From Pleurocapsales cyanobacterium LEGE 10410 (GTDB taxonomy: Bacteria; Cyanobacteriota; Cyanobacteriia; Cyanobacteriales; Xenococcaceae), in contig JADEXJ010000021.1 in assembly GCA_015207195.1 (NCBI GenBank), positions 1 to 54,549 on the forward strand: DNA of 54,549 nucleotides, written 5' to 3'. The notes beneath the pieces are model-generated. The model saw only the letters and a list, made by a program, of their open reading frames with translations, had not been told where the DNA came from and did no database searches. Positions 1 through 54,549 of this stretch are shown in pieces (the stretch's first letter is position 1; the number at the start of each line of letters is the position of its first letter). The translations under genes were made by a program, and so were the position numbers.

Positions 1-26
1 GTTTAATTAATTCCCTCACACCCAAT

Positions 27-1112
27 TCAACCATCTCCCATATAGCCATAGGTTTGCCAGAGGAGATCGTAAGCCTCTGGGCGTTGTCCCTGTTTGAGAG
101 CCTGGAGAAAACGAGCGCAGGTCAACTTTGCTGTTTCTAATAAATCTTCGGGTTTGGTAGCTAACTTTCTTTGACAATAAGCATCGACAAATTCAGGCTC
201 CAGCTCGATTATTTTGCGCCAACAGTCTAAAGCTGAATCCAAATCGCCGATTTTTTGCAGCGCATCGGCATAATTACTATAAGCCAAAATATTGTCTGGC
301 TCTAGCTCAACAACGGTACGAAAACACGCGATCGCTTGAGGATAGTCGCCCTGCTGTTGCCATAGCTTACCTAAATTATGGTGGGCTAAAGCCATCTTCG
401 GCTCTAGGACAATCGCAGTTTCAAAACTTTTAAGGGCAAGTCCTGATTGACGATCAAACCAATAAACCTGACCCAAATTGTTATGTAAGGTTGCTAAGGT
501 AGGATCGAGAGCAAGTCCTCGCTTAAAAATTGAGATTGCCTGTTCGTATTCTTGTTTTCTGGCAAGGGTGCTGCCCAAATTACTATAGGCTCTAACCAAT
601 TTCGGTTGAATGGCGATCGCCTGTTGATAAGCTGCGATCGCTGCCTCTAGTTGTCCTGTTTGATCGTAAAGCACCCCCAAATTAAAGTAGGCTGCACCAT
701 AATCGGGTTTGATTTCAATAGCCTTATTGTAGGCAGCCATTGCTTTTTGCCACTTACCCAATTGATGCCATACTACCGCCAGGTTATATTGCAACTCTGG
801 CCAATCTGGTCGAAAGTTTAAAGCTTGTTCATAATGCCAAGCTGCCTGTTCTAGCTTTTTTTGTTTACTGTGTAATAAACCTAATTCAGCATACGCTTCT
901 GATTGGTCGGCTGAAGTACCCAGAACTTTTTGATAGGAACTAATCGCTTGAGAAAATTTCCCTTGTTGAGCATAGGCTTTGGCTAAATAAGGATAAAAAT
1001 AAAGCTCTTGAGGGTTTAGGGCGATCGCTTGTTGACAGATCTTGATAATCTGCTCCCATTCTCCTTCAGCAAAATGAGATTTGATATTTTTGATCGAAGA
1101 TTCGTCTTTCAT
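27..1112 (-). CDS. Tetratricopeptide repeat (TPR) protein
   Basis: A 361-residue protein made almost wholly of about nine consecutive 34-residue TPR units (roughly residues 5-310), with the usual pattern of an aromatic or Leu at position 4, Gly-Ala/Asn-Leu-Gly at 7-9 and Pro near position 32 (for example AAYFNLGVLYDQTGQLEAAI). The last 50 residues form a non-repeat helical tail. No signal peptide or membrane segment is visible, so it is probably a cytoplasmic scaffold. TPR arrays bind partner proteins and give no catalytic role. In other cyanobacteria similar arrays sit in front of glycosyltransferase or sulfotransferase domains, but here the frame stops 26 bases before the window edge, so no such domain is fused. 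The start is ATG. The specific partner is unknown. Confidence 0.9.
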   Translation of the reverse strand: MKDESSIKNIKSHFAEGEWEQIIKICQQAIALNPQELYFYPYLAKAYAQQGKFSQAISSYQKVLGTSADQSEAYAELGLLHSKQKKLEQAAWHYEQALNFRPDWPELQYNLAVVWHQLGKWQKAMAAYNKAIEIKPDYGAAYFNLGVLYDQTGQLEAAIAAYQQAIAIQPKLVRAYSNLGSTLARKQEYEQAISIFKRGLALDPTLATLHNNLGQVYWFDRQSGLALKSFETAIVLEPKMALAHHNLGKLWQQQGDYPQAIACFRTVVELEPDNILAYSNYADALQKIGDLDSALDCWRKIIELEPEFVDAYCQRKLATKPEDLLETAKLTCARFLQALKQGQRPEAYDLLWQTYGYMGDG

Positions 1113-1275
1113 TGACGGTAATAGGAATGACCCTAACTCAAACTACAAATAGAACTTAGACAGCCTACAAAAATAGATCTAATCAAACATCAATGGTACT
1201 TGTTAAAAGTTGTTCGTGTTTAATTAATATCCAGGTAATTATGATTTTAAGCTAAATACCCGAACATACTACAAA

Positions 1276-1300
1276 ACCCATAACTAACAAGGTTATGGGT
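1276..1300 (-). terminator. Intrinsic terminator of the RTX-type gene
   Basis: Read on the minus strand, ACCCATAAC pairs perfectly with GTTATGGGT across a 7-base loop and is followed by TTTTG. It lies about 50 bases after the stop of the minus-strand RTX gene, in the right place and orientation to end that transcript. The U-run is short. Confidence 0.6.
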
Positions 1301-1351
1301 CCATAGAGCGTTACTTTATTCTGGTAAATATAAAAGCGATCGATAGTCTAC

Positions 1352-1981
1352 TTAAAATAATTCCCAAGTATCAGTGTCGCCTTTTTTAGATTCGTCAATA
1401 TCTAAATCTGTACCAACATCAATTGCTGCTTCTCCCTTAATCGATATTATGCCAGTGTCTTGATTGTAATTGACACTGCCGTTGCTGACTCCAAAGATTG
1501 TAATCTTATCAACACCAGCTTCAAAATCTGAGATTTCATCAATTCCTCCTGATTCAAACTCGTCAGCAGTAAATTCAAAAACATCTTCACCAGCACCACC
1601 TCTTAAGGTGTCACCCATAGGATTACCGTTGGAATCCATTCCAGGTAAACCGCTTCTAATGATATCGTTTCCAGCACCACCCGATATGAAGTCGGCTCCG
1701 AGTCCACCTAAGATAGTATCTTCACCTTCACCACCAATTAAGATGTCGTCGCCATTGCCACCAGAAATCATATCATTGCCATCTCCTGTGAAAATGGTTG
1801 CGTCGCCTGCTCCGTCCATCACGGTATCTCCAAGCGCGCCACCAATAATAGTAATTGGTGAATCGCCTTTGACTTCAATAATATTTTCCTCGCCTTGTTG
1901 ACCAATAATTTCTAATTGGCTACCAACAATTGTCGTTTCAAAACCTAAGTCGGGATTTTCTATAGAAACGATACTTGACAT
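1352..1981 (-). CDS. RTX/hemolysin-type calcium-binding repeat protein
   Basis: A 209-residue, very acidic protein with glycine/aspartate-rich nonapeptide repeats of the GGxGxDxxx type in the middle (about residues 55-130; GGNGDDILIGGEGEDTILGG is typical). In this family such repeats fold into a calcium-binding parallel beta roll after export by a type I secretion system. There is no N-terminal signal peptide, which fits type I export through a C-terminal signal, but no transporter gene is nearby. No enzyme domain is fused, so it may be a surface or matrix protein. It is a single gene with its own terminator and a long AT-rich upstream region. Family call firm, function unknown. Confidence 0.85.
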   Translation of the reverse strand: MSSIVSIENPDLGFETTIVGSQLEIIGQQGEENIIEVKGDSPITIIGGALGDTVMDGAGDATIFTGDGNDMISGGNGDDILIGGEGEDTILGGLGADFISGGAGNDIIRSGLPGMDSNGNPMGDTLRGGAGEDVFEFTADEFESGGIDEISDFEAGVDKITIFGVSNGSVNYNQDTGIISIKGEAAIDVGTDLDIDESKKGDTDTWELF

Positions 1982-2833
1982 AATTGTTCCTCACTATTTA
2001 TGTAATGTTAATTCGACCTAAAATGCCGTTTTACTTTATTTGGTTATCTAACCAATTGAAACTATCATAATTTGTATTTTTTTAGTTTCTAGTAATAAAG
2101 AATACAAAAACTTTAAATAATTTTTTCATATTCCTATCTATCTATTTTGTTCATAGTTTCTTAAATGTCAACATTTCTACTTTATGTAAAAATAGCAGTT
2201 TTTCTAGTTGAAAATACTGAGATAATGCTTGAGACTCAGTATTCGAAGGCTATACGATAATATAAGTAATACTGTTACATATAAAAAAACGAATATGTTT
2301 TCTATATCTCAGCGAATTTTCCGTATTTTTGCAGAGAGCAATACTTTTTAAATAAACATTGCTTTTAAATATAAACTCTTAAACTAAAAACTGTTTTGTG
2401 TTGTTTTTTATATATTAAATACTACCTAAAAAAACACTTTATTTTATAGTTAATTGCGAAGAGTAATAAACTATAGTCTTAAAATAATATTGCCTGGTTT
2501 ATTTATTTTATAAAAGCTTTTCTAGGAGTATTTACTGAAGTAATGCCAAAAACATATTTAAATACTTAAACAGCTCAGTATAAACATTTAGTGGTTTATA
2601 CCGAACAAATTTGTTGCTCAGAATAATTCATTAACCAGCAGCAGAAAAAGAAGAAACAGACAAAGTAGGCGATCGCAAACTTTGCTCGCTTCTAATTTGT
2701 TCGTATGGTTTCTATTTAAAAAGACTATATGTGTAGCATCGAGCTTCCTGTATAGCGTCGCTGATTAAACCCAAATTTCTATTCTTCGATCAAACTCGAT
2801 CGAACTCTTGTAAAGTAACAGAGTCAAAAAATG
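1982..2833. other. AT-rich intergenic region with two hairpins, no gene seen
   Basis: No credible coding frame was found on either strand. It holds two perfect inverted repeats: AATACTGAG/CTCAGTATT at 2213-2243 (9 bp, 13-base loop) and GTATAAAC/GTTTATAC at 2578-2601 (8 bp, 8-base loop). The first lies about 230 bases upstream of the RTX start and could be part of that gene's leader or promoter. The rest is low-complexity AT-rich sequence. Confidence 0.6.
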
Positions 2834-2862
2834 TTGACAAACTTTAACAGCTTGATTATGAT
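2834..2862 (+). promoter_or_regulatory. Near-consensus sigma-70 promoter of a small RNA
   Basis: A perfect -35 box TTGACA (2834-2839) is followed after exactly 17 bases by TATGAT (2857-2862), one base from the -10 consensus. No plus-strand protein gene follows. What follows is a short stretch ending in an intrinsic terminator, so this most likely drives a small RNA. Confidence 0.75.
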
Positions 2863-2868
2863 TGCTGG

Positions 2869-2935
2869 CGTGTGAGGAGGGAACACAATTTAAGAGCCGA
2901 AATGCTTTTGTATTGAGGGATTCGGCTCTTTTTTA
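2869..2935 (+). ncRNA. Candidate small RNA of about 65 nt (Yfr1/Yfr2 size class)
   Basis: The interval starts 6-7 bases after a near-consensus -10 box and ends in a terminator, predicting a transcript of about 65 nt. Its 5' end can form a small hairpin (GUGU/ACAC) exposing a purine loop GAGGAGGGA. The 3' end is a 10-bp stem with a U-run. No open frame with a sensible ribosome-binding site is inside. The downstream neighbour is convergent (the sugar kinase stops at 2953), so this is not a gene leader. Size and two-hairpin layout recall the cyanobacterial Yfr1 and Yfr2/Cyano-1 RNAs, but membership cannot be shown by eye. Its 5' segment GUGUGAGGAGG complements 10 of the 11 bases of the published Yfr1 core. 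Confidence 0.6.
2892..2935 (+). terminator. Intrinsic terminator, plus strand
   Basis: AAGAGCCGAA (2892-2901) pairs perfectly with TTCGGCTCTT (2921-2930) across a 19-base loop, and the T-run continues after the stem. On the minus strand the same hairpin lacks a T-run, so it acts on a plus-strand transcript and not on the convergent sugar-kinase mRNA. Confidence 0.8.
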
Positions 2936-2952
2936 TTTCGATGGCTCAAGAA

Positions 2953-3948
2953 CTAGGCTGCTGTTTTGAGTAAGGCTTCAACTTCTGCGGGAGTAGGTTG
3001 AGCAGCGATCGCGCCAGATTTAGTTGTAGTCAAACCACCCACCGCACAAGCGTATCTCACAATCTCTTGGGCTATTTGGGGATCGGATAATTTTTTGATC
3101 CCGTGCTGGGTTAGTTGATGTATAAAGCCAGCCATAAAAGCATCTCCCGCACCAGTCGTATCTTGAACCGATACTTTTAGTGGGTTGACTTTACCCTCAC
3201 TATCGCTGAGACAGTAGCTTACCTGAGCATCTCCATTACTGACTAAAACCCCTTCTACTGAGCCAAGAAGATGAGAAATGGCTCCCGCATCCGCAGTATC
3301 GAACAACCATTGTGCTTCTTCTTGTGCCAACTTGAGAAAGTCTACATATTGCCAAAGCTGGTTAATTAAGGGGAGGGCTTCGTTTTCATCGAGCCAAAAC
3401 ATCGGTCGCCAATTAACATCTAAAACTATTTTTAAATGGTATTCAACTGCCAATTCTAAAGCGCGAAATACGGCTGCTTTGGCTTGGGGATAAGCTAATT
3501 CTAAAGTTCCTAAAACCAAATACTCTGCGTCTAAGAAGAGTTTTGTCGGCAGCCGAGCTGCCTGAAGATAAGCATCGGCAAATTGACCAGGCTGGCGATC
3601 GCCAAAACCAGCAAAAATGCGATCCCCGCTGGTGGTGCGGGTAACATATACTTCCCTAGTAGGAAATTTTTCACTGTATTGCACTCCAGAAAGATCTACG
3701 CCGATCGTCTTCAGCAGTTGAACTAGTTCTCGACCCTGTTTGTCTTTACCAACACAGCCAATAAAGGCTGAGGGAGTACCCAACTTTGCTAATGCACAGG
3801 CGACGTTAGCAGGTGCGCCACCAGGATAAGAAGTCCAAGACGTAACCTCTGAGACAGACTTGCCTAACTCGTTAGCAAGACAATCAAACAGTATTTCTCC
3901 CAGACAAATAACTTTAGCAGGACGACTGGCGATCGCTTTAGTATTCAA
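2953..3948 (-). CDS. PfkB-family carbohydrate kinase, probably fructokinase
   Basis: A ribokinase/PfkB-fold sugar kinase of 331 residues, the usual length. The N-terminal sugar-binding region carries YPGGAPANVACALAKLG, and the C-terminal PfkB signature DTTGAGDAFMAGF (about 263-275) holds the catalytic base Asp269 and the anion hole. The family transfers the ATP gamma-phosphate to a sugar, and the closest match by motif is ScrK-type fructokinase, which feeds fructose from sucrose breakdown into fructose-6-phosphate. Start is TTG, supported by GAGGGAG just upstream. It is transcribed alone and is convergent with the small RNA. A ribokinase or adenosine-kinase-like substrate cannot be excluded. 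Confidence 0.85.
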   Translation of the reverse strand: MNTKAIASRPAKVICLGEILFDCLANELGKSVSEVTSWTSYPGGAPANVACALAKLGTPSAFIGCVGKDKQGRELVQLLKTIGVDLSGVQYSEKFPTREVYVTRTTSGDRIFAGFGDRQPGQFADAYLQAARLPTKLFLDAEYLVLGTLELAYPQAKAAVFRALELAVEYHLKIVLDVNWRPMFWLDENEALPLINQLWQYVDFLKLAQEEAQWLFDTADAGAISHLLGSVEGVLVSNGDAQVSYCLSDSEGKVNPLKVSVQDTTGAGDAFMAGFIHQLTQHGIKKLSDPQIAQEIVRYACAVGGLTTTKSGAIAAQPTPAEVEALLKTAA

Positions 3949-4091
3949 CTTGCTCCCTCAATGCTTACCATATTTACTAATCTTCAGGGTATCTTTTGCC
4001 AAACACAAGAATATTTAAGAAGATTTATATTTCTTGCTTGCATTACTTCAAGTTACTTTAAGTTTGATAAAGCAACTTCTACTGACATTCT

Positions 4092-4541
4092 TTAAAGTTC
4101 ACCCCGAATTTCTTCAACTATTCCATCTCGGATGACAACCTCTACATTCAGCTTTTTGACTAGATTGTCTCCTTTTTCTAGACGAAAGAAGCTTTCCATC
4201 TGCGCCTGAACTACTTCTTGGTCAAGCTCTAGCAGCTGGATTTGCTGTAGCTGTTGCAGCAGCTGATTTTTCTTTTCCAACATTTCGGTTTTTTTCTGGT
4301 TGACCTGTCCCATAATGTTTTCTGTTTGTTTTTTCACCTGGACGCTGGCTGCTCCCCCAGCTTGTTTAGTGATTTCATCAATAGTTCTTTTGCCCTGCAT
4401 ATCAAGCTGCTGCATTTGCTTATCAAGTTGGGCAATTTGCTTTTGCAGTTGTTGAGTGACTTCCTCTTTCCATTGGGCTGTAACAATAGCCTTGACGGTT
4501 ACTGGGCGTTTTAAAAGCAAGCTGGCGTTAGTATAATCCAC
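4092..4541 (-). CDS. YlqD-family coiled-coil protein
   Basis: A 149-residue protein dominated by a glutamine- and lysine-rich coiled coil (about residues 25-125), flanked by a short N-terminal segment with LLLKRPVTVKAIVT and a C-terminal strand segment ending in VVIRDGIVEEIRGEL. This layout matches the YlqD family, found in Firmicutes and cyanobacteria and of unknown function. The start is GTG with AAGGAGT eight bases upstream. No signal peptide or membrane segment is seen. It has its own spacers on both sides, so it is probably monocistronic. Confidence 0.75.
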   Translation of the reverse strand: MDYTNASLLLKRPVTVKAIVTAQWKEEVTQQLQKQIAQLDKQMQQLDMQGKRTIDEITKQAGGAASVQVKKQTENIMGQVNQKKTEMLEKKNQLLQQLQQIQLLELDQEVVQAQMESFFRLEKGDNLVKKLNVEVVIRDGIVEEIRGEL

Positions 4542-4822
4542 GATCTAGACTCCTTGATTAATTCTTAATTCAGACAGCTTAAAGATTACAGGTTGTTTCC
4601 TAGTTTGACTAGATTATCCCCTGAATTTTTAATCTTTTTAGTTGTAACTTATAAAATATATTTTGAAGCAATCCGTAACTCGATCTGTTGATGATTTGTA
4701 GTCATCTCCAGTTCGGGTTGAAAACATGAACCGTAACCCGTCGCCCACTCTCCTGCCAAATCTCTGTCTTGAGATAAATACATCAACTAGTTTCCATAAG
4801 GCTCACCATAAACAGAAAAATA

Positions 4823-6745
4823 TTAGTCTGAGAACATTTCATCGATTAGATGTTGATATTTATCTCTAATGACAGGACGTTTGATTTTAAAAGTCTGGGT
4901 CATAGTGCCATTTTCCTGAGAAAAGGGTTCGGTAACAAACCGAAAAGTGCTAATGCGATCGTCAGCACGATAACCAGGTCGGTTTTGCACTTCTCGATTT
5001 AACTCGTTGCGATATAGATCGGCGATCGCCCGATCGTTAAGACCGCTGTGAGCGATTGATTCAGCAGAATTTGAACTAGGCAGCTTGAGGTCTAGCTTTT
5101 GTTCGGTAATCCACTGTTGCAGAGTTTCTAAGTTAGGCACGATTAACGCTCCTAAAGCCCGTTGATCTTGCCCAACCAACATTATTTGGTCGATATAAAC
5201 GCTGCGTGCGCAGGCATCTTCGATGGGTTGGGGTTCAATATTTTCACCATTGGTCAATACGATGGTATCCTTAGCTCGTCCAGTCAAAACTAAATCGTTA
5301 TAGGGAGTCAGCCAACCTAAATCTCCACTGTCAAACCAACCCTCTCCATCAATGGCTTTGGCTGTAGCTTCGGGATTTTGATAATAACCCTGCATTACCT
5401 GACTACCGCGAATCAGAACCAATCCCCGTTGTCCTTGAGGGAGTTCTTGGCGGGTTTGGGGATCGACAATTTTAATTTCGGTTTCTGGCAGAGGTTGCCC
5501 TGCCGAACCACGGACATTGTGTTCGGGAGTACGGGCGTTAGTAATTGGCGAGGTTTCGGTTAACCCATAGCCAACAAAAACATCAATGTTAACGGTTTGA
5601 TAAAAATCATCGAGATATTTTGCCAACGAACCACCACCGCTACATACAGCCTTGATGTTGCCTATCCCAGCGCGAATTTTGCGGTATACCAGCTTGTCTG
5701 CTAGGGCATGAACAGGATAGAGAGAGGTAGCCTTTAATTTAGCTAGCGATCGCTCTGTGGCAGAAGCCTCAAAATGTTCCAAACTAGTATCGTTGGCTAT
5801 TCTTTGCGCCATTATGTAGCGTTCTGACTGTTTGAGGAAAAATTTTACCAACTTCTGTTGCGATTCGGACTGTTCTGCCAACAGCTTTTGCACTCCATCA
5901 TAGAGTGATTCCCAAAGACGAGGCACGCCAACCATATAGGTAGGCTGAAATTCTTTTAAATCTTGTTTAAAGTAACGGATCGTTGTATAAACCTGGGTCG
6001 CCCCATGAGCTAAGAAAAAATACTCCGCAGCCCTTTCATAAGCGTGCCAGCTAGGAAGAATCGACAGAATTACATCTCCTGGTTGTGGTTGAAATACGGT
6101 TTTAACATAGTTTACCTGGTGTAAAAGATTGCCATGACTCAGCATTACTCCTTTTGGTTTGCCCGTTGTCCCAGAGGTATAAAGTAACGTCGCCAAAGTA
6201 GCTTTACTTTGCTGCACGGATTGCAGCTGATTTTTTGCTCCCAGTTCCATCAACTGCTGAAAGCTGATTGTTTTAATTGATGCTTCAGAGGGGTTCTCAT
6301 CACTTAACAGAACTATGAGGCTAATAGGGAGGTCAGTTAATTGAGAACTTAGCTTGGCTAAAGTCTTAGCATTCTCCACTACTAGAGCGGTACTGTCGCT
6401 ATTTTCCAGAATATAAGCTAATTCTTGCTGTTCTGCCCCAGAAGAACGCACTACATCTACTGCTCCTGCCATCATAATTCCCTGATCGGCAATAAACCAA
6501 CGGGGACTATTATCGGCAAATAAAGCAACTTTATCTTGAGGGTTAATTCCTAAAGCCTGTAATCCTGTAGCAAACTGTTGAATTTTATCTGATAAATCTC
6601 GATAGTTAATTGCCACCCCAGGTTTGGCGTGAGGGTCTTGCAAAGCTATGGTATTGCCAAACTTTTCGGCAGCTATCTGCCATATTTCGGGTAAAGATTT
6701 TAAATTGATATAATCAAAACTAATCGCATCTAATGCTCTATTCAT
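4823..6745 (-). CDS. AMP-dependent acyl-ACP/acyl-CoA synthetase
   Basis: A 640-residue member of the adenylate-forming family that activates long-chain fatty acids with ATP. Visible motifs are the P-loop YTSGTTGKPKGVMLSHGNL (about 189-207), the VGYGLTETSP adenine-binding motif, and GWFDSGDLGWL with the conserved Asp, followed by a C-terminal lid domain. Cyanobacteria usually have one such enzyme (Aas, as Synechocystis slr1609), which re-attaches free fatty acids to acyl carrier protein for recycling. The length and LACS-type layout fit this gene. Acyl-CoA versus acyl-ACP use cannot be told from sequence alone. Start ATG, single gene. Confidence 0.9.
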   Translation of the reverse strand: MNRALDAISFDYINLKSLPEIWQIAAEKFGNTIALQDPHAKPGVAINYRDLSDKIQQFATGLQALGINPQDKVALFADNSPRWFIADQGIMMAGAVDVVRSSGAEQQELAYILENSDSTALVVENAKTLAKLSSQLTDLPISLIVLLSDENPSEASIKTISFQQLMELGAKNQLQSVQQSKATLATLLYTSGTTGKPKGVMLSHGNLLHQVNYVKTVFQPQPGDVILSILPSWHAYERAAEYFFLAHGATQVYTTIRYFKQDLKEFQPTYMVGVPRLWESLYDGVQKLLAEQSESQQKLVKFFLKQSERYIMAQRIANDTSLEHFEASATERSLAKLKATSLYPVHALADKLVYRKIRAGIGNIKAVCSGGGSLAKYLDDFYQTVNIDVFVGYGLTETSPITNARTPEHNVRGSAGQPLPETEIKIVDPQTRQELPQGQRGLVLIRGSQVMQGYYQNPEATAKAIDGEGWFDSGDLGWLTPYNDLVLTGRAKDTIVLTNGENIEPQPIEDACARSVYIDQIMLVGQDQRALGALIVPNLETLQQWITEQKLDLKLPSSNSAESIAHSGLNDRAIADLYRNELNREVQNRPGYRADDRISTFRFVTEPFSQENGTMTQTFKIKRPVIRDKYQHLIDEMFSD

Positions 6746-6887
6746 AATTATTTATCTATTTTCCCCTAGAATAAATAAATGATAATTAGTTATATAACAA
6801 TAATTAGGGTTTAAGTAGACAATTTAATATTTGAACACGCGATCGCAGTACTCGATATTAAAAGCGATCGCTCGTTTGCTTCTTGCT

Positions 6888-7667
6888 TTAATTAACCGTA
6901 TAGGTAATCTCTTCTACTTGCCCTGGCGCGCCTAACACTTTTTGCTGTTCGTTATTAAAGCTAATTACCACTCCTCCAGCATTTCCCGCTCTAATGGTCA
7001 CCTGTTGTTTTCCAGTCCACTGACGCTGCGTACCTTGAGGAAGAATCCCCTCAAAAGCAGTTCTTCCGTCCACCATTACCTTGAGCCAGCATCTTTCTTG
7101 AAGATTTATCCCCACAGTTACCGCTTCGGAGTTGCTAGATTGTGAAACAAATTGTGGAGCAGCTTTGGGCTGAGTTATTTGGGGAGCAGGAACAGATTGC
7201 GCCACCTTGGAATCTATATCGGAGTTTTCTAGAGGAGCTTGATTAATAATAACGGGACGTTCTACTAGGGTAGAAATACCTTTAACCGAAATAATAACTA
7301 ATAAAATATAAAGTGCATATAAATGGCGCGATCGCAGTTGAAAATTGAACCAATATTTGCGCTTGTCGGGTCGAAAAATATTGGTAGATGTCTCAACATC
7401 GGACGCAGAATTAGCTTTAAACTCTATTTCTGCACCTATTTCGCGAGCATACTTTTGAATTAAAGCCTGAACGTAAAAAAGTTCGGGTAATTCTTCAAGA
7501 TCTCCCGCTTCAATCGCTTTCAATAGCCGTTTAGAGATCCGCGTATTGTCCGCAACCTGCTCCAAAGGGATATTTTTGGCTACACGAACACGCTGTAGAT
7601 TGGCACCCAGCTCTTTCAATTGTTGTTGGTCTGTAAATAAATTTAAATTATTGTTATTTTTGGTCAT
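6888..7667 (-). CDS. RodZ-like helix-turn-helix membrane protein (DUF4115)
   Basis: A 259-residue protein with an N-terminal Xre-type helix-turn-helix (about 16-75, GANLQRVRVAKNIPLEQVAD), a basic juxtamembrane stretch, one membrane helix (about 117-133), a low-complexity linker, and a C-terminal beta domain of the DUF4115 type (from about 180, containing CWLKVMVDGRTAFEG). This is the architecture of RodZ, which links the MreB cytoskeleton to the membrane and helps set cell shape. Its ATG overlaps the last 14 bases of the pseudouridine synthase gene upstream, so the two are translationally coupled. Confidence 0.8.
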   Translation of the reverse strand: MTKNNNNLNLFTDQQQLKELGANLQRVRVAKNIPLEQVADNTRISKRLLKAIEAGDLEELPELFYVQALIQKYAREIGAEIEFKANSASDVETSTNIFRPDKRKYWFNFQLRSRHLYALYILLVIISVKGISTLVERPVIINQAPLENSDIDSKVAQSVPAPQITQPKAAPQFVSQSSNSEAVTVGINLQERCWLKVMVDGRTAFEGILPQGTQRQWTGKQQVTIRAGNAGGVVISFNNEQQKVLGAPGQVEEITYTVN

Positions 7668-8439
7668 ACACTGCGCTCCTAGGCTGTGCAGATGTTATAG
7701 TAAAAGATTTTCTCAAAAAGTCGATCTCACTCTGTTTTAATCGTCTGTATTTACCCTGAGAAAGTTCCAAGTTATTACCTAAACTTAAAGTAATAGAACC
7801 AATTGCTATACGATGCAGCTTCTTCACCCGATAACCAAGCTGCTGTGCTACCCGACGTATTTGCCTGTTCCTCCCCTCTCTCAAGACTACTTCTATAGTT
7901 TTTTTTTCATTAGATGCAACTAATTTGATTTTGGCAGGCAAAGTTTTTTTTCCGTCCAATATTATACCCTTGCGCCACAAAGCTAAATCTCTGTGGGCTG
8001 GAAAACGATCCAACTCGACAATATAGGTTTTAGGTAAGTGATAGCGCGGGTGAGTCAAGCCAAGAGTCAAATCACCATCGTTAGTTAAGATTAAAGCACC
8101 ACTAGAGGGAAAATCTAATCTACCAACTGGATGAATTCCTGTGCCTTGTCTAAAATCAACAGGTAATAAATCGATTACCGTGGAACGATTCTGGAGATCG
8201 AAACAAGTAGATACGACTCCAGGTGGTTTGTTTAATAGCAAATATAGTAGTTTGGGACGATGCGCCACTTCCACGACTTTGCCATCTACCTGTAGGATAT
8301 TCGTAGTTATATTTACTTTATCACCTATCTTTGCTGTTCGTCCGTCGATCTTAACTCTTCCTGACACAATCATTTTTTCCGCTTTGCGTCGTGAAGCAAT
8401 TCCCCACTGAGACAAAATTTTTTGGACTCGTTCAGTCAT
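7654..8439 (-). CDS. rluB: 23S rRNA pseudouridine synthase, RsuA/RluB family
   Basis: A 261-residue enzyme converting uridine to pseudouridine in rRNA. It has an N-terminal S4 RNA-binding domain (residues 2-60, with RVQKILSQWGIASRRKAEKM), then the catalytic domain with LLNKPPGVVST and the active-site motif GRLDFPSSG, where Asp109 is the nucleophile, and REGRNRQIRRV near the C-terminus. The family covers RluB, RluE, RluF and RsuA. RluB (23S) is the usual cyanobacterial assignment but the target base is inferred. It heads a two-gene operon, overlapping the RodZ-like gene by 14 bases. Confidence 0.88.
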   Translation of the reverse strand: MTERVQKILSQWGIASRRKAEKMIVSGRVKIDGRTAKIGDKVNITTNILQVDGKVVEVAHRPKLLYLLLNKPPGVVSTCFDLQNRSTVIDLLPVDFRQGTGIHPVGRLDFPSSGALILTNDGDLTLGLTHPRYHLPKTYIVELDRFPAHRDLALWRKGIILDGKKTLPAKIKLVASNEKKTIEVVLREGRNRQIRRVAQQLGYRVKKLHRIAIGSITLSLGNNLELSQGKYRRLKQSEIDFLRKSFTITSAQPRSAVYDQK

Positions 8440-8750
8440 TCAAAATATTCCTAGCAGCATCAGATCTTATTTTACAAAAAAGGCAGTCATCTTTTAAAGC
8501 ATGTCAGCCTCTCCTAAAATACTGCCCAAAAAAAGCGATTTACCTATCAAATATTGGTCATCAAAATAGATGTATAGCGGTTTGCATTTCTATATAAGAC
8601 AACCAAAATGTTGAATTGCGCTATGTACCAATTAGTTATGCAAAAGGCTGTAAGCCCTGTGTAAATAATATTTGTTATGAAACAGCTTGAAAGCTGGAAG
8701 ACTGCCCAACTCCAGCAAACCAAATAAATTATGTTCCCAGTCTAACTTTG
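8440..8750. other. Intergenic region between divergent rluB and rpmB
   Basis: About 310 bases with no credible gene. A short plus-strand frame here has no ribosome-binding site and no recognisable sequence. A snippet ATAGCGGTTTGCATT near 8575 resembles a small motif often seen in cyanobacterial spacers. Promoters for both flanking genes must lie here. Confidence 0.5.
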
Positions 8751-8752
8751 GC

Positions 8753-8758
8753 TATAAT
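8753..8758 (+). promoter_or_regulatory. -10 box of the rpmB promoter
   Basis: A perfect TATAAT lies 33 bases before the rpmB start codon, giving a short leader that contains AGAGGT as a ribosome-binding site. The -35 region is poor (TATGTT at a 17-base spacing is the best candidate). Confidence 0.5.
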
Positions 8759-8790
8759 AATGGATCGTGGAATATATTCAGAGGTAAATC

Positions 8791-9027
8791 ATGGGTCGTA
8801 AATGTCAAATAACGGGTAAGAAAGCCAATAACGCCATGGCAGTTTCTCACTCTCACCGTCGTACTAAAAAACTACAGAATGTCAACCTACAGTGGAAGCG
8901 CGTCTGGTGGGCTGAAGGGAATCGTTGGGTAAGACTGCGTCTGTCTACTAAAGCAATCAAAACTTTAGAAAGAAGAGGTATTGGTGCAATGGCAAAAGAA
9001 GCTGGGATTAATTTAAATAAATACTAA
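8791..9027 (+). CDS. rpmB: 50S ribosomal protein L28
   Basis: A 78-residue basic protein, the normal cyanobacterial length. It begins with [20 protein letters not shown], the L28 N-terminus, and contains [20 protein letters not shown]28 is a structural protein of the large ribosomal subunit. Start ATG, preceded by AGAGGT. It is monocistronic, flanked by minus-strand genes on both sides. Confidence 0.97.
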
Positions 9028-9164
9028 ATAAACCTTTATTGAGATTTGGTCTATCATCGATTTCAATCGAGTAAAATACCGCACTATACAAAGTAGCAGT
9101 CTCATCTGTAACCAGAAACGGTTCGCATTTGACGACTGCTATATTGATTATGAGCTAGCTAAAA

Positions 9165-9830
9165 TCAACTGATGCGACTGAGGCGATCGCCAGCTATCGA
9201 ACTAGCTACAGCAATAGCTTTGGGTAAGATAATATGTTCTTGTTGCTGGATTCTGGCATGAAGAGTAGCTACAGTATCATCGGGCAAAACTGGTACGGCA
9301 GCCTGAACAATAATTTCTCCACTATCAACTTCCAAACTTACTAAATGGACGGTACAGCCTGTAATTTTGACTTTAGCAGCTAATGCTTGCTCTACCGCCT
9401 GAATTCCTTTAAAACTAGGCAGCAAGCTGGGATGAATATTAATTATACGGTTGGGATAGCCATCAAGCATGACTTGAGTGATAATTCGCATCCATCCCGT
9501 CATGACTACCCAGTCTGCACCATAAGCTTTTAATACAGCGACAATTTCATGGTCGAAGTTTTCTCGTTGTTCGTATTCTCGATGATCGATAAATACGGTA
9601 GGTATCTGGTATTTTTGGGCGCGTTCTTTGACTTTTGCGTCGGGGTTGTTATAGATTACGACTCTAATTTCTGCATTAAGTCGCCCGTCGGCGATCGCTT
9701 GAACTATCGCTTCAAAATTAGTGCCTGCCCCAGAAGCCATGATGCCTAACTGTAAGGGAGGCGATTGAGATGATAGTGATGATAAATTGGGCGAGATTAA
9801 TACTTGATCGTCGTTGTTAAATTCGGTCAT
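9165..9830 (-). CDS. purN: Phosphoribosylglycinamide formyltransferase
   Basis: Transfers the formyl group of 10-formyl-tetrahydrofolate to GAR, the third step of purine synthesis. The 221-residue protein shows IMASGAGTNFEAIV (phosphate-binding loop, from residue 30) and the catalytic triad: Asn131 and His133 in INIHPSLLPSF and Asp169 in EVDSGEI. The family is usually near 190-215 residues, and the first 24 residues are a serine/proline-rich extension without catalytic motifs. Start is ATG. It is followed downstream by an HLIP gene in the order of the window but transcribed separately, since the HLIP gene lies upstream of it on the same strand. Confidence 0.93.
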   Translation of the reverse strand: MTEFNNDDQVLISPNLSSLSSQSPPLQLGIMASGAGTNFEAIVQAIADGRLNAEIRVVIYNNPDAKVKERAQKYQIPTVFIDHREYEQRENFDHEIVAVLKAYGADWVVMTGWMRIITQVMLDGYPNRIINIHPSLLPSFKGIQAVEQALAAKVKITGCTVHLVSLEVDSGEIIVQAAVPVLPDDTVATLHARIQQQEHIILPKAIAVASSIAGDRLSRIS

Positions 9831-9928
9831 GAGCTTGATTTTTATAATTAAGGAGGGATGTCATTAACAGTACATCCCCGATGATTTCTCTTAAAGGGCG
9901 ATCCAAAGTCTAAGGGACAAGTAATCGC

Positions 9929-10105
9929 TTATCTCAAACCAAGCCAGGCTAGTAAACCTTTTCCCGTGATATATTCAATAATTAAAATTGCTGCAAAACC
10001 AATCATGGCTGCGCGAGAGTTTAAACGTTCGGCATAGGAATTAAAACCAAACTTCGGTTCTTCTAAGTCGGGAGTTACGCTGGGTGTAATTTCTTCGTTT
10101 TTCAT
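9929..10105 (-). CDS. High-light-inducible protein (HLIP/CAB-ELIP-HLIP family)
   Basis: A 58-residue frame translated directly from the sequence. The N-terminal half is acidic and soluble, then comes the chlorophyll-binding motif AERLNSRAAMIGFAA (residues 25-39), whose Glu, Asn and Arg ligate chlorophyll, and a single membrane helix ending in GKGLLAWLGLR. HLIPs bind chlorophyll and carotenoid in the thylakoid membrane, protect photosystem II assembly intermediates and are induced by strong light. Length and motif agree with the family. It lies 98 bases upstream of purN on the same strand. Which Hli class it belongs to was not determined. Confidence 0.93.
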   Translation of the reverse strand: MKNEEITPSVTPDLEEPKFGFNSYAERLNSRAAMIGFAAILIIEYITGKGLLAWLGLR

Positions 10106-10287
10106 TATTTTGTTCTGTTGTCTAGTTGAGTTAACAAATCTTTACACCCGTATTGTAATAGATTTTCACGAAATCAACGCAAGTCCAGTGCTTTTGAGTC
10201 CGCGTCGCCTGGAGTCTTCCCCAGCGTTTGTCTTGGAAGTAGCGCGAGGTAGTGTTTACCGCCAAACGCCAAACTGTTGAATTAGAC

Positions 10288-10692
10288 TTATGATTTTTGG
10301 TGATGTACCTCAATTACCGTATGGACGTTACCTCTAGGGGTGAAGTCACCTTTAACAGTAACCTCCAGCGGGTCGCAGGCAGCCACAAAGTCATCTAGGA
10401 TTTGATTGACGACTTCTTCATGAGGAATATAGCGATCGCGATAGCTATTGATATACAGCTTGATCGCTTTAAGTTCTACAATTTTCTCATCGGGAGCATA
10501 AGTAAGATAAATCGTGGCAAAGTCTGGATAGCCAGAAAAAGGACACTTGCAGGTAAATTCTGGCAGCGTAATGTCAATTTTATATTTACGACCAATTCTG
10601 GGGTTAGGAAAAGTGATTAATTCTCCTTCGGCGATCGCTCTTTCCCCATATTTCAGTTCATCGCTTGGGTTGGATTGAGGAGTTGTAGTCAT
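10288..10692 (-). CDS. queF: NADPH-dependent 7-cyano-7-deazaguanine reductase
   Basis: Reduces the nitrile of preQ0 to the amine preQ1 in queuosine biosynthesis. The 134-residue protein is the short unimodular QueF. It has FTCKCPFSGYPDFATIYLTY, where Cys50 is the nucleophile that forms the thioimide with preQ0 and Asp57 is the conserved acid, and the NADPH-binding region ELKAIKLYINSYRD with C-terminal FTPRGN. Start ATG. No preQ1-I riboswitch consensus was recognised in the 103-base leader. The neighbouring S4 gene lies upstream on the same strand. Confidence 0.93.
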   Translation of the reverse strand: MTTTPQSNPSDELKYGERAIAEGELITFPNPRIGRKYKIDITLPEFTCKCPFSGYPDFATIYLTYAPDEKIVELKAIKLYINSYRDRYIPHEEVVNQILDDFVAACDPLEVTVKGDFTPRGNVHTVIEVHHQKS

Positions 10693-10795
10693 ATTATTTC
10701 TTGAGTATATTCGTCTTGTAAGTCACGTTCAGAGTAGGAGCGAATCAACCTTCACCCCTACGGGATAGATCTTATTTGGGATACTAGTATTATCT

Positions 10796-11581
10796 TTACT
10801 TATAGCGCACCAAATTAACCCGATAGCGTTGTTTTTTGGTTACCGAAACCTCGCCGACTTCCAATCTACCTTTACCCCGCACCGCGATCAAATCGCCTTC
10901 CTTGACGTTATAGCTAGACTGAGTAATTTCTTTCCAGTTGACTCGAACATCTTTGCGGGAAATTGCATCTGCCATTTTGCTGCGAGACATACCAAAGCCA
11001 GCCGAAGCGATCGCATCTAGGCGCATCGAAGCTTCTACGGTAGTCATTTCTTTCTTTTGTGGTGGACGAATTTTCAACTCGCTCAATTCTATCTGCTGAG
11101 TTTTGACCGTTACCGAACGAACTTGAGTCAAAGCAGAGGTCAAGAAATTAACCATTTCGGGTACAACAATTGCCTGCGCGCCTCTTTCTCCCAGAACAAT
11201 AATATCGCCGACTTTCTCTCTAACAATACCCGTCCCCAAAATTGCCCCTAGAAAATCTCGATGGGTAGCAGGATCGAATAAAAAATTACCAGCAATATCT
11301 AAAGCAGCCAGTTCGACTTGGGATTCGTTTAGAGGAATATCGGGACGAGCTAGGGCAACTCGCTGTCTTTCGGCTTGAGGATAACCACCCCAGGGTAACG
11401 CTTCGATTTCTGTCAGGTTCTGAAAAATTGACTGTACTTCTGCCAATACAGGAGGAGACAGAAAATTGGTAACTACTACCTCCCAGGTTTTGATTGCTTG
11501 TTCGGCTTGATCGATAACGCGGGTGATTTCCTCTTTGTTTTCTACCCGCTTTAAGATGTCTTCACTCTGCACTGTTAACAC
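10796..11581 (-). CDS. Photosystem II S4-domain protein (YlmH-like RNA-binding)
   Basis: A 261-residue protein with a C-terminal S4 RNA-binding domain (about 183-245; MRLDAIASAGFGMSRSKMAD) preceded by a YlmH-type domain with LPWGGYPQAERQRVALARPD. In cyanobacteria and plants this family is named photosystem II S4-domain protein because of phylogenetic distribution. The related Firmicutes protein YlmH acts in ribosome rescue by handling peptidyl-tRNA in split 50S subunits. The start is GTG at 11581, and a second in-frame GTG three codons later is also possible. The role here is inferred from family only. Confidence 0.85.
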   Translation of the reverse strand: MLTVQSEDILKRVENKEEITRVIDQAEQAIKTWEVVVTNFLSPPVLAEVQSIFQNLTEIEALPWGGYPQAERQRVALARPDIPLNESQVELAALDIAGNFLFDPATHRDFLGAILGTGIVREKVGDIIVLGERGAQAIVVPEMVNFLTSALTQVRSVTVKTQQIELSELKIRPPQKKEMTTVEASMRLDAIASAGFGMSRSKMADAISRKDVRVNWKEITQSSYNVKEGDLIAVRGKGRLEVGEVSVTKKQRYRVNLVRYK

Positions 11582-11933
11582 TCGCTTGTTTTAATAATTA
11601 CAGCCAGCTGGCTGCGTAACCCGTCGTGGTGCCAATAATTAACTTACCAAACTTTGTCCTTACCTAGTGCTGGTTTGGTTTATCTTACGTAACTGACCTT
11701 ACGCAACATAACGGAAAATAGGTGGTTTCGATGAGCTATGTAAACAGACTAATTGACCCTTTAACCTTTAACCTTTCCCCAGTCATCATAGATCGATGAG
11801 TGCGTAACATCAGCGTCCAAAGAACAAAGATTCCTAATGTCAGGAAGAAACAAATTACCCTTTCCCCCTTTCCCCTTAACCTTTACCCAGTCTCAACAGA
11901 TTAATTTGTTTCTTAGGAGTTACGTAACCTCAG
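11582..11933. other. Intergenic region between leuS and the S4 gene
   Basis: 352 bases without a coding frame. It contains two related pyrimidine-rich tracts, TTTAACCTTTAACCTTTCCC near 11760-11780 and CCCTTTCCCCCTTTCCCC near 11858-11880, each followed by CAGTC. They look like degenerate copies of the short tandem repeats common in cyanobacterial spacers. No promoter or terminator could be assigned. Confidence 0.45.
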
Positions 11934-14528
11934 TTATTTAGCTACTACAAAGTTAACTAGCTTGTTGGGGACGACGATCACTTTTCTAACTTCTTTGCCT
12001 TCTAAGTATTTTTGAGCAATATCTGACTCGGTGGCATATTTTTCCAATGCAGACTTATCAGAGCCAGCAGGAACTTGGATCGTACCCCGTGTTTTACCCA
12101 TAATCTGTACGACCAAGGTGATCTCGTCTACTACCAAAGCAGAAGGATCGACTTCTCGCCATGGCTGCTGGTGAACCGATTCGGTGTTACCCAAACAACT
12201 CCACAGCTCTTCGGCGATATGAGGTGCAAAAGGAGCAAGCAGCAGAACTAACGTTTCAATTCCTTCTTGATAGACTGCGGAAGTTTTGTCCTTAACATCC
12301 TTGAGGGCATTGCTTAACTTCATTAGTTCCGATACGGCGGTATTAAACTGATAGTCTCCCGTTAGGTCTTCGGTAATCTCTTTGATTGCGGTGTGAATTG
12401 CTCGGCGTAAGTCTTTTTCTTCCTTGTCCAGTTCTCCCGATGATTTGCTTACCTTAACAGGATCGTAACTCGTGACCAAAGACCAAACCCGATTTAAAAA
12501 GCGAAACTGCCCTTCAACATCCGCATCATCCCATTCTAAATCTTTTTCTGGTGGGGCTTTAAACAGTACAAACATTCGAGCCGTATCTACACCATATTGA
12601 GCGATTACATCTTCTGGTGCTACGCCGTTACCCTTTGACTTCGACATCGTGGCATAGAGTAATTCTAAGGCTTCCCCTGTATCTGGATCGATTGGATGAG
12701 AGGGATCGACAATTGCAGAAGGAACCCATTTATCCTTACCACTCTTGTTGGGGTTCAGGTAAGTTAATCCCTGCACCATGCCTTGAGTTAATAGGCGTTT
12801 GAATGGTTCGTCAAAGTTAAGTAAACCGCGATCGCGCAATACTTTAGTAAAGAAGCGAGAATATAATAGGTGCAAGATAGCGTGTTCGATCCCCCCGACA
12901 TACTGATCGACGGGCATCCAGTCATTAACTTTGTCTTTAGCAAAAACAGTTTCGGTATTATTGGCATCGCTGTAGCGTAAGTAATACCAGGAAGAATCGA
13001 TAAAGGTGTCCATGGTATCGGTTTCCCGTTGGGCAGGTTGACCACAGCAAGGACAGTCCACGTTAATCCAGCTATCCAACTGAGCCAAAGGCGAACCACC
13101 GCGACCCGATAGTTCGACAGATTCGGGCAACTCTACAGGCAGATCTTTATCTGGTACGGGGACAGTACCGCAGGTATTACAATAAATTACGGGAATCGGA
13201 CAGCCCCAGTATCTCTGACGGGAGATCAACCAGTCGCGGAGGCGATATTGAACTCTAGCTTTACCATAGCCCTGTTGTTCGGCATATTCGATAATTTTGG
13301 TTTTTCCCTCAACCGAAGGTGTACCATCAAACTGTTCGGAATTAACTATGATGCCAGGTTCGGTATAGGCTTCAGAGGGTGATTGATCGATCGCCCCTAC
13401 ATCGGTGGTATCTTCGGGAACGATTACGGTTTTAATCGGCAACCCTTTTTCGGTGGCAAATTTAAAATCCCTCACGTCGTGGGCGGGTACACCCATCACC
13501 GCACCCGTACCATATTCGTAAAGCACATAGTCAGCGATCAAGATCGGTACTTCTTCTCCATTAAAAGGATTAAGAGCCTTCCCTCCAGTAAGAATACCTC
13601 GCTTGGGTTTATCTTCTGCGGTACGTTCGATTTCGCTTTCTCCTTTAATCTCTTCAATAAAAGCCGATACCGCCTCCTGACTTTCGGGGGTAGTTACTTC
13701 GGGGGTTAAAGGATGTTCGGGAGCGAGAACTACGTAGGTTACGCCATATACCGTATCGGGACGGGTAGTAAACACCGCAATTTTGTCGTCTCTACCAACG
13801 ACAGGAAATTCTAAATAAGCCCCGACAGATTTGCCAATCCAGTTAGCCTGCATAGTTTTGACGCGATCAGGCCAACCTTCCAACTTATCCAAATCTTGTA
13901 AGAGCTTTTCTGCGTAGTTGGTAATTTTAAAGAACCACTGTTTGAGTAGTTTCCGTTCGACAATTGCCCCACTACGCCAACTCCGCCCTTCACTATCTAC
14001 CTGTTCGTTAGCCAATACCGTTTGATCGATCGGATCCCAGTTAACCGCAGCTTCTTTTTGATAAGCCAACCCTGCATCGAGGAACTGAAGAAATAGCCAT
14101 TGTGTCCATTTATAGTAGTCAGGAGAGCATGTAGCAACCTCTCTGTCCCAGTCAATCGAAAGTCCCAACTGCTTTAGCTGTTCTCGCATTTGAGCAATAT
14201 TTTGATATGTCCACTTGGCAGGAGGAACACCGCGATCGATCGCAGCATTTTCCGCAGGTAGACCAAAGGCATCCCAACCCATAGGATGTAGTACCCGATA
14301 GCCCTGCATTCTTTTGAGGCGAGCAATTACATCGGTAATTACATAGTTACGGACATGACCCATGTGTAAGTTGCCCGATGGATAGGGAAACATTGACAGG
14401 GCATAAAATTTTGGGCGATCGTTTATCCTCCTTTGAGGAGGGCTGTCGGGGGTGCGATCAATGCCCGATTCTTGCCACTGCTGTTGCCATTTTTGTTCTA
14501 CTTCTGCTGCGTTATATCGTGACTCCAC
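11934..14528 (-). CDS. leuS: Leucyl-tRNA synthetase
   Basis: Class Ia aminoacyl-tRNA synthetase that charges tRNA-Leu, 864 residues, the normal bacterial length. The HIGH motif appears as HMGH (55-58) within [15 protein letters not shown], and KMSKS as TMSKS at about residue 630 in [16 protein letters not shown]. The editing (CP1) domain and a Cys-rich zinc module (CNTCG...CPCCG) are present in the expected order, and the anticodon and C-terminal domains follow. Start is GTG at 14528, since [15 protein letters not shown] aligns with the family N-terminus. It is transcribed divergently from the serine hydrolase gene. Confidence 0.97.
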
Positions 14529-14627
14529 GACTGGGGTTACTCCTATAGATTACTACGGTAAAATTTAATAACTCTTCAATAGTACATTTAATAGTTTAGT
14601 AAAGTTATCCTATTTCCTAACAAGATC

Positions 14628-15821
14628 GTGAACAGATTAAAGATAACTATCATCTCCAAAGCGATCGCCAGAAAAGCTGCTACTATAGCTGGAATATTGG
14701 CATCGATAGGAGGAATAGCAGTCGTTCTCAATTGGACTTTCTTGCGTCGCCTGGTTACCTATCCCGACGATCCTATTACTAACGCCGAATGGTATCAGCC
14801 TTTGAAAACTGTTCCAGGAAAACCTTCTGAGCTACCTCAAGCTACCTCAAGTTCTATTTCTCAAGATAGTCTCCAGGAAGTTACTGCTTATGCTCGATCT
14901 GCTAATTCCTCTGCTTTGTTGATCATGCACCGAGGCAACCTGATCTGGGAACGCTATTGGCAGGGATTCACCCCTACTTCTACTTCTAACTCTATGTCCA
15001 TGTCGAAAACTATTGTGGCACTGCTGGTTGGCATTGCCATTGAAGAAGGACACCTCAAATCGGAATTAGAACCAGTTGCCAACTATATTCCAGAGTGGTC
15101 TGAGGACGAGCGCAGTAAAATCACCCTACAAGATTTGCTGTATATGCAGTCTGGTCTGCGCAATTGGGACAATACTGATAACCCTGTTTCTGATTTAGTA
15201 CAAATGTACGCTGGTACTGATGCCGATGCCGTAGCTATAAAAATTCCTGCGGTACAATCTCCAGGGCAGGCTTTTAATTACAATAGTGCCAATACCCAGA
15301 TACTAGGCGAAGTCCTAGAAAGGGCTACTGGAGAAAGGTATGCTGACTATTTGTCCACTCGTCTCTGGCAACCGCTACAGGCTAATGATGCCTATCTATG
15401 GCTCGATCGCCCTCAAGGAAACTCTAAACCCTTTTGCTGTCTGTTTGCTACCCCCAGAGACTGGGCGCGAATTGGTCAATTATTTCTCGATCGCGGTCAA
15501 GTCAAGGGTAAACAAATTGTTCCGTCCGCTTGGCTAGATAAAATGACTCAAGGATCTCCTTTGCAGCCGAAGTACGGCTATCAGGTATGGCTGCAAGCTC
15601 GTACCGAATTAAAGCCTGGAATATACGATCGCACTTCTTCTCAGCCTTTTTTAGCACGGGACACCTTTTATCTAGATGGTGCATCTCGTCAGCGAGTTTA
15701 CGTTATTCCTTCCCAGAAGCTAGTTATAGTTCGTATTGGAGAAAAGTCCGAACAGTGGGACGATTCTATTATGCCCAATATTTTGATCGGCAACTTAATA
15801 GACGGGCATCAAGAGAAATAG
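14628..15821 (+). CDS. Membrane-anchored serine hydrolase, class C beta-lactamase fold
   Basis: A 397-residue protein with an N-terminal signal anchor (about 17-38) and a periplasmic serine hydrolase domain of the AmpC/esterase VIII/DD-peptidase group. The nucleophile motif SxxK is Ser124-Met-Ser-Lys127, and the second motif is NYNSANTQILGEVLE, in the position of YxN. It resembles cyanobacterial proteins annotated as serine hydrolase. These act as esterases or on peptidoglycan peptides more often than as real beta-lactamases. Start is GTG. It is divergent from leuS with only 99 bases between. Confidence 0.85.
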   Translation: MNRLKITIISKAIARKAATIAGILASIGGIAVVLNWTFLRRLVTYPDDPITNAEWYQPLKTVPGKPSELPQATSSSISQDSLQEVTAYARSANSSALLIMHRGNLIWERYWQGFTPTSTSNSMSMSKTIVALLVGIAIEEGHLKSELEPVANYIPEWSEDERSKITLQDLLYMQSGLRNWDNTDNPVSDLVQMYAGTDADAVAIKIPAVQSPGQAFNYNSANTQILGEVLERATGERYADYLSTRLWQPLQANDAYLWLDRPQGNSKPFCCLFATPRDWARIGQLFLDRGQVKGKQIVPSAWLDKMTQGSPLQPKYGYQVWLQARTELKPGIYDRTSSQPFLARDTFYLDGASRQRVYVIPSQKLVIVRIGEKSEQWDDSIMPNILIGNLIDGHQEK

Positions 15822-15886
15822 TGGGTAATTGTGATTAATAGTTTGGAGTCGGAATTTAAGAACTCAGGATAGAATTAAAATTTCTC

Positions 15887-16606
15887 ATGGGACAGAGCCA
15901 AAGCGAACCAATTAATTTAATCGAGGAACAAGCAGCTTTAGATGCGATCGCTAATACTTCGGAAAACGTCAGCATAATTCTTGATTTTGATGAAACACTT
16001 TTATTAAGAAATTCGACGGCTGAGTATATCAATAGTTTACGTCCCCGTTTAGTTGGATTTATCCTAGTCAGATTTCTGAAGGTAATCCAACCTTGGAACT
16101 GGCTACCCCAGCCATTTAACGGCTATAAGGTTCGAGATTGGTTTTTAGTTACTGTTCCTACTGTTTTATTACCCTGGACGCTATTACTTTGGAGGCGTAC
16201 AGCCAAAAAAATAGCTGAAGATTATGGCAATATTGAATTAATTTCCGCTGCTAATAGTAATCCCAAGGCTCAAATTATCGTGGCTAGCTTGGGATTCAAC
16301 TTTATAATTAATCCTATACTTCGACATCTTCCGATAAGATGCGATCGCCTAGTGAGCTGTCGGTTTTGGCGTGGGGCAGGCGATCGCCATCAGGGGAAGT
16401 TATTAATGATGCAGGAAGTTTTATTAGAAAAGGAAATTAAATCTGCAATTCTGATAACTGATTCAGAAGACGATCTACCGTTGTTACAAGTTGTAAGGCA
16501 ACCCTACTTTGTTCTTTGGTCTAGGGCTAAATATATCGTTCCGTTTAAAGATTTTGGGCTGAATAATTTATTAGAGAAACTAAAAAAAAATGCAAGATCT
16601 TCGTAA
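15887..16606 (+). CDS. HAD-superfamily phosphatase-like protein
   Basis: A 239-residue protein with the HAD motif I ILDFDETLLLRNST, in which Asp33 is the nucleophile and Asp35 the general acid, and a C-terminal motif IV region ILITDSEDDLPLL with the metal-binding acidic cluster. Between them is a hydrophobic segment (about 80-98) that may touch the membrane. This HAD type is often fused or linked to UbiA-like prenyltransferases, but no such partner is adjacent here. Substrate unknown. It lies 65 bases after the serine hydrolase gene on the same strand and could share its transcript. Confidence 0.8.
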   Translation: MGQSQSEPINLIEEQAALDAIANTSENVSIILDFDETLLLRNSTAEYINSLRPRLVGFILVRFLKVIQPWNWLPQPFNGYKVRDWFLVTVPTVLLPWTLLLWRRTAKKIAEDYGNIELISAANSNPKAQIIVASLGFNFIINPILRHLPIRCDRLVSCRFWRGAGDRHQGKLLMMQEVLLEKEIKSAILITDSEDDLPLLQVVRQPYFVLWSRAKYIVPFKDFGLNNLLEKLKKNARSS

Positions 16607-16750
16607 TTTTTGATAACTTCGAGCGACTTTTATTTTAATATGGTGCGTTTTTAGAGACTGTTTACGACCAACTTTGAAGCTATTAACCAAACACACCCTA
16701 CTAATTGGAGTTTTTATAGATTGCAAATAGCGATCGCCCTAATCGATCTT

Positions 16751-17080
16751 TTAGGATATTGTCAAATAAGAATATACAAAGTTAGTAATTAAAGACAGAG
16801 CGATCGCAATCACTCCCATACCAATTATTCGTATCCAGCCAATAATTTTTTCAATTCCAGCCAAACGACTATCTATGCCGTCAAAACGTTTATCCATTCG
16901 CTCCAAACGACTATCTATGCTGTCCAAACGCTTATCCATTCGCTCCAAACAACTATCTATGCCGTCTAGACGTTTGTTGATGCCATTTACTTCTTTTTCT
17001 ACTACCGCAATACGTTCGCCGTTGCTAGTTAGCTTATTGAGTAGCGCATTTTCCCACTGTGTTCCAACTGGATTAGTCAT
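16751..17080 (-). CDS. Small tail-anchored coiled-coil protein with 14-residue repeats
   Basis: A 109-residue protein. Residues 36-77 are three copies of a 14-residue unit (KRLDGIDSCLERMD, KRLDSIDSRLERMD, KRFDGIDSRLAGIE), exactly two heptads each, predicting a continuous coiled coil. A single membrane helix follows (about 82-103) with a tiny C-terminal tail, so it is probably anchored by its C-terminus with the coil in the cytoplasm. Similar proteins are widespread and variable in copy number in cyanobacteria, and no function is assigned. It is the only minus-strand gene among plus-strand neighbours. Confidence 0.75.
   Translation of the reverse strand: MTNPVGTQWENALLNKLTSNGERIAVVEKEVNGINKRLDGIDSCLERMDKRLDSIDSRLERMDKRFDGIDSRLAGIEKIIGWIRIIGMGVIAIALSLITNFVYSYLTIS
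16850..16975. repeat. Three 42-bp direct repeats inside the coiled-coil gene
   Basis: The three 14-residue protein units are also alike at DNA level, each containing CGACTATCTATG or a near copy plus CGCTCCAAACGACT-type segments. The period is 42 bp. This suggests expansion or contraction by recombination, changing coil length in multiples of two heptads. Confidence 0.8.
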
Positions 17081-17251
17081 TTAATCTAGCTATTTAGGCT
17101 GCAAAGAATATTTTCATTATATTTGCTTCGAGCTGTTCGATCTTCTATATAAGTACAAAAATATTGAGATTCGCTAGACTTTTCCGCGATACCCGCTATA
17201 CCATTGACTTAGATTTAGCGAGCCACTGTTAACCATCAACCAACAACGACC

Positions 17252-18448
17252 ATGCTGGATTTATCTAAAATAGCGGGGCAGATTCCTGGTATCAGTAAGC
17301 ATATGCACAAGGAGGCGATCGCCTCACGAGAAAGACTGAAATTAGCTGAAAAACTACAGCAGCAGGCGGTTAGAAGGATAACGCAATTAATTGAAAATCA
17401 AACAGAATTTCGCGATCGCTTGATCTTTGCTGCTGCCACGCCAGTCGAACCCTTAGATAAGTGTTTTGATATTCAGCCTGCACCCTATAGCCATAGTGTG
17501 TTTGCTACCGATGGTTCGCAAATTTCTCCTTCCCATCATGAGATTGCCTATTGTTATCTGATCAACATCGGTCAGATTATGCTGCACTATGGGCAGAGTT
17601 TGCACCCCCTATTAGATAATTTGCCAGAGGTATTTTATAAAACCGAAGATTTGTATGTCTCTCGGCAGTGGGGTATTCGTCTCGAAGAATGGATGGGCTA
17701 TCGACGTACTGTCTCTGAAGCGGTGGCGTTGGCAGAAATGGCTTGTAACTGGGTGCTTCCTCCAGGAGAACACCACGACACTCCCAATCTGGCATTGGTT
17801 GATGGTTCGCTGATTTATTGGTTTTTGGATGGTTTACCCGTAGAAGCAAGAAACAAGATTTTACCGCCGATCTTAGCTTCCTGTGAAAGACTTGAAGCAA
17901 CCAAAATTCCGCTAATGGGTTATGTAAGTGCTTCTCGCAGTACTGAAGGATTGAACTTTCTGCGCCTAGAAACCTGCCACCACGAACACCCTAACTGTGT
18001 GGTTCACTGTGGCGATCTGACAGATAAGTATCCCTGTCAAAAAATTGATTCTTTGCGAGATTCTACTTTTTGGGCGCATCAACTGCAACCAGGACAAAGA
18101 AGTCCCTTATATCGCAGTAATTTACGTATTCTCGATCTTTATCAAGAAAGCCAGAGAGTTCATTTTTGTTACCTTAATGTCGGTGCAGAAATAGCTCGGA
18201 TTGAGGTTCCTGCTTGGGTGGCAGAAGATACGGCTTTGTTCGAGCAGTCTTTAAGCATCGTCCTAGCGCAAGTACATAAAGGCTATGGTTATCCCGTTGC
18301 CTTAGCGGAGGCTCATAATCAGGCGGTAGTTCGAGGAGGCGATCGCGCTCGTTTTTTCGCTTTGTTAGAACAACAGTTGATTAAAGCAGGTTTACGCAAC
18401 GTAGGAACATCCTACAAAGAAGCCCGCAAGCGAGGCAGCATTGCTTAG
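17252..18448 (+). CDS. NurA-domain nuclease
   Basis: A 398-residue protein of the NurA family, an RNase-H-like nuclease that resects DNA ends together with the HerA ATPase in archaea. The key acidic motif is visible as VFATDGSQISPSHHE (Asp87), and a second conserved block NLALVDGSLIYWFLDG follows near residue 180. The C-terminal part has VALAEAHNQAVVRGGDRARF, typical of the domain's last catalytic strand and helix. No HerA-like ATPase gene is in the window. The next gene is a DprA-like protein, so a shared role in DNA processing is possible but not shown. Start ATG. Confidence 0.82.
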   Translation: MLDLSKIAGQIPGISKHMHKEAIASRERLKLAEKLQQQAVRRITQLIENQTEFRDRLIFAAATPVEPLDKCFDIQPAPYSHSVFATDGSQISPSHHEIAYCYLINIGQIMLHYGQSLHPLLDNLPEVFYKTEDLYVSRQWGIRLEEWMGYRRTVSEAVALAEMACNWVLPPGEHHDTPNLALVDGSLIYWFLDGLPVEARNKILPPILASCERLEATKIPLMGYVSASRSTEGLNFLRLETCHHEHPNCVVHCGDLTDKYPCQKIDSLRDSTFWAHQLQPGQRSPLYRSNLRILDLYQESQRVHFCYLNVGAEIARIEVPAWVAEDTALFEQSLSIVLAQVHKGYGYPVALAEAHNQAVVRGGDRARFFALLEQQLIKAGLRNVGTSYKEARKRGSIA

Positions 18449-18636
18449 TAAGAAGTAGAGAAAAAGATTTTGTCAACCCAACTACCAACCACTAACCACT
18501 AACTACCTCAAACAGTTAATCTTATTTCCACCGAGCTACTTGAAAAGAATAAAGTTTTACCACAAGCTATCGCGTTGATTGACAATCATTTGTTACAATG
18601 ACTGGCGTTAAGTTTAAGATGTGAAACATTTATTAA

Positions 18637-19158
18637 TTGAGCCAACAACCATTAGATACTGCAACCAAGAGTGAGGCTAGCCTCGATACATTAACTCAGG
18701 AACTTGCTGCAATTCAGCAAACTGGTTCTAAGCGAATTGCGCTATTGGGTTCGCGCCATGTGCCACTCATGCACCAACAATTAATTGAGATGATGACTTA
18801 TGCTCTAGTGTTGGAAGGAAATCGATTAGTTACTTCTGGAGCAATTGGAACTAATTCTGCTGCAATTAAGGGTGCGATGCGTGCTGAATCTAATCTATTG
18901 ACCGTGATTCTGCCTCAAAGTTTATCTCGCCAGCCAAGAGAGTCAAAAAAGCAACTAGGAAAGGTAGTTCACCTGATTGAAAACTCCCAGAACGATCATT
19001 TGTCTTTGGGTGAAGCTAGTGCCTTGTGCAATAGTGAAATTATTTCTCGTTGTCAGCAACTTATTTGCTTTGCCTTTCACGATAGTCATACTCTGTTAAA
19101 AACCTGTCAGGAAGCAGAAGAACAACGTAAAATTGTTACGTTGTTTTATTTTGATTAG
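18637..19158 (+). CDS. DprA/SLOG-like protein (annotated in cyanobacteria as DNA recombination-mediator protein A)
   Basis: A 173-residue single-domain protein with a Rossmann-like core: KRIALLGSRHVPLMHQQLIE for the first strand and nucleotide loop, then LVTSGAIGTNSAAIKGAMRA, which matches the GxxxGxD/N-type loop of the DprA/LOG (SLOG) superfamily. It is much shorter than true DprA (about 360 residues), lacking the SAM and winged-helix domains. In this superfamily the fold binds nucleotides or single-stranded DNA. The start is TTG at 18637, since no ATG or GTG precedes it in frame after the last stop. Function unproven. Confidence 0.65.
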   Translation: MSQQPLDTATKSEASLDTLTQELAAIQQTGSKRIALLGSRHVPLMHQQLIEMMTYALVLEGNRLVTSGAIGTNSAAIKGAMRAESNLLTVILPQSLSRQPRESKKQLGKVVHLIENSQNDHLSLGEASALCNSEIISRCQQLICFAFHDSHTLLKTCQEAEEQRKIVTLFYFD

Positions 19159-19352
19159 GTAACTAGATTAATTCTTTAAGTAGAAAAACTAACCAAGCCA
19201 GATCACACCAGCCTTCGATTACTAGTAGCTGTCACCAAAACCTCTCCCGACAGATTAACTTAACCTATGATAAAAACATCCAATTAACCAATTTATTTCT
19301 GATTCCTACTACTGTTGGATATTAAATAAATTGGGAACTCTGAACTTGGCTC

Positions 19353-19784
19353 ATGACTGCAAAACCTGTCAAACACCGCGAAGAACACATCTTAATTGTT
19401 ACCGATGGCAAAGGTCATCGAGAAATTAATCTTCAGGATGAAACCTATTCTATAGGACGTGGTTTACAGTGCAAAATTGTGCTGCAATCTCAGTTTGTTT
19501 CTCGACATCATGCCACTTTAATTAAAAGGACAGAAGAAGATAGTACTCACTATCGAATTATTGACGGTAATTCGGAAGGTAAAACCAGCGTCAATGGACT
19601 ACTGGTTAATGGGCGAAAGGTTAGATTTCACGATCTGAAAAACGGTGACAAAGTTATTTTTGGTCCTCAGGTAGAAGCAGTTTATGAATATCGTGAGTAT
19701 GATATTTTTCCCACTATTCCCCCAGACGATCCTTATGATATTACCCTGATCGATCCTGCAATGATTGATGATGAAGAACAATAA
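19353..19784 (+). CDS. FHA-domain protein
   Basis: A 143-residue protein with one forkhead-associated domain (about 25-112) that binds phosphothreonine peptides. The conserved residues are seen in YSIGRGLQCKIVLQSQFVSRHHATL (GR, S and H of the fold), and NSEGKTSVNGLLVNGRKV supplies the SxNGT-like turn, slightly degenerate. A short acidic tail rich in Asp and Pro follows. It implies Ser/Thr phosphorylation signalling, but no kinase gene is nearby. It precedes holB by 48 bases on the same strand and may be cotranscribed with it. Confidence 0.88.
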   Translation: MTAKPVKHREEHILIVTDGKGHREINLQDETYSIGRGLQCKIVLQSQFVSRHHATLIKRTEEDSTHYRIIDGNSEGKTSVNGLLVNGRKVRFHDLKNGDKVIFGPQVEAVYEYREYDIFPTIPPDDPYDITLIDPAMIDDEEQ

Positions 19785-19832
19785 GGGGAAAACGTTGGTA
19801 GGAATAACCTTGGTGCTTTATGGGAACGAAAG

Positions 19833-20783
19833 ATGATGAATCCTTTTGAGGGATTGCTCGGTCAAGAAAAGGCAGTAGAATTGTTGCTACAGGCTGTCAG
19901 ATTAGATCGGGTTGCACCAGCCTATCTATTTTATGGCTCATCAGGTATTGGACGTAGTATTGCTGCTAAAAGTTTTGCACGCCTGCTGTTGTGTATCGGT
20001 TTGTCATCACATCAGCAAGACTCAACCCTACGAAAATTAGAGTCAGGCAATCATCCCGATTTATTATGGGTCAAGCCAACTTATCTTAATAAAGGCGAGC
20101 TATATACCGCTTCAGAAGCTGTCCAGCTGGGTTTGCAATATAAAACACCACCCAAAATTAGAATCGAGCAAATTCGCAATATTACTCAGTTTCTTAACCG
20201 TCCTGCATTAGAAGCAACCAGACAAGTTGTGGTAGTTGAAGATGCTCAAACTATGGCAGAAGCACCAGCAAATGCTTTACTAAAAACTCTAGAAGAGCCA
20301 GGAAATGCTTCGCTCATTTTGATTGCCCCCGACGGGGACTCGTTATTAAGTACTCTAGTATCTCGCTGTCAACGTATTCAATTTTATAGTTTGTCGGCAG
20401 CTAACCTGAAAACGGTGTTAGAACTCAACGGCGATCGCGCCATCTTAGAACATCCCGAAATCCTAGCGATCGCCCAAGGCAGTCCAGGAGTGGCGATCGC
20501 AGCTTGGAATCAGCTACAAACAATTCCCCATGAACTATTACAACAACTCAGGCGATCGATTACAACTCCTTTAGAAGCTTTTAAGTTAGCCCAAGCTGTC
20601 ACCAGTGAAATTGATGGGCAAACTCAGCTGTGGTTGCTCGACTATTTGCAATATTATTACTGGCAACAAAACCAACAGATACAGCTAGTAGACAAGTGGG
20701 AAAGAACTCGTCAATATCTACTTAGTCATGTACAACCCCGTTTAGCTTGGGAATGTATGTTGTTGAATTTGCTGCAACATTAA
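19833..20783 (+). CDS. holB: DNA polymerase III delta' subunit
   Basis: A clamp-loader subunit of 316 residues. The AAA+ fold is clear: GSSGIGRSIAAKSFARLLL replaces Walker A with Arg in place of Lys, so it should not hydrolyse ATP, as known for delta'. VVVVEDAQTMAEAPANALLKTLEEP is the Walker B/sensor region and LLSTLVSRCQRIQF carries the SRC motif that completes the neighbouring subunit's active site. It assembles with DnaX and delta to load the beta clamp. Two tandem ATG codons are possible starts (19833 and 19836). The zinc-binding cysteines of other clamp loader subunits are not evident. Confidence 0.9.
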   Translation: MMNPFEGLLGQEKAVELLLQAVRLDRVAPAYLFYGSSGIGRSIAAKSFARLLLCIGLSSHQQDSTLRKLESGNHPDLLWVKPTYLNKGELYTASEAVQLGLQYKTPPKIRIEQIRNITQFLNRPALEATRQVVVVEDAQTMAEAPANALLKTLEEPGNASLILIAPDGDSLLSTLVSRCQRIQFYSLSAANLKTVLELNGDRAILEHPEILAIAQGSPGVAIAAWNQLQTIPHELLQQLRRSITTPLEAFKLAQAVTSEIDGQTQLWLLDYLQYYYWQQNQQIQLVDKWERTRQYLLSHVQPRLAWECMLLNLLQH

Positions 20784-20969
20784 ACTATGGCTTTGACGAT
20801 TTAACCTAATAAACCGCAGTGTCAGATTCTTCATAGCTATTGTTCTAGGTCTATAAATCTTATATTGAGCGGTAATATAAGTCATAAATTATGATTTTTA
20901 CAAAAAGTATTGGTTTTTATATATGATGGTAATAAGACAACTATCAGATAAATTGAGGACTATTGACTT

Positions 20970-21902
20970 TTGATTCCAGCAACTCTACATCAACTGAGAG
21001 TATTCGAGACAGTTGCACGTAATGGTAGCTTTACCCGTGCAGCCGAAGAATTGTTGATTACTCAACCAACCGTTTCCAGCCAGGTCAAACAATTAACTAA
21101 AGCTATAGGACTGCCTTTGTTCGAGCAAATTGGTAAAAGCTTATATCTCACTGATGCTGGGGAAGAATTACTAGTCACCTGTCAGGATGTTTTCGAGAAA
21201 TTAAACAACTTTGAGATGAAGGTGGCAGATTTAAAGGGAACTAAACAGGGGCAGTTAAACTTAGCCGTGATTACAACCGCCAAATATTTCGTTCCTAGAC
21301 TGCTTGGTTCTTTTTGCCAACATTATCCAGGTATCGATGTTGCCCTCAAGGTCACTAACCATCAAGAAATTCAGCAGCGGATGCTGGGGAATCAAGACGA
21401 TTTATATATAGTAAGTAATCCCAATCGCGACATAGATTTAACCAGTCAGCCATTTTTAAACAATCCTTTAGTAGTAGTAGCCAGAAAAGATCATCCTCTA
21501 GCCTCAAAGAAAAATATTGACCTAGCAGAATTGAACGACCAGCCTTTTGTGATGAGGGAACAGGGTTCTGGAACAAGGGAAGCTATTCTCGAACTATTTG
21601 ACAAACACGACATCTCAGTGAAAGTCAAGCTAGAGTTAGGTAGTAATGAAGCCATCAAGCAGGCAATTTATGGGGAATTGGGGATATCGATTCTGTCAGA
21701 ACACTGCTTAATTTCCGAAGGTGAATCGGGGTTGACTATTTTAGATTTTCAGCATTTTCCGATCAAACGCCGTTGGTTTGTATCTTATCTAGCAGGGAAG
21801 AAGCTATCGGTAATTGCCCAAACCTTCCTCAATTATCTATTAGAAGAAAGTCCCAAATTGTCTTTTCCACCGTCGAGTATACTGGCTCAGTTGGCTCGAT
21901 AA
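20970..21902 (+). CDS. LysR-type transcriptional regulator, CmpR/CbbR-like
   Basis: A 310-residue LysR protein. The N-terminal winged helix-turn-helix is LHQLRVFETVARNGSFTRAA followed by TQPTVSSQVKQLTKAIGLPL (residues 5-65), and the rest is a periplasmic-binding-like effector domain. The N-terminal wording (LHQ-L-VF-ARxGSFTRAAEEL-TQPTVS-QVKQLTKAIGLPLFEQ) is close to the cyanobacterial CmpR group, which senses carbon status through 2-phosphoglycolate and ribulose-1,5-bisphosphate and activates bicarbonate transporter genes. No such transporter is in the window, so the target is unknown. Start is TTG, with TTGAGGAC about ten bases upstream. Confidence 0.8.
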   Translation: MIPATLHQLRVFETVARNGSFTRAAEELLITQPTVSSQVKQLTKAIGLPLFEQIGKSLYLTDAGEELLVTCQDVFEKLNNFEMKVADLKGTKQGQLNLAVITTAKYFVPRLLGSFCQHYPGIDVALKVTNHQEIQQRMLGNQDDLYIVSNPNRDIDLTSQPFLNNPLVVVARKDHPLASKKNIDLAELNDQPFVMREQGSGTREAILELFDKHDISVKVKLELGSNEAIKQAIYGELGISILSEHCLISEGESGLTILDFQHFPIKRRWFVSYLAGKKLSVIAQTFLNYLLEESPKLSFPPSSILAQLAR

Positions 21903-22053
21903 ATAACAACCAATGTTCTACGTAACATCAGGTAATGATTAATGATTGAGGATCGATCGCCATTAGCCAATTATTTGTAGCTACAATCAAGAATGGCGCA
22001 ATGATAAGATTAAAACTCTTGTCTTCCACAGTTATTATGATGAGGTAAAGATT

Positions 22054-22434
22054 ATGGCTAATAGTCGTCGCGTAGCTCGTGTGGCTGCTCTAATTAAGCG
22101 GGAAGTAAGCCAGATGTTACTTAGCGAAATCAAGGACGATCGCGTCGGTGCAGGAATGGCAAGTGTTACTGAGGTGGATGTTTCGGGCGATCTACAGCAC
22201 GCTAAAATCTTTGTCAGCATCTACGGCAATGAAGAAGCCAAAATGGAAACAATGGCGGGTTTGGAATCTTCCGTCAATTATGTTCGCCGAGAATTAGGTA
22301 GCCGAATGCAGCTAAGACGCACCCCAACCGTCAAGTTTATCGAAGATCGCTCGTTAGAAAGGGGAGATAATATGCTGAATCTGTTGAATAAAATCAGTCA
22401 GGAGAGAAAAGAAAAACCTGAAACGGTAGAATAA
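22054..22434 (+). CDS. rbfA: 30S ribosome-binding factor A
   Basis: A 126-residue KH-like RNA-binding protein that acts late in 30S subunit maturation and in 16S 5'-end processing, and is needed for growth in the cold. It begins with [19 protein letters not shown] and contains [21 protein letters not shown] and [18 protein letters not shown], which match the family in order. Length is normal. ATG start with TGAGGTAAAG upstream. The next gene starts 45 bases later, in agreement with cotranscription. Confidence 0.95.
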
Positions 22435-22479
22435 AGCCAAAGTTCCCGAAGTCTAAAGTCACGCTAGCTGGTTTTGTTT

Positions 22480-24069
22480 ATGCCGAGTGAGTTGAAAGAT
22501 TGGCAAAATCTGTCTCTTAAAGAGCAAATAGCGCAAATGATTGTTGTCCGTGCTTCGGGCTATTTATTTGACCATCAAATTCGTTACCCTGCTTGGGAAG
22601 CTTCTAATGCTCAATTGAAAAAGTGGCTAGAAAAATTCAACCTGGGTGGGGTAATTCTTTTAGGGGGAAGCAGTGTTGAATTGCAGGCGCGATCGCATCA
22701 GCTACAGAGTTGGGCTAAGTTGCCTTTATTAATCGCAGCAGATATAGAAGAAGGTATCGGACAACGTTTTCCTGGGGGGACATGGTTTCCACCGCCCATG
22801 GCATTGAGTGCGATTTATCAGCAGAACCCTGGGTTGGCACAACAGTATGCTGTTCAGATGGGTGAGATCACGGCGCGGGAAGCTTTAGCAATCGGAATTA
22901 ACTGGTTACTTGCCCCAGTGGTGGATGTCAATAATAATCCCGATAATCCTGTAATCAATATCCGAGCTTTTGGCGATCGCCCAGAAGTGGTTACTGCTTT
23001 GACCAGGGCATTTATTAAAGGTGCAAAGTCCTATCCTGTTTTAACTACGGCTAAACATTTTCCAGGACACGGAGACACCGCCACTGACTCTCATTTAGAT
23101 TTGCCTGCTTTGCCTCATGCGGAATCTCGTTTGGCAACTGTTGAATTGCCACCGTTTGAGGAAGCGATCGCCCAGGGCGTAGATAGCGTCATGACCGCTC
23201 ATCTTTTAATTCCTGCTTGGGATCGAGACCGCCCAGTAACTCTTTCGAGTGAAATCGTTACCAAAAAACTGAGAAAGCAGTTGGGATTTGACGGTCTAGT
23301 GGTTACCGATGCTTTAATTATGGGAGGAATAACCCAATATGCCTCTCCCGAAGAAGTAGCAGTGATGGCGGTTGAGGCGGGAAGCGATATTTTATTAATG
23401 CCTGACGATCCAGAGGTGGCGATCGCTGCTATTGATGATGCGGTAAAATCGGGACGTATTTCACCACAGCGTATTCAGCAATCTTTAGAACGTATTTGGC
23501 AGAGTAAGAAGAAGGTAACTGAGGCAACCCCGACTCCTGATTTATGCGTTACTCAAGCTAGAGCGACGGTTGATTCTATTTTGCGAGATTCGTTGCAGCA
23601 AAGTAAAGTTTCCCTAATTCCTAATCTCACTCAAGACTCACGCAATCTGATCGTGGTGGATGATGTATTGAAAGCAGCTTACCTAGATATTAATAGTCCT
23701 GCTGTTGCTATTCCTCAAGGATTTAATTACCAAAGGCAAATAGTAGACAGTAATACTTTGGACTGCATTTTGTCTGATTCTCGTCCCACGCTGCTACAGA
23801 TATTTATTCGCGGTAATCCTTTTCGAGGTAATGCGGGTTTAACCGCCAATGCCAAATATATCTATCAGCAATTGATAACCAACGGACAAGTTGAAGGAAT
23901 AGTTGTTTATGGAAGTCCTTATGTAGTGCAATGGTTAAAAGGTTTTATTCCTCAAGACTTACCCTGGGCGTTTAGTTACGGACAAATGGAGCAAGCTCAG
24001 GCGATCGCACTTCAAGCCCTATTTGATTCTGAAGTGTTGCTATCTAAATCTCGCAATTTCGGATTCTAA
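22480..24069 (+). CDS. Glycoside hydrolase family 3 protein, NagZ-like
   Basis: A 529-residue GH3 enzyme. The N-terminal barrel has the beta-N-acetylhexosaminidase motif KHFPGHGDTATDSHLDLP, in which the His-Asp pair acts as general acid/base in NagZ-type enzymes, and VVTDALIMGGITQYA with the catalytic Asp nucleophile. The C-terminal third is an additional domain beyond minimal NagZ, as in longer cyanobacterial GH3 proteins. Likely activity is removal of beta-linked GlcNAc from peptidoglycan fragments. I chose the ATG at 22480. A TTG two codons upstream is also in frame. No signal peptide, so it is probably cytoplasmic. It closely follows rbfA. Confidence 0.87.
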   Translation: MPSELKDWQNLSLKEQIAQMIVVRASGYLFDHQIRYPAWEASNAQLKKWLEKFNLGGVILLGGSSVELQARSHQLQSWAKLPLLIAADIEEGIGQRFPGGTWFPPPMALSAIYQQNPGLAQQYAVQMGEITAREALAIGINWLLAPVVDVNNNPDNPVINIRAFGDRPEVVTALTRAFIKGAKSYPVLTTAKHFPGHGDTATDSHLDLPALPHAESRLATVELPPFEEAIAQGVDSVMTAHLLIPAWDRDRPVTLSSEIVTKKLRKQLGFDGLVVTDALIMGGITQYASPEEVAVMAVEAGSDILLMPDDPEVAIAAIDDAVKSGRISPQRIQQSLERIWQSKKKVTEATPTPDLCVTQARATVDSILRDSLQQSKVSLIPNLTQDSRNLIVVDDVLKAAYLDINSPAVAIPQGFNYQRQIVDSNTLDCILSDSRPTLLQIFIRGNPFRGNAGLTANAKYIYQQLITNGQVEGIVVYGSPYVVQWLKGFIPQDLPWAFSYGQMEQAQAIALQALFDSEVLLSKSRNFGF

Positions 24070-24264
24070 GCAAAATTTTGGCTTGTCTTTACAATATATT
24101 ATTTGTTTATTTAATTCTTATAATATATTCAAAAAATTTATCGACTTGGTATTTTGTTACATGGTATACGGCGATAAGACATATTTTGTTATCAATCCCA
24201 AACTATATAGTTTATAGTTGTATAAAGACATTTTAATTAAAAGCTATTATTTCAGTTATAAAAC

Positions 24265-24513
24265 ATGATTACTACAGCAGCTCCCTCTATTCCAATCAGT
24301 TCAGTCAGGTATTCTCTAGATACATTAAAAGAAGAAGCACGACAATTAGTTGAGACAGGTATTATCAGCCGTCAACAATCTATATATACTCTGTGTAAAT
24401 ATATTCCTGCCCGTGAGTGGGTAACAATCGAGTGCGAACTAGAAAGATATGACTATCTCCTACGCGATCCTATAGGAGATTTGATTGCTTACGACAATTG
24501 GGAGAATGATTAA
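24265..24513 (+). CDS. DUF4327-family protein
   Basis: An 82-residue protein recognised by RYSLDTLKEEARQLVETGII, SRQQSIYTLCKYIPAREWV and ECELERYDYLLRDPIGDLI, all characteristic of the cyanobacteria-specific DUF4327 family. No membrane segment or signal. Function is unknown for the whole family. The ATG start follows an AT-rich leader, and the gene stands alone between GH3 and the convergent pentapeptide gene. Confidence 0.85.
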   Translation: MITTAAPSIPISSVRYSLDTLKEEARQLVETGIISRQQSIYTLCKYIPAREWVTIECELERYDYLLRDPIGDLIAYDNWEND

Positions 24514-24642
24514 TTACAGATAGCTTGCAATAATCATCAATACTTCTTTGGGGTTAGATATGCCGTGGTCAAACCAGCTTCATGGGCATACCTAGCCCCA
24601 TAATCTTTAACCAGACTTTTGTTAGTTACCACACTGTTATAT

Positions 24643-25626
24643 TTATACGGTAGATAATTTAGTATGGCGATCGCTTATTATTGCTCTCAACTTAGTACCT
24701 TTGAGATTAGCCTGGGCTAAATCTACGCCACTAACATCTGCACCTACCAAATTGGTATTGGTTAAATTAGCAAGGTTTAAATTGCTATGACGTAAGATAG
24801 CATGGTTTAATTTAGCATTAGTCAGATTAGCCCCTTCAAAATTTGCTTCTCGAAGATTAGCATTACTGAGGTCAGCACCACTAAGGTTTTTCCCCACTGC
24901 GCCACAATTGACTATTTCCCAAACAGAATACCATTTGAGGTCGATCATAGTTTTCTGACTGAATCTAGTAGCTTTAAAGTCGGTAAATTTTAATTCTGCA
25001 CCTTTAAAATACGTTCCATCACACAGTGCGTTGTTTAGGTTGGCGTTGCTCAAATCAGCCTGACTAAAGTAAGCGTTTGTTAAGTTAGCGTTTTGTAAAT
25101 TGGCTTGATTTAAATTAGCTTTGTGAAGATAAGCATTACTAAGATTAGCACTATTTAAATTGACGTTGGCTAAATTAGCACAATCAAGATTAGCGTTACC
25201 GAGATTAGCCCGAAACAAATTAGAGTTACTTAAATCGATACCTGAAAAGTCTCGGTTTTTAATTAGATTGTTAACAATTTCATAAACCCGAAGGTTTTTG
25301 GTAGCAATTATTGTTTTAGAATTAATTTTTGCCTGAGAAAAAATTACGTAGTCTAAATTCGCGCCCTTCAAATTAGCTTCTTGCAAATCTGTTTTCAACA
25401 AATTTGCTCCCTCAAGATCGGCGCAATCTAAATCAGCTTGACTCAAATCTGCACCGCTAAGATTGGCATGATGCAGATTAGCTTTTTTTAAATTGATGCC
25501 ACTTAAGTTTAGATTACTAAGATTAGCTTGAGCTAAGTCTGGGGTTACTCTTTTGTGTTTTTTGTACCACTCGTTCCATACTGCAACACCATGCTTGATT
25601 GTGGCTAAATGCTCTGGGTTTGCCAT
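24643..25626 (-). CDS. Pentapeptide repeat protein
   Basis: A 327-residue protein with two long blocks of A(N/D)LXX pentapeptides (for example ANLNQANLQNANLTNA), broken in two places by non-repeat inserts containing KTIIATKNLRVYEIVNNLIK and QKTMIDLKWYSVWEIVN, which are related to each other. Pentapeptide repeats fold as a right-handed quadrilateral beta helix. The family is greatly expanded in cyanobacteria and mostly of unknown function. The start is taken as ATG at 25626, because MANPEHLATIKHGVAVWNEW is the usual family opening. An upstream TTG at 25674 is in frame but unlikely. Confidence 0.9.
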   Translation of the reverse strand: MANPEHLATIKHGVAVWNEWYKKHKRVTPDLAQANLSNLNLSGINLKKANLHHANLSGADLSQADLDCADLEGANLLKTDLQEANLKGANLDYVIFSQAKINSKTIIATKNLRVYEIVNNLIKNRDFSGIDLSNSNLFRANLGNANLDCANLANVNLNSANLSNAYLHKANLNQANLQNANLTNAYFSQADLSNANLNNALCDGTYFKGAELKFTDFKATRFSQKTMIDLKWYSVWEIVNCGAVGKNLSGADLSNANLREANFEGANLTNAKLNHAILRHSNLNLANLTNTNLVGADVSGVDLAQANLKGTKLRAIISDRHTKLSTV

Positions 25627-25674
25627 CCTAGATGATTCTCCAATACTAATACTTTGAAACTGTAAGCTTGCCAA

Positions 25675-26198
25675 ATTAGCTAATTAGCTTACTGTTAATA
25701 AGATTCATAAATATTAAATGATAGATTGCAGTGTACCATACTACTAAGCGTATTAAGTTAATTTCTTAATAAAACATAAGACCAAAATAATACTGAGTGT
25801 TTGTTGTTTCGCCATCAAAGCCATGTCGATCGCGAGGATCATTTGGCTCAAATCCAACCAGGTTGAAATATATAGTTATTTATAGTTATTCTAATCAATT
25901 TCCTCACGCTACTCTTGTATCGAGGAGATGAAATTTTACTTTCTACTTCCTATATGCGTAGCCCTATCCTACCCTAAAGGGTTAGCTTCGCGTCAAGGAT
26001 TCCCTTCGGTCAAGGATTAGCTCCGCTTCGCTCCGCGTCCTTCGCGTCGCGCTCCGCGTCCTTCGCGTCGCGCTCCGCGTCACGGTATCCTTTAGGACTT
26101 CCTACTTCCAAGCAGATAACTAATCTATCTATCACGTAACTTTGTACGGCTATATAAGCTATTTAAGATAGACAAAATTAATAGAGATTGATAGAAAA
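25675..26198. other. Intergenic repeat-rich region
   Basis: No gene is visible. From about 25940 to 26110 it holds a GC-rich patch unlike the surrounding AT-rich DNA: TATCCTACCCTAAAGGGTT-like palindromes, several GCTTCGC/GCGAAGC-type words, and a 21-bp tandem repeat. The patch is bordered on both sides by CTACTTCC. Such elements are seen as dispersed repeats in several cyanobacterial genomes. Confidence 0.6.
26041..26082. repeat. 21-bp tandem repeat, two copies
   Basis: TTCGCGTCGCGCTCCGCGTC followed by C or A occurs twice head to tail, and a shortened copy (TTCGCTCCGCGTCC) immediately precedes it. It is GC-rich and self-complementary in part, inside the larger repeat patch. Confidence 0.85.
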
Positions 26199-27284
26199 TC
26201 ACTGTACTCTGTTCCATAAACGCTGAATTTCGGCAATTTCTGGCGAACTTGGCGACTGTTGTATGTTGAGATTTGGCACGATACCTGGGATATTTTGCGC
26301 CCAGGGACTATTAGGAAGCGATCGCCAGTCAAGATCTTTAGTTACAGGACGAAATCCATATTGTACAAAAACTGCTTGCTGCTGTGGTTGAACCAGAAAT
26401 TCAATAAATTTGTCAGCCACTTTAGCAGTGTTGCGATCCGTATTGGGTCTGACAATCGCAGCAGTTGCTATAGTTTCAATGGTAGTGGCAGGATAATATA
26501 TTTGATAAGGTTGTCCTTGAGTTGTTTTTGCCTGTGACCAACGATGTAGAGCAATACTTTCGTATACCATTGCTACGTCTCCATCGTTAGCACCACGAGT
26601 AATAAACTCTTGTAACAGGATGTCGGTAGAACGTGGTGGCTGATATACCGAGTTTTTGACTAGGGCAACTAAAGATTCGGTATCTGGACTATTAAGATCT
26701 TTACCTTCAGACTGTAGCCATAAATTTAAGGTTAATTGACCGCTATTGGAACGAGTAGGATTAGTAATCACAAAATCAAAACTACCCCAGTCGGCTTTGC
26801 CACCTATTTTTGACCAGTTTTTGAGCTTCATTGCCCGTTCGAGTTTTGACCAAGAAAACTTATCGTCGGGAAACAAAATTTTACCTCGCTCTTGCCAAGC
26901 AATTCCTACTAAAATAGTTTTGGCGATCGCCTGTGGTTGATTATAAAAAAGTTCGCTATTGTTTTGTGCTTTCCAGCGTGCAGCCAACTGTTCTAAAATC
27001 TGTCCGTTGGCGGGAATTAGAATAGTAGCCTGAAAATCGTTTTCCTGGTCAATATAGTTATTGACCAGGTCTTGAGAACCCTGAAATTTTAATTCTAGAT
27101 CGATGTTTTTGTTGTCTCGCTCAAATCTAGTTTCTAACTCTTCTAATGGTTCTTTTAATTCCGTACCACTAACAATTATAATAGTTTGCTTGATTCCTGG
27201 TAGCGGTGCATAGGCTAGGGCAAAAGAAACCAGAATAATCCCTGTAGAAATAACAGCTTTATTGATTCTAAATTTATTATTCAT
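26199..27284 (-). CDS. Exported solute-binding-like protein
   Basis: A 361-residue protein with an N-terminal signal or membrane anchor (about 10-28) and a periplasmic-binding-protein fold of the SBP_bac_11 type. It opens with TIIIVSGTELKEPLEELETRF and shares the motif PTRSNSG (176-182) and a VYESIALHRW segment with the VWA fusion protein encoded upstream. The two are therefore paralogous in this domain. No permease or ATPase is nearby, so transport is not supported and a sensory or envelope role is possible. It is the last gene of a four-gene same-strand group. Confidence 0.8.
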   Translation of the reverse strand: MNNKFRINKAVISTGIILVSFALAYAPLPGIKQTIIIVSGTELKEPLEELETRFERDNKNIDLELKFQGSQDLVNNYIDQENDFQATILIPANGQILEQLAARWKAQNNSELFYNQPQAIAKTILVGIAWQERGKILFPDDKFSWSKLERAMKLKNWSKIGGKADWGSFDFVITNPTRSNSGQLTLNLWLQSEGKDLNSPDTESLVALVKNSVYQPPRSTDILLQEFITRGANDGDVAMVYESIALHRWSQAKTTQGQPYQIYYPATTIETIATAAIVRPNTDRNTAKVADKFIEFLVQPQQQAVFVQYGFRPVTKDLDWRSLPNSPWAQNIPGIVPNLNIQQSPSSPEIAEIQRLWNRVQ

Positions 27285-27412
27285 ATTTATTATGAGGTAA
27301 TTTATTCTGACTTAAATTACGGATTTTTTGATAAAAATAATTAAAGCCATCTCCAACAAAGATCAAAGACAGAATCTAAAAAACTAGATAGCTTTCGAGG
27401 TATTTTTTGCCC

Positions 27413-28126
27413 TCAAACAACTAAAAATTCGACGCTTTCCTGAATACTTTTCAGTTCTTCACTTAATTCTTTTAGACCATCAATTTCTCCTAAATTATTC
27501 AGATCGCAAGTGCGCAAACGATTTTGTAATTGTTGCAAAATCCCCGCAGATTCTGCCACCAAAGTAGCCAGGGAAACTATTTGAGCTTGACGGGCATCTT
27601 GCCCCTGTTGAGCCAAGCTTAAATTATTTTCCAAACTAGAAGCCAGCTGGTTCAACTGCCTTTTTGCTATTCCAGAACTTTGCCTTTGTTTAATTCTAAC
27701 TTCTGCTAATTGTTGTTCCAATTCATTAGGAGATAACAAAGAATCAGAACCTTGTAATTTTTGGGACAGTCGCTCAATTTTGGCTGGTAATTCCTCAAGG
27801 CGATCGCAGGCATATTCAACGGCTGCAAATAGTTCTAATTGTGAAGCACTAGTTAGCATTTGTTGGGCTTCACCGCGCAACTCTTGGGCTTTATTGGTTA
27901 ATAATATTGCCTGCTGTTTAACCGATCTTAGTTCTCTAGCCAAGGCAGGATTGTCAATTTTAGTTGAGGATCTTTGACTCAAGGGAATAGAAACTCCCGT
28001 AGCGATCGCCACAGCAGTGGGTAACACAATTAAACTGGGTAGTTGAATTAACCTGACCCCAACTATTAAAGTAATTCCGCCTGCCATAACAGCCAGGGGA
28101 TAGTACAAAGGGTTGACCAATTTCAT
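27413..28126 (-). CDS. Membrane coiled-coil protein of unknown function
   Basis: A 237-residue protein. Residues 1-50 hold two closely spaced hydrophobic segments (YPLAVMAGGITLIVGVRLI and LIVLPTAVAIATGVSIPL), forming a membrane hairpin, and the remainder is a long glutamine- and leucine-rich coiled coil (about 60-235) without enzyme motifs. I do not recognise a family. It sits between the two solute-binding-like genes on the same strand (spacers of 128 and 298 bases), so it is probably a membrane partner of that cluster. ATG start. Confidence 0.7.
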   Translation of the reverse strand: MKLVNPLYYPLAVMAGGITLIVGVRLIQLPSLIVLPTAVAIATGVSIPLSQRSSTKIDNPALARELRSVKQQAILLTNKAQELRGEAQQMLTSASQLELFAAVEYACDRLEELPAKIERLSQKLQGSDSLLSPNELEQQLAEVRIKQRQSSGIAKRQLNQLASSLENNLSLAQQGQDARQAQIVSLATLVAESAGILQQLQNRLRTCDLNNLGEIDGLKELSEELKSIQESVEFLVV

Positions 28127-28280
28127 AATTATCTTTAATTGCTTTAACTAAGTGGCTTGAAAAATAGTGCAATAAATTATCGTTACTGACTATCTCTATC
28201 TATATCCCGTCCATATTGAAAACTGGAGTTTTACCTGTTGAATAAAGTTTGAGTCAGAAGAATCAAGAATAACTCTTTAC

Positions 28281-28301
28281 TTACTACTTACTACTTACTA
28301 C
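28281..28301. repeat. Heptanucleotide tandem repeat TTACTAC x3
   Basis: Three perfect head-to-tail copies of TTACTAC, with a partial fourth before them, lie in the spacer upstream of the coiled-coil gene. Short heptanucleotide tandem repeats (STRR) are known from cyanobacterial spacers. Confidence 0.85.
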
Positions 28302-28424
28302 TTCCTCGGACAGTCAAATTTATGCGAAGCGGTACCCTTTAGGGAAAAACTATAGGTTTCTAACTAGATGCGGTTTATATCCCTTGAGAACCAAAAATTA
28401 AATTAGTTTCAGCAGATCTTATGA

Positions 28425-30140
28425 CTAAAACTCTACCTGTAAATCTGCCATCAAATTAGAAATAGTTTGCGGATCCCCTTTACGATAATATCCTCCATTC
28501 AATTCAGCGATCTGCTGTAGAACCTGAGGATCGAATTGACCTTTTTCTCCATAGCCTACCGTGAAAAAAGCAATATTTTCTCCCGATTCAAAATTACTCT
28601 CTGCTAATCTTTGAGAAAGCTGATCGATGCTAATTCTAGAATTAGAATCTTCTCCATCCGTCAATACCAATACCGCATTGATGGCATCGGGACGAGAATT
28701 CTGCATCAGCCAATCACGAGCATACAGACTGCTATCATATAGCCGAGTTCCTCCATCAGCCCTCAACTGGCTAATAAACTTAATGCCTTTGTTTTTTCCC
28801 TGTTGATTTCCCTCAACTATTACTGGAGGATTGATCACAGAATTAAAGCTAATCAAGGCAATCCGCTCTTTTTCTCCCAAATTTTGAATATAGTTAAGCA
28901 AAGTGTTTTTGATTGCTGCTAGTTTAGTTCCCTGCATCGAGCCTGAAGTATCGATCACTACCGCTACTAAAGAAGGCTTTTTGGCGTAGGTTTGCCAACT
29001 ATTTAGCATCGCCTCTACCACTTCTGGCTGTGGAGGACGATAGGATTCATAAGTGGGTTGGGGATTTACGCCAAACTGAGAGGAAAACTTATTGCCCAAT
29101 GCTACTCCAGGAACGCCAGGACGTAAGCCCAAATCGCTGGCAATTTGTTGAATTTCTGGCTGACGGATATATTCAATTACTTGAGTTGCTGCTTCTTTCT
29201 CGGCAGGGCTAACCCAAGGAGCATTAGGTAAAATTGCTCGGATGTTGGAACTAAAGGTAGCCTGGGGATAAACAGCCTGGTATTTGGTTTGATTGTTGTC
29301 CAACTGACTATTAGCCGAAATCACTAATGATTCGTAAACCGAGCCAACCGAAGCCCAAAAGACTCCATTTTTTACCATTGACCTGGCTAGATTTCCTGTA
29401 GACTTGCCATATCGGGTAATTTTGCTCTGAATTTGTTTGACCTGTTCTTGATATTTTGCTACATCAGCCACCGTCAAATCCTCTGGTTGTTTGTTAGCCA
29501 CAGATGCGAACTGAGCGACTAGGGTTTGCAAACCAGAATTGGAACGAGTCGGTGCAGTATGAACATAGCTGATAGGTATTGCGGGAGCATTTTTATCCAG
29601 CTGTTGATGATTTTCCGCCTTAGCTAAAGTTGTATACAGGTTATCGCTTTGTTCCAAGCCAGGAGCTAATTCCTCTGTAGTCATAAACACCATCGGACTG
29701 TAGGCAATTACAGGTGAGTCGGTAAGAGGGGGAATGTAGTTTTGTCCTGGAAAAAGTTTATCCATTTGATAAACTAGCTGATTTTGATAGATTTCTCCAT
29801 CTACTGAAACCAAAGTGGGAAAATCAGGCGCATCTGCACTAGTGCTACCCGTTTGTAATTGCCGTGCCAATGAGAGAATATCTTGCACTACGTCCCCGCT
29901 TCCCTTAGCTTCACAGGTAAGATAAAAATTTTCTCCACTATCTATTTTGGGTTTGGTTTGATTCAATCTGGCTGCTGCGCGATCGCAAAACTGCGCTAAA
30001 TCGCTACCGACCAAGAATTTTATTTCCAACCCCGACAAATTGTTGTTATCTAAATTAGATTGGCTGCTACAAGAACTAAAAAGTATTGTAGATAAAATAG
30101 CTAATCCAATATTTTTACCATTAAGACTAAAATAATTCAT
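28425..30140 (-). CDS. Lipoprotein with solute-binding-like and von Willebrand A domains
   Basis: A 571-residue protein. The N-terminus is a lipoprotein signal with lipobox ILFSSC (Cys24). Residues about 38-345 form a periplasmic-binding fold containing TAPTRSNSGLQTL, and residues about 390-565 form a VWA domain with an intact MIDAS: DTSGSM (397-402), the Thr in DGGTRLYDS and the Asp in VLTDGEDS. VWA domains bind protein ligands through a divalent metal. It is therefore an envelope-anchored adhesion or scaffold protein whose solute-binding part is related to the protein encoded at 26199-27284. The exact function is unknown. Confidence 0.85.
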   Translation of the reverse strand: MNYFSLNGKNIGLAILSTILFSSCSSQSNLDNNNLSGLEIKFLVGSDLAQFCDRAAARLNQTKPKIDSGENFYLTCEAKGSGDVVQDILSLARQLQTGSTSADAPDFPTLVSVDGEIYQNQLVYQMDKLFPGQNYIPPLTDSPVIAYSPMVFMTTEELAPGLEQSDNLYTTLAKAENHQQLDKNAPAIPISYVHTAPTRSNSGLQTLVAQFASVANKQPEDLTVADVAKYQEQVKQIQSKITRYGKSTGNLARSMVKNGVFWASVGSVYESLVISANSQLDNNQTKYQAVYPQATFSSNIRAILPNAPWVSPAEKEAATQVIEYIRQPEIQQIASDLGLRPGVPGVALGNKFSSQFGVNPQPTYESYRPPQPEVVEAMLNSWQTYAKKPSLVAVVIDTSGSMQGTKLAAIKNTLLNYIQNLGEKERIALISFNSVINPPVIVEGNQQGKNKGIKFISQLRADGGTRLYDSSLYARDWLMQNSRPDAINAVLVLTDGEDSNSRISIDQLSQRLAESNFESGENIAFFTVGYGEKGQFDPQVLQQIAELNGGYYRKGDPQTISNLMADLQVEF

Positions 30141-30387
30141 ACAAGTGAGGTTTTATATAGCCGAAAGCATCGATTAAAATCGATTTTTATGCCCAAGATT
30201 TCGACTATAGAATTTCCCTTAAATAATACTCATCTATCTTATGCTACCTTCCAAAATAAACAAGTAGTCGAAACAAAATTGACTAGGTAAAGAAAAATTA
30301 CATTGATTCATTACAAAGACTTGAAGTCACAAGAACCGAGTAATAAACAACAATCGGAAAAATATTGCTATTACAGCTGCTGTTGTA

Positions 30388-30723
30388 TTAATCCTGGCAA
30401 ACATTTTCGAGAATTTCAGATTGAGTCATAGTTTCAGGCTGCTCTACACACAATTCATCAAGTTCTTCGCTTAATTCTTCTAGCTCTTTACTTACCTGAT
30501 TGACTTCTTGATTTACTTCTTTAGCTAAATTATCATCAAATTCTTCTGCAATCTCTTCTAATCCTTGTTTAGAAATATCTAAACATTTGCCATCAACACG
30601 GATGTAGGTTTCGTAAGGACAACCATTTTCCGCCGTAACTTGATATTTGACAAACAACGGTAAACACAGGGCTATCAAAGGCAAGGTGATCTTAATATTA
30701 TTAATTCTTTCTTTTGTAGCCAT
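30388..30723 (-). CDS. Small exported acidic protein, unknown
   Basis: An 111-residue protein from the ATG at 30723 (a TTG four codons upstream is also in frame). Residues 6-24 are a hydrophobic signal or anchor (ITLPLIALCLPLFV). The mature part has CPYETYIRVDGKCLDISKQG, then a highly acidic helix (ELEELSEELDELC) and a second pair of cysteines near the C-terminus, suggesting two disulfides in the periplasm. No family recognised. It lies 247 bases upstream of the VWA lipoprotein gene on the same strand and may be part of the same group. Confidence 0.6.
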   Translation of the reverse strand: MATKERINNIKITLPLIALCLPLFVKYQVTAENGCPYETYIRVDGKCLDISKQGLEEIAEEFDDNLAKEVNQEVNQVSKELEELSEELDELCVEQPETMTQSEILENVCQD

Positions 30724-30913
30724 TTGTAAGTTCAATTGTAAATACTAAATTTTTTAGTCTCCTCTAGTTCTACTGTGGTTTATTTCGATTTATTTCACCT
30801 TGATCTGGATCGTAATCGATGTGTAACTTTATATAATCTATTAATCCATAGCATTACGTATTAAGATCGAGACACTTTCCCTACTTCCTATAGGCGAAGC
30901 TGTATCCTTTAGG

Positions 30914-30941
30914 ACTCCCTACTCCCTACTCCCTACTCCCT
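30914..30941. repeat. Heptanucleotide tandem repeat ACTCCCT x4
   Basis: Four perfect copies of ACTCCCT lie just upstream of nothing coding, in the spacer after the nusB stop. They directly follow GGCGAAGCTGTATCCTTTAGG, a word shared in part with other spacers of this window. Confidence 0.88.
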
Positions 30942-30967
30942 ACTGCAACCAATGTAGCGAGTGCTAT

Positions 30968-31663
30968 TTAGGTTTTCTCTTCGACTTCTGTTCCAACTAC
31001 TGTCTCTTCAAGCTTTGGTGATGACTCTGCGGTACTTTGTTGTTTGAGGCGATCGCTTAATCTCCTCAATACTCCGTTAATAAACCTAAAGCCATCTTCG
31101 TCGGAATAGCGTTTGGCTAACTCTACTGACTCATTAATAGCCACCTTTTCAGGAATATCTAAGTACATAATTTCTGCTACAGCGATTCGCAGAATATCTC
31201 GGTCTATTTTTGGCAGACGACTGAGTTGCCAAGCCACTAAGACATCTTCAATTGCTTGTTCAATTTCGTGGCGATGCTCATTCACCGCTGCAATTAATTC
31301 TATGGCGTACTGTCTGACTTGCTCTTTACTGGTAAGCTGCAAAAATTCAGGAAATTCAACCGCTATTCCCAAACGGTTCACTGCTGTTTGAGAAACTGAC
31401 AAAGCTTCTTGAATCATTACCCTAGCACTGTTTAAATCGCTGGCACGGGTTTCGCTATTCAAAATACGCTCCTCACCCCGTTTAAGTTCTGCTGAGGCAG
31501 CTTCTAGATTATCTTGAACCTCTATGGTCAAAGTACGAATTGCAGCTAAAATTAAGTCGTCTAAATCTTCTTGAGTCAGCTTGTTTTTTTTGGTTTTGAT
31601 TTGACTAATGCTCAATAGTGCTAATTCGCGAGCAATACTTCGAGGTTGTTTGCGGAGAGCCAT
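30968..31663 (-). CDS. nusB: Transcription antitermination factor NusB
   Basis: A 231-residue RNA-binding protein that, with NusE (S10), binds boxA in rRNA leader transcripts. The N-terminus [15 protein letters not shown] and the C-terminal block [37 protein letters not shown] (seen in pieces as [15 protein letters not shown] and [21 protein letters not shown]) are diagnostic. Cyanobacterial NusB is longer than the 139-residue E. coli form because of a helical insertion in the middle and a short acidic tail. It lies 217 bases downstream of the DUF502 gene on the same strand, a pairing seen in cyanobacteria. Confidence 0.93.
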
Positions 31664-31880
31664 GTTTGTGTTCTTATGGATTATAAAAAGTACTCGATCT
31701 TAGGCTGATAGTTAGATAGTCAGATATTTAAATTGCGCCAATTATTAACGCTGCCCAATTTTTGTCTTCCTGGGGAGGGGTTTGCCCTTATATGATTAGA
31801 TAATCTCGCGATTTATTTTATTGTTCAGTCCCTAAGGTGAAATCTAGATCGAGTCTAATTATTATACAATTTGGTTTCTT

Positions 31881-32612
31881 CTAATCTTCTTCTAGAGAAA
31901 CTAATCCTGGTTGATCTGTAGCAAAAGTATTTTTGATCGCAACCTTGCGATGTACTTTTGGTTCAGCAGGAGACTTGACTCCAGGGGTTTCAGGGCTAAC
32001 GATTCCGCCAGATATTAGAACTTTAAAAGCATCTTCGATAGAAATATCAATATCGATGGCTTCTTGTTTGGGAACTATGGCATACCATCCAGAAGTAGGA
32101 TTAGGGGTTGTAGGAATAAAGACGCTAATCATCTCTTCTATAAGATGAGTTTGCAGCTGAGGACTAACTTTGCCTGTAACAAATCCTAACGTCCATACTC
32201 CTTTTCGGGGATATTCAATCATTACTACCCTTCTGAATTTGGTTTTAGAATCTCCTAAAAGAGTCTCCAGAATTTGTTTTAAGGTTTTGTATACTGAACC
32301 TGCCAAAGGTATAGCCTGAAGCAGCTGTTCGCCAAAGTCTAACAGCCATCGACCGACAATATTCCTTGCCATCAAGCCAATCAACAGAATGCTCAACAGG
32401 GGAACGGCTAACCCGACTGAAAAATTAAGAATGTTAGTTAAAAAAGGATCTAACCCATCAAAAGGATTAATCTGCTTTGGTATTCGAGTAAATAGATCGA
32501 TCGCCCACTTAGCAATAGAAACTGATAGCCAAATAGTTGTGGCTAGGGGAATTACAACTAATAAGCCTGCGATTAGATCGCTTTTTAAATCTTGTTTTAA
32601 ACGTTGCAGCAC
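31881..32612 (-). CDS. DUF502-family membrane protein
   Basis: A 243-residue protein beginning at GTG (32612) with the family opening LQRLKQDLKSDLIAGLLVVI. The frame continues 27 codons further upstream to an ATG, but that part has no family resemblance. Two membrane helices are evident (PLATTIWLSVSIAKWAI and VGLAVPLLSILLIGLMA), followed by a soluble beta-rich domain with MIEYPRKGVWTLGFVTG and FIPTTPNPTSGWYAIVPK, signatures of DUF502. Homologous plant proteins are LIKE-COV. Function in bacteria is unknown. The order DUF502-nusB suggests a shared transcript. Confidence 0.85.
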   Translation of the reverse strand: MLQRLKQDLKSDLIAGLLVVIPLATTIWLSVSIAKWAIDLFTRIPKQINPFDGLDPFLTNILNFSVGLAVPLLSILLIGLMARNIVGRWLLDFGEQLLQAIPLAGSVYKTLKQILETLLGDSKTKFRRVVMIEYPRKGVWTLGFVTGKVSPQLQTHLIEEMISVFIPTTPNPTSGWYAIVPKQEAIDIDISIEDAFKVLISGGIVSPETPGVKSPAEPKVHRKVAIKNTFATDQPGLVSLEED

Positions 32613-32970
32613 AGAGCAACTACTCTCCTTACAACTAAATTTGTATTTTTGAACTCTAATATAAGTTGTAAAGCTTATAAAGAATTGTTGCAAGTATTGA
32701 CATCAACCCAAATACTATGTACTAACTATTAGTCTTAATCAATATTGCTATGATGAAATTATGCTAGTTTTATATTCTACCTTTCAAAATTAAATATTGA
32801 ACACCGAAGGTTGAAGACAAAAACCACTGTGGCGTTTGATTGCAGTTGAAAAATTGTTGGCTCAAGGTGTTATTAATTAATTATAGAGGTATAACAGTAA
32901 AATTAAAGTCAAGCTCGATTGAGTATAAATTAAGTCGGCGCGATCTAAGATAAAAATGCCCTTAATTTAG

Positions 32971-33708
32971 ATGCAAGATAGCAAGATGGCTATTGAAAAT
33001 AGAACTGTTGAAGTCTTGGACGATAAATCTGCTTTAATTCAGCGATCGCAAGATTTAATCTTATCTCGTTTGCAAACAGCTATTGACTCTAGAGGTCAAT
33101 TTACCATGGCTTTGGCTGGGGGCAGCACTCCCAAGCCTCTATATGAAGCTTTGTCTACTCTATCTCTACCCTGGTCAAAAATACATATCTTTTGGGGCGA
33201 TGAACGTTATGTTCCTGCTACCGATCAAGATAGCAATCAATTGATGGCGCGCCAGGCTTTGCTAGACAAAATTGAAATTCCTGCTAGTAATATTCATCCG
33301 ATGGATGCCAGTTCAGCAGACCCAGCTATTGATGCTCAAAAACATGAGGCTGAATTGCGCTCCTTTTTTCAGCTAGAAACAGGATTTCCCGTACTGGATT
33401 TGATTCTTTTAGGAATGGGAGATGATGGACATACTGCTTCTTTGTTTCCCCATACCGAAGCTTTAATGGTTCGCGATCGCCTGATTACGGTAGGCAATAA
33501 AGACGGTCAACCTAGGCTTACTTTTACCGTACCCTTGATCAATCAAGCTCGCTGCGTCTTATTTATAGTTGCAGGAGCAAATAAACGAGCTGCCTTAAAG
33601 CAGATATTTGCTGCCCAAGCAGACGAAACGCACTATCCTGCCCGTTTGATTCAACCTCAAGGAGAACTATTGTGGTTGTTAGATCGAGCAGCAGCAGAGG
33701 AGTTATGA
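32971..33708 (+). CDS. pgl: 6-phosphogluconolactonase
   Basis: Hydrolyses 6-phosphogluconolactone in the oxidative pentose phosphate pathway, the main route of NADPH supply in darkness for cyanobacteria. The 245-residue protein shows MALAGGSTPKPLYEAL (phosphate-binding, about 46-61), IFWGDERYVP, and LILLGMGDDGHTASLFPHT with the catalytic His and Asp. Length is normal for the DevB type. Start ATG; a second ATG five codons on is also possible. It is transcribed alone, divergently from DUF502. Confidence 0.94.
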   Translation: MQDSKMAIENRTVEVLDDKSALIQRSQDLILSRLQTAIDSRGQFTMALAGGSTPKPLYEALSTLSLPWSKIHIFWGDERYVPATDQDSNQLMARQALLDKIEIPASNIHPMDASSADPAIDAQKHEAELRSFFQLETGFPVLDLILLGMGDDGHTASLFPHTEALMVRDRLITVGNKDGQPRLTFTVPLINQARCVLFIVAGANKRAALKQIFAAQADETHYPARLIQPQGELLWLLDRAAAEEL

Positions 33709-34001
33709 AGTATTCGCTTGAGTAACCATATATACTGGCTCTTGTCCGCTCAAAAGTGAAATTATTACTCTGCAAGTTTTAGAATCTTGGCGATGAATTT
33801 TTTTACTTTTTAGATGGTGTTTTATAAATCAATCGGGTATGAATCTGAAGTAAGCTGAGAATTTCATACCTTGATTTCTCCCTCCAATCAAAGAGAAAAC
33901 ATTTAAGCTGAATTTTTCAAACTAGAACCGCAACGGTAGTATAGTGAGGTTAAAAAATATCTAAGTCGCAAGTAGTATAATAGTTGTTTTTAGAAATATA
34001 T

Positions 34002-34967
34002 ATGATTATTTGTCCCAGTTGCAATCATCAAAATCCAGAAGGATCTTTGCAATGCGAAAATTGTTATACTCCCCTACCAGCTACAACTAGCTGCCCCAAC
34101 TGTGGAGCGTCTGTACAAACTGATGCTACCTTTTGTGGGCAATGTGGTTTTAATTTACAGGCAGAAAATCCTTCTACTGTGGCAACCGTTGAAGAGACAC
34201 CAATGGATTCTTTACCAGAGCTAAACTTGGAAGATTTAGAAGAAATATCTTTACCAGATGAAATACCGATCTCAGAAGCAAGCTCTGAGATCCTACCAGA
34301 AACTGCGATGTCATCTTTTATTCCAAGTCCTTGGGATGACGATGAAGAAGAACCAACGACTTCACAAGATCTGCCATTTTCCCTAGACTTGCCAGAGGTA
34401 GATTCAACAGAATTATTAAATGTCCCCTCAGTTTCAGCCACAGAATCGGTCGAGCAAACTGAAGTCAAATCAGAAGAGGAACTTACCGTGTCCTGGGAAT
34501 CTGATTTTTCCGAGTCAGATTTAGAAGCAGCAACTGCTGGAGTTGTTGCTGAATCTACTGTTAATTCCTCTCAGGAAACCCCAGTTTCGCAACCCGAATC
34601 TATGGATCTGGATTTAGAAGCAGCAACACAGATCCAGATCCAAACGGCTAGTCTACTTCATCTACAAAGCAACACCACCATAGAACTTCCGTCCGATCTA
34701 GATGTAGTTCATCTTGGTAAACCTAATACTCATATTCCTCCAGATATAGATGTGTCTGGCTTTCCTGATTCTGAAGTCGTGTCGCGAGTTCATGCTGACA
34801 TCAGAATCGAGGGTGATGTCTATTATCTTGAAGACACAGGTAGCTCTAACGGGACATACATCAATCATACCCCTCTGCTAGAAGGTAATCGCCATCGTTT
34901 AAGACCAGGAGATCGCATAGCTTTAGGCAAGGGAGATTTGGTAACTTTTATTTTTCAACTCAGCTAA
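34002..34967 (+). CDS. Double zinc-ribbon plus FHA-domain protein
   Basis: A 321-residue protein from the ATG at 34002. Two zinc ribbons open it (CPSCN...CENC and CPNCG...CGQCG, residues 4-50), followed by a long acidic Ser/Glu-rich linker (about 55-220) and a C-terminal FHA domain with VHLGKPNTHIPPDIDV, VVSRVHADI and TGSSNGTYINHTPL, keeping the Arg-His-Ser-Asn residues for phosphothreonine binding. A TTG six codons upstream is in frame but unlikely. It should be a soluble signalling adaptor for Ser/Thr-kinase pathways. Family members are common in cyanobacteria and their partners unknown. Confidence 0.88.
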   Translation: MIICPSCNHQNPEGSLQCENCYTPLPATTSCPNCGASVQTDATFCGQCGFNLQAENPSTVATVEETPMDSLPELNLEDLEEISLPDEIPISEASSEILPETAMSSFIPSPWDDDEEEPTTSQDLPFSLDLPEVDSTELLNVPSVSATESVEQTEVKSEEELTVSWESDFSESDLEAATAGVVAESTVNSSQETPVSQPESMDLDLEAATQIQIQTASLLHLQSNTTIELPSDLDVVHLGKPNTHIPPDIDVSGFPDSEVVSRVHADIRIEGDVYYLEDTGSSNGTYINHTPLLEGNRHRLRPGDRIALGKGDLVTFIFQLS

Positions 34968-35026
34968 GTAAACACTGCCAGAGAATGTTGAAAAACGTAA
35001 AGAGAACCTAAAAACTTGCTTAATAT

Positions 35027-35773
35027 TTAGCGGACAGTCAAACTATCTTGCAGAGTCAAATCTAGATCATTGTTGGGGTCAATGGAAACCAACTCGACTT
35101 CGTTTCCTCCCAGCAACAAGCCTGCGATCGCTCCTGCACCAGCACCGCCTAAAACTTCGATGGCTCCAATATCACCGAAAATTTCCGACAAGACCGCAGC
35201 AGCAGCAGCACCAATTGCTGCACCTTTCAAGATATCTCCTGTGTTTGCGCCTCTTTTGACCGTTTCTGTGCGAGTTACCACGTCGGAGACGGCATCAATC
35301 GACTGAGCTGTTCCGTCAGGGAACACTAGTTCTTGTGCCACAAACAACGAACCAGAACCGTCTTGGCTAGGTTCGATTTGTCCGACAATTTCGCTGCCGT
35401 AGGGAATTAAGGTATTGCGTCTGCTGTCTCGAATATTGGCAGCTACCAACAAAGTTACGGGAACAGTTTCCTCTGGGGTAAGCAAGATTTTTTCTTCTTC
35501 ATACTCTACGGGAATGACAAAGCCTCTAGGAACGGTATTAGGGACTATAGCGGGATTGCGGTTAGTGGGTCTAGGGGGATAGTATTCTCGGTCTTGAGGA
35601 TTGCGGTTGGTGGGTCTGGGGGGATAGTATTCTCGGTCTCTGGTCGGTCTTTGTTCGGGAAAAAGCTGTGCTTGAGCAGGAAGTATATTGGCCAAATTAG
35701 TGACCGTAGCTGCTGAGGTGGACAGAACAACTGCGATTGAGGTAGCTACTTTAGAGTATTTTGCGTTAAACAT
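35027..35773 (-). CDS. Exported protein with tandem proline-rich repeat, VirB10/TrbI-like C-terminus
   Basis: A 248-residue protein from the ATG at 35773, chosen because a signal peptide (KVATSIAVVLSTSAATVTNL, cleavage near AQA) begins there. The frame extends 24 codons upstream without signal features. After the signal come two copies of the 15-residue unit DREYYPPRPTNRNP. The C-terminal half contains TLIPYGSEIVGQIEPSQDGS, a strand pattern like the TrbI/VirB10 barrel, and a glycine/alanine-rich helix (GAAIGAAAAAVLSEIFG) that could span a membrane. No secretion-system genes are nearby. The function is unknown. Confidence 0.7.
   Translation of the reverse strand: MFNAKYSKVATSIAVVLSTSAATVTNLANILPAQAQLFPEQRPTRDREYYPPRPTNRNPQDREYYPPRPTNRNPAIVPNTVPRGFVIPVEYEEEKILLTPEETVPVTLLVAANIRDSRRNTLIPYGSEIVGQIEPSQDGSGSLFVAQELVFPDGTAQSIDAVSDVVTRTETVKRGANTGDILKGAAIGAAAAAVLSEIFGDIGAIEVLGGAGAGAIAGLLLGGNEVELVSIDPNNDLDLTLQDSLTVR
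35549..35638. repeat. Two 45-bp direct repeats in the exported protein gene
   Basis: Two adjacent 45-bp copies encode DREYYPPRPTNRNP plus Q or A. The copies differ at only a few bases, which indicates a recent duplication. Confidence 0.85.
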
Positions 35774-35922
35774 AATTAGGCAAAAATATTTTTCTTGTAG
35801 ATTAGTCATGAGCAATTGACGCAGAGCTACTGACCATAGTTCCAAATTCTCTTGCTGACCACAGTAAATGGCTATTAGGAATCAAACCAGAATTTAAGGT
35901 ATAACTCTAAGCAGAACAACCT

Positions 35923-38136
35923 ATGCAAAAATCCAGTTTGCGACCTAAACAATCTAGACAACAACTAAACAAACAACAGCTGAAGCGAGCCAAAGGTTTA
36001 TTTTTAAAAAACAAGAAATTAGTCATACTTGTTTTGATTGGTAGCCTGGGGTGGTTAACTTGGCACAGCCAAAATCGAATTCAGTCTAGACAACAAGAGG
36101 TTCGGGTGTCTTCTTTGGCAACTTTGCGATCGCTTCCTCATTCTGCTAGAGCATCTCGACTAGAACGCCTCGCCAGGGTCAAACAGACATCTCATAATTC
36201 TCAACAGCCAAGCGATCGCCACCGCGCCCGTTATTTACTAGCTTCTGACCTGATTAGGCAAAAACAGGGGAAACTTGCCTTAACCTATCTTCAAGGACTA
36301 GAGTCAGATTACCCTCTGCTGCGCCCGCAAATTATCTTCAAAACTGCCCAGGCGTATCAACAGAACAACCAAGAAAAAATTGCCCAAAAAACTCTTAAAG
36401 ATTTAATTACCACCTATCCGAATCACCCTCTAACCGCTAATGCCTTGTTGTTGCTCGACGGGAATCGATCGCAGTACGAGGCAAGATCGATCGCAGAGTT
36501 TCCCACTCATCCTCAGACTCAGCAACTGGTTCGTCAGCGTTTGCAGCAAAATATAGACCAGTTTGATCTATTACTGCTGTTGGCTAAATATAGTCGAGAT
36601 TTGGACTTAGATCCAATTCGCGATCGCTTAGTACTAGAATACCCAGCACAATTAACTTCTGAAGACTGGGAGGCGATCGCCGATGGTTATTGGCGGTCTG
36701 AAGAACACCGCAAGGCTGCTGATGCCTATACCTACGCTGCTCCTACACCGCGCAACCTTTACCGCATTGCTAGAGGATTTCATCGTAACGGAAACATCGA
36801 TTCTGCTCGACGAGCTTATCAAAGACTTATTCGGGAATACCACGATGCCAGAGAAACAGGACAAGCTTTATTATATTTAGCCAGTATTTCTAGTGGTGAT
36901 GAAGCAGTAGTTTATCTAGAAAAAGCGATCGCTAAATTTCCCGAAAATGCTCCCCAAGCTTATCGTTCTAAGGCGATCGTCCACGAACGGTTTGACAAGC
37001 ACCAGGCTGCTAAAGATTCTCGGCAAAAGCTGTTAAATCAATACGGTAATTCTACTGCTGCTGCTGAATATCGATGGAAGATAGCCCAAAAACTGGCAGC
37101 TAATGGTAACAAACAAGATGCCTGGCAATGGATGCAGCCTCTAGTTAAGTCTAATCGAGAGTTTGATTTTGCCCCCAAAGCTCTTTATTGGACAGGAAAA
37201 TGGGCAATCGAGCTAAACAACCCAGACGCAGCTAACGAAGCGTTTAGAAAGACGATTAAACTATATCCCCAATCCTACTGGGCGTGGCGGTCTGCGGTAA
37301 AGCTAGGCTGGAATGTAGGTGATTTTGAGCAATTACGCTCCCTTTCCCCTACCTTAGATTTAGCTACGGCATATAATCCCTTACCCATGGGTTCAAAAGC
37401 TTTACAAGAGCTATATTTGCTGGGAGAGTATTGGGATGCCTGGCTGCTGTTGCAGTCGGAAATAGAGCAGCCTCAACAGCTAACGGTCAATGAGCAGCTT
37501 ACCGAAGGTCTGCTTCGGCTCGAACTTGGTCAGTACAGCGAGGGAATGCAGGAAATCTGGGATTTGACTAAAAGAGATTCTCCCCAAGAAATTCAGCAGT
37601 GGAAAACTCTACGTCAAACTTCTGCTTACTGGCATGGTTTATTTCCCTTTCCCTATCAGAGCGAAATTCTTAAATATACCGCTCAAGAGCAGATTAACCC
37701 TCTGTTAGTTCTTTCGGTCATGCGAAAAGAATCTAGCTTTAATCCAGAAATTGATTCTATAGTGGGTGCAGTAGGTTTGATGCAGATTGTACCACCTACC
37801 GCCCAGTGGGTTGCCCAACAGATCCAACTACCTGAATATTCTTTAACCAACCCCAAAGATAATATCATCATAGGTACTTGGTATCTCAATCACAATCATC
37901 ATCGTTACAATAATGATTCCTTGTTAGCAGTAGCTAGCTATAATGCTGGGACGGGTAACGTTAATGCCTGGCTAAATAGATATGATATTAATAATCGCGA
38001 TCGCTTTGTTGAACAAATACCCTTTGCCGAAACCAAAGATTATGTAGAAGGGGTATTTGGTAACTACTGGAATTATTTACGCTTGTATAATCCTGAAATA
38101 CGTCAAAAAGTTAAACAGCTGCGTCAAGAAATTTGA
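35923..38136 (+). CDS. Lytic transglycosylase, Slt70-like
   Basis: A 737-residue envelope enzyme. An N-terminal signal anchor (about 31-47) is followed by a long superhelical array of TPR-like helical hairpins (about 90-560) and a C-terminal SLT domain. There, MRKESSFNPE carries the catalytic Glu603, and GAVGLMQIVPPTAQWVA and ASYNAGTGNVNAWL complete the goose-lysozyme-like active site. It cleaves the MurNAc-GlcNAc bond of peptidoglycan, forming 1,6-anhydro-muropeptides, which the GH3/NagZ-like enzyme of this window could process further. Start ATG. Confidence 0.92.
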   Translation: MQKSSLRPKQSRQQLNKQQLKRAKGLFLKNKKLVILVLIGSLGWLTWHSQNRIQSRQQEVRVSSLATLRSLPHSARASRLERLARVKQTSHNSQQPSDRHRARYLLASDLIRQKQGKLALTYLQGLESDYPLLRPQIIFKTAQAYQQNNQEKIAQKTLKDLITTYPNHPLTANALLLLDGNRSQYEARSIAEFPTHPQTQQLVRQRLQQNIDQFDLLLLLAKYSRDLDLDPIRDRLVLEYPAQLTSEDWEAIADGYWRSEEHRKAADAYTYAAPTPRNLYRIARGFHRNGNIDSARRAYQRLIREYHDARETGQALLYLASISSGDEAVVYLEKAIAKFPENAPQAYRSKAIVHERFDKHQAAKDSRQKLLNQYGNSTAAAEYRWKIAQKLAANGNKQDAWQWMQPLVKSNREFDFAPKALYWTGKWAIELNNPDAANEAFRKTIKLYPQSYWAWRSAVKLGWNVGDFEQLRSLSPTLDLATAYNPLPMGSKALQELYLLGEYWDAWLLLQSEIEQPQQLTVNEQLTEGLLRLELGQYSEGMQEIWDLTKRDSPQEIQQWKTLRQTSAYWHGLFPFPYQSEILKYTAQEQINPLLVLSVMRKESSFNPEIDSIVGAVGLMQIVPPTAQWVAQQIQLPEYSLTNPKDNIIIGTWYLNHNHHRYNNDSLLAVASYNAGTGNVNAWLNRYDINNRDRFVEQIPFAETKDYVEGVFGNYWNYLRLYNPEIRQKVKQLRQEI

Positions 38137-38137
38137 T

Positions 38138-38170
38138 AAAAAAATGCAAAGCAGATAATACTACTTTGCA
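38138..38170 (-). terminator. Intrinsic terminator after ugd
   Basis: On the minus strand TGCAAAG and CTTTGCA form a 7-bp stem with a 12-base loop, followed by a perfect run of seven T. It lies 50 bases past the ugd stop. On the plus strand (for the convergent transglycosylase) the T-run is lacking. Confidence 0.8.
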
Positions 38171-38220
38171 CCGTTGCCATATTTGAGCTGATTGGAAGTA
38201 TTCAACCTCTTATTTTCGAC

Positions 38221-39567
38221 TTATCGACCCATACCGATATAGCGTAAACCAGCATCTTCTACAGCTTTGCGATCTAAGAAGTTACGTCCATCAATTACCA
38301 AAGGATTAGTCATTGATTTAGCCATTTCGGCAAAATCTAGCTTGAGGAACTCCTGCCAGTCGGTAACTAAAACCAGAGCATCACAGCCATCGGCGAGCAT
38401 TACCGCGTTAGTTTCGATAAATACGTTAGACAGACCATGACTCAAGCCAGATTGGGAAACAATCGGGTCGTAGGCTTTGACTCTCGCGCCCAGACGGTTG
38501 AGCTGTTCAATGAGATCTAATGCTGGGGCATCTCTCATGTCGTCGGTGTTTGGTTTAAAAGTTAAGCCTAACAAACCAATAGTTTTACCCTTAAGAATTT
38601 TTAGCTCGTTTTGCAGCTTTTCTAGAGCTAAGAGGCGTTGACGTTGGTTGACGTTAATTGCTGCTTTGAGCAGTTCAGATTCATAACCATAGTCATCGGC
38701 AGTATGAACTAAAGCGGAAACATCTTTGGGAAAACAAGAACCACCCCAACCGATGCCTGCACTTAAAAATTTGTTACCAATACGGGAGTCTAAACCAATT
38801 CCCTTAGCAACTTGAGTCACGTCTGCACCGACGCGATCGCAAATATTAGCCACTTCATTGATAAAGCTGATTTTGGTTGCCAAGAAAGAGTTGGCAGCGT
38901 ATTTGATCATTTCGGCAGAGCTTAAATCAGTCACTACCACTGGTACGGGAGGCAGAGATTTGTCTTCGGCAAATTCTCTGTCTACTAGAGGTTTGTATAG
39001 TTCCTGCATTTGGGCGATCGCCTTATCGCTGTTGCCTCCTAAAACAATGCGATCGGGGTTAAAAGTATCGTATACTGCCGAACCCTCCCGCAAAAATTCG
39101 GGGTTACTAACCACATCAAAGTGAGGTTCAACATTGCTACCAGATTCTTTATTGCCATCAAGAATTAGCATTCTTACCCAGTCACCAGAACCAATCGGAA
39201 CGGTGGATTTATTGACGATTACTTTGTATTCGTCTTTCAAGCATGTACCAATGCCACGGGCTACAGCTTCAACATAACGGGTATCACTTTCTCCAGAGGG
39301 CAAAGGAGGTGTTCCCACTGCAATATACAAAATTTCTCCATGAGATACGCCTTTTGATAGATCGGAAGTAAACGTTAATCTACCCGATTCGGCTGAAGAC
39401 TTCATCAATTCTGATAAGCCTGGTTCATAGATGGGGGACTGCCCCGACTGCATTAGCTTAACTTTCTCTTCATTGTTATCGACACAGATGACATCGTGTC
39501 CGATATGAGAAAGACAAACACCAGTAACCAAACCGACATATCCAGTACCAATAACGCAAACACGCAT
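38221..39567 (-). CDS. ugd: UDP-glucose 6-dehydrogenase
   Basis: Oxidises UDP-glucose to UDP-glucuronate with two NAD+. The 448-residue protein has the Rossmann motif VIGTGYVGLVTGVCLSHIG at the N-terminus, a substrate region NPEFLREGSAVYDT, and the catalytic cysteine Cys278 in GWGGSCFPKDV. The C-terminal UDP-binding domain has GLTFKPNTDDMRDAPAL. Length is normal. The next gene upstream on the same strand, 112 bases away, is UDP-glucuronate decarboxylase, so the two form a UDP-glucose to UDP-xylose route for exopolysaccharide or lipopolysaccharide sugar supply. Confidence 0.95.
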   Translation of the reverse strand: MRVCVIGTGYVGLVTGVCLSHIGHDVICVDNNEEKVKLMQSGQSPIYEPGLSELMKSSAESGRLTFTSDLSKGVSHGEILYIAVGTPPLPSGESDTRYVEAVARGIGTCLKDEYKVIVNKSTVPIGSGDWVRMLILDGNKESGSNVEPHFDVVSNPEFLREGSAVYDTFNPDRIVLGGNSDKAIAQMQELYKPLVDREFAEDKSLPPVPVVVTDLSSAEMIKYAANSFLATKISFINEVANICDRVGADVTQVAKGIGLDSRIGNKFLSAGIGWGGSCFPKDVSALVHTADDYGYESELLKAAINVNQRQRLLALEKLQNELKILKGKTIGLLGLTFKPNTDDMRDAPALDLIEQLNRLGARVKAYDPIVSQSGLSHGLSNVFIETNAVMLADGCDALVLVTDWQEFLKLDFAEMAKSMTNPLVIDGRNFLDRKAVEDAGLRYIGMGR

Positions 39568-39679
39568 ATAACTATTAACCTCTTATATTGTTTGTTGACT
39601 TGTTTTCAATGTGTCTTGATTTAACTAGTCTAAAGAGTTAAGCACATTGAAAGGAAAATAATACACTATACTTTCACAA

Positions 39680-40618
39680 TTAAGTGTTCCCATTTTCCAG
39701 CCTGGAACGAAAGTCTTCTATGGTAATTTTTAAACCATCTTCAAGACCGATTTTGGGTTCCCAGCCTAACAAATTTTTCGCTTTGGTAATGTCTGGTTGT
39801 CTCTGTTTCGGGTCATCTTGAGGCAGGGGTTTAAAAACTAGTTCGGCATTAGGATCGATCATTTTCTGAATCGTCTCGGCAAGCTGCAAAATGGTGTATT
39901 CCCCAGGATTTCCAATGTTAATTGGTCCAATGTGTTCATTGTTCATCAACCGCATCATTCCTTCAACCAAGTCGGCAACATAGCAAAAACTACGAGTTTG
40001 TGAACCATCCCCATAAACAGTTAAAGGTACGCCTTTCAAGGCTTGAACGATAAAGTTGCTCACCACACGACCATCGTTTTCAAACATTCGTGGTCCATAG
40101 GTATTAAAAATTCGCATTACGCGAATATCGACATTATTTTGACGGTGATAGTCAAAAGCCAAGGTTTCTGCTACTCTTTTCCCCTCATCATAACAGCTGC
40201 GAATACCAATGCAGTTGACGTTTCCGCGATATTCTTCTGGTTGTGGATGAACATTAGGATCGCCATATACCTCGGAGGTAGAAGCTAATAAAAATCTAGC
40301 TTTAACTCGCTTGGCTAATCCCAGCATATTCAACGTTCCCATAACGTTGGTTTTGATGGTTTTTACGGGATTATATTGATAGTGAACTGGAGAAGCAGGA
40401 CAAGCAAGATGGTATATTTGATCTATTTCGAGACGAATTGGCTCAGTAATATCGTGGCGAATTAATTCAAAATAAGGGTTGTCCATCCAATGACATATAT
40501 TACGCTTATGTCCAGTGAAAAAATTGTCCAGACAGATTACGTCATGACCTTGCTTCATCAGGCGATCAATGAGATGGGAACCGATAAAACCCGCACCACC
40601 AGTTACTAATATTCTCAT
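39680..40618 (-). CDS. UDP-glucuronate decarboxylase (UDP-xylose synthase)
   Basis: An extended short-chain dehydrogenase of 312 residues that converts UDP-glucuronate to UDP-xylose with tightly bound NAD+. It has [16 protein letters not shown] at the N-terminus, the YxxxK pair Tyr143-Lys147 in [11 protein letters not shown], and [19 protein letters not shown], which are strongly conserved in UXS enzymes ([20 protein letters not shown] is also diagnostic). It lies upstream of ugd on the same strand. The start is ATG. Confidence 0.93.
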
Positions 40619-40783
40619 TTTTAGATTTAATTTTAACTATATTTAAGACCGATCTTAAACTAACCTTGAGATGTTGGCGATGTTTACCAACTGAATGTGA
40701 ACCTCCTTAACTCAAGAGTCGCTATATTAATTACTATTAAATCTAAACAATATCTTCCGAGTAAATTCGCTTGCCATATAATT

Positions 40784-41047
40784 GTGAACCGTAGTTACTT
40801 ACCAGAGACAACAGCCCACGTCCGAATTACTCAACAATCTATATCAATGGGCAAAATTGAAGGAGAAGTCAAAGCTGCTCAGTATGAATGGGAATTTAGA
40901 TGGCGTTTTCGCCAACGACAGCTATTAGTCCAACCTTCTTTAGGTCGAGCCTTAATTCAAGAACCTTTGGAGCGATTTTTAGAGCGTTGCGATCATCAGC
41001 TAGAGGCTGGTGGTGACTATACTTTTACGGTTAGGACGAAGATGTGA
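40784..41047 (+). CDS. DUF3146-like small cyanobacterial protein
   Basis: An 87-residue basic protein from GTG at 40784. Its core (LPETTAHVRITQQS, EVKAAQYEWEFRWRFRQRQL, PSLGRALIQEPLERFLERCD, GGDYTFTVR) matches, from memory, the cyanobacteria-specific DUF3146 family. The frame runs 29 codons further upstream to an ATG at 40697, but that part does not look conserved. A later ATG at 40848 would cut the core. No membrane segment. Function unknown. Confidence 0.7.
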   Translation: MNRSYLPETTAHVRITQQSISMGKIEGEVKAAQYEWEFRWRFRQRQLLVQPSLGRALIQEPLERFLERCDHQLEAGGDYTFTVRTKM

Positions 41048-41155
41048 TTTTGTCAAATAAACCGCTCCGAACAAAAGAGGCTGGTTGTTGATGGTTGATG
41101 GTTAATTGTAATATTCTCTTGATTTATCCGAACTACTGATATTCTTTGCCAATAG

Positions 41156-41560
41156 TCAATCAGCTAAATATCTTTCAATCAGCAAAATAGCCACAATGTC
41201 ATCTAAGGGACGAGGGGGGATTCTCAAACCTTGAGGAATCATGCGCTGTAGTCTTTTTGGCGGATACATTACCCAATAGCGATCGCGTGCTTCTAGGGTA
41301 CTGTTCTTCTCATCGACAGCTACAACTGGAACTGCAACTAAGTCAGACTCAATTAGTTTTTGCCAGTCTCTAGATGTAGTGCCATTTCCCATCACAACTA
41401 GATCAATTTTATATGCTTGGGATAGCCGATTGATAGTGGCGATCGCCCGTTGGCTATCGACAATCTGATGATAGACTATCTGATTGTTACAATCCATCAC
41501 CGCTACACCGCATTTATCTCTACCAGGATCAAAACCCAATATAGTCTGTTTAGAAGCCAA
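41156..41560 (-). CDS. RuvC-fold resolvase/YqgF-like nuclease
   Basis: A 134-residue RNase H-like protein. It opens with ILGFDPGRDKCGVAVMD, with Asp as the first catalytic acid, then LVVMGNGTTSRDW, VVAVDEKNSTLEARDRYW (the Glu acid) and RPLDDIVAILLIERYL with the terminal Asp. This is the layout of YqgF/RuvX-type proteins, which process pre-16S rRNA 5' ends, and of RuvC-like resolvases, as annotated in cyanobacteria. Start TTG. It is 21 bases downstream of DUF3084, which follows ntcA on the same strand. Confidence 0.75.
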   Translation of the reverse strand: MASKQTILGFDPGRDKCGVAVMDCNNQIVYHQIVDSQRAIATINRLSQAYKIDLVVMGNGTTSRDWQKLIESDLVAVPVVAVDEKNSTLEARDRYWVMYPPKRLQRMIPQGLRIPPRPLDDIVAILLIERYLAD

Positions 41561-41581
41561 TTTTACTAACCGATTACTTAT

Positions 41582-43000
41582 TTAGGTGCTAAAAACAACT
41601 TTGCCGTTGCGTATGACGACAAAATCGAGCTTTAGTGGTCCTGCGGTTTGAGTGTTTTCTGACACCACCGCCTTAATTTCGTTTACAGGTACTGTCGATT
41701 GAGTAATTTTGTTGACAAAATCAACAATATCTTCAATTTGATTATCGCCTATTTCTATATCTCCTAAAAGTCCTGCACGTTGAGCGCGAAATCTAGACAC
41801 TGCTAGCAACCAATTTAATTTTTCCTGTACTTCCTGACGACTGGGGTTTGGTGGATCGATAGTTATGGTAGCGATCTGTTCTCCCATTTCAAATATTTGC
41901 TGATTGGGAGCTACATCAGCAAAGACTCTGACCTCTTTTTCTCCTTGAACATAATTACCCGCCGAAATAATTCGCAGGACATAATCTTGACCATCTTGGA
42001 TTTTAGATTCTAGCTGTTCTACCTGAGACCTGGTAATTCTGACAAGACGCTGTTGAGATGGAGCTCCACTAAACTGAGTTGCTTTAACAGCATTACGATT
42101 AGCCTGGTTTAACAAACTGTCGATTACTGATTTGGCTGCTTGAGGATTAACAATTCTCACTACTGCCGAGGATAATACTTGACCTCTAACAATGGCAATT
42201 TTCTTTTCTCTCAGTTCCTGATACGACTGTTCTAAGGCTTTGACATTCTGTGACAGAAAACGTAATTGAGCTTCTAGCTGCTCTAATCTTTGAGTTCTTA
42301 GCTTTAAACTGACTTCAGCAGTAGCGATCGCTTCATCGAGTTGAGCAATCGAGCGATCGCGTTCTTGAACCTGAGTTTGTAGTAACTGCTGTTGCTGTTC
42401 TAGCTCTTGCAGACGGCTTTCTTTTTGTGCTAAAACCCGATCCTGCTGGCTAATTTTTTGCTCCCGCTGCTGCAATTGACTCTGTAATTCCCGACTTTGC
42501 TGTTGCAGACGATCTAGCTGTTCCTGTCCCTTTTCTCTTTCTAATAACAGACTGTCTAATTCTTGCTGTAATTTCTTTGCCTGGGCAGAAATTTCCTTGA
42601 ATTGTTGTTTAGACTGCTTAAAATCTAGATTAATCGCCTCTAAGTTTTCGACAGCCGTACTTTGCTGGTTTCTGACCTCAAGCAACTGTTGCTGCACCTG
42701 TTGTTTTTCTTGTTTAGCTAGAGCTAATTCCCCTTCAATTTGGCGTTTTTCTCGCAGGATATCGTCTAGCTGAAAGATGCCCCGTCTTAAAGATTTACTT
42801 AAACCAAACAAAATACCTAAAGTAAGGGCAGAGATTGACATCCCCGTAACTATCGTAATTATCGCTGCCGTTTGGCGAGGACGGAGGTTAAATAATCTGA
42901 GTCTGGCTTTACCAATCTTGGTCCCCAAGCGATCGCCAAATGCTGCAATGATACCGCCTAGAAGAAAAATTGCTGCAATCAGGATATAACCGCTCGTCAT
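41582..43000 (-). CDS. DUF3084-family membrane coiled-coil protein
   Basis: A 472-residue protein. Two membrane helices lie at the N-terminus (about 4-21 and 45-67), then a long coiled coil very rich in Gln, Glu and Leu (about 75-265), and a C-terminal domain with VRGQVLSSAVVRI, DGQDYVLRIISAGNYVQGE and GPLKLDFVVIRNGKVVF. This matches the cyanobacterial DUF3084 family, with unknown function. It is flanked by ntcA (68 bases upstream) and the RuvC-fold gene (21 bases downstream), and is likely cotranscribed with them. Confidence 0.85.
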   Translation of the reverse strand: MTSGYILIAAIFLLGGIIAAFGDRLGTKIGKARLRLFNLRPRQTAAIITIVTGMSISALTLGILFGLSKSLRRGIFQLDDILREKRQIEGELALAKQEKQQVQQQLLEVRNQQSTAVENLEAINLDFKQSKQQFKEISAQAKKLQQELDSLLLEREKGQEQLDRLQQQSRELQSQLQQREQKISQQDRVLAQKESRLQELEQQQQLLQTQVQERDRSIAQLDEAIATAEVSLKLRTQRLEQLEAQLRFLSQNVKALEQSYQELREKKIAIVRGQVLSSAVVRIVNPQAAKSVIDSLLNQANRNAVKATQFSGAPSQQRLVRITRSQVEQLESKIQDGQDYVLRIISAGNYVQGEKEVRVFADVAPNQQIFEMGEQIATITIDPPNPSRQEVQEKLNWLLAVSRFRAQRAGLLGDIEIGDNQIEDIVDFVNKITQSTVPVNEIKAVVSENTQTAGPLKLDFVVIRNGKVVFST

Positions 43001-43067
43001 TAGAAATGATTAACTATAGGTTTTCAGTTGATAATTTGACTTTACTAACTGACACTGCTTAATCATC

Positions 43068-43748
43068 TTAGGCAAATTGTTGACTTAATGCCACAGGATT
43101 GTGTACCGTAATCTTCTTTTTGTGAATTGAAACCATTTCTTGATCTCGCAGATCTCCCAACAGCCTAGTTACGGTAACTCTAGTTGAACCAATTGCCTCG
43201 GCGATCGCTTGATGGGATAATTTTAGATCGATCTTAATCCCTTCTTCCGTTGGTACGCCAAAATCACGACAAAGTATTAGTAAAAAGCTCACCAAACGCG
43301 AACCCATATCTCGATGTGCCAGAGTTTCAATCATCATCTCAGTTTGGAGAATACGCGAAGACAGCCCTCGTAACATCAACATTGATAGTTCGGGATTTTC
43401 GTTGAGAGCTTTTTCTACCTGTTCGATCGGTGCAGATAAAAGTTCTACCGAAGTAAAGGCTACCGCATGATAAAAGCGATCGCTTTTTTGACCTGTAATT
43501 AAAGAAAGCACCCCAAATACAGTATTCTCTCTTAGCAGAGCTACGGTAATTTCTTCTCCTGCTTCATAAACACGAGACAGTTTGACTGCTCCCTTGAGTA
43601 AAAAGTAAACCCTCTCTGCTGGATCGCCAGGAAAGAATATCGTCTTACCACGCTCAAAACTTTCTACAATAGGAGGAAAAGAACCACGACCAAGTTTACG
43701 AAATACCGATACTAGGGGCTGATTTTGTTGTGTCAAGGGGAGTTCCAT
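43068..43748 (-). CDS. ntcA: Global nitrogen regulator NtcA
   Basis: A CRP/FNR-family transcription factor of 226 residues that, with 2-oxoglutarate and PipX, activates nitrogen assimilation genes at GTAN8TAC sites. The N-terminal cyclic-nucleotide-like effector domain has [20 protein letters not shown], and the C-terminal helix-turn-helix is [20 protein letters not shown] (about 176-195), the near-invariant NtcA recognition helix. Start ATG. Upstream on its own strand, at about 43795-43835, a TGTAGTGTGAGAACA motif resembles an NtcA half-site pair but departs from the GTAN8TAC consensus. Confidence 0.95.
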
Positions 43749-43913
43749 ATAACCAATAGGGGACTTGCAGTTGTGTTAATTAATTATCTTAAATAGTTAT
43801 GTTCTCACACTACAACCTTAATTTTTTTCTTACATTGACTATAGCTAACAAATTTACTCCCCCCCCAAGCAGTTGTAGGATAGATCATTGCAGCTAAAAA
43901 TTGGAACAAGACC

Positions 43914-44690
43914 GTGCTAGATTTAACTGGAAAAAATGCTTTTGTTACGGGAATAGCTAATAATCGTTCTATTGCTTGGGGTATTGCCCAGCAGCTACAT
44001 CAGGCTGGTGCCAATATTGGCGTTAATTATCTTCCTGACGAAAAAGGACGCTTTGAAAAGAAAGTCAAAGAATTGGTCGAACCACTTTCTCCTAGTATTA
44101 TTCTCCCTTGCGACGTGCAGAACGATGAGCTATTAGATTCGATGTTTGAGACGATCGCCGAGAAGTGGGGCAAACTAGATATTTTGGTTCACTGTCTGGC
44201 TTTTGCCGAAAGAGAAGACCTGACGGGAGATTTTTCGGCTACTTCTAGAGCTGGTTTTGCTAAGGCTTTGGATATCAGTACCTATTCTCTAAACTGTCTG
44301 GCTGGTAGGGCTAAACCCTTAATGACCGAAGGCGGTAGCATCGTGACTCTTTCTTATTTAGGAGGTGTCAAAGTAATTCCTAACTATAACGTGATGGGTG
44401 TAGCTAAATCGGCTTTGGAAATGACCGTACGCTATCTGGCTGCGGAGTTGGGACCCGAAAACATCCGAGTTAATGCTATTTCTGCTGGACCAATTCGTAC
44501 CCTGGCTTCTTCGGCAGTAGGAGGGATTTTGGATATGATTCGGCACGTTGAAGCAACTGCTCCTCTACGACGCACCGTGACTCAAACTGAAGTGGGCAAT
44601 ACCGCAGCGTTTTTGTGCAGCGACCTATCTAGCGGTATTACAGGACAGGTAGTCTATGTTGATTCGGGATACGAGATCATGGGAATGTAG
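43914..44690 (+). CDS. fabI: Enoyl-[acyl-carrier-protein] reductase (NADH)
   Basis: Performs the last reductive step of each fatty-acid elongation cycle. It is a 258-residue short-chain dehydrogenase-like enzyme with FVTGIANNRSIAWGIA for NAD binding and LSYLGGVKVIPNYNVMGVAK, holding Tyr148, Tyr158 and Lys165, which correspond to E. coli Tyr146, Tyr156 and Lys163. Start is GTG at 43914, fixed by the family N-terminus. It is divergent from ntcA across a spacer holding a run of eight C. hisB follows after 72 bases. Confidence 0.95.
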   Translation: MLDLTGKNAFVTGIANNRSIAWGIAQQLHQAGANIGVNYLPDEKGRFEKKVKELVEPLSPSIILPCDVQNDELLDSMFETIAEKWGKLDILVHCLAFAEREDLTGDFSATSRAGFAKALDISTYSLNCLAGRAKPLMTEGGSIVTLSYLGGVKVIPNYNVMGVAKSALEMTVRYLAAELGPENIRVNAISAGPIRTLASSAVGGILDMIRHVEATAPLRRTVTQTEVGNTAAFLCSDLSSGITGQVVYVDSGYEIMGM

Positions 44691-44762
44691 CAAGTTTTGG
44701 CTATTAGCTTTGAGCTTCCTGCGGTTAAAGATTAAAATAGGCTTATATATTGAGAAACAACA

Positions 44763-45398
44763 ATGCAAACTAGCGATCGCCCAGTTCAAACTGATAATTC
44801 TGTAAGCAGATCGAGAACTGCCTCCGTCAGCCGTACCACTGGAGAAACAGATGTCCTGGTTGAACTAAATATAGACGGTACGGGTAAGTGTCATGCAGAT
44901 ACAGGGATTCCTTTTCTCGACCATATGTTAAACCAAATTTCTTCCCACGGTTTGCTCGATCTGAAGGTCAAGGCTACGGGAGATATTGAGATTGACGACC
45001 ATCATACTAACGAGGATGTCGGAATTACTTTGGGCATGGCATTGGCAAAAGCTTTAGGCGATCGCAAAGGCATTGTACGCTTCGGTCATTTTGTTGCCCC
45101 CTTGGATGAATCTTTAATTCAGGTAGCCTTAGATTTTTCTGGTAGACCCCATCTTAGCTATGGCTTGGAAATTCCTACCCAAAGAGTTGGAACTTACGAT
45201 ACCCAGCTAGTCAGAGAATTTTTTGTCGCGGTGGTCAATCATTCTCAAATGACGCTGCATGTTCGCCAACTGGACGGCATAAATTCGCATCATATTATTG
45301 AAGCAACTTTTAAAGCATTCGCCAGGGCGATGCGGATGGCTACCGAAATAGACCCCCGCCGTGCTGGTAATATTCCCAGTTCCAAAGGGGTTTTGTAA
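44763..45398 (+). CDS. hisB: Imidazoleglycerol-phosphate dehydratase
   Basis: Sixth step of histidine biosynthesis. The 211-residue monofunctional enzyme has [17 protein letters not shown], the manganese-binding [14 protein letters not shown] and [17 protein letters not shown], and ends in [13 protein letters not shown], the family C-terminus. Residues 1-20 are a short polar extension. ATG start. No His-leader or attenuator was recognised upstream. It probably shares a transcript with fabI. Confidence 0.96.
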
Positions 45399-45519
45399 AG
45401 TTCGAGGTTTGGGTAAGGGCAAAAGAAACCCTAAGCATGCGGTTGCCTTCCCCAGAGGATTAACGGAACTCTAGAGGATGGGGCGGTTTACCCATACATA
45501 AGTTAGGAGTGAAAAGTTT

Positions 45520-46257
45520 ATGGATGTAGCAATATCTAGTGGCTGGATCAAAGTCCCAAATCAGGATTTAGCAATAGACGCTTATTTGGCAATCCCAGAA
45601 GCATCGGGGTCTTACCCTGCTGTGGTGGTGGTTCAGGAAATATTTGGCGTAAACGAACATATCAGAAGCGTTACTAGAAAATTAGCTAGAGAAGAATACA
45701 TCGCGATCGCACCTGCCATCTATCAGCGTCAAGCACCTGGATTTGAAGTAGGTTATAGCGAAGAAGACACCAAGCTGGGCAGAGAGTATAAAAATCAAAC
45801 TAAAGCTAGCGAGTTACTCAGCGACATTCAAGCGACTATTGACTATCTCTATAGTCTCCCTGAAGTAAAGCAGTCGGGAGTCGGGACGATTGGCTTTTGC
45901 TTTGGTGGTCATGTGGTATATTTGGCAGCCACCTTAAAAGACGTGGCAGCAACGGCTTCGTTTTATGGCGCACAGATTGCTACCTGGTGTCCTGGAGATG
46001 GCGAACCAACTATAGCTCGTACTCCCGATATTATAGGGACACTTTACGCTTTTTTCGGTACGGAAGATCCCTTGATTCCCAACGAACAAACCGAACAGAT
46101 CGAAGCTGAGTTACAAAAACACCATATTTCCCATCAGGTATTTCGTTACCCAGGAGCGACTCATGGATTTATGTGCGATCGCCGTGAAAGTTATAATCCC
46201 TCGGCAGCCGAAGATGCCTGGAAAAAAGTGTTAGACTTGTTTAGCCAAAAGCTATAA
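45520..46257 (+). CDS. Dienelactone hydrolase family protein
   Basis: A 245-residue alpha/beta hydrolase of the carboxymethylenebutenolidase type. The catalytic triad is Cys127 in GFCFGGHVVY, Asp183 in FGTEDPLIP and His215 in PGATHGFM, with Glu40 in VVVVQEIFGVNEHIR, which clamps the Cys in this family. Natural substrates in cyanobacteria are not known. Start ATG with TAGGAGTG ahead. Between hisB and this gene lies a 121-base leader with several inverted segments. Confidence 0.9.
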   Translation: MDVAISSGWIKVPNQDLAIDAYLAIPEASGSYPAVVVVQEIFGVNEHIRSVTRKLAREEYIAIAPAIYQRQAPGFEVGYSEEDTKLGREYKNQTKASELLSDIQATIDYLYSLPEVKQSGVGTIGFCFGGHVVYLAATLKDVAATASFYGAQIATWCPGDGEPTIARTPDIIGTLYAFFGTEDPLIPNEQTEQIEAELQKHHISHQVFRYPGATHGFMCDRRESYNPSAAEDAWKKVLDLFSQKL

Positions 46258-46363
46258 GTAGACTAAAATTTATTCAGTTTCGTCTTGGTCGATCTTCTCT
46301 TTTGCGCCTTTGTAGAGGCGGGGTTTGACCTCCTAGCCGTTAATATTCATTACTCACATTACT

Positions 46364-47347
46364 ATGTCTGATTCAACATCCCTTCCTAATTCTGCTGGGG
46401 CTTTCTCTATGGAAGATTTCGAGAATGCCTTAAAAGGATATGATTATGAGTTTTCTAGAGGACAGAAAATACAGGGAACGGTAGTCCAAATTACCTCTGA
46501 TGGGGCTTATGTTGATATTGGCGGTAAATCTCCCGCTTTTGTTCCAACCAACGAAGCAGCCTTGGGTTTTGTTAATAACTTAGAAGCGATTTTGCCCGTG
46601 GGCGAAACCAAAGAGTTTGTAATTATCCGCGAACAGGATTCTGATGGACAGGTTACGCTTTCAATTCGCCAATTAGCCCTAGACCAAGCTTGGGCAGACA
46701 TTAAAGAGATGGCGGAAACTGGTAAATCTACCCAAATCAGGATTACAGGAGCAAACAAGGGGGGAGTAACGGGTGAAGTTATGGGACTGCGGGCATTCAT
46801 TCCGCGATCGCACCTACAGCAGCGAGACAACCTAGAATCTCTAACGGGACAACTTCTGACCGCTACTTTTTTAGAGGTAAACCAAGAAAATAGAAAGTTA
46901 GTTTTGTCTCAACGGGATGCGATGCGCGCCGTAGCGATGAACAGCATCCAGGAAGGAGAGTTGATGGCGGGTAAAATAGTCAATATTAAACCTTACGGTG
47001 TCTTTGTCGATCTTGAAGGAGCAACGGGTTTGTTACATATTAAAGAGATTAGTAACGCTCGTGTCGAATCCTTGAATACTCTGCTTAAAGTCGGACAAGA
47101 AATCAAGGTGGTAATCAAACAAATTGACGAATATCAAAATCGGATGTCTCTCTCAATTAAGGCTTTGGAAGAGTATCCAGGAGAAAACATCGAGAAATTA
47201 GAACAGGTGATGACAAACGCCGAAGAAAGATGGGAAAAAGCCCAAAGTTCTGCTGCTGGCGAGTCGCCCGTTGGAGAAACCGCGCCACAAGCTGAAGATC
47301 CCGAACCGTCAGAACCTCAACAAGAAGTCGAGCGTCCTGAATCTTAA
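46364..47347 (+). CDS. rpsA: Ribosomal protein S1 homolog
   Basis: A 327-residue RNA-binding protein with three S1 (OB-fold) domains at about 32-103, 118-185 and 202-272. The first is opened by GQKIQGTVVQITSDGAYVDI and the third by GELMAGKIVNIKPYGVFVDL. The C-terminal 50 residues are acidic and proline-rich. Cyanobacteria and chloroplasts have short S1 proteins with three domains instead of six, and carry two paralogues (Rps1a and Rps1b). Which of the two this is was not resolved. ATG start, followed by a clear terminator. Confidence 0.88.
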   Translation: MSDSTSLPNSAGAFSMEDFENALKGYDYEFSRGQKIQGTVVQITSDGAYVDIGGKSPAFVPTNEAALGFVNNLEAILPVGETKEFVIIREQDSDGQVTLSIRQLALDQAWADIKEMAETGKSTQIRITGANKGGVTGEVMGLRAFIPRSHLQQRDNLESLTGQLLTATFLEVNQENRKLVLSQRDAMRAVAMNSIQEGELMAGKIVNIKPYGVFVDLEGATGLLHIKEISNARVESLNTLLKVGQEIKVVIKQIDEYQNRMSLSIKALEEYPGENIEKLEQVMTNAEERWEKAQSSAAGESPVGETAPQAEDPEPSEPQQEVERPES

Positions 47348-47353
47348 ATAACA

Positions 47354-47391
47354 GCAGAAGGTAGTTTAAAGAGCAAGCCTTCTGCCTTTTC
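47354..47391 (+). terminator. Intrinsic terminator after the S1 gene
   Basis: GCAGAAGG (47354-47361) and CCTTCTGC (47378-47385) form a perfect 8-bp stem with a 16-base loop, followed by CTTTTCT. It isolates the S1 gene from the ars operon. Confidence 0.75.
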
Positions 47392-47422
47392 TGAAAGCCT
47401 TGTTAACCTTTTCTTAATCTAC

Positions 47423-47442
47423 ATATCAATTTTTTTTGATAT
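47423..47442 (+). promoter_or_regulatory. ArsR-type operator of the ars operon
   Basis: ATATCAA and TTGATAT form a perfect 7-bp inverted repeat with a 6-base T spacer, 77 bases before the arsB start. The form ATCAA-N6-TTGAT is that of ArsR/SmtB-family operators. The right half contains TTGATA, which can serve as the -35 element (TACTTA at 16 bases is a weak -10), so a bound repressor would block the promoter. By analogy with Synechocystis, where the arsR gene is unlinked, repression would be lifted by arsenite. Confidence 0.75.
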
Positions 47443-47519
47443 ATTAATCGTAGAATTTACTTAATATCTTAATTTGATCGAACATAAGAGTAACTCGCTA
47501 AACAAATTATTTTGATTTA

Positions 47520-48659
47520 ATGACTAATTCTCCAATTAATTCCCAAGCGGTCAAGGCAGGAAGTCAGCTTAGTTTCTTTGAAAAATATCTTACCTTGTGG
47601 GTTGTTGCCTGCATCATGGGTGGGATCATACTGGGAAAACTATTTCCTGGTATTGCTCAAACCCTAGATTCGATGAGCATTTATAATGTTTCCTTGCCAA
47701 TCGCGGTCTGTCTGTTCTTTATGATGTATCCCATCATGGTAAAGATCGACTTTTCTCAGGCAGTACAGGCTGCTAAAGCTCCCAAACCCGTAATTTTGAC
47801 CCTGGTAATTAATTGGCTGATTAAACCCTTTACGATGGTGGCTTTTGCCCAGTTTTTTCTAGGTTGGCTGTTTCGTCCTCTACTCAGTGCGACGGAGACA
47901 ATTCGCGGGGTAGAAATAGCCCTGGCAGACTCCTACATTGCAGGAGCGATTTTACTGGGGATTGCTCCCTGTACCGCCATGGTGTTGATGTGGGGTTATT
48001 TGTCCTATAGCAATCAGGGGCATACATTGGTGATGGTATCGGTTAACTCTTTAGCAATGCTGTTTCTCTATGCGCCTCTGGGTAAATGGCTGCTGTCGGC
48101 GAATAACTTAACCGTTCCTTGGCAAACAATTGTCTTGTCGGTGCTGATTTATGTAGGACTGCCCTTACTTGCGGGAATCATCAGCCGTTATCTGATTTTT
48201 AAATATAAGGGAAAGCAGTGGTTCGAGGAACGGTTTTTACAGTATCTTTCTCCTGTAGCGATCGCAGCAATGCTGATTACTTTAGTCTTACTCTTCGCCT
48301 TCAAAGGAGAATTAATTTCCAATAATCCCCTACACATTTTACTAATTGCCGTTCCTCTATTTTTACAAACCACCTTCATCTTCCTGATTGCTTATGTTGC
48401 AGGGCTAAAGCTGGGACTCGACTACGAAGATGCTGCCCCTGCTGCCTTAATTGGTGCCAGCAACCATTTTGAAGTGGCGATCGCCACGGCGGTAATTCTA
48501 TTTGGTTTAAACTCTGGTGCAGCCCTGGCTACCGTAGTTGGCGTGCTGATCGAGGTTCCCGTAATGCTGATGTTGGTAGAATTTTGCAAAAACACCGCTT
48601 CCTGGTTTCCCCGACACCCAGAAAAAGCCACCTTACTCGATCCCAGGTGTTGTAAATAG
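47520..48659 (+). CDS. arsB: Arsenite efflux permease, ACR3 family
   Basis: A 379-residue integral membrane protein with about ten hydrophobic segments, pumping arsenite(III) out of the cell. The conserved functional cysteine of ACR3 proteins is in [14 protein letters not shown], and [18 protein letters not shown] near the C-terminus is also family-diagnostic. Named arsB by position in the Synechocystis arsBHC operon, although the protein is ACR3-type. It ends with DPRCCK, which puts a vicinal cysteine pair at the C-terminus. First gene of the operon. Confidence 0.93.
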
Positions 48660-48753
48660 CACTCATCCCAAATTCTATCTAGAGCAATTTTTCCAAACTA
48701 CTAACTCCGAACTATCTCGACAAATCAATTTTATTCCTACAGAATCGTTTCCC

Positions 48754-49374
48754 ATGTCCAACTTTGATCGCCCACCGAGAATCCTATTTTTATATGGCTC
48801 ACTGCGAGAACGTTCTTATAGTCGTCTGTTAGCAGAAGAAGCAGCCAGAATCATCAGCGACATGGGGGCAGAAGTAAAGTTTTTCGATCCCCGCGAATTA
48901 CCCCTGCGGGGACAAGTCGAGGAAACTCATCCCTCAGTGCAACAGCTACGAGAATTGAGTCAATGGTCGGAAGGACAGGTGTGGACTTCGCCAGAAATGC
49001 ACGGTAACGTTACAGGGATCTTAAAAAACCAGATTGACTGGATACCTCTAAATATTGGTTCGGTGCGCCCAACCCAAGGAAAAACTTTGGCTGTAATGCA
49101 GGTGAGTGGTGGTTCACAATCTTTTAATGCGGTTAATACCCTGCGGATCTTAGGGCGATGGATGCGAATGTTTACGATCCCCAATCAATCTTCCGTAGCT
49201 AAAGCTTACCAGGAGTTTAACGAAGACGGAACGATGAAAGATTCTCCCTATCGCGATCGCGTTATTGACGTGATGGAAGAACTTTATAAATTTACTCTTT
49301 TACTACGAGACAAGATAGATTACCTCACCGATCGCCATAGCGAACGTAAAGCAAAAGCAATTAACAATCAGTAA
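48754..49374 (+). CDS. arsH: ArsH, NADPH-dependent FMN reductase/organoarsenical oxidase
   Basis: A 206-residue flavodoxin-like flavoprotein. [20 protein letters not shown] is the FMN phosphate loop and [19 protein letters not shown] the second flavin motif. In the family it oxidises trivalent organoarsenicals and reduces quinones or metals with NADPH. It lies 94 bases after arsB and 14 bases before arsC, so the three are one operon. Confidence 0.92.
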
Positions 49375-49388
49375 TCAACTAACTAACC

Positions 49389-49784
49389 ATGAAAAAAGTA
49401 ATGTTTGTCTGTAGAAGAAACTCCTGTAGATCGCAAATGGCAGAAGGCTTTGCTAAAACTTTAGGATCGGGCAAGATAGAAGCTGTCTCTTCTGGTTTAG
49501 AAGCCAGTCGGGTTCATCCTACCGCAGTTGAGGTGATGTCTGAAGTAGGCATTGACATTAGTAATCAGACTTCTGATGCTTTGAGTGACTTTGAAGCAGA
49601 TAACTACGATGCCGTAATTTCGATGTGTGGCTGCGGTACAACTTTACCTCCACAGTGGCTGACGCGAGAAGTTTTTGAGGATTGGGATTTAGACGATCCC
49701 GACGGACAACCTATTGCAACTTTTCACCGTGTTAGAGACGAAATTAAACAAAAAGTAGCAAAATTAATTGATTCGCTAATATAA
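49389..49784 (+). CDS. arsC: Arsenate reductase, glutaredoxin-linked LMW-phosphatase type
   Basis: A 131-residue arsenate(V) to arsenite(III) reductase with a low-molecular-weight tyrosine phosphatase fold. The P-loop is CRRNSCR (Cys8 to Arg14), and the resolving cysteines are Cys80 and Cys82 in ISMCGCGTT. Cys8, Cys80 and Cys82 match the three essential cysteines of the hybrid Synechocystis ArsC, which uses glutathione and glutaredoxin. Together with ArsB this makes a complete arsenate detoxification route. Last gene of the operon. Confidence 0.94.
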   Translation: MKKVMFVCRRNSCRSQMAEGFAKTLGSGKIEAVSSGLEASRVHPTAVEVMSEVGIDISNQTSDALSDFEADNYDAVISMCGCGTTLPPQWLTREVFEDWDLDDPDGQPIATFHRVRDEIKQKVAKLIDSLI

Positions 49785-50254
49785 ATTAATTATTGCAGAC
49801 ATAAACATTAATAATAGTTGTTCCTCAAGCTAAGTAAATAAGGAGATCAGCTATTTATCTGGTATTTTGTCGATTTTATCAACTAGAGAAAACTAAAATA
49901 TAATCTAAGCTAGATATATAGGTCGCTTGAATCAAAAAAGTTAACGTTTATTCTTGTCGAGCAATAAATTACCCTGCTCTTCCCTATCTATGATTAAATC
50001 TAATTAACCTGGTCGAAGCCGATTCAGCAATCAGCTAGTCTAACTACTGAAGGCGATCGCCGTTGAGATTGAAGCAATTTTTCTAACGATAGCTTCTATA
50101 TTTTTCTGATAATTTAATAGCTAGCGATCGGAAATTTTTAGATATCTATAGCGAAAAAGCGAGTTTTATAGCTAATCTTGAATAAACCCAGTAAAAGGCT
50201 AATAGCCAAATCTCAAAATTTTTTTAGATCCTTTAGCTAATCAAGCAGTATTAA
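49785..50254. other. Intergenic region after the ars operon
   Basis: 470 bases of AT-rich sequence with no credible coding frame, tRNA or convincing terminator. It contains one HIP1-type GGCGATCGCC palindrome near 50053 and AT-rich inverted words close to 50120-50170. The promoter of the DCC-family gene must be in its right part, but no clear boxes were seen. Confidence 0.5.
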
Positions 50255-50731
50255 ATGGCTTCTGTTTCAACGGAATCAAACAAAAATTCATTAGATAAGC
50301 CATCGTGGAAGATCAAGCTTCTTTATGATGGAGAATGCCCGCTATGTGTTCGAGAGGTCAACTTTCTAACCAAAAAAGATGCAGGAAGGGGCATTGTTGA
50401 GTTTGTAGACATCGCTAGCCTCGACTACGATCCCCAAGATAATGCAGGGATTGATTTTGCCACTGCGATGGGGCGGATTCATGCAATTTTGCCTGATGGA
50501 AAAGTAATCAAAAATGTCGAAGTATTTAGGCGAGTTTACGAAGAGTTAGGCATGGGTTGGATCTATGCTATAACCAAAGTACCTATTTTAGGAGAGATTG
50601 CCGACTGGCTTTATGGTGTTTGGGCAGACTGGCGATTAAAAATTACTCAAAGACCAAATATAGATTTTATAATTGCCGAAAGGCAAAAAAAATTAACTAG
50701 TTCTAATTCAAAAAGATGTAGGGTAGATTAA
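50255..50731 (+). CDS. DCC-family thiol-disulfide oxidoreductase-like protein (DUF393)
   Basis: A 158-residue protein with the DCC motif LLYDGECPLCVREVNFL (Asp-Gly-x-Cys-Pro-x-Cys, residues 22-38), in a thioredoxin-like arrangement, and a C-terminal hydrophobic stretch IYAITKVPILGEIADWLYGVW that packs on the fold. Members are thought to be thiol-disulfide oxidoreductases, with no defined substrate. The ATG is not preceded by an obvious ribosome-binding site. The gene stands alone between arsC and gpmI. Confidence 0.85.
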   Translation: MASVSTESNKNSLDKPSWKIKLLYDGECPLCVREVNFLTKKDAGRGIVEFVDIASLDYDPQDNAGIDFATAMGRIHAILPDGKVIKNVEVFRRVYEELGMGWIYAITKVPILGEIADWLYGVWADWRLKITQRPNIDFIIAERQKKLTSSNSKRCRVD

Positions 50732-50837
50732 TGATTATCAAACTGGCGGTAATCATTAATCCAAGCAAATACGGTCGAACTGACATGGTTGTCGATGGTA
50801 TGATCAATGTGCCAGAGATTATGAGAAGGTAACAATT

Positions 50838-52436
50838 ATGGTTCAAGCACCTGTATCTCCTGTGGTGCTAGCTATCTTAGATGGTTGGGGTCATCGTGAG
50901 TCAACAGACGCTAACGCTATTGCCACCGCAAAGACACCAATATTTAGTAGCTTGCAGGATGTATATCCTAACACTTTAATCAACACTTCGGGTAAGGCTG
51001 TAGGGTTGCCCGATGGTCAAATGGGTAATTCGGAGGTAGGACATCTTAATTTAGGGGCAGGAAGAGTAGTTCCGCAGGAACTGGTTAGAATATCCGATGC
51101 CGTTGAAGATGGTTCTTTATTAGAGAATCAGATACTAATTGATGCTTGCACCAAAACTAATGCTATGGGGGGAAAGCTACATCTGATTGGTCTTTGTTCT
51201 GAGGGTGGAGTTCATTCTCACTTAAAGCATATTGCTGGGTTGTTAGATTTAGCTAAGGCAAACGACGTTAAAGATGTTTGTATTCATGCTATTACTGATG
51301 GCAGAGATACTTACACCACAGAAGGTATTAAGGCTTTAAGCAAAATTCAGGAGTTTATCGATCGCAGCGGAATCGGACGTATTGTAACCATTAGTGGTCG
51401 TTACTATGCAATGGATCGCGATCGCCGTTGGGATCGAGTGCAAAAAGCTTACGATATCATGACCCAGAATGACAAAATTGATAATCGTACTGCTGCTGAA
51501 GTATTAGAAGGCTTTTACGCCCAAGAAATTACCGATGAGTTTATTGTTCCCACCAGAATAGCCTCAGGGGCAGTTAAACCTGGCGACTCGATAATTTTTT
51601 TCAATTTTCGTCCAGACAGGGCAAGACAGCTTACCTATGCTTTTATCAACGACAATTTTAATGGGTTTGCTAGAGAAAAAATTGAGCCAATTCACTTTGT
51701 TACCTTTACTCAATACGATCCCAATGCTGAGGTTGAAGTAGCTTTCAAACCGCAAAATCTCACAAATATCTTAGGAGAGGTAATTGCCAATCAAGGCTTA
51801 CGCCAATTTCGCACCTCAGAAACCGAGAAGTATCCCCACGTTACCTACTTTTTTAACGGTGGTTTAGAACAGCCGTTTGAAGGAGAAGACCGAGAATTAA
51901 TTCAAAGCCCAATGGTAGCCACCTATGACCGCGCCCCAGAAATGTCTGCCGAAGCGGTAACAGAGGCAGTTTGCAGGGCAGTAGATCGAGGTATTTATTC
52001 TTTAATCGTGGTTAACTATGCCAATCCCGATATGGTGGGACATACAGGCAACTTAGAAGCAGCAGTTACAGCGATCGAAACTGTTGACCGCTGTGTAGGG
52101 CGAGTCATAGAAAAGGTTAACCAAGCTGGGGGAACACTCCTGATTACAGCAGATCATGGTAATGCTGAATATATGCGAGATGCCCAAGGCAATCCTTGGA
52201 CAGCCCATACTACCAATCCCGTACCTTTTATCTTGATTGAGGGTGAGGAGAGAAAAATTATCGGACATGGTGCAGATGTACCTTTAAGACAAGATGGTTG
52301 TCTGGCTGATATTGCCCCGACTATCTTAGAAATATTGCAGATACCTCAACCCGAAGAAATGACTGGGAGGTCTTTGATCGAGCCAGCAATCTACGAAGCA
52401 AAGCCAAACCGAACCCCAATTAGAATATCAAGATAA
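50838..52436 (+). CDS. gpmI: 2,3-bisphosphoglycerate-independent phosphoglycerate mutase
   Basis: Interconverts 3- and 2-phosphoglycerate with two Mn ions, in glycolysis and at the exit of fixed carbon from the Calvin cycle. The 532-residue protein has LAILDGWGHR (metal ligand Asp15), the phosphoserine nucleophile Ser65 in MGNSEVGHLNLGAGRVV, ITDGRDT, and TADHGNAEYM with AHTTNPVPFI. Length is the usual one. Start ATG with AGAAGGT eight bases upstream. In cyanobacteria this enzyme is held in check by PirC (CfrA) under PII control, but no pirC gene is seen here. Confidence 0.95.
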   Translation: MVQAPVSPVVLAILDGWGHRESTDANAIATAKTPIFSSLQDVYPNTLINTSGKAVGLPDGQMGNSEVGHLNLGAGRVVPQELVRISDAVEDGSLLENQILIDACTKTNAMGGKLHLIGLCSEGGVHSHLKHIAGLLDLAKANDVKDVCIHAITDGRDTYTTEGIKALSKIQEFIDRSGIGRIVTISGRYYAMDRDRRWDRVQKAYDIMTQNDKIDNRTAAEVLEGFYAQEITDEFIVPTRIASGAVKPGDSIIFFNFRPDRARQLTYAFINDNFNGFAREKIEPIHFVTFTQYDPNAEVEVAFKPQNLTNILGEVIANQGLRQFRTSETEKYPHVTYFFNGGLEQPFEGEDRELIQSPMVATYDRAPEMSAEAVTEAVCRAVDRGIYSLIVVNYANPDMVGHTGNLEAAVTAIETVDRCVGRVIEKVNQAGGTLLITADHGNAEYMRDAQGNPWTAHTTNPVPFILIEGEERKIIGHGADVPLRQDGCLADIAPTILEILQIPQPEEMTGRSLIEPAIYEAKPNRTPIRISR

Positions 52437-52880
52437 TGATCAAGATAAAGTCCACAGATAAACACAGATTCTTGGTGCGCGACGCGCCCTAAAGGATACA
52501 CCTGCGGATAAAGCTAGTCCTTTAGGGCGTTCCTTAGGCGATTAAAAATCGCCAGGGTCGCACCGCAACGCAGATGATTTGCTTGCTTACCAACAATTGG
52601 GTTTTTGAGATGCAGCAGATATTCCTGGTTTTTCCCGCTTGTTTATTGGACTATTTTAGCTGTGTCAGTCCATTAGGGTGGGTTAGGCATAAATATCTAG
52701 TCGATTACAATATTTGATTGTCTGTCTGCCGTAACCCACAAAGACCGAACATTCTCGCCATCTCAAGGTTTAATTTACAAACAGTCTCTAACAACTAACA
52801 ACTAAAGCATTGAGACTGTAATTGAACCAAACCTCAATCTAGCTAACAGTTGAAAAAGTTGAATATAGCTCTATCGGCAG
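52437..52880. other. Intergenic region with dispersed hairpin repeat
   Basis: No gene is seen in about 440 bases. It contains two strong hairpins close together: CGCCCTAAAGGA/TCCTTTAGGGCG (12 bp, 52485-52529) and GGCGATT/AATCGCC (7 bp with AAA loop, 52537-52553). They are embedded in GC-rich sequence, unlike the rest. Near 52790 lies a short run of CTAACAA-type heptamers. Confidence 0.6.
52485..52553. repeat. Two-hairpin palindromic repeat element
   Basis: A 12-bp perfect stem with a 21-base loop is followed 7 bases later by a 7-bp stem with a 3-base loop. The core word TCCTTTAGG occurs again near 26090 and 30905, and CCCTTTAGGG near 28335, so this is one copy of a dispersed repeat family. 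It could also act as a terminator or mRNA stabiliser for gpmI. Confidence 0.7.
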
Positions 52881-52888
52881 CCTACAAT
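52859..52888 (+). promoter_or_regulatory. Probable secG promoter
   Basis: TTGAAT (52859-52864) and TACAAT (52883-52888) are separated by 18 bases and lie about 42 bases before the secG ATG. Each differs from consensus by one or two bases. Confidence 0.5.
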
Positions 52889-52930
52889 AGTGATCGGTCT
52901 TAAAATTTAAAATTCTTACTTATATTTGTA

Positions 52931-53161
52931 ATGAATACTTACCAAATAGTGCAAATTATCTGGGCAGCTTGTGCCTTTCTAACAATTGTATTGATCTTAT
53001 TACATAGTCCCAAAGGAGACGGCTTAGGTGGTATTGGCGGTCAGTCTCAAATGTTTACCAGCACCAAAAGTGCGGAAAATGCCTTAAATCGGATCACCTG
53101 GGGATTGGGTATTACTTTCATAACTTTAACTATTGTCCTAAGCGCGGGTTGGATTGGATAA
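52931..53161 (+). CDS. secG: Preprotein translocase subunit SecG
   Basis: A 76-residue protein with two membrane helices (about 3-22 and 52-74) and the conserved loop HSPKGDGLGGIGGQSQMFTS between them, which identifies SecG. It completes the SecYEG channel and supports protein export across the cytoplasmic and thylakoid membranes. Start ATG. It is transcribed alone. Confidence 0.95.
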   Translation: MNTYQIVQIIWAACAFLTIVLILLHSPKGDGLGGIGGQSQMFTSTKSAENALNRITWGLGITFITLTIVLSAGWIG

Positions 53162-53282
53162 TAGACGGCGATCGCTTTTGGCTGCCTGGTTTAGGGGAAC
53201 GATAGATTAGGTGTTGTCCCAACTATGATTAAGACTTTGATTTCTGAAAGTTATAAGTCTGTTGTTAGATCAAACTAAATAC

Positions 53283-54038
53283 ATGAATCAGTGGCGGTTG
53301 AAATGGCATCGAATTATTGTCTTGGCGATCGCTATTTTTTTTACCATACTTGCAGTTCAAAACTTCAGCGTTTATTCCCAACCATCATTATCTTCAGATT
53401 TACCACCCTCTAGAGTTCACCCCTTGCCGTCATTCTTAGCCAACTGGCAAGATCGGACAAATAGTGGAGATTACTTTGAGGCAGTCGAACCGTCACCTCT
53501 GGGATATTTGGTCTGGTCAAGGTTTCCCCTCAAAGTATATGTAGAGCAACCTACAACTGCTACCAACAGCGCAGCAGATATACGGTTTAAACAGTGGGTA
53601 ACAGCGGTCAGACAGGCGATCGCCGAATGGAATGTTTATATTCCCTTGAAGGAAATAACCGAGCAAGAAACAGCAGATATAGTTATCTGGCGATCGCAAC
53701 CCGAAAGAGAGATTAAATTAAATTCCGATACAGGACTTTATGATATACCCAGAGCAGTTGCAGCCGAAACCAATTATGAGTTTTATCTGACGGAAGATCC
53801 TGCTGTAATTGCTTTGCGGATGACGATACAAATTAGCCCTAATTTTGCAGGGGTATCTCTTTTGGCTACCGTTCGTCACGAATTGGGTCATGCTTTGGGC
53901 ATTTGGGGACACAGTTCACAACCAAGCGATGCGCTGTATTTTTCTCAGGTAAGCGATCCTCCACCAATTTCCTCGCGAGACATTAATACTCTTAAAAAGA
54001 TTTATCAGCAGCCAACCAAATTGGGTTGGAAAATTTAA
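53283..54038 (+). CDS. Exported metzincin-type zinc protease (matrixin-like)
   Basis: A 251-residue protein from the ATG at 53283 (a TTG seven codons upstream is in frame). An N-terminal hydrophobic segment (IIVLAIAIFFTILAV) is a signal peptide or anchor. Near the C-terminus is the full metzincin zinc motif HELGHALGIWGH (about 199-210), with three His and the catalytic Glu, preceded by TVR. The preceding domain (VKVYVEQPT, WVTAVRQAIAEWNVYIPL) matches the N-terminal part of peptidase M10. The Met-turn residue is not obvious. Substrate unknown. Single gene. Confidence 0.87.
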   Translation: MNQWRLKWHRIIVLAIAIFFTILAVQNFSVYSQPSLSSDLPPSRVHPLPSFLANWQDRTNSGDYFEAVEPSPLGYLVWSRFPLKVYVEQPTTATNSAADIRFKQWVTAVRQAIAEWNVYIPLKEITEQETADIVIWRSQPEREIKLNSDTGLYDIPRAVAAETNYEFYLTEDPAVIALRMTIQISPNFAGVSLLATVRHELGHALGIWGHSSQPSDALYFSQVSDPPPISSRDINTLKKIYQQPTKLGWKI

Positions 54039-54130
54039 CTGCTTTTTAGTTTCTGACTCAATAGTTTATATTCATTTACAATCGAGAATATAATCATACG
54101 AATAGATTTTTATAACTTAATCTGTAACCT

Positions 54131-54442
54131 ATGTTCTATTTAGAGCCTATTTTTGAATTTTCACGCCATAATTGTGTTGCCATTTGTTCATTTCTCGTAC
54201 CTACTAACCTGATTGCGACTGTAGCTACGTTGATCTTGATAGTAAGGGAAAGATCCGTCTCTCAAATACTTTGGTCGAAAAGAATAGCTTCAGTTTTAGC
54301 CATCACCTTGTTTCTTCATGTTTCTACCTGGTTTATAGTTGGCGTGGTTACTCCCGTTACTTTTATCTTGTTTGGCTTAGGAACAAGTTGCTTAGTAATC
54401 AATCAAATGGCGGTGACTTATCTTGACGCTCCGCCGTCCTAA
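54131..54442 (+). CDS. Small cyanobacterial membrane protein, 3' end altered by an IS element
   Basis: A 103-residue protein with three hydrophobic segments (about 14-38, 48-70 and 72-90) and the block FSRHNCVAICSFLVPTNLIA at the N-terminus, which looks like a conserved cyanobacterial hypothetical protein known from memory. The last residues LDAPPS and the stop codon fall inside the terminal sequence of the IS200/IS605-type element that begins at about 54423, so the native C-terminus may have been replaced. Whether the protein is still functional is unknown; the membrane part is intact. Confidence 0.65.
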   Translation: MFYLEPIFEFSRHNCVAICSFLVPTNLIATVATLILIVRERSVSQILWSKRIASVLAITLFLHVSTWFIVGVVTPVTFILFGLGTSCLVINQMAVTYLDAPPS

Positions 54443-54549
54443 AAGGACGGGGATTCCTGGTTTAGCGACCCATCGTAACTCGACAGGATTTCTCCAACCG
54501 AGCTAGAGGACAAGTCTCCCCAGGCGTTTCTTGAGGCAGTCGCTCTATG
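54425..54549 (-). mobile_element. IS200/IS605-family element, tnpB-side end (runs out of window)
   Basis: The right edge carries the typical terminal structure of these elements: a hairpin CCGTCCT/AGGACGG (54434-54450, 3-base loop) next to CGTCAAG and GGGGATTCC, directly past the end of a tnpB coding region on the minus strand. Such subterminal hairpins are the single-strand transposition signals of the family. The outer boundary cannot be fixed to the base, and the rest of the element is outside the window. Confidence 0.72.
54462..54549 (-). CDS. TnpB (IS605 OrfB-like), C-terminal 28 residues only
   Basis: The minus strand reads in frame from the window edge to TAA at 54462: IERLPQETPGETCPLARLEK, then SCRVTMGR. 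This wording is typical of the extreme C-terminus of cyanobacterial TnpB proteins, beyond the catalytic RuvC domain. TnpB is an RNA-guided nuclease, and its guide (omega RNA) comes from this 3' end and the adjacent element end. The catalytic part lies beyond the window, so intactness cannot be judged. Confidence 0.65.
   Translation of the reverse strand, partial: IERLPQETPGETCPLARLEKSCRVTMGR

Follow-up and report, generated by a model that had tools for sequence, protein, structure and literature searches.

A diverged third Yfr2 copy without the family's loop motif in a Waterburya-type cyanobacterium

The window, by which we mean the whole stretch of 54,549 nucleotides analysed here, corresponds to contig C145; the genome to which it belongs measures 6.64 Mb and is recognizable as cyanobacterial from its genes for Yfr1 and Yfr2. 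It carries a compact element on its plus strand (Table 1). A preliminary description of this element had listed a TTGACA-N17-TATGAT promoter, about 65 nt of non-coding sequence and a 10-bp terminator stem with a U-run, all of which can be read directly in the DNA. The same description stated that no plus-strand gene follows downstream; indeed, the neighbouring reading frame (2953-3948) runs convergently on the minus strand. We take this neighbour to be a member of the PfkB family and the flanking genes to be RTX-like and TPR genes. Also directly read is GTGTGAGGAGG (also given as GUGUGAGGAGG) at 2870-2880, and the described complementarity of this 5' segment to the Yfr1 core at 10 of 11 bases holds, the reverse complement of ACUCCUCACAC being GUGUGAGGAGU.

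Table 1. Features at the locus (positions in the window).
Feature	Position	Strand	Details or basis
Sigma-70 type promoter	2834-2862	+	-35 TTGACA 2834-2839, 17-nt spacer, -10 TATGAT 2857-2862
Yfr2-derived small RNA, putative transcript from about 2868/2870 to 2934	2868-2936	+	Held-out covariance model R1
Yfr2 motif 1 GUGUGAGGAG plus G mismatch plus GAAC	2870-2884	+	Complements GUUCACUCCUCACAC of the strain's own Yfr1
Small 5' hairpin GUGU/ACAC with GAGGAGGGA in its loop	2870-2886	+	Prediction only
Terminator hairpin, 10-bp stem 2892-2901/2921-2930 plus U-run 2929-2934	2892-2934	+	Sequence reading, folding
Replaced loop AUGCUUUUGUAUUGAGGGA, site of the Yfr2 loop motif in orthologues	2902-2920	+	Alignments
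PfkB-family sugar kinase (presumed), convergent neighbour	2953-3948	-	Open reading frame

Judging from the sequence, the transcript would start near 2868-2870 with GUGUGAGGAG and comprise some 65 nt of non-coding RNA. In a scan of positions 2000-4000, its promoter matched the consensus at 11 of 12 positions and ranked first among six promoter-like sites; since shuffled versions of this region yield 5.9 such sites on average, the match alone is no proof of a promoter. The stem is a perfect 10-bp pairing of AAGAGCCGAA with TTCGGCTCTT around a 19-nt loop, and the terminator ends in six T, corresponding to six U in the RNA. Our terminator scan omits this hairpin, because it takes only loops of up to 8 nt. 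The segment 2869-2935 folds at a predicted -21.2 kcal/mol (z -3.4), and none of 200 shuffles folds as well; with shifted boundaries, 2867-2938 gives z -3.1 (2 of 200 shuffles as good) and 2860-2935 gives z -2.0 (7 of 200). According to the list of open reading frames, no plus-strand frame of at least 50 aa overlaps the element, and we therefore rejected its interpretation as an mRNA leader or coding sequence. An ATG at 2902 encodes only MLLY, and one open frame has neither ATG nor GTG.

The affiliation of the element is not apparent from Rfam, as the window contains no match at gathering level. This includes the Yfr1 model (RF01116), the genome's Yfr1 lying on another contig, C275. In a permissive scan, four matches appeared, all far below their cut-offs, and membership in Yfr1 or another Rfam family was rejected. 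The preliminary description had proposed a search with the Rfam models. Of these, Cyano-1 (RF01701), which represents the Yfr2 family, reaches only 13.7 bits on the window copy (E 9.5, gathering cut-off 41 bits), and in a genus-wide scan it did not match this copy at E <= 10, while motif 1, GUGUGAGGAG at 2870-2879, is exact in the alignment to the Cyano-1 consensus. A different result was obtained with R1, a covariance model that we built from 12 orthologues with the window copy held out. Its top match in the whole own genome is the window copy (50.8 bits, E 6e-9), and the two remaining Yfr2 copies, on C133 (30.5 bits) and C70 (21.5 bits), come next; by Cyano-1, these two other copies score 56.5 bits and 40.2 bits, the latter just below the cut-off. 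Furthermore, the orthologue in G010 clears the Cyano-1 cut-off (46.1 versus 41 bits). A minus-strand R1 match at 2892-2930 (9.7 bits) fits the palindromic stem, and a weak match at 21545-21591 (11.3 bits, E 0.32) was set aside as chance.

The Yfr2 family includes Yfr2a-c of Synechocystis and Yfr2-5 of Prochlorococcus MED4. With this family, the element shares a promoter of its own, the 5' motif GUGUGAGGAG, a later stem-loop, its nature as a stand-alone gene, the occurrence of several copies per genome and the presence of the partner Yfr1. It differs in that it has no GAAACACGGCAAG-type loop motif, a shorter stem and an extra predicted 5' hairpin, and in that it stays below the Rfam cut-off. 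While the unpaired 5' motif of the family, (U)GUGUGAGGAG, is present, its GUGU is predicted to be paired, with an unpaired probability of 0.04 compared with 0.52-0.89 in the five same-genus orthologues that we folded. The element is a diverged Yfr2 copy, the third in its genome, which has kept the promoter, the putative Yfr1-binding end and the terminator. The preliminary description had offered pairing with Yfr1 and membership in the Yfr2/Cyano-1 class as alternatives; pairing is plausible and the relationship to Yfr2 holds, but the two do not exclude each other, since Yfr2 is a known Yfr1-binding RNA. The purine loop, which had been given as the ground for membership, does not serve as such, as GUGUGAGGAG is the unpaired 5' motif of the family and not its loop motif.

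The orthologues were collected by two routes. Of 60 genomes searched by BLAST with a block of 146 bp, eight had a match at E <= 0.001, counting the own genome and one match judged to be chance. The latter (L008 in G023, E 1.6e-4) covers 38 bases of the hairpin and lies in what we take, judging a sequence motif by eye, to be a stretch of a gene for a methylguanine methyltransferase; the R1 match of G023 sits on a different contig. A pattern search allowing up to one mismatch gave 13 matches in 12 of the 27 family genomes, two of them long-type Yfr2. Together, these searches provided 12 orthologues besides the window copy. The -35 box TTGACA does not vary among the 13 aligned sequences, which include the window copy, and promoter and stem are common to all 12 orthologues, 10 of which have an exact motif 1. 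In the consensus stem of the orthologues, 6 of 12 pairs show changes on both sides, and 2 of 12 are broken in two sequences each. The window copy has an intact promoter, an intact 10-bp stem and a U-run longer than in several relatives, and shares the 17-base stretch GCGTGTGAGGAGGGAAC with G008 and G007.

Within the genus, the element occurs in 6 of 13 genomes, the window's included. The preliminary description had looked to close relatives for conservation of GUGUGAGG and the terminator: the stem is kept in 6/6, the exact motif GUGUGAGGAG in part (4/6). No R1 copy below E 1e-8, the level that we take to mark the short promoter-linked Yfr2 type, was found in 7 of the 13 genus genomes, so that constraint in the genus appears loose. 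Three of the genomes without a copy in the genus or family are 76-82% complete, and absence there is therefore weak. Across the family, R1 matches 26 of 27 genomes at E <= 1, long-type Yfr2 included, and 15 of 27 below 1e-8. In the order, it matches 346 of 388 genomes at E <= 1e-4, a count that may include long-type copies, because those score at about E 1e-4. The pattern TTGACA-N15-18-TANNNT-N4-8-GTGTGAGGAG is found in 120 of the 388 genomes, and the reversed-pattern control gave 0 in every row.

The short promoter-linked type, exemplified by the copies of G010, G013 and Waterburya agarophytonicola KI4, has the same -35 box, motif 1 and stem as the window copy, and in 8 of 12 loci also the same place beside pfkB. 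Among the 15 family matches taken as this type, the window copy has the lowest R1 score (50.8 versus 68-92 bits), and it alone is without any recognizable loop motif. When the 15 short-type loci were scanned with Cyano-1, one passed the cut-off and nine more scored 27.9-39, while the window copy and four others had no match at E <= 1. As the cut-off thus misses 14 of the 15, Yfr2 is probably undercounted in this family wherever annotation relies on Rfam alone, and the Cyano-1 model could be updated for the short type.

The commonest syntenic partner of the RNA is the pfkB-like gene, its convergent neighbour in 8 of the 12 loci with an orthologue. In G011, the RTX-like and TPR genes of the window are also present on the far side, and G001 has these two genes on a 14-kb contig that lacks pfkB. 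In the stretches fetched from G007, G015 and G017, seven window proteins were searched for, and none was found at E 1e-8. Viewed from pfkB, where we read 15 loci and counted the 13 that are the best per genus genome (L184 was left out, and the flank in G004 extends about 105 bases to the contig end), the element lies within 220 bases in four cases and not in the other nine; of these nine, G001 and G007 carry it elsewhere. In G006, which is a single contig, the 220 bases past pfkB contain neither promoter nor motif.

Given this arrangement, and with just 22 bases between the end of the stem and the stop codon of pfkB, one might propose that the hairpin is kept mainly as a shared terminator of the small RNA and the convergent gene, and that motif 1 is there by chance. 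We consider this very unlikely. The alignment of 13 sequences, to which the window copy belongs, shows no variation in the -35 box and an exact motif 1 in 11; read on the pfkB strand, the stem leads into AAAUUGUG and not into a U-run, whereas the long U-run lies on the strand of the small RNA; and pfkB is absent from the fetched stretches at the element loci of G001, G007, G015 and G017. More improbable still, to the point of being hardly credible, is an independent gain of a Yfr1-complementary segment by some unrelated small RNA or the leader of an mRNA. The weak Rfam score and a loop unlike that of the inspected Yfr2 copies would agree with such an origin, but it is contradicted by orthology. 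Against it stand the match to the held-out R1 model (E 6e-9), the promoter and synteny common to the orthologues, and the absence of a downstream reading frame on the plus strand at the element.

What sets the window copy apart is its loop. The excerpted text of PMC2662882 ascribes extreme conservation to two parts of Yfr2 family RNAs, namely the 5' end, which is unpaired, and a loop of about 12 nt in the centre. In the window copy, the central loop motif is absent, and the loop reads AUGCUUUUGUAUUGAGGGA. The motif, GAAACNNGG, is present in 30 of 30 loci of the order for whose selection nothing but promoter and 5' motif was used, these being the subset fetched from the matches in 120 genomes. 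Among the other family copies (n=14), 11 have a GAAACNNGG loop and three, the same-genus copies of G007, G011 and G001, have degenerate loops that match it in part. Both motifs are kept in G010 and G008, G007 combines motif 1 with a changed loop, and in G011 and G001 both motifs are changed. The loci L185-L204, selected by the model, show both motifs in 19 of 19 parsed loci (of 20); as top scorers, they form a biased sample.

We considered two origins for the new loop. Its reverse complement aligns far better to the loops of nine relatives than the forward strand does, which would suggest an inversion, but shuffled sequences were as good in a fraction of 0.77 (mean score), 0.51 (maximum) or 0.60 (five same-genus loops). 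Composition thus explains the likeness, and we do not claim an inversion. A loop copied from elsewhere was likewise discarded, as a search of the genome for the 20-mer, allowing up to 3 mismatches, gave no second place other than one on C140 with 3.

The predicted partner of the element is Yfr1 (RF01116), to which it is complementary and not homologous. The own genome has a single Yfr1 match at E <= 1 (59 bits, C275:10109-10169), whose GUUCACUCCUCACAC could pair with the window RNA in 10 bp, one mismatch and 4 bp. In this genus, GUUCACUCCUCACACC is identical in all 11 Yfr1 loci printed, G009 being left out and G004 having no Yfr1 match. The binding energy, calculated as cofold minus separate folds and always with the Yfr1 of the own genome (G000), is predicted at -18.4 kcal/mol for the window RNA, a value that none of 200 dinucleotide shuffles attains (mean -6.0). 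The corresponding energies are -10.5 to -21.5 for five same-genus orthologues, and -22.1 and -22.2 for the other Yfr2 copies of the own genome. This shuffle control is lenient, because eight of eight RNAs beat 200 of 200 shuffles, including those of G011 (-10.5) and G001 (-15.2) with their altered motif 1; when plain duplex energy is used instead, 19 of 200 shuffles do as well as the window RNA. The described pairing with the strain's own Yfr1 is energetically favourable in prediction, with a control of limited stringency. As a side observation, the own Yfr2 copy at C70:12586-12666 (L027) contains GUGUGAGGAGUGAAC, a perfect 15-nt Yfr1 complement that extends four bases beyond the 11-base core.

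Experimental work on other Yfr2 RNAs suggests what such pairing may achieve. As far as the excerpted text of PMC6778093 shows, Yfr2 is almost universal among cyanobacteria, and Yfr2 of Prochlorococcus MED4 pulls down Yfr1 and Yfr10, is shielded from RNase E when bound and restores the expression of a Yfr1-repressed reporter in Escherichia coli. For Nostoc 7120, the excerpts of PMC6974561 report four genomic repeats of Yfr2 and gel-shift binding of Yfr1. In these partial sources, the 5' motif is linked to Yfr1 binding, while a role of the loop motif is merely presumed. The excerpted PMC6778093 also describes that Prochlorococcus Yfr10 presents its own motif in a hairpin loop, like the predicted 5' hairpin here; Yfr10, which carries the Yfr1 motif, stands on the opposite side of the pairing from the window RNA. 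No loopless Yfr2 appears among the titles of a partial survey of the Yfr1, Yfr2, Cyano-1 and Waterburya literature, which was not aimed at loopless forms.

Given its anatomy, descent and synteny, the presence of Yfr1, the predicted pairing and the absence of the loop motif, all of which come from our analysis, the element is probably a stand-alone gene descended from Yfr2, the third copy in this Waterburya-type cyanobacterium, which has lost the loop motif and serves as a sponge for Yfr1 by means of motif 1 alone. Transcription would be driven by its own consensus promoter and stop at the 10-bp terminator; the 5' segment GUGUGAGGAG(G)GAAC of the RNA would pair with GUUC(A)CUCCUCACAC of the strain's own Yfr1, and this pairing would keep Yfr1 off its mRNA targets. 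Sequestration of Yfr1 by the window copy is proposed by analogy to the Prochlorococcus and Nostoc Yfr2, and we infer that the copy is transcribed, that it is abundant enough to matter and that the replacement of the loop leaves just the Yfr1-binding activity. Since Yfr2 has already been published as a Yfr1-sequestering RNA, a Yfr1 sponge at this place is to be expected and not of a new kind; the window copy is a modest natural variant of known Yfr2.

The main rival to a sponge that works by motif 1 alone, which we deem the most likely reading, is that the window copy is a redundant third Yfr2 in decay, in which the loop was lost first and whose RNA is perhaps still made with no needed work left, the other two copies (56.5 and 40.2 bits) being sufficient. 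Seven of the 13 genus genomes, the single-contig G006 among them, yielded no copy below E 1e-8, motif 1 is altered in G011 and G001, and the loops of these two and of G007 are degenerate; such losses in sister species favour early decay. Yet random decay should also touch the parts that are preserved here, namely a promoter with 11 of 12 consensus matches, a GCGTGTGAGGAGGGAAC identical to that of G008 and G007, a perfect stem and a long U-run. That promoter, motif 1, stem and U-run are all intact speaks for the motif-1-only sponge, and we regard decay as rather unlikely. More speculatively, the window copy could be a natural separation-of-function Yfr2, which has shed the loop motif and retained only the sponge, while two sister species altered the other motif; the two motifs would then be separable modules with independent jobs, a possibility that we find somewhat doubtful. 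With its 5' motif preserved and the loop motif missing, the window copy offers a ready natural comparison for the role of the loop.

Outside its Yfr2 and Yfr1 genes, the own genome contains further GTGTGAGGAG sites at C392:48163-48172 (L078) and C59:11040-11049 (L073). The former is located some 42 nt upstream of the ATG of an open reading frame that we presume to be tyrosine-recombinase-like, and by their sequence both could be Yfr1 target sites. Lastly, G034, a genome of the same order, has 20 Yfr1-like matches at E <= 1, one of them above the Rfam cut-off, which points to a possible expansion of Yfr1-like elements.
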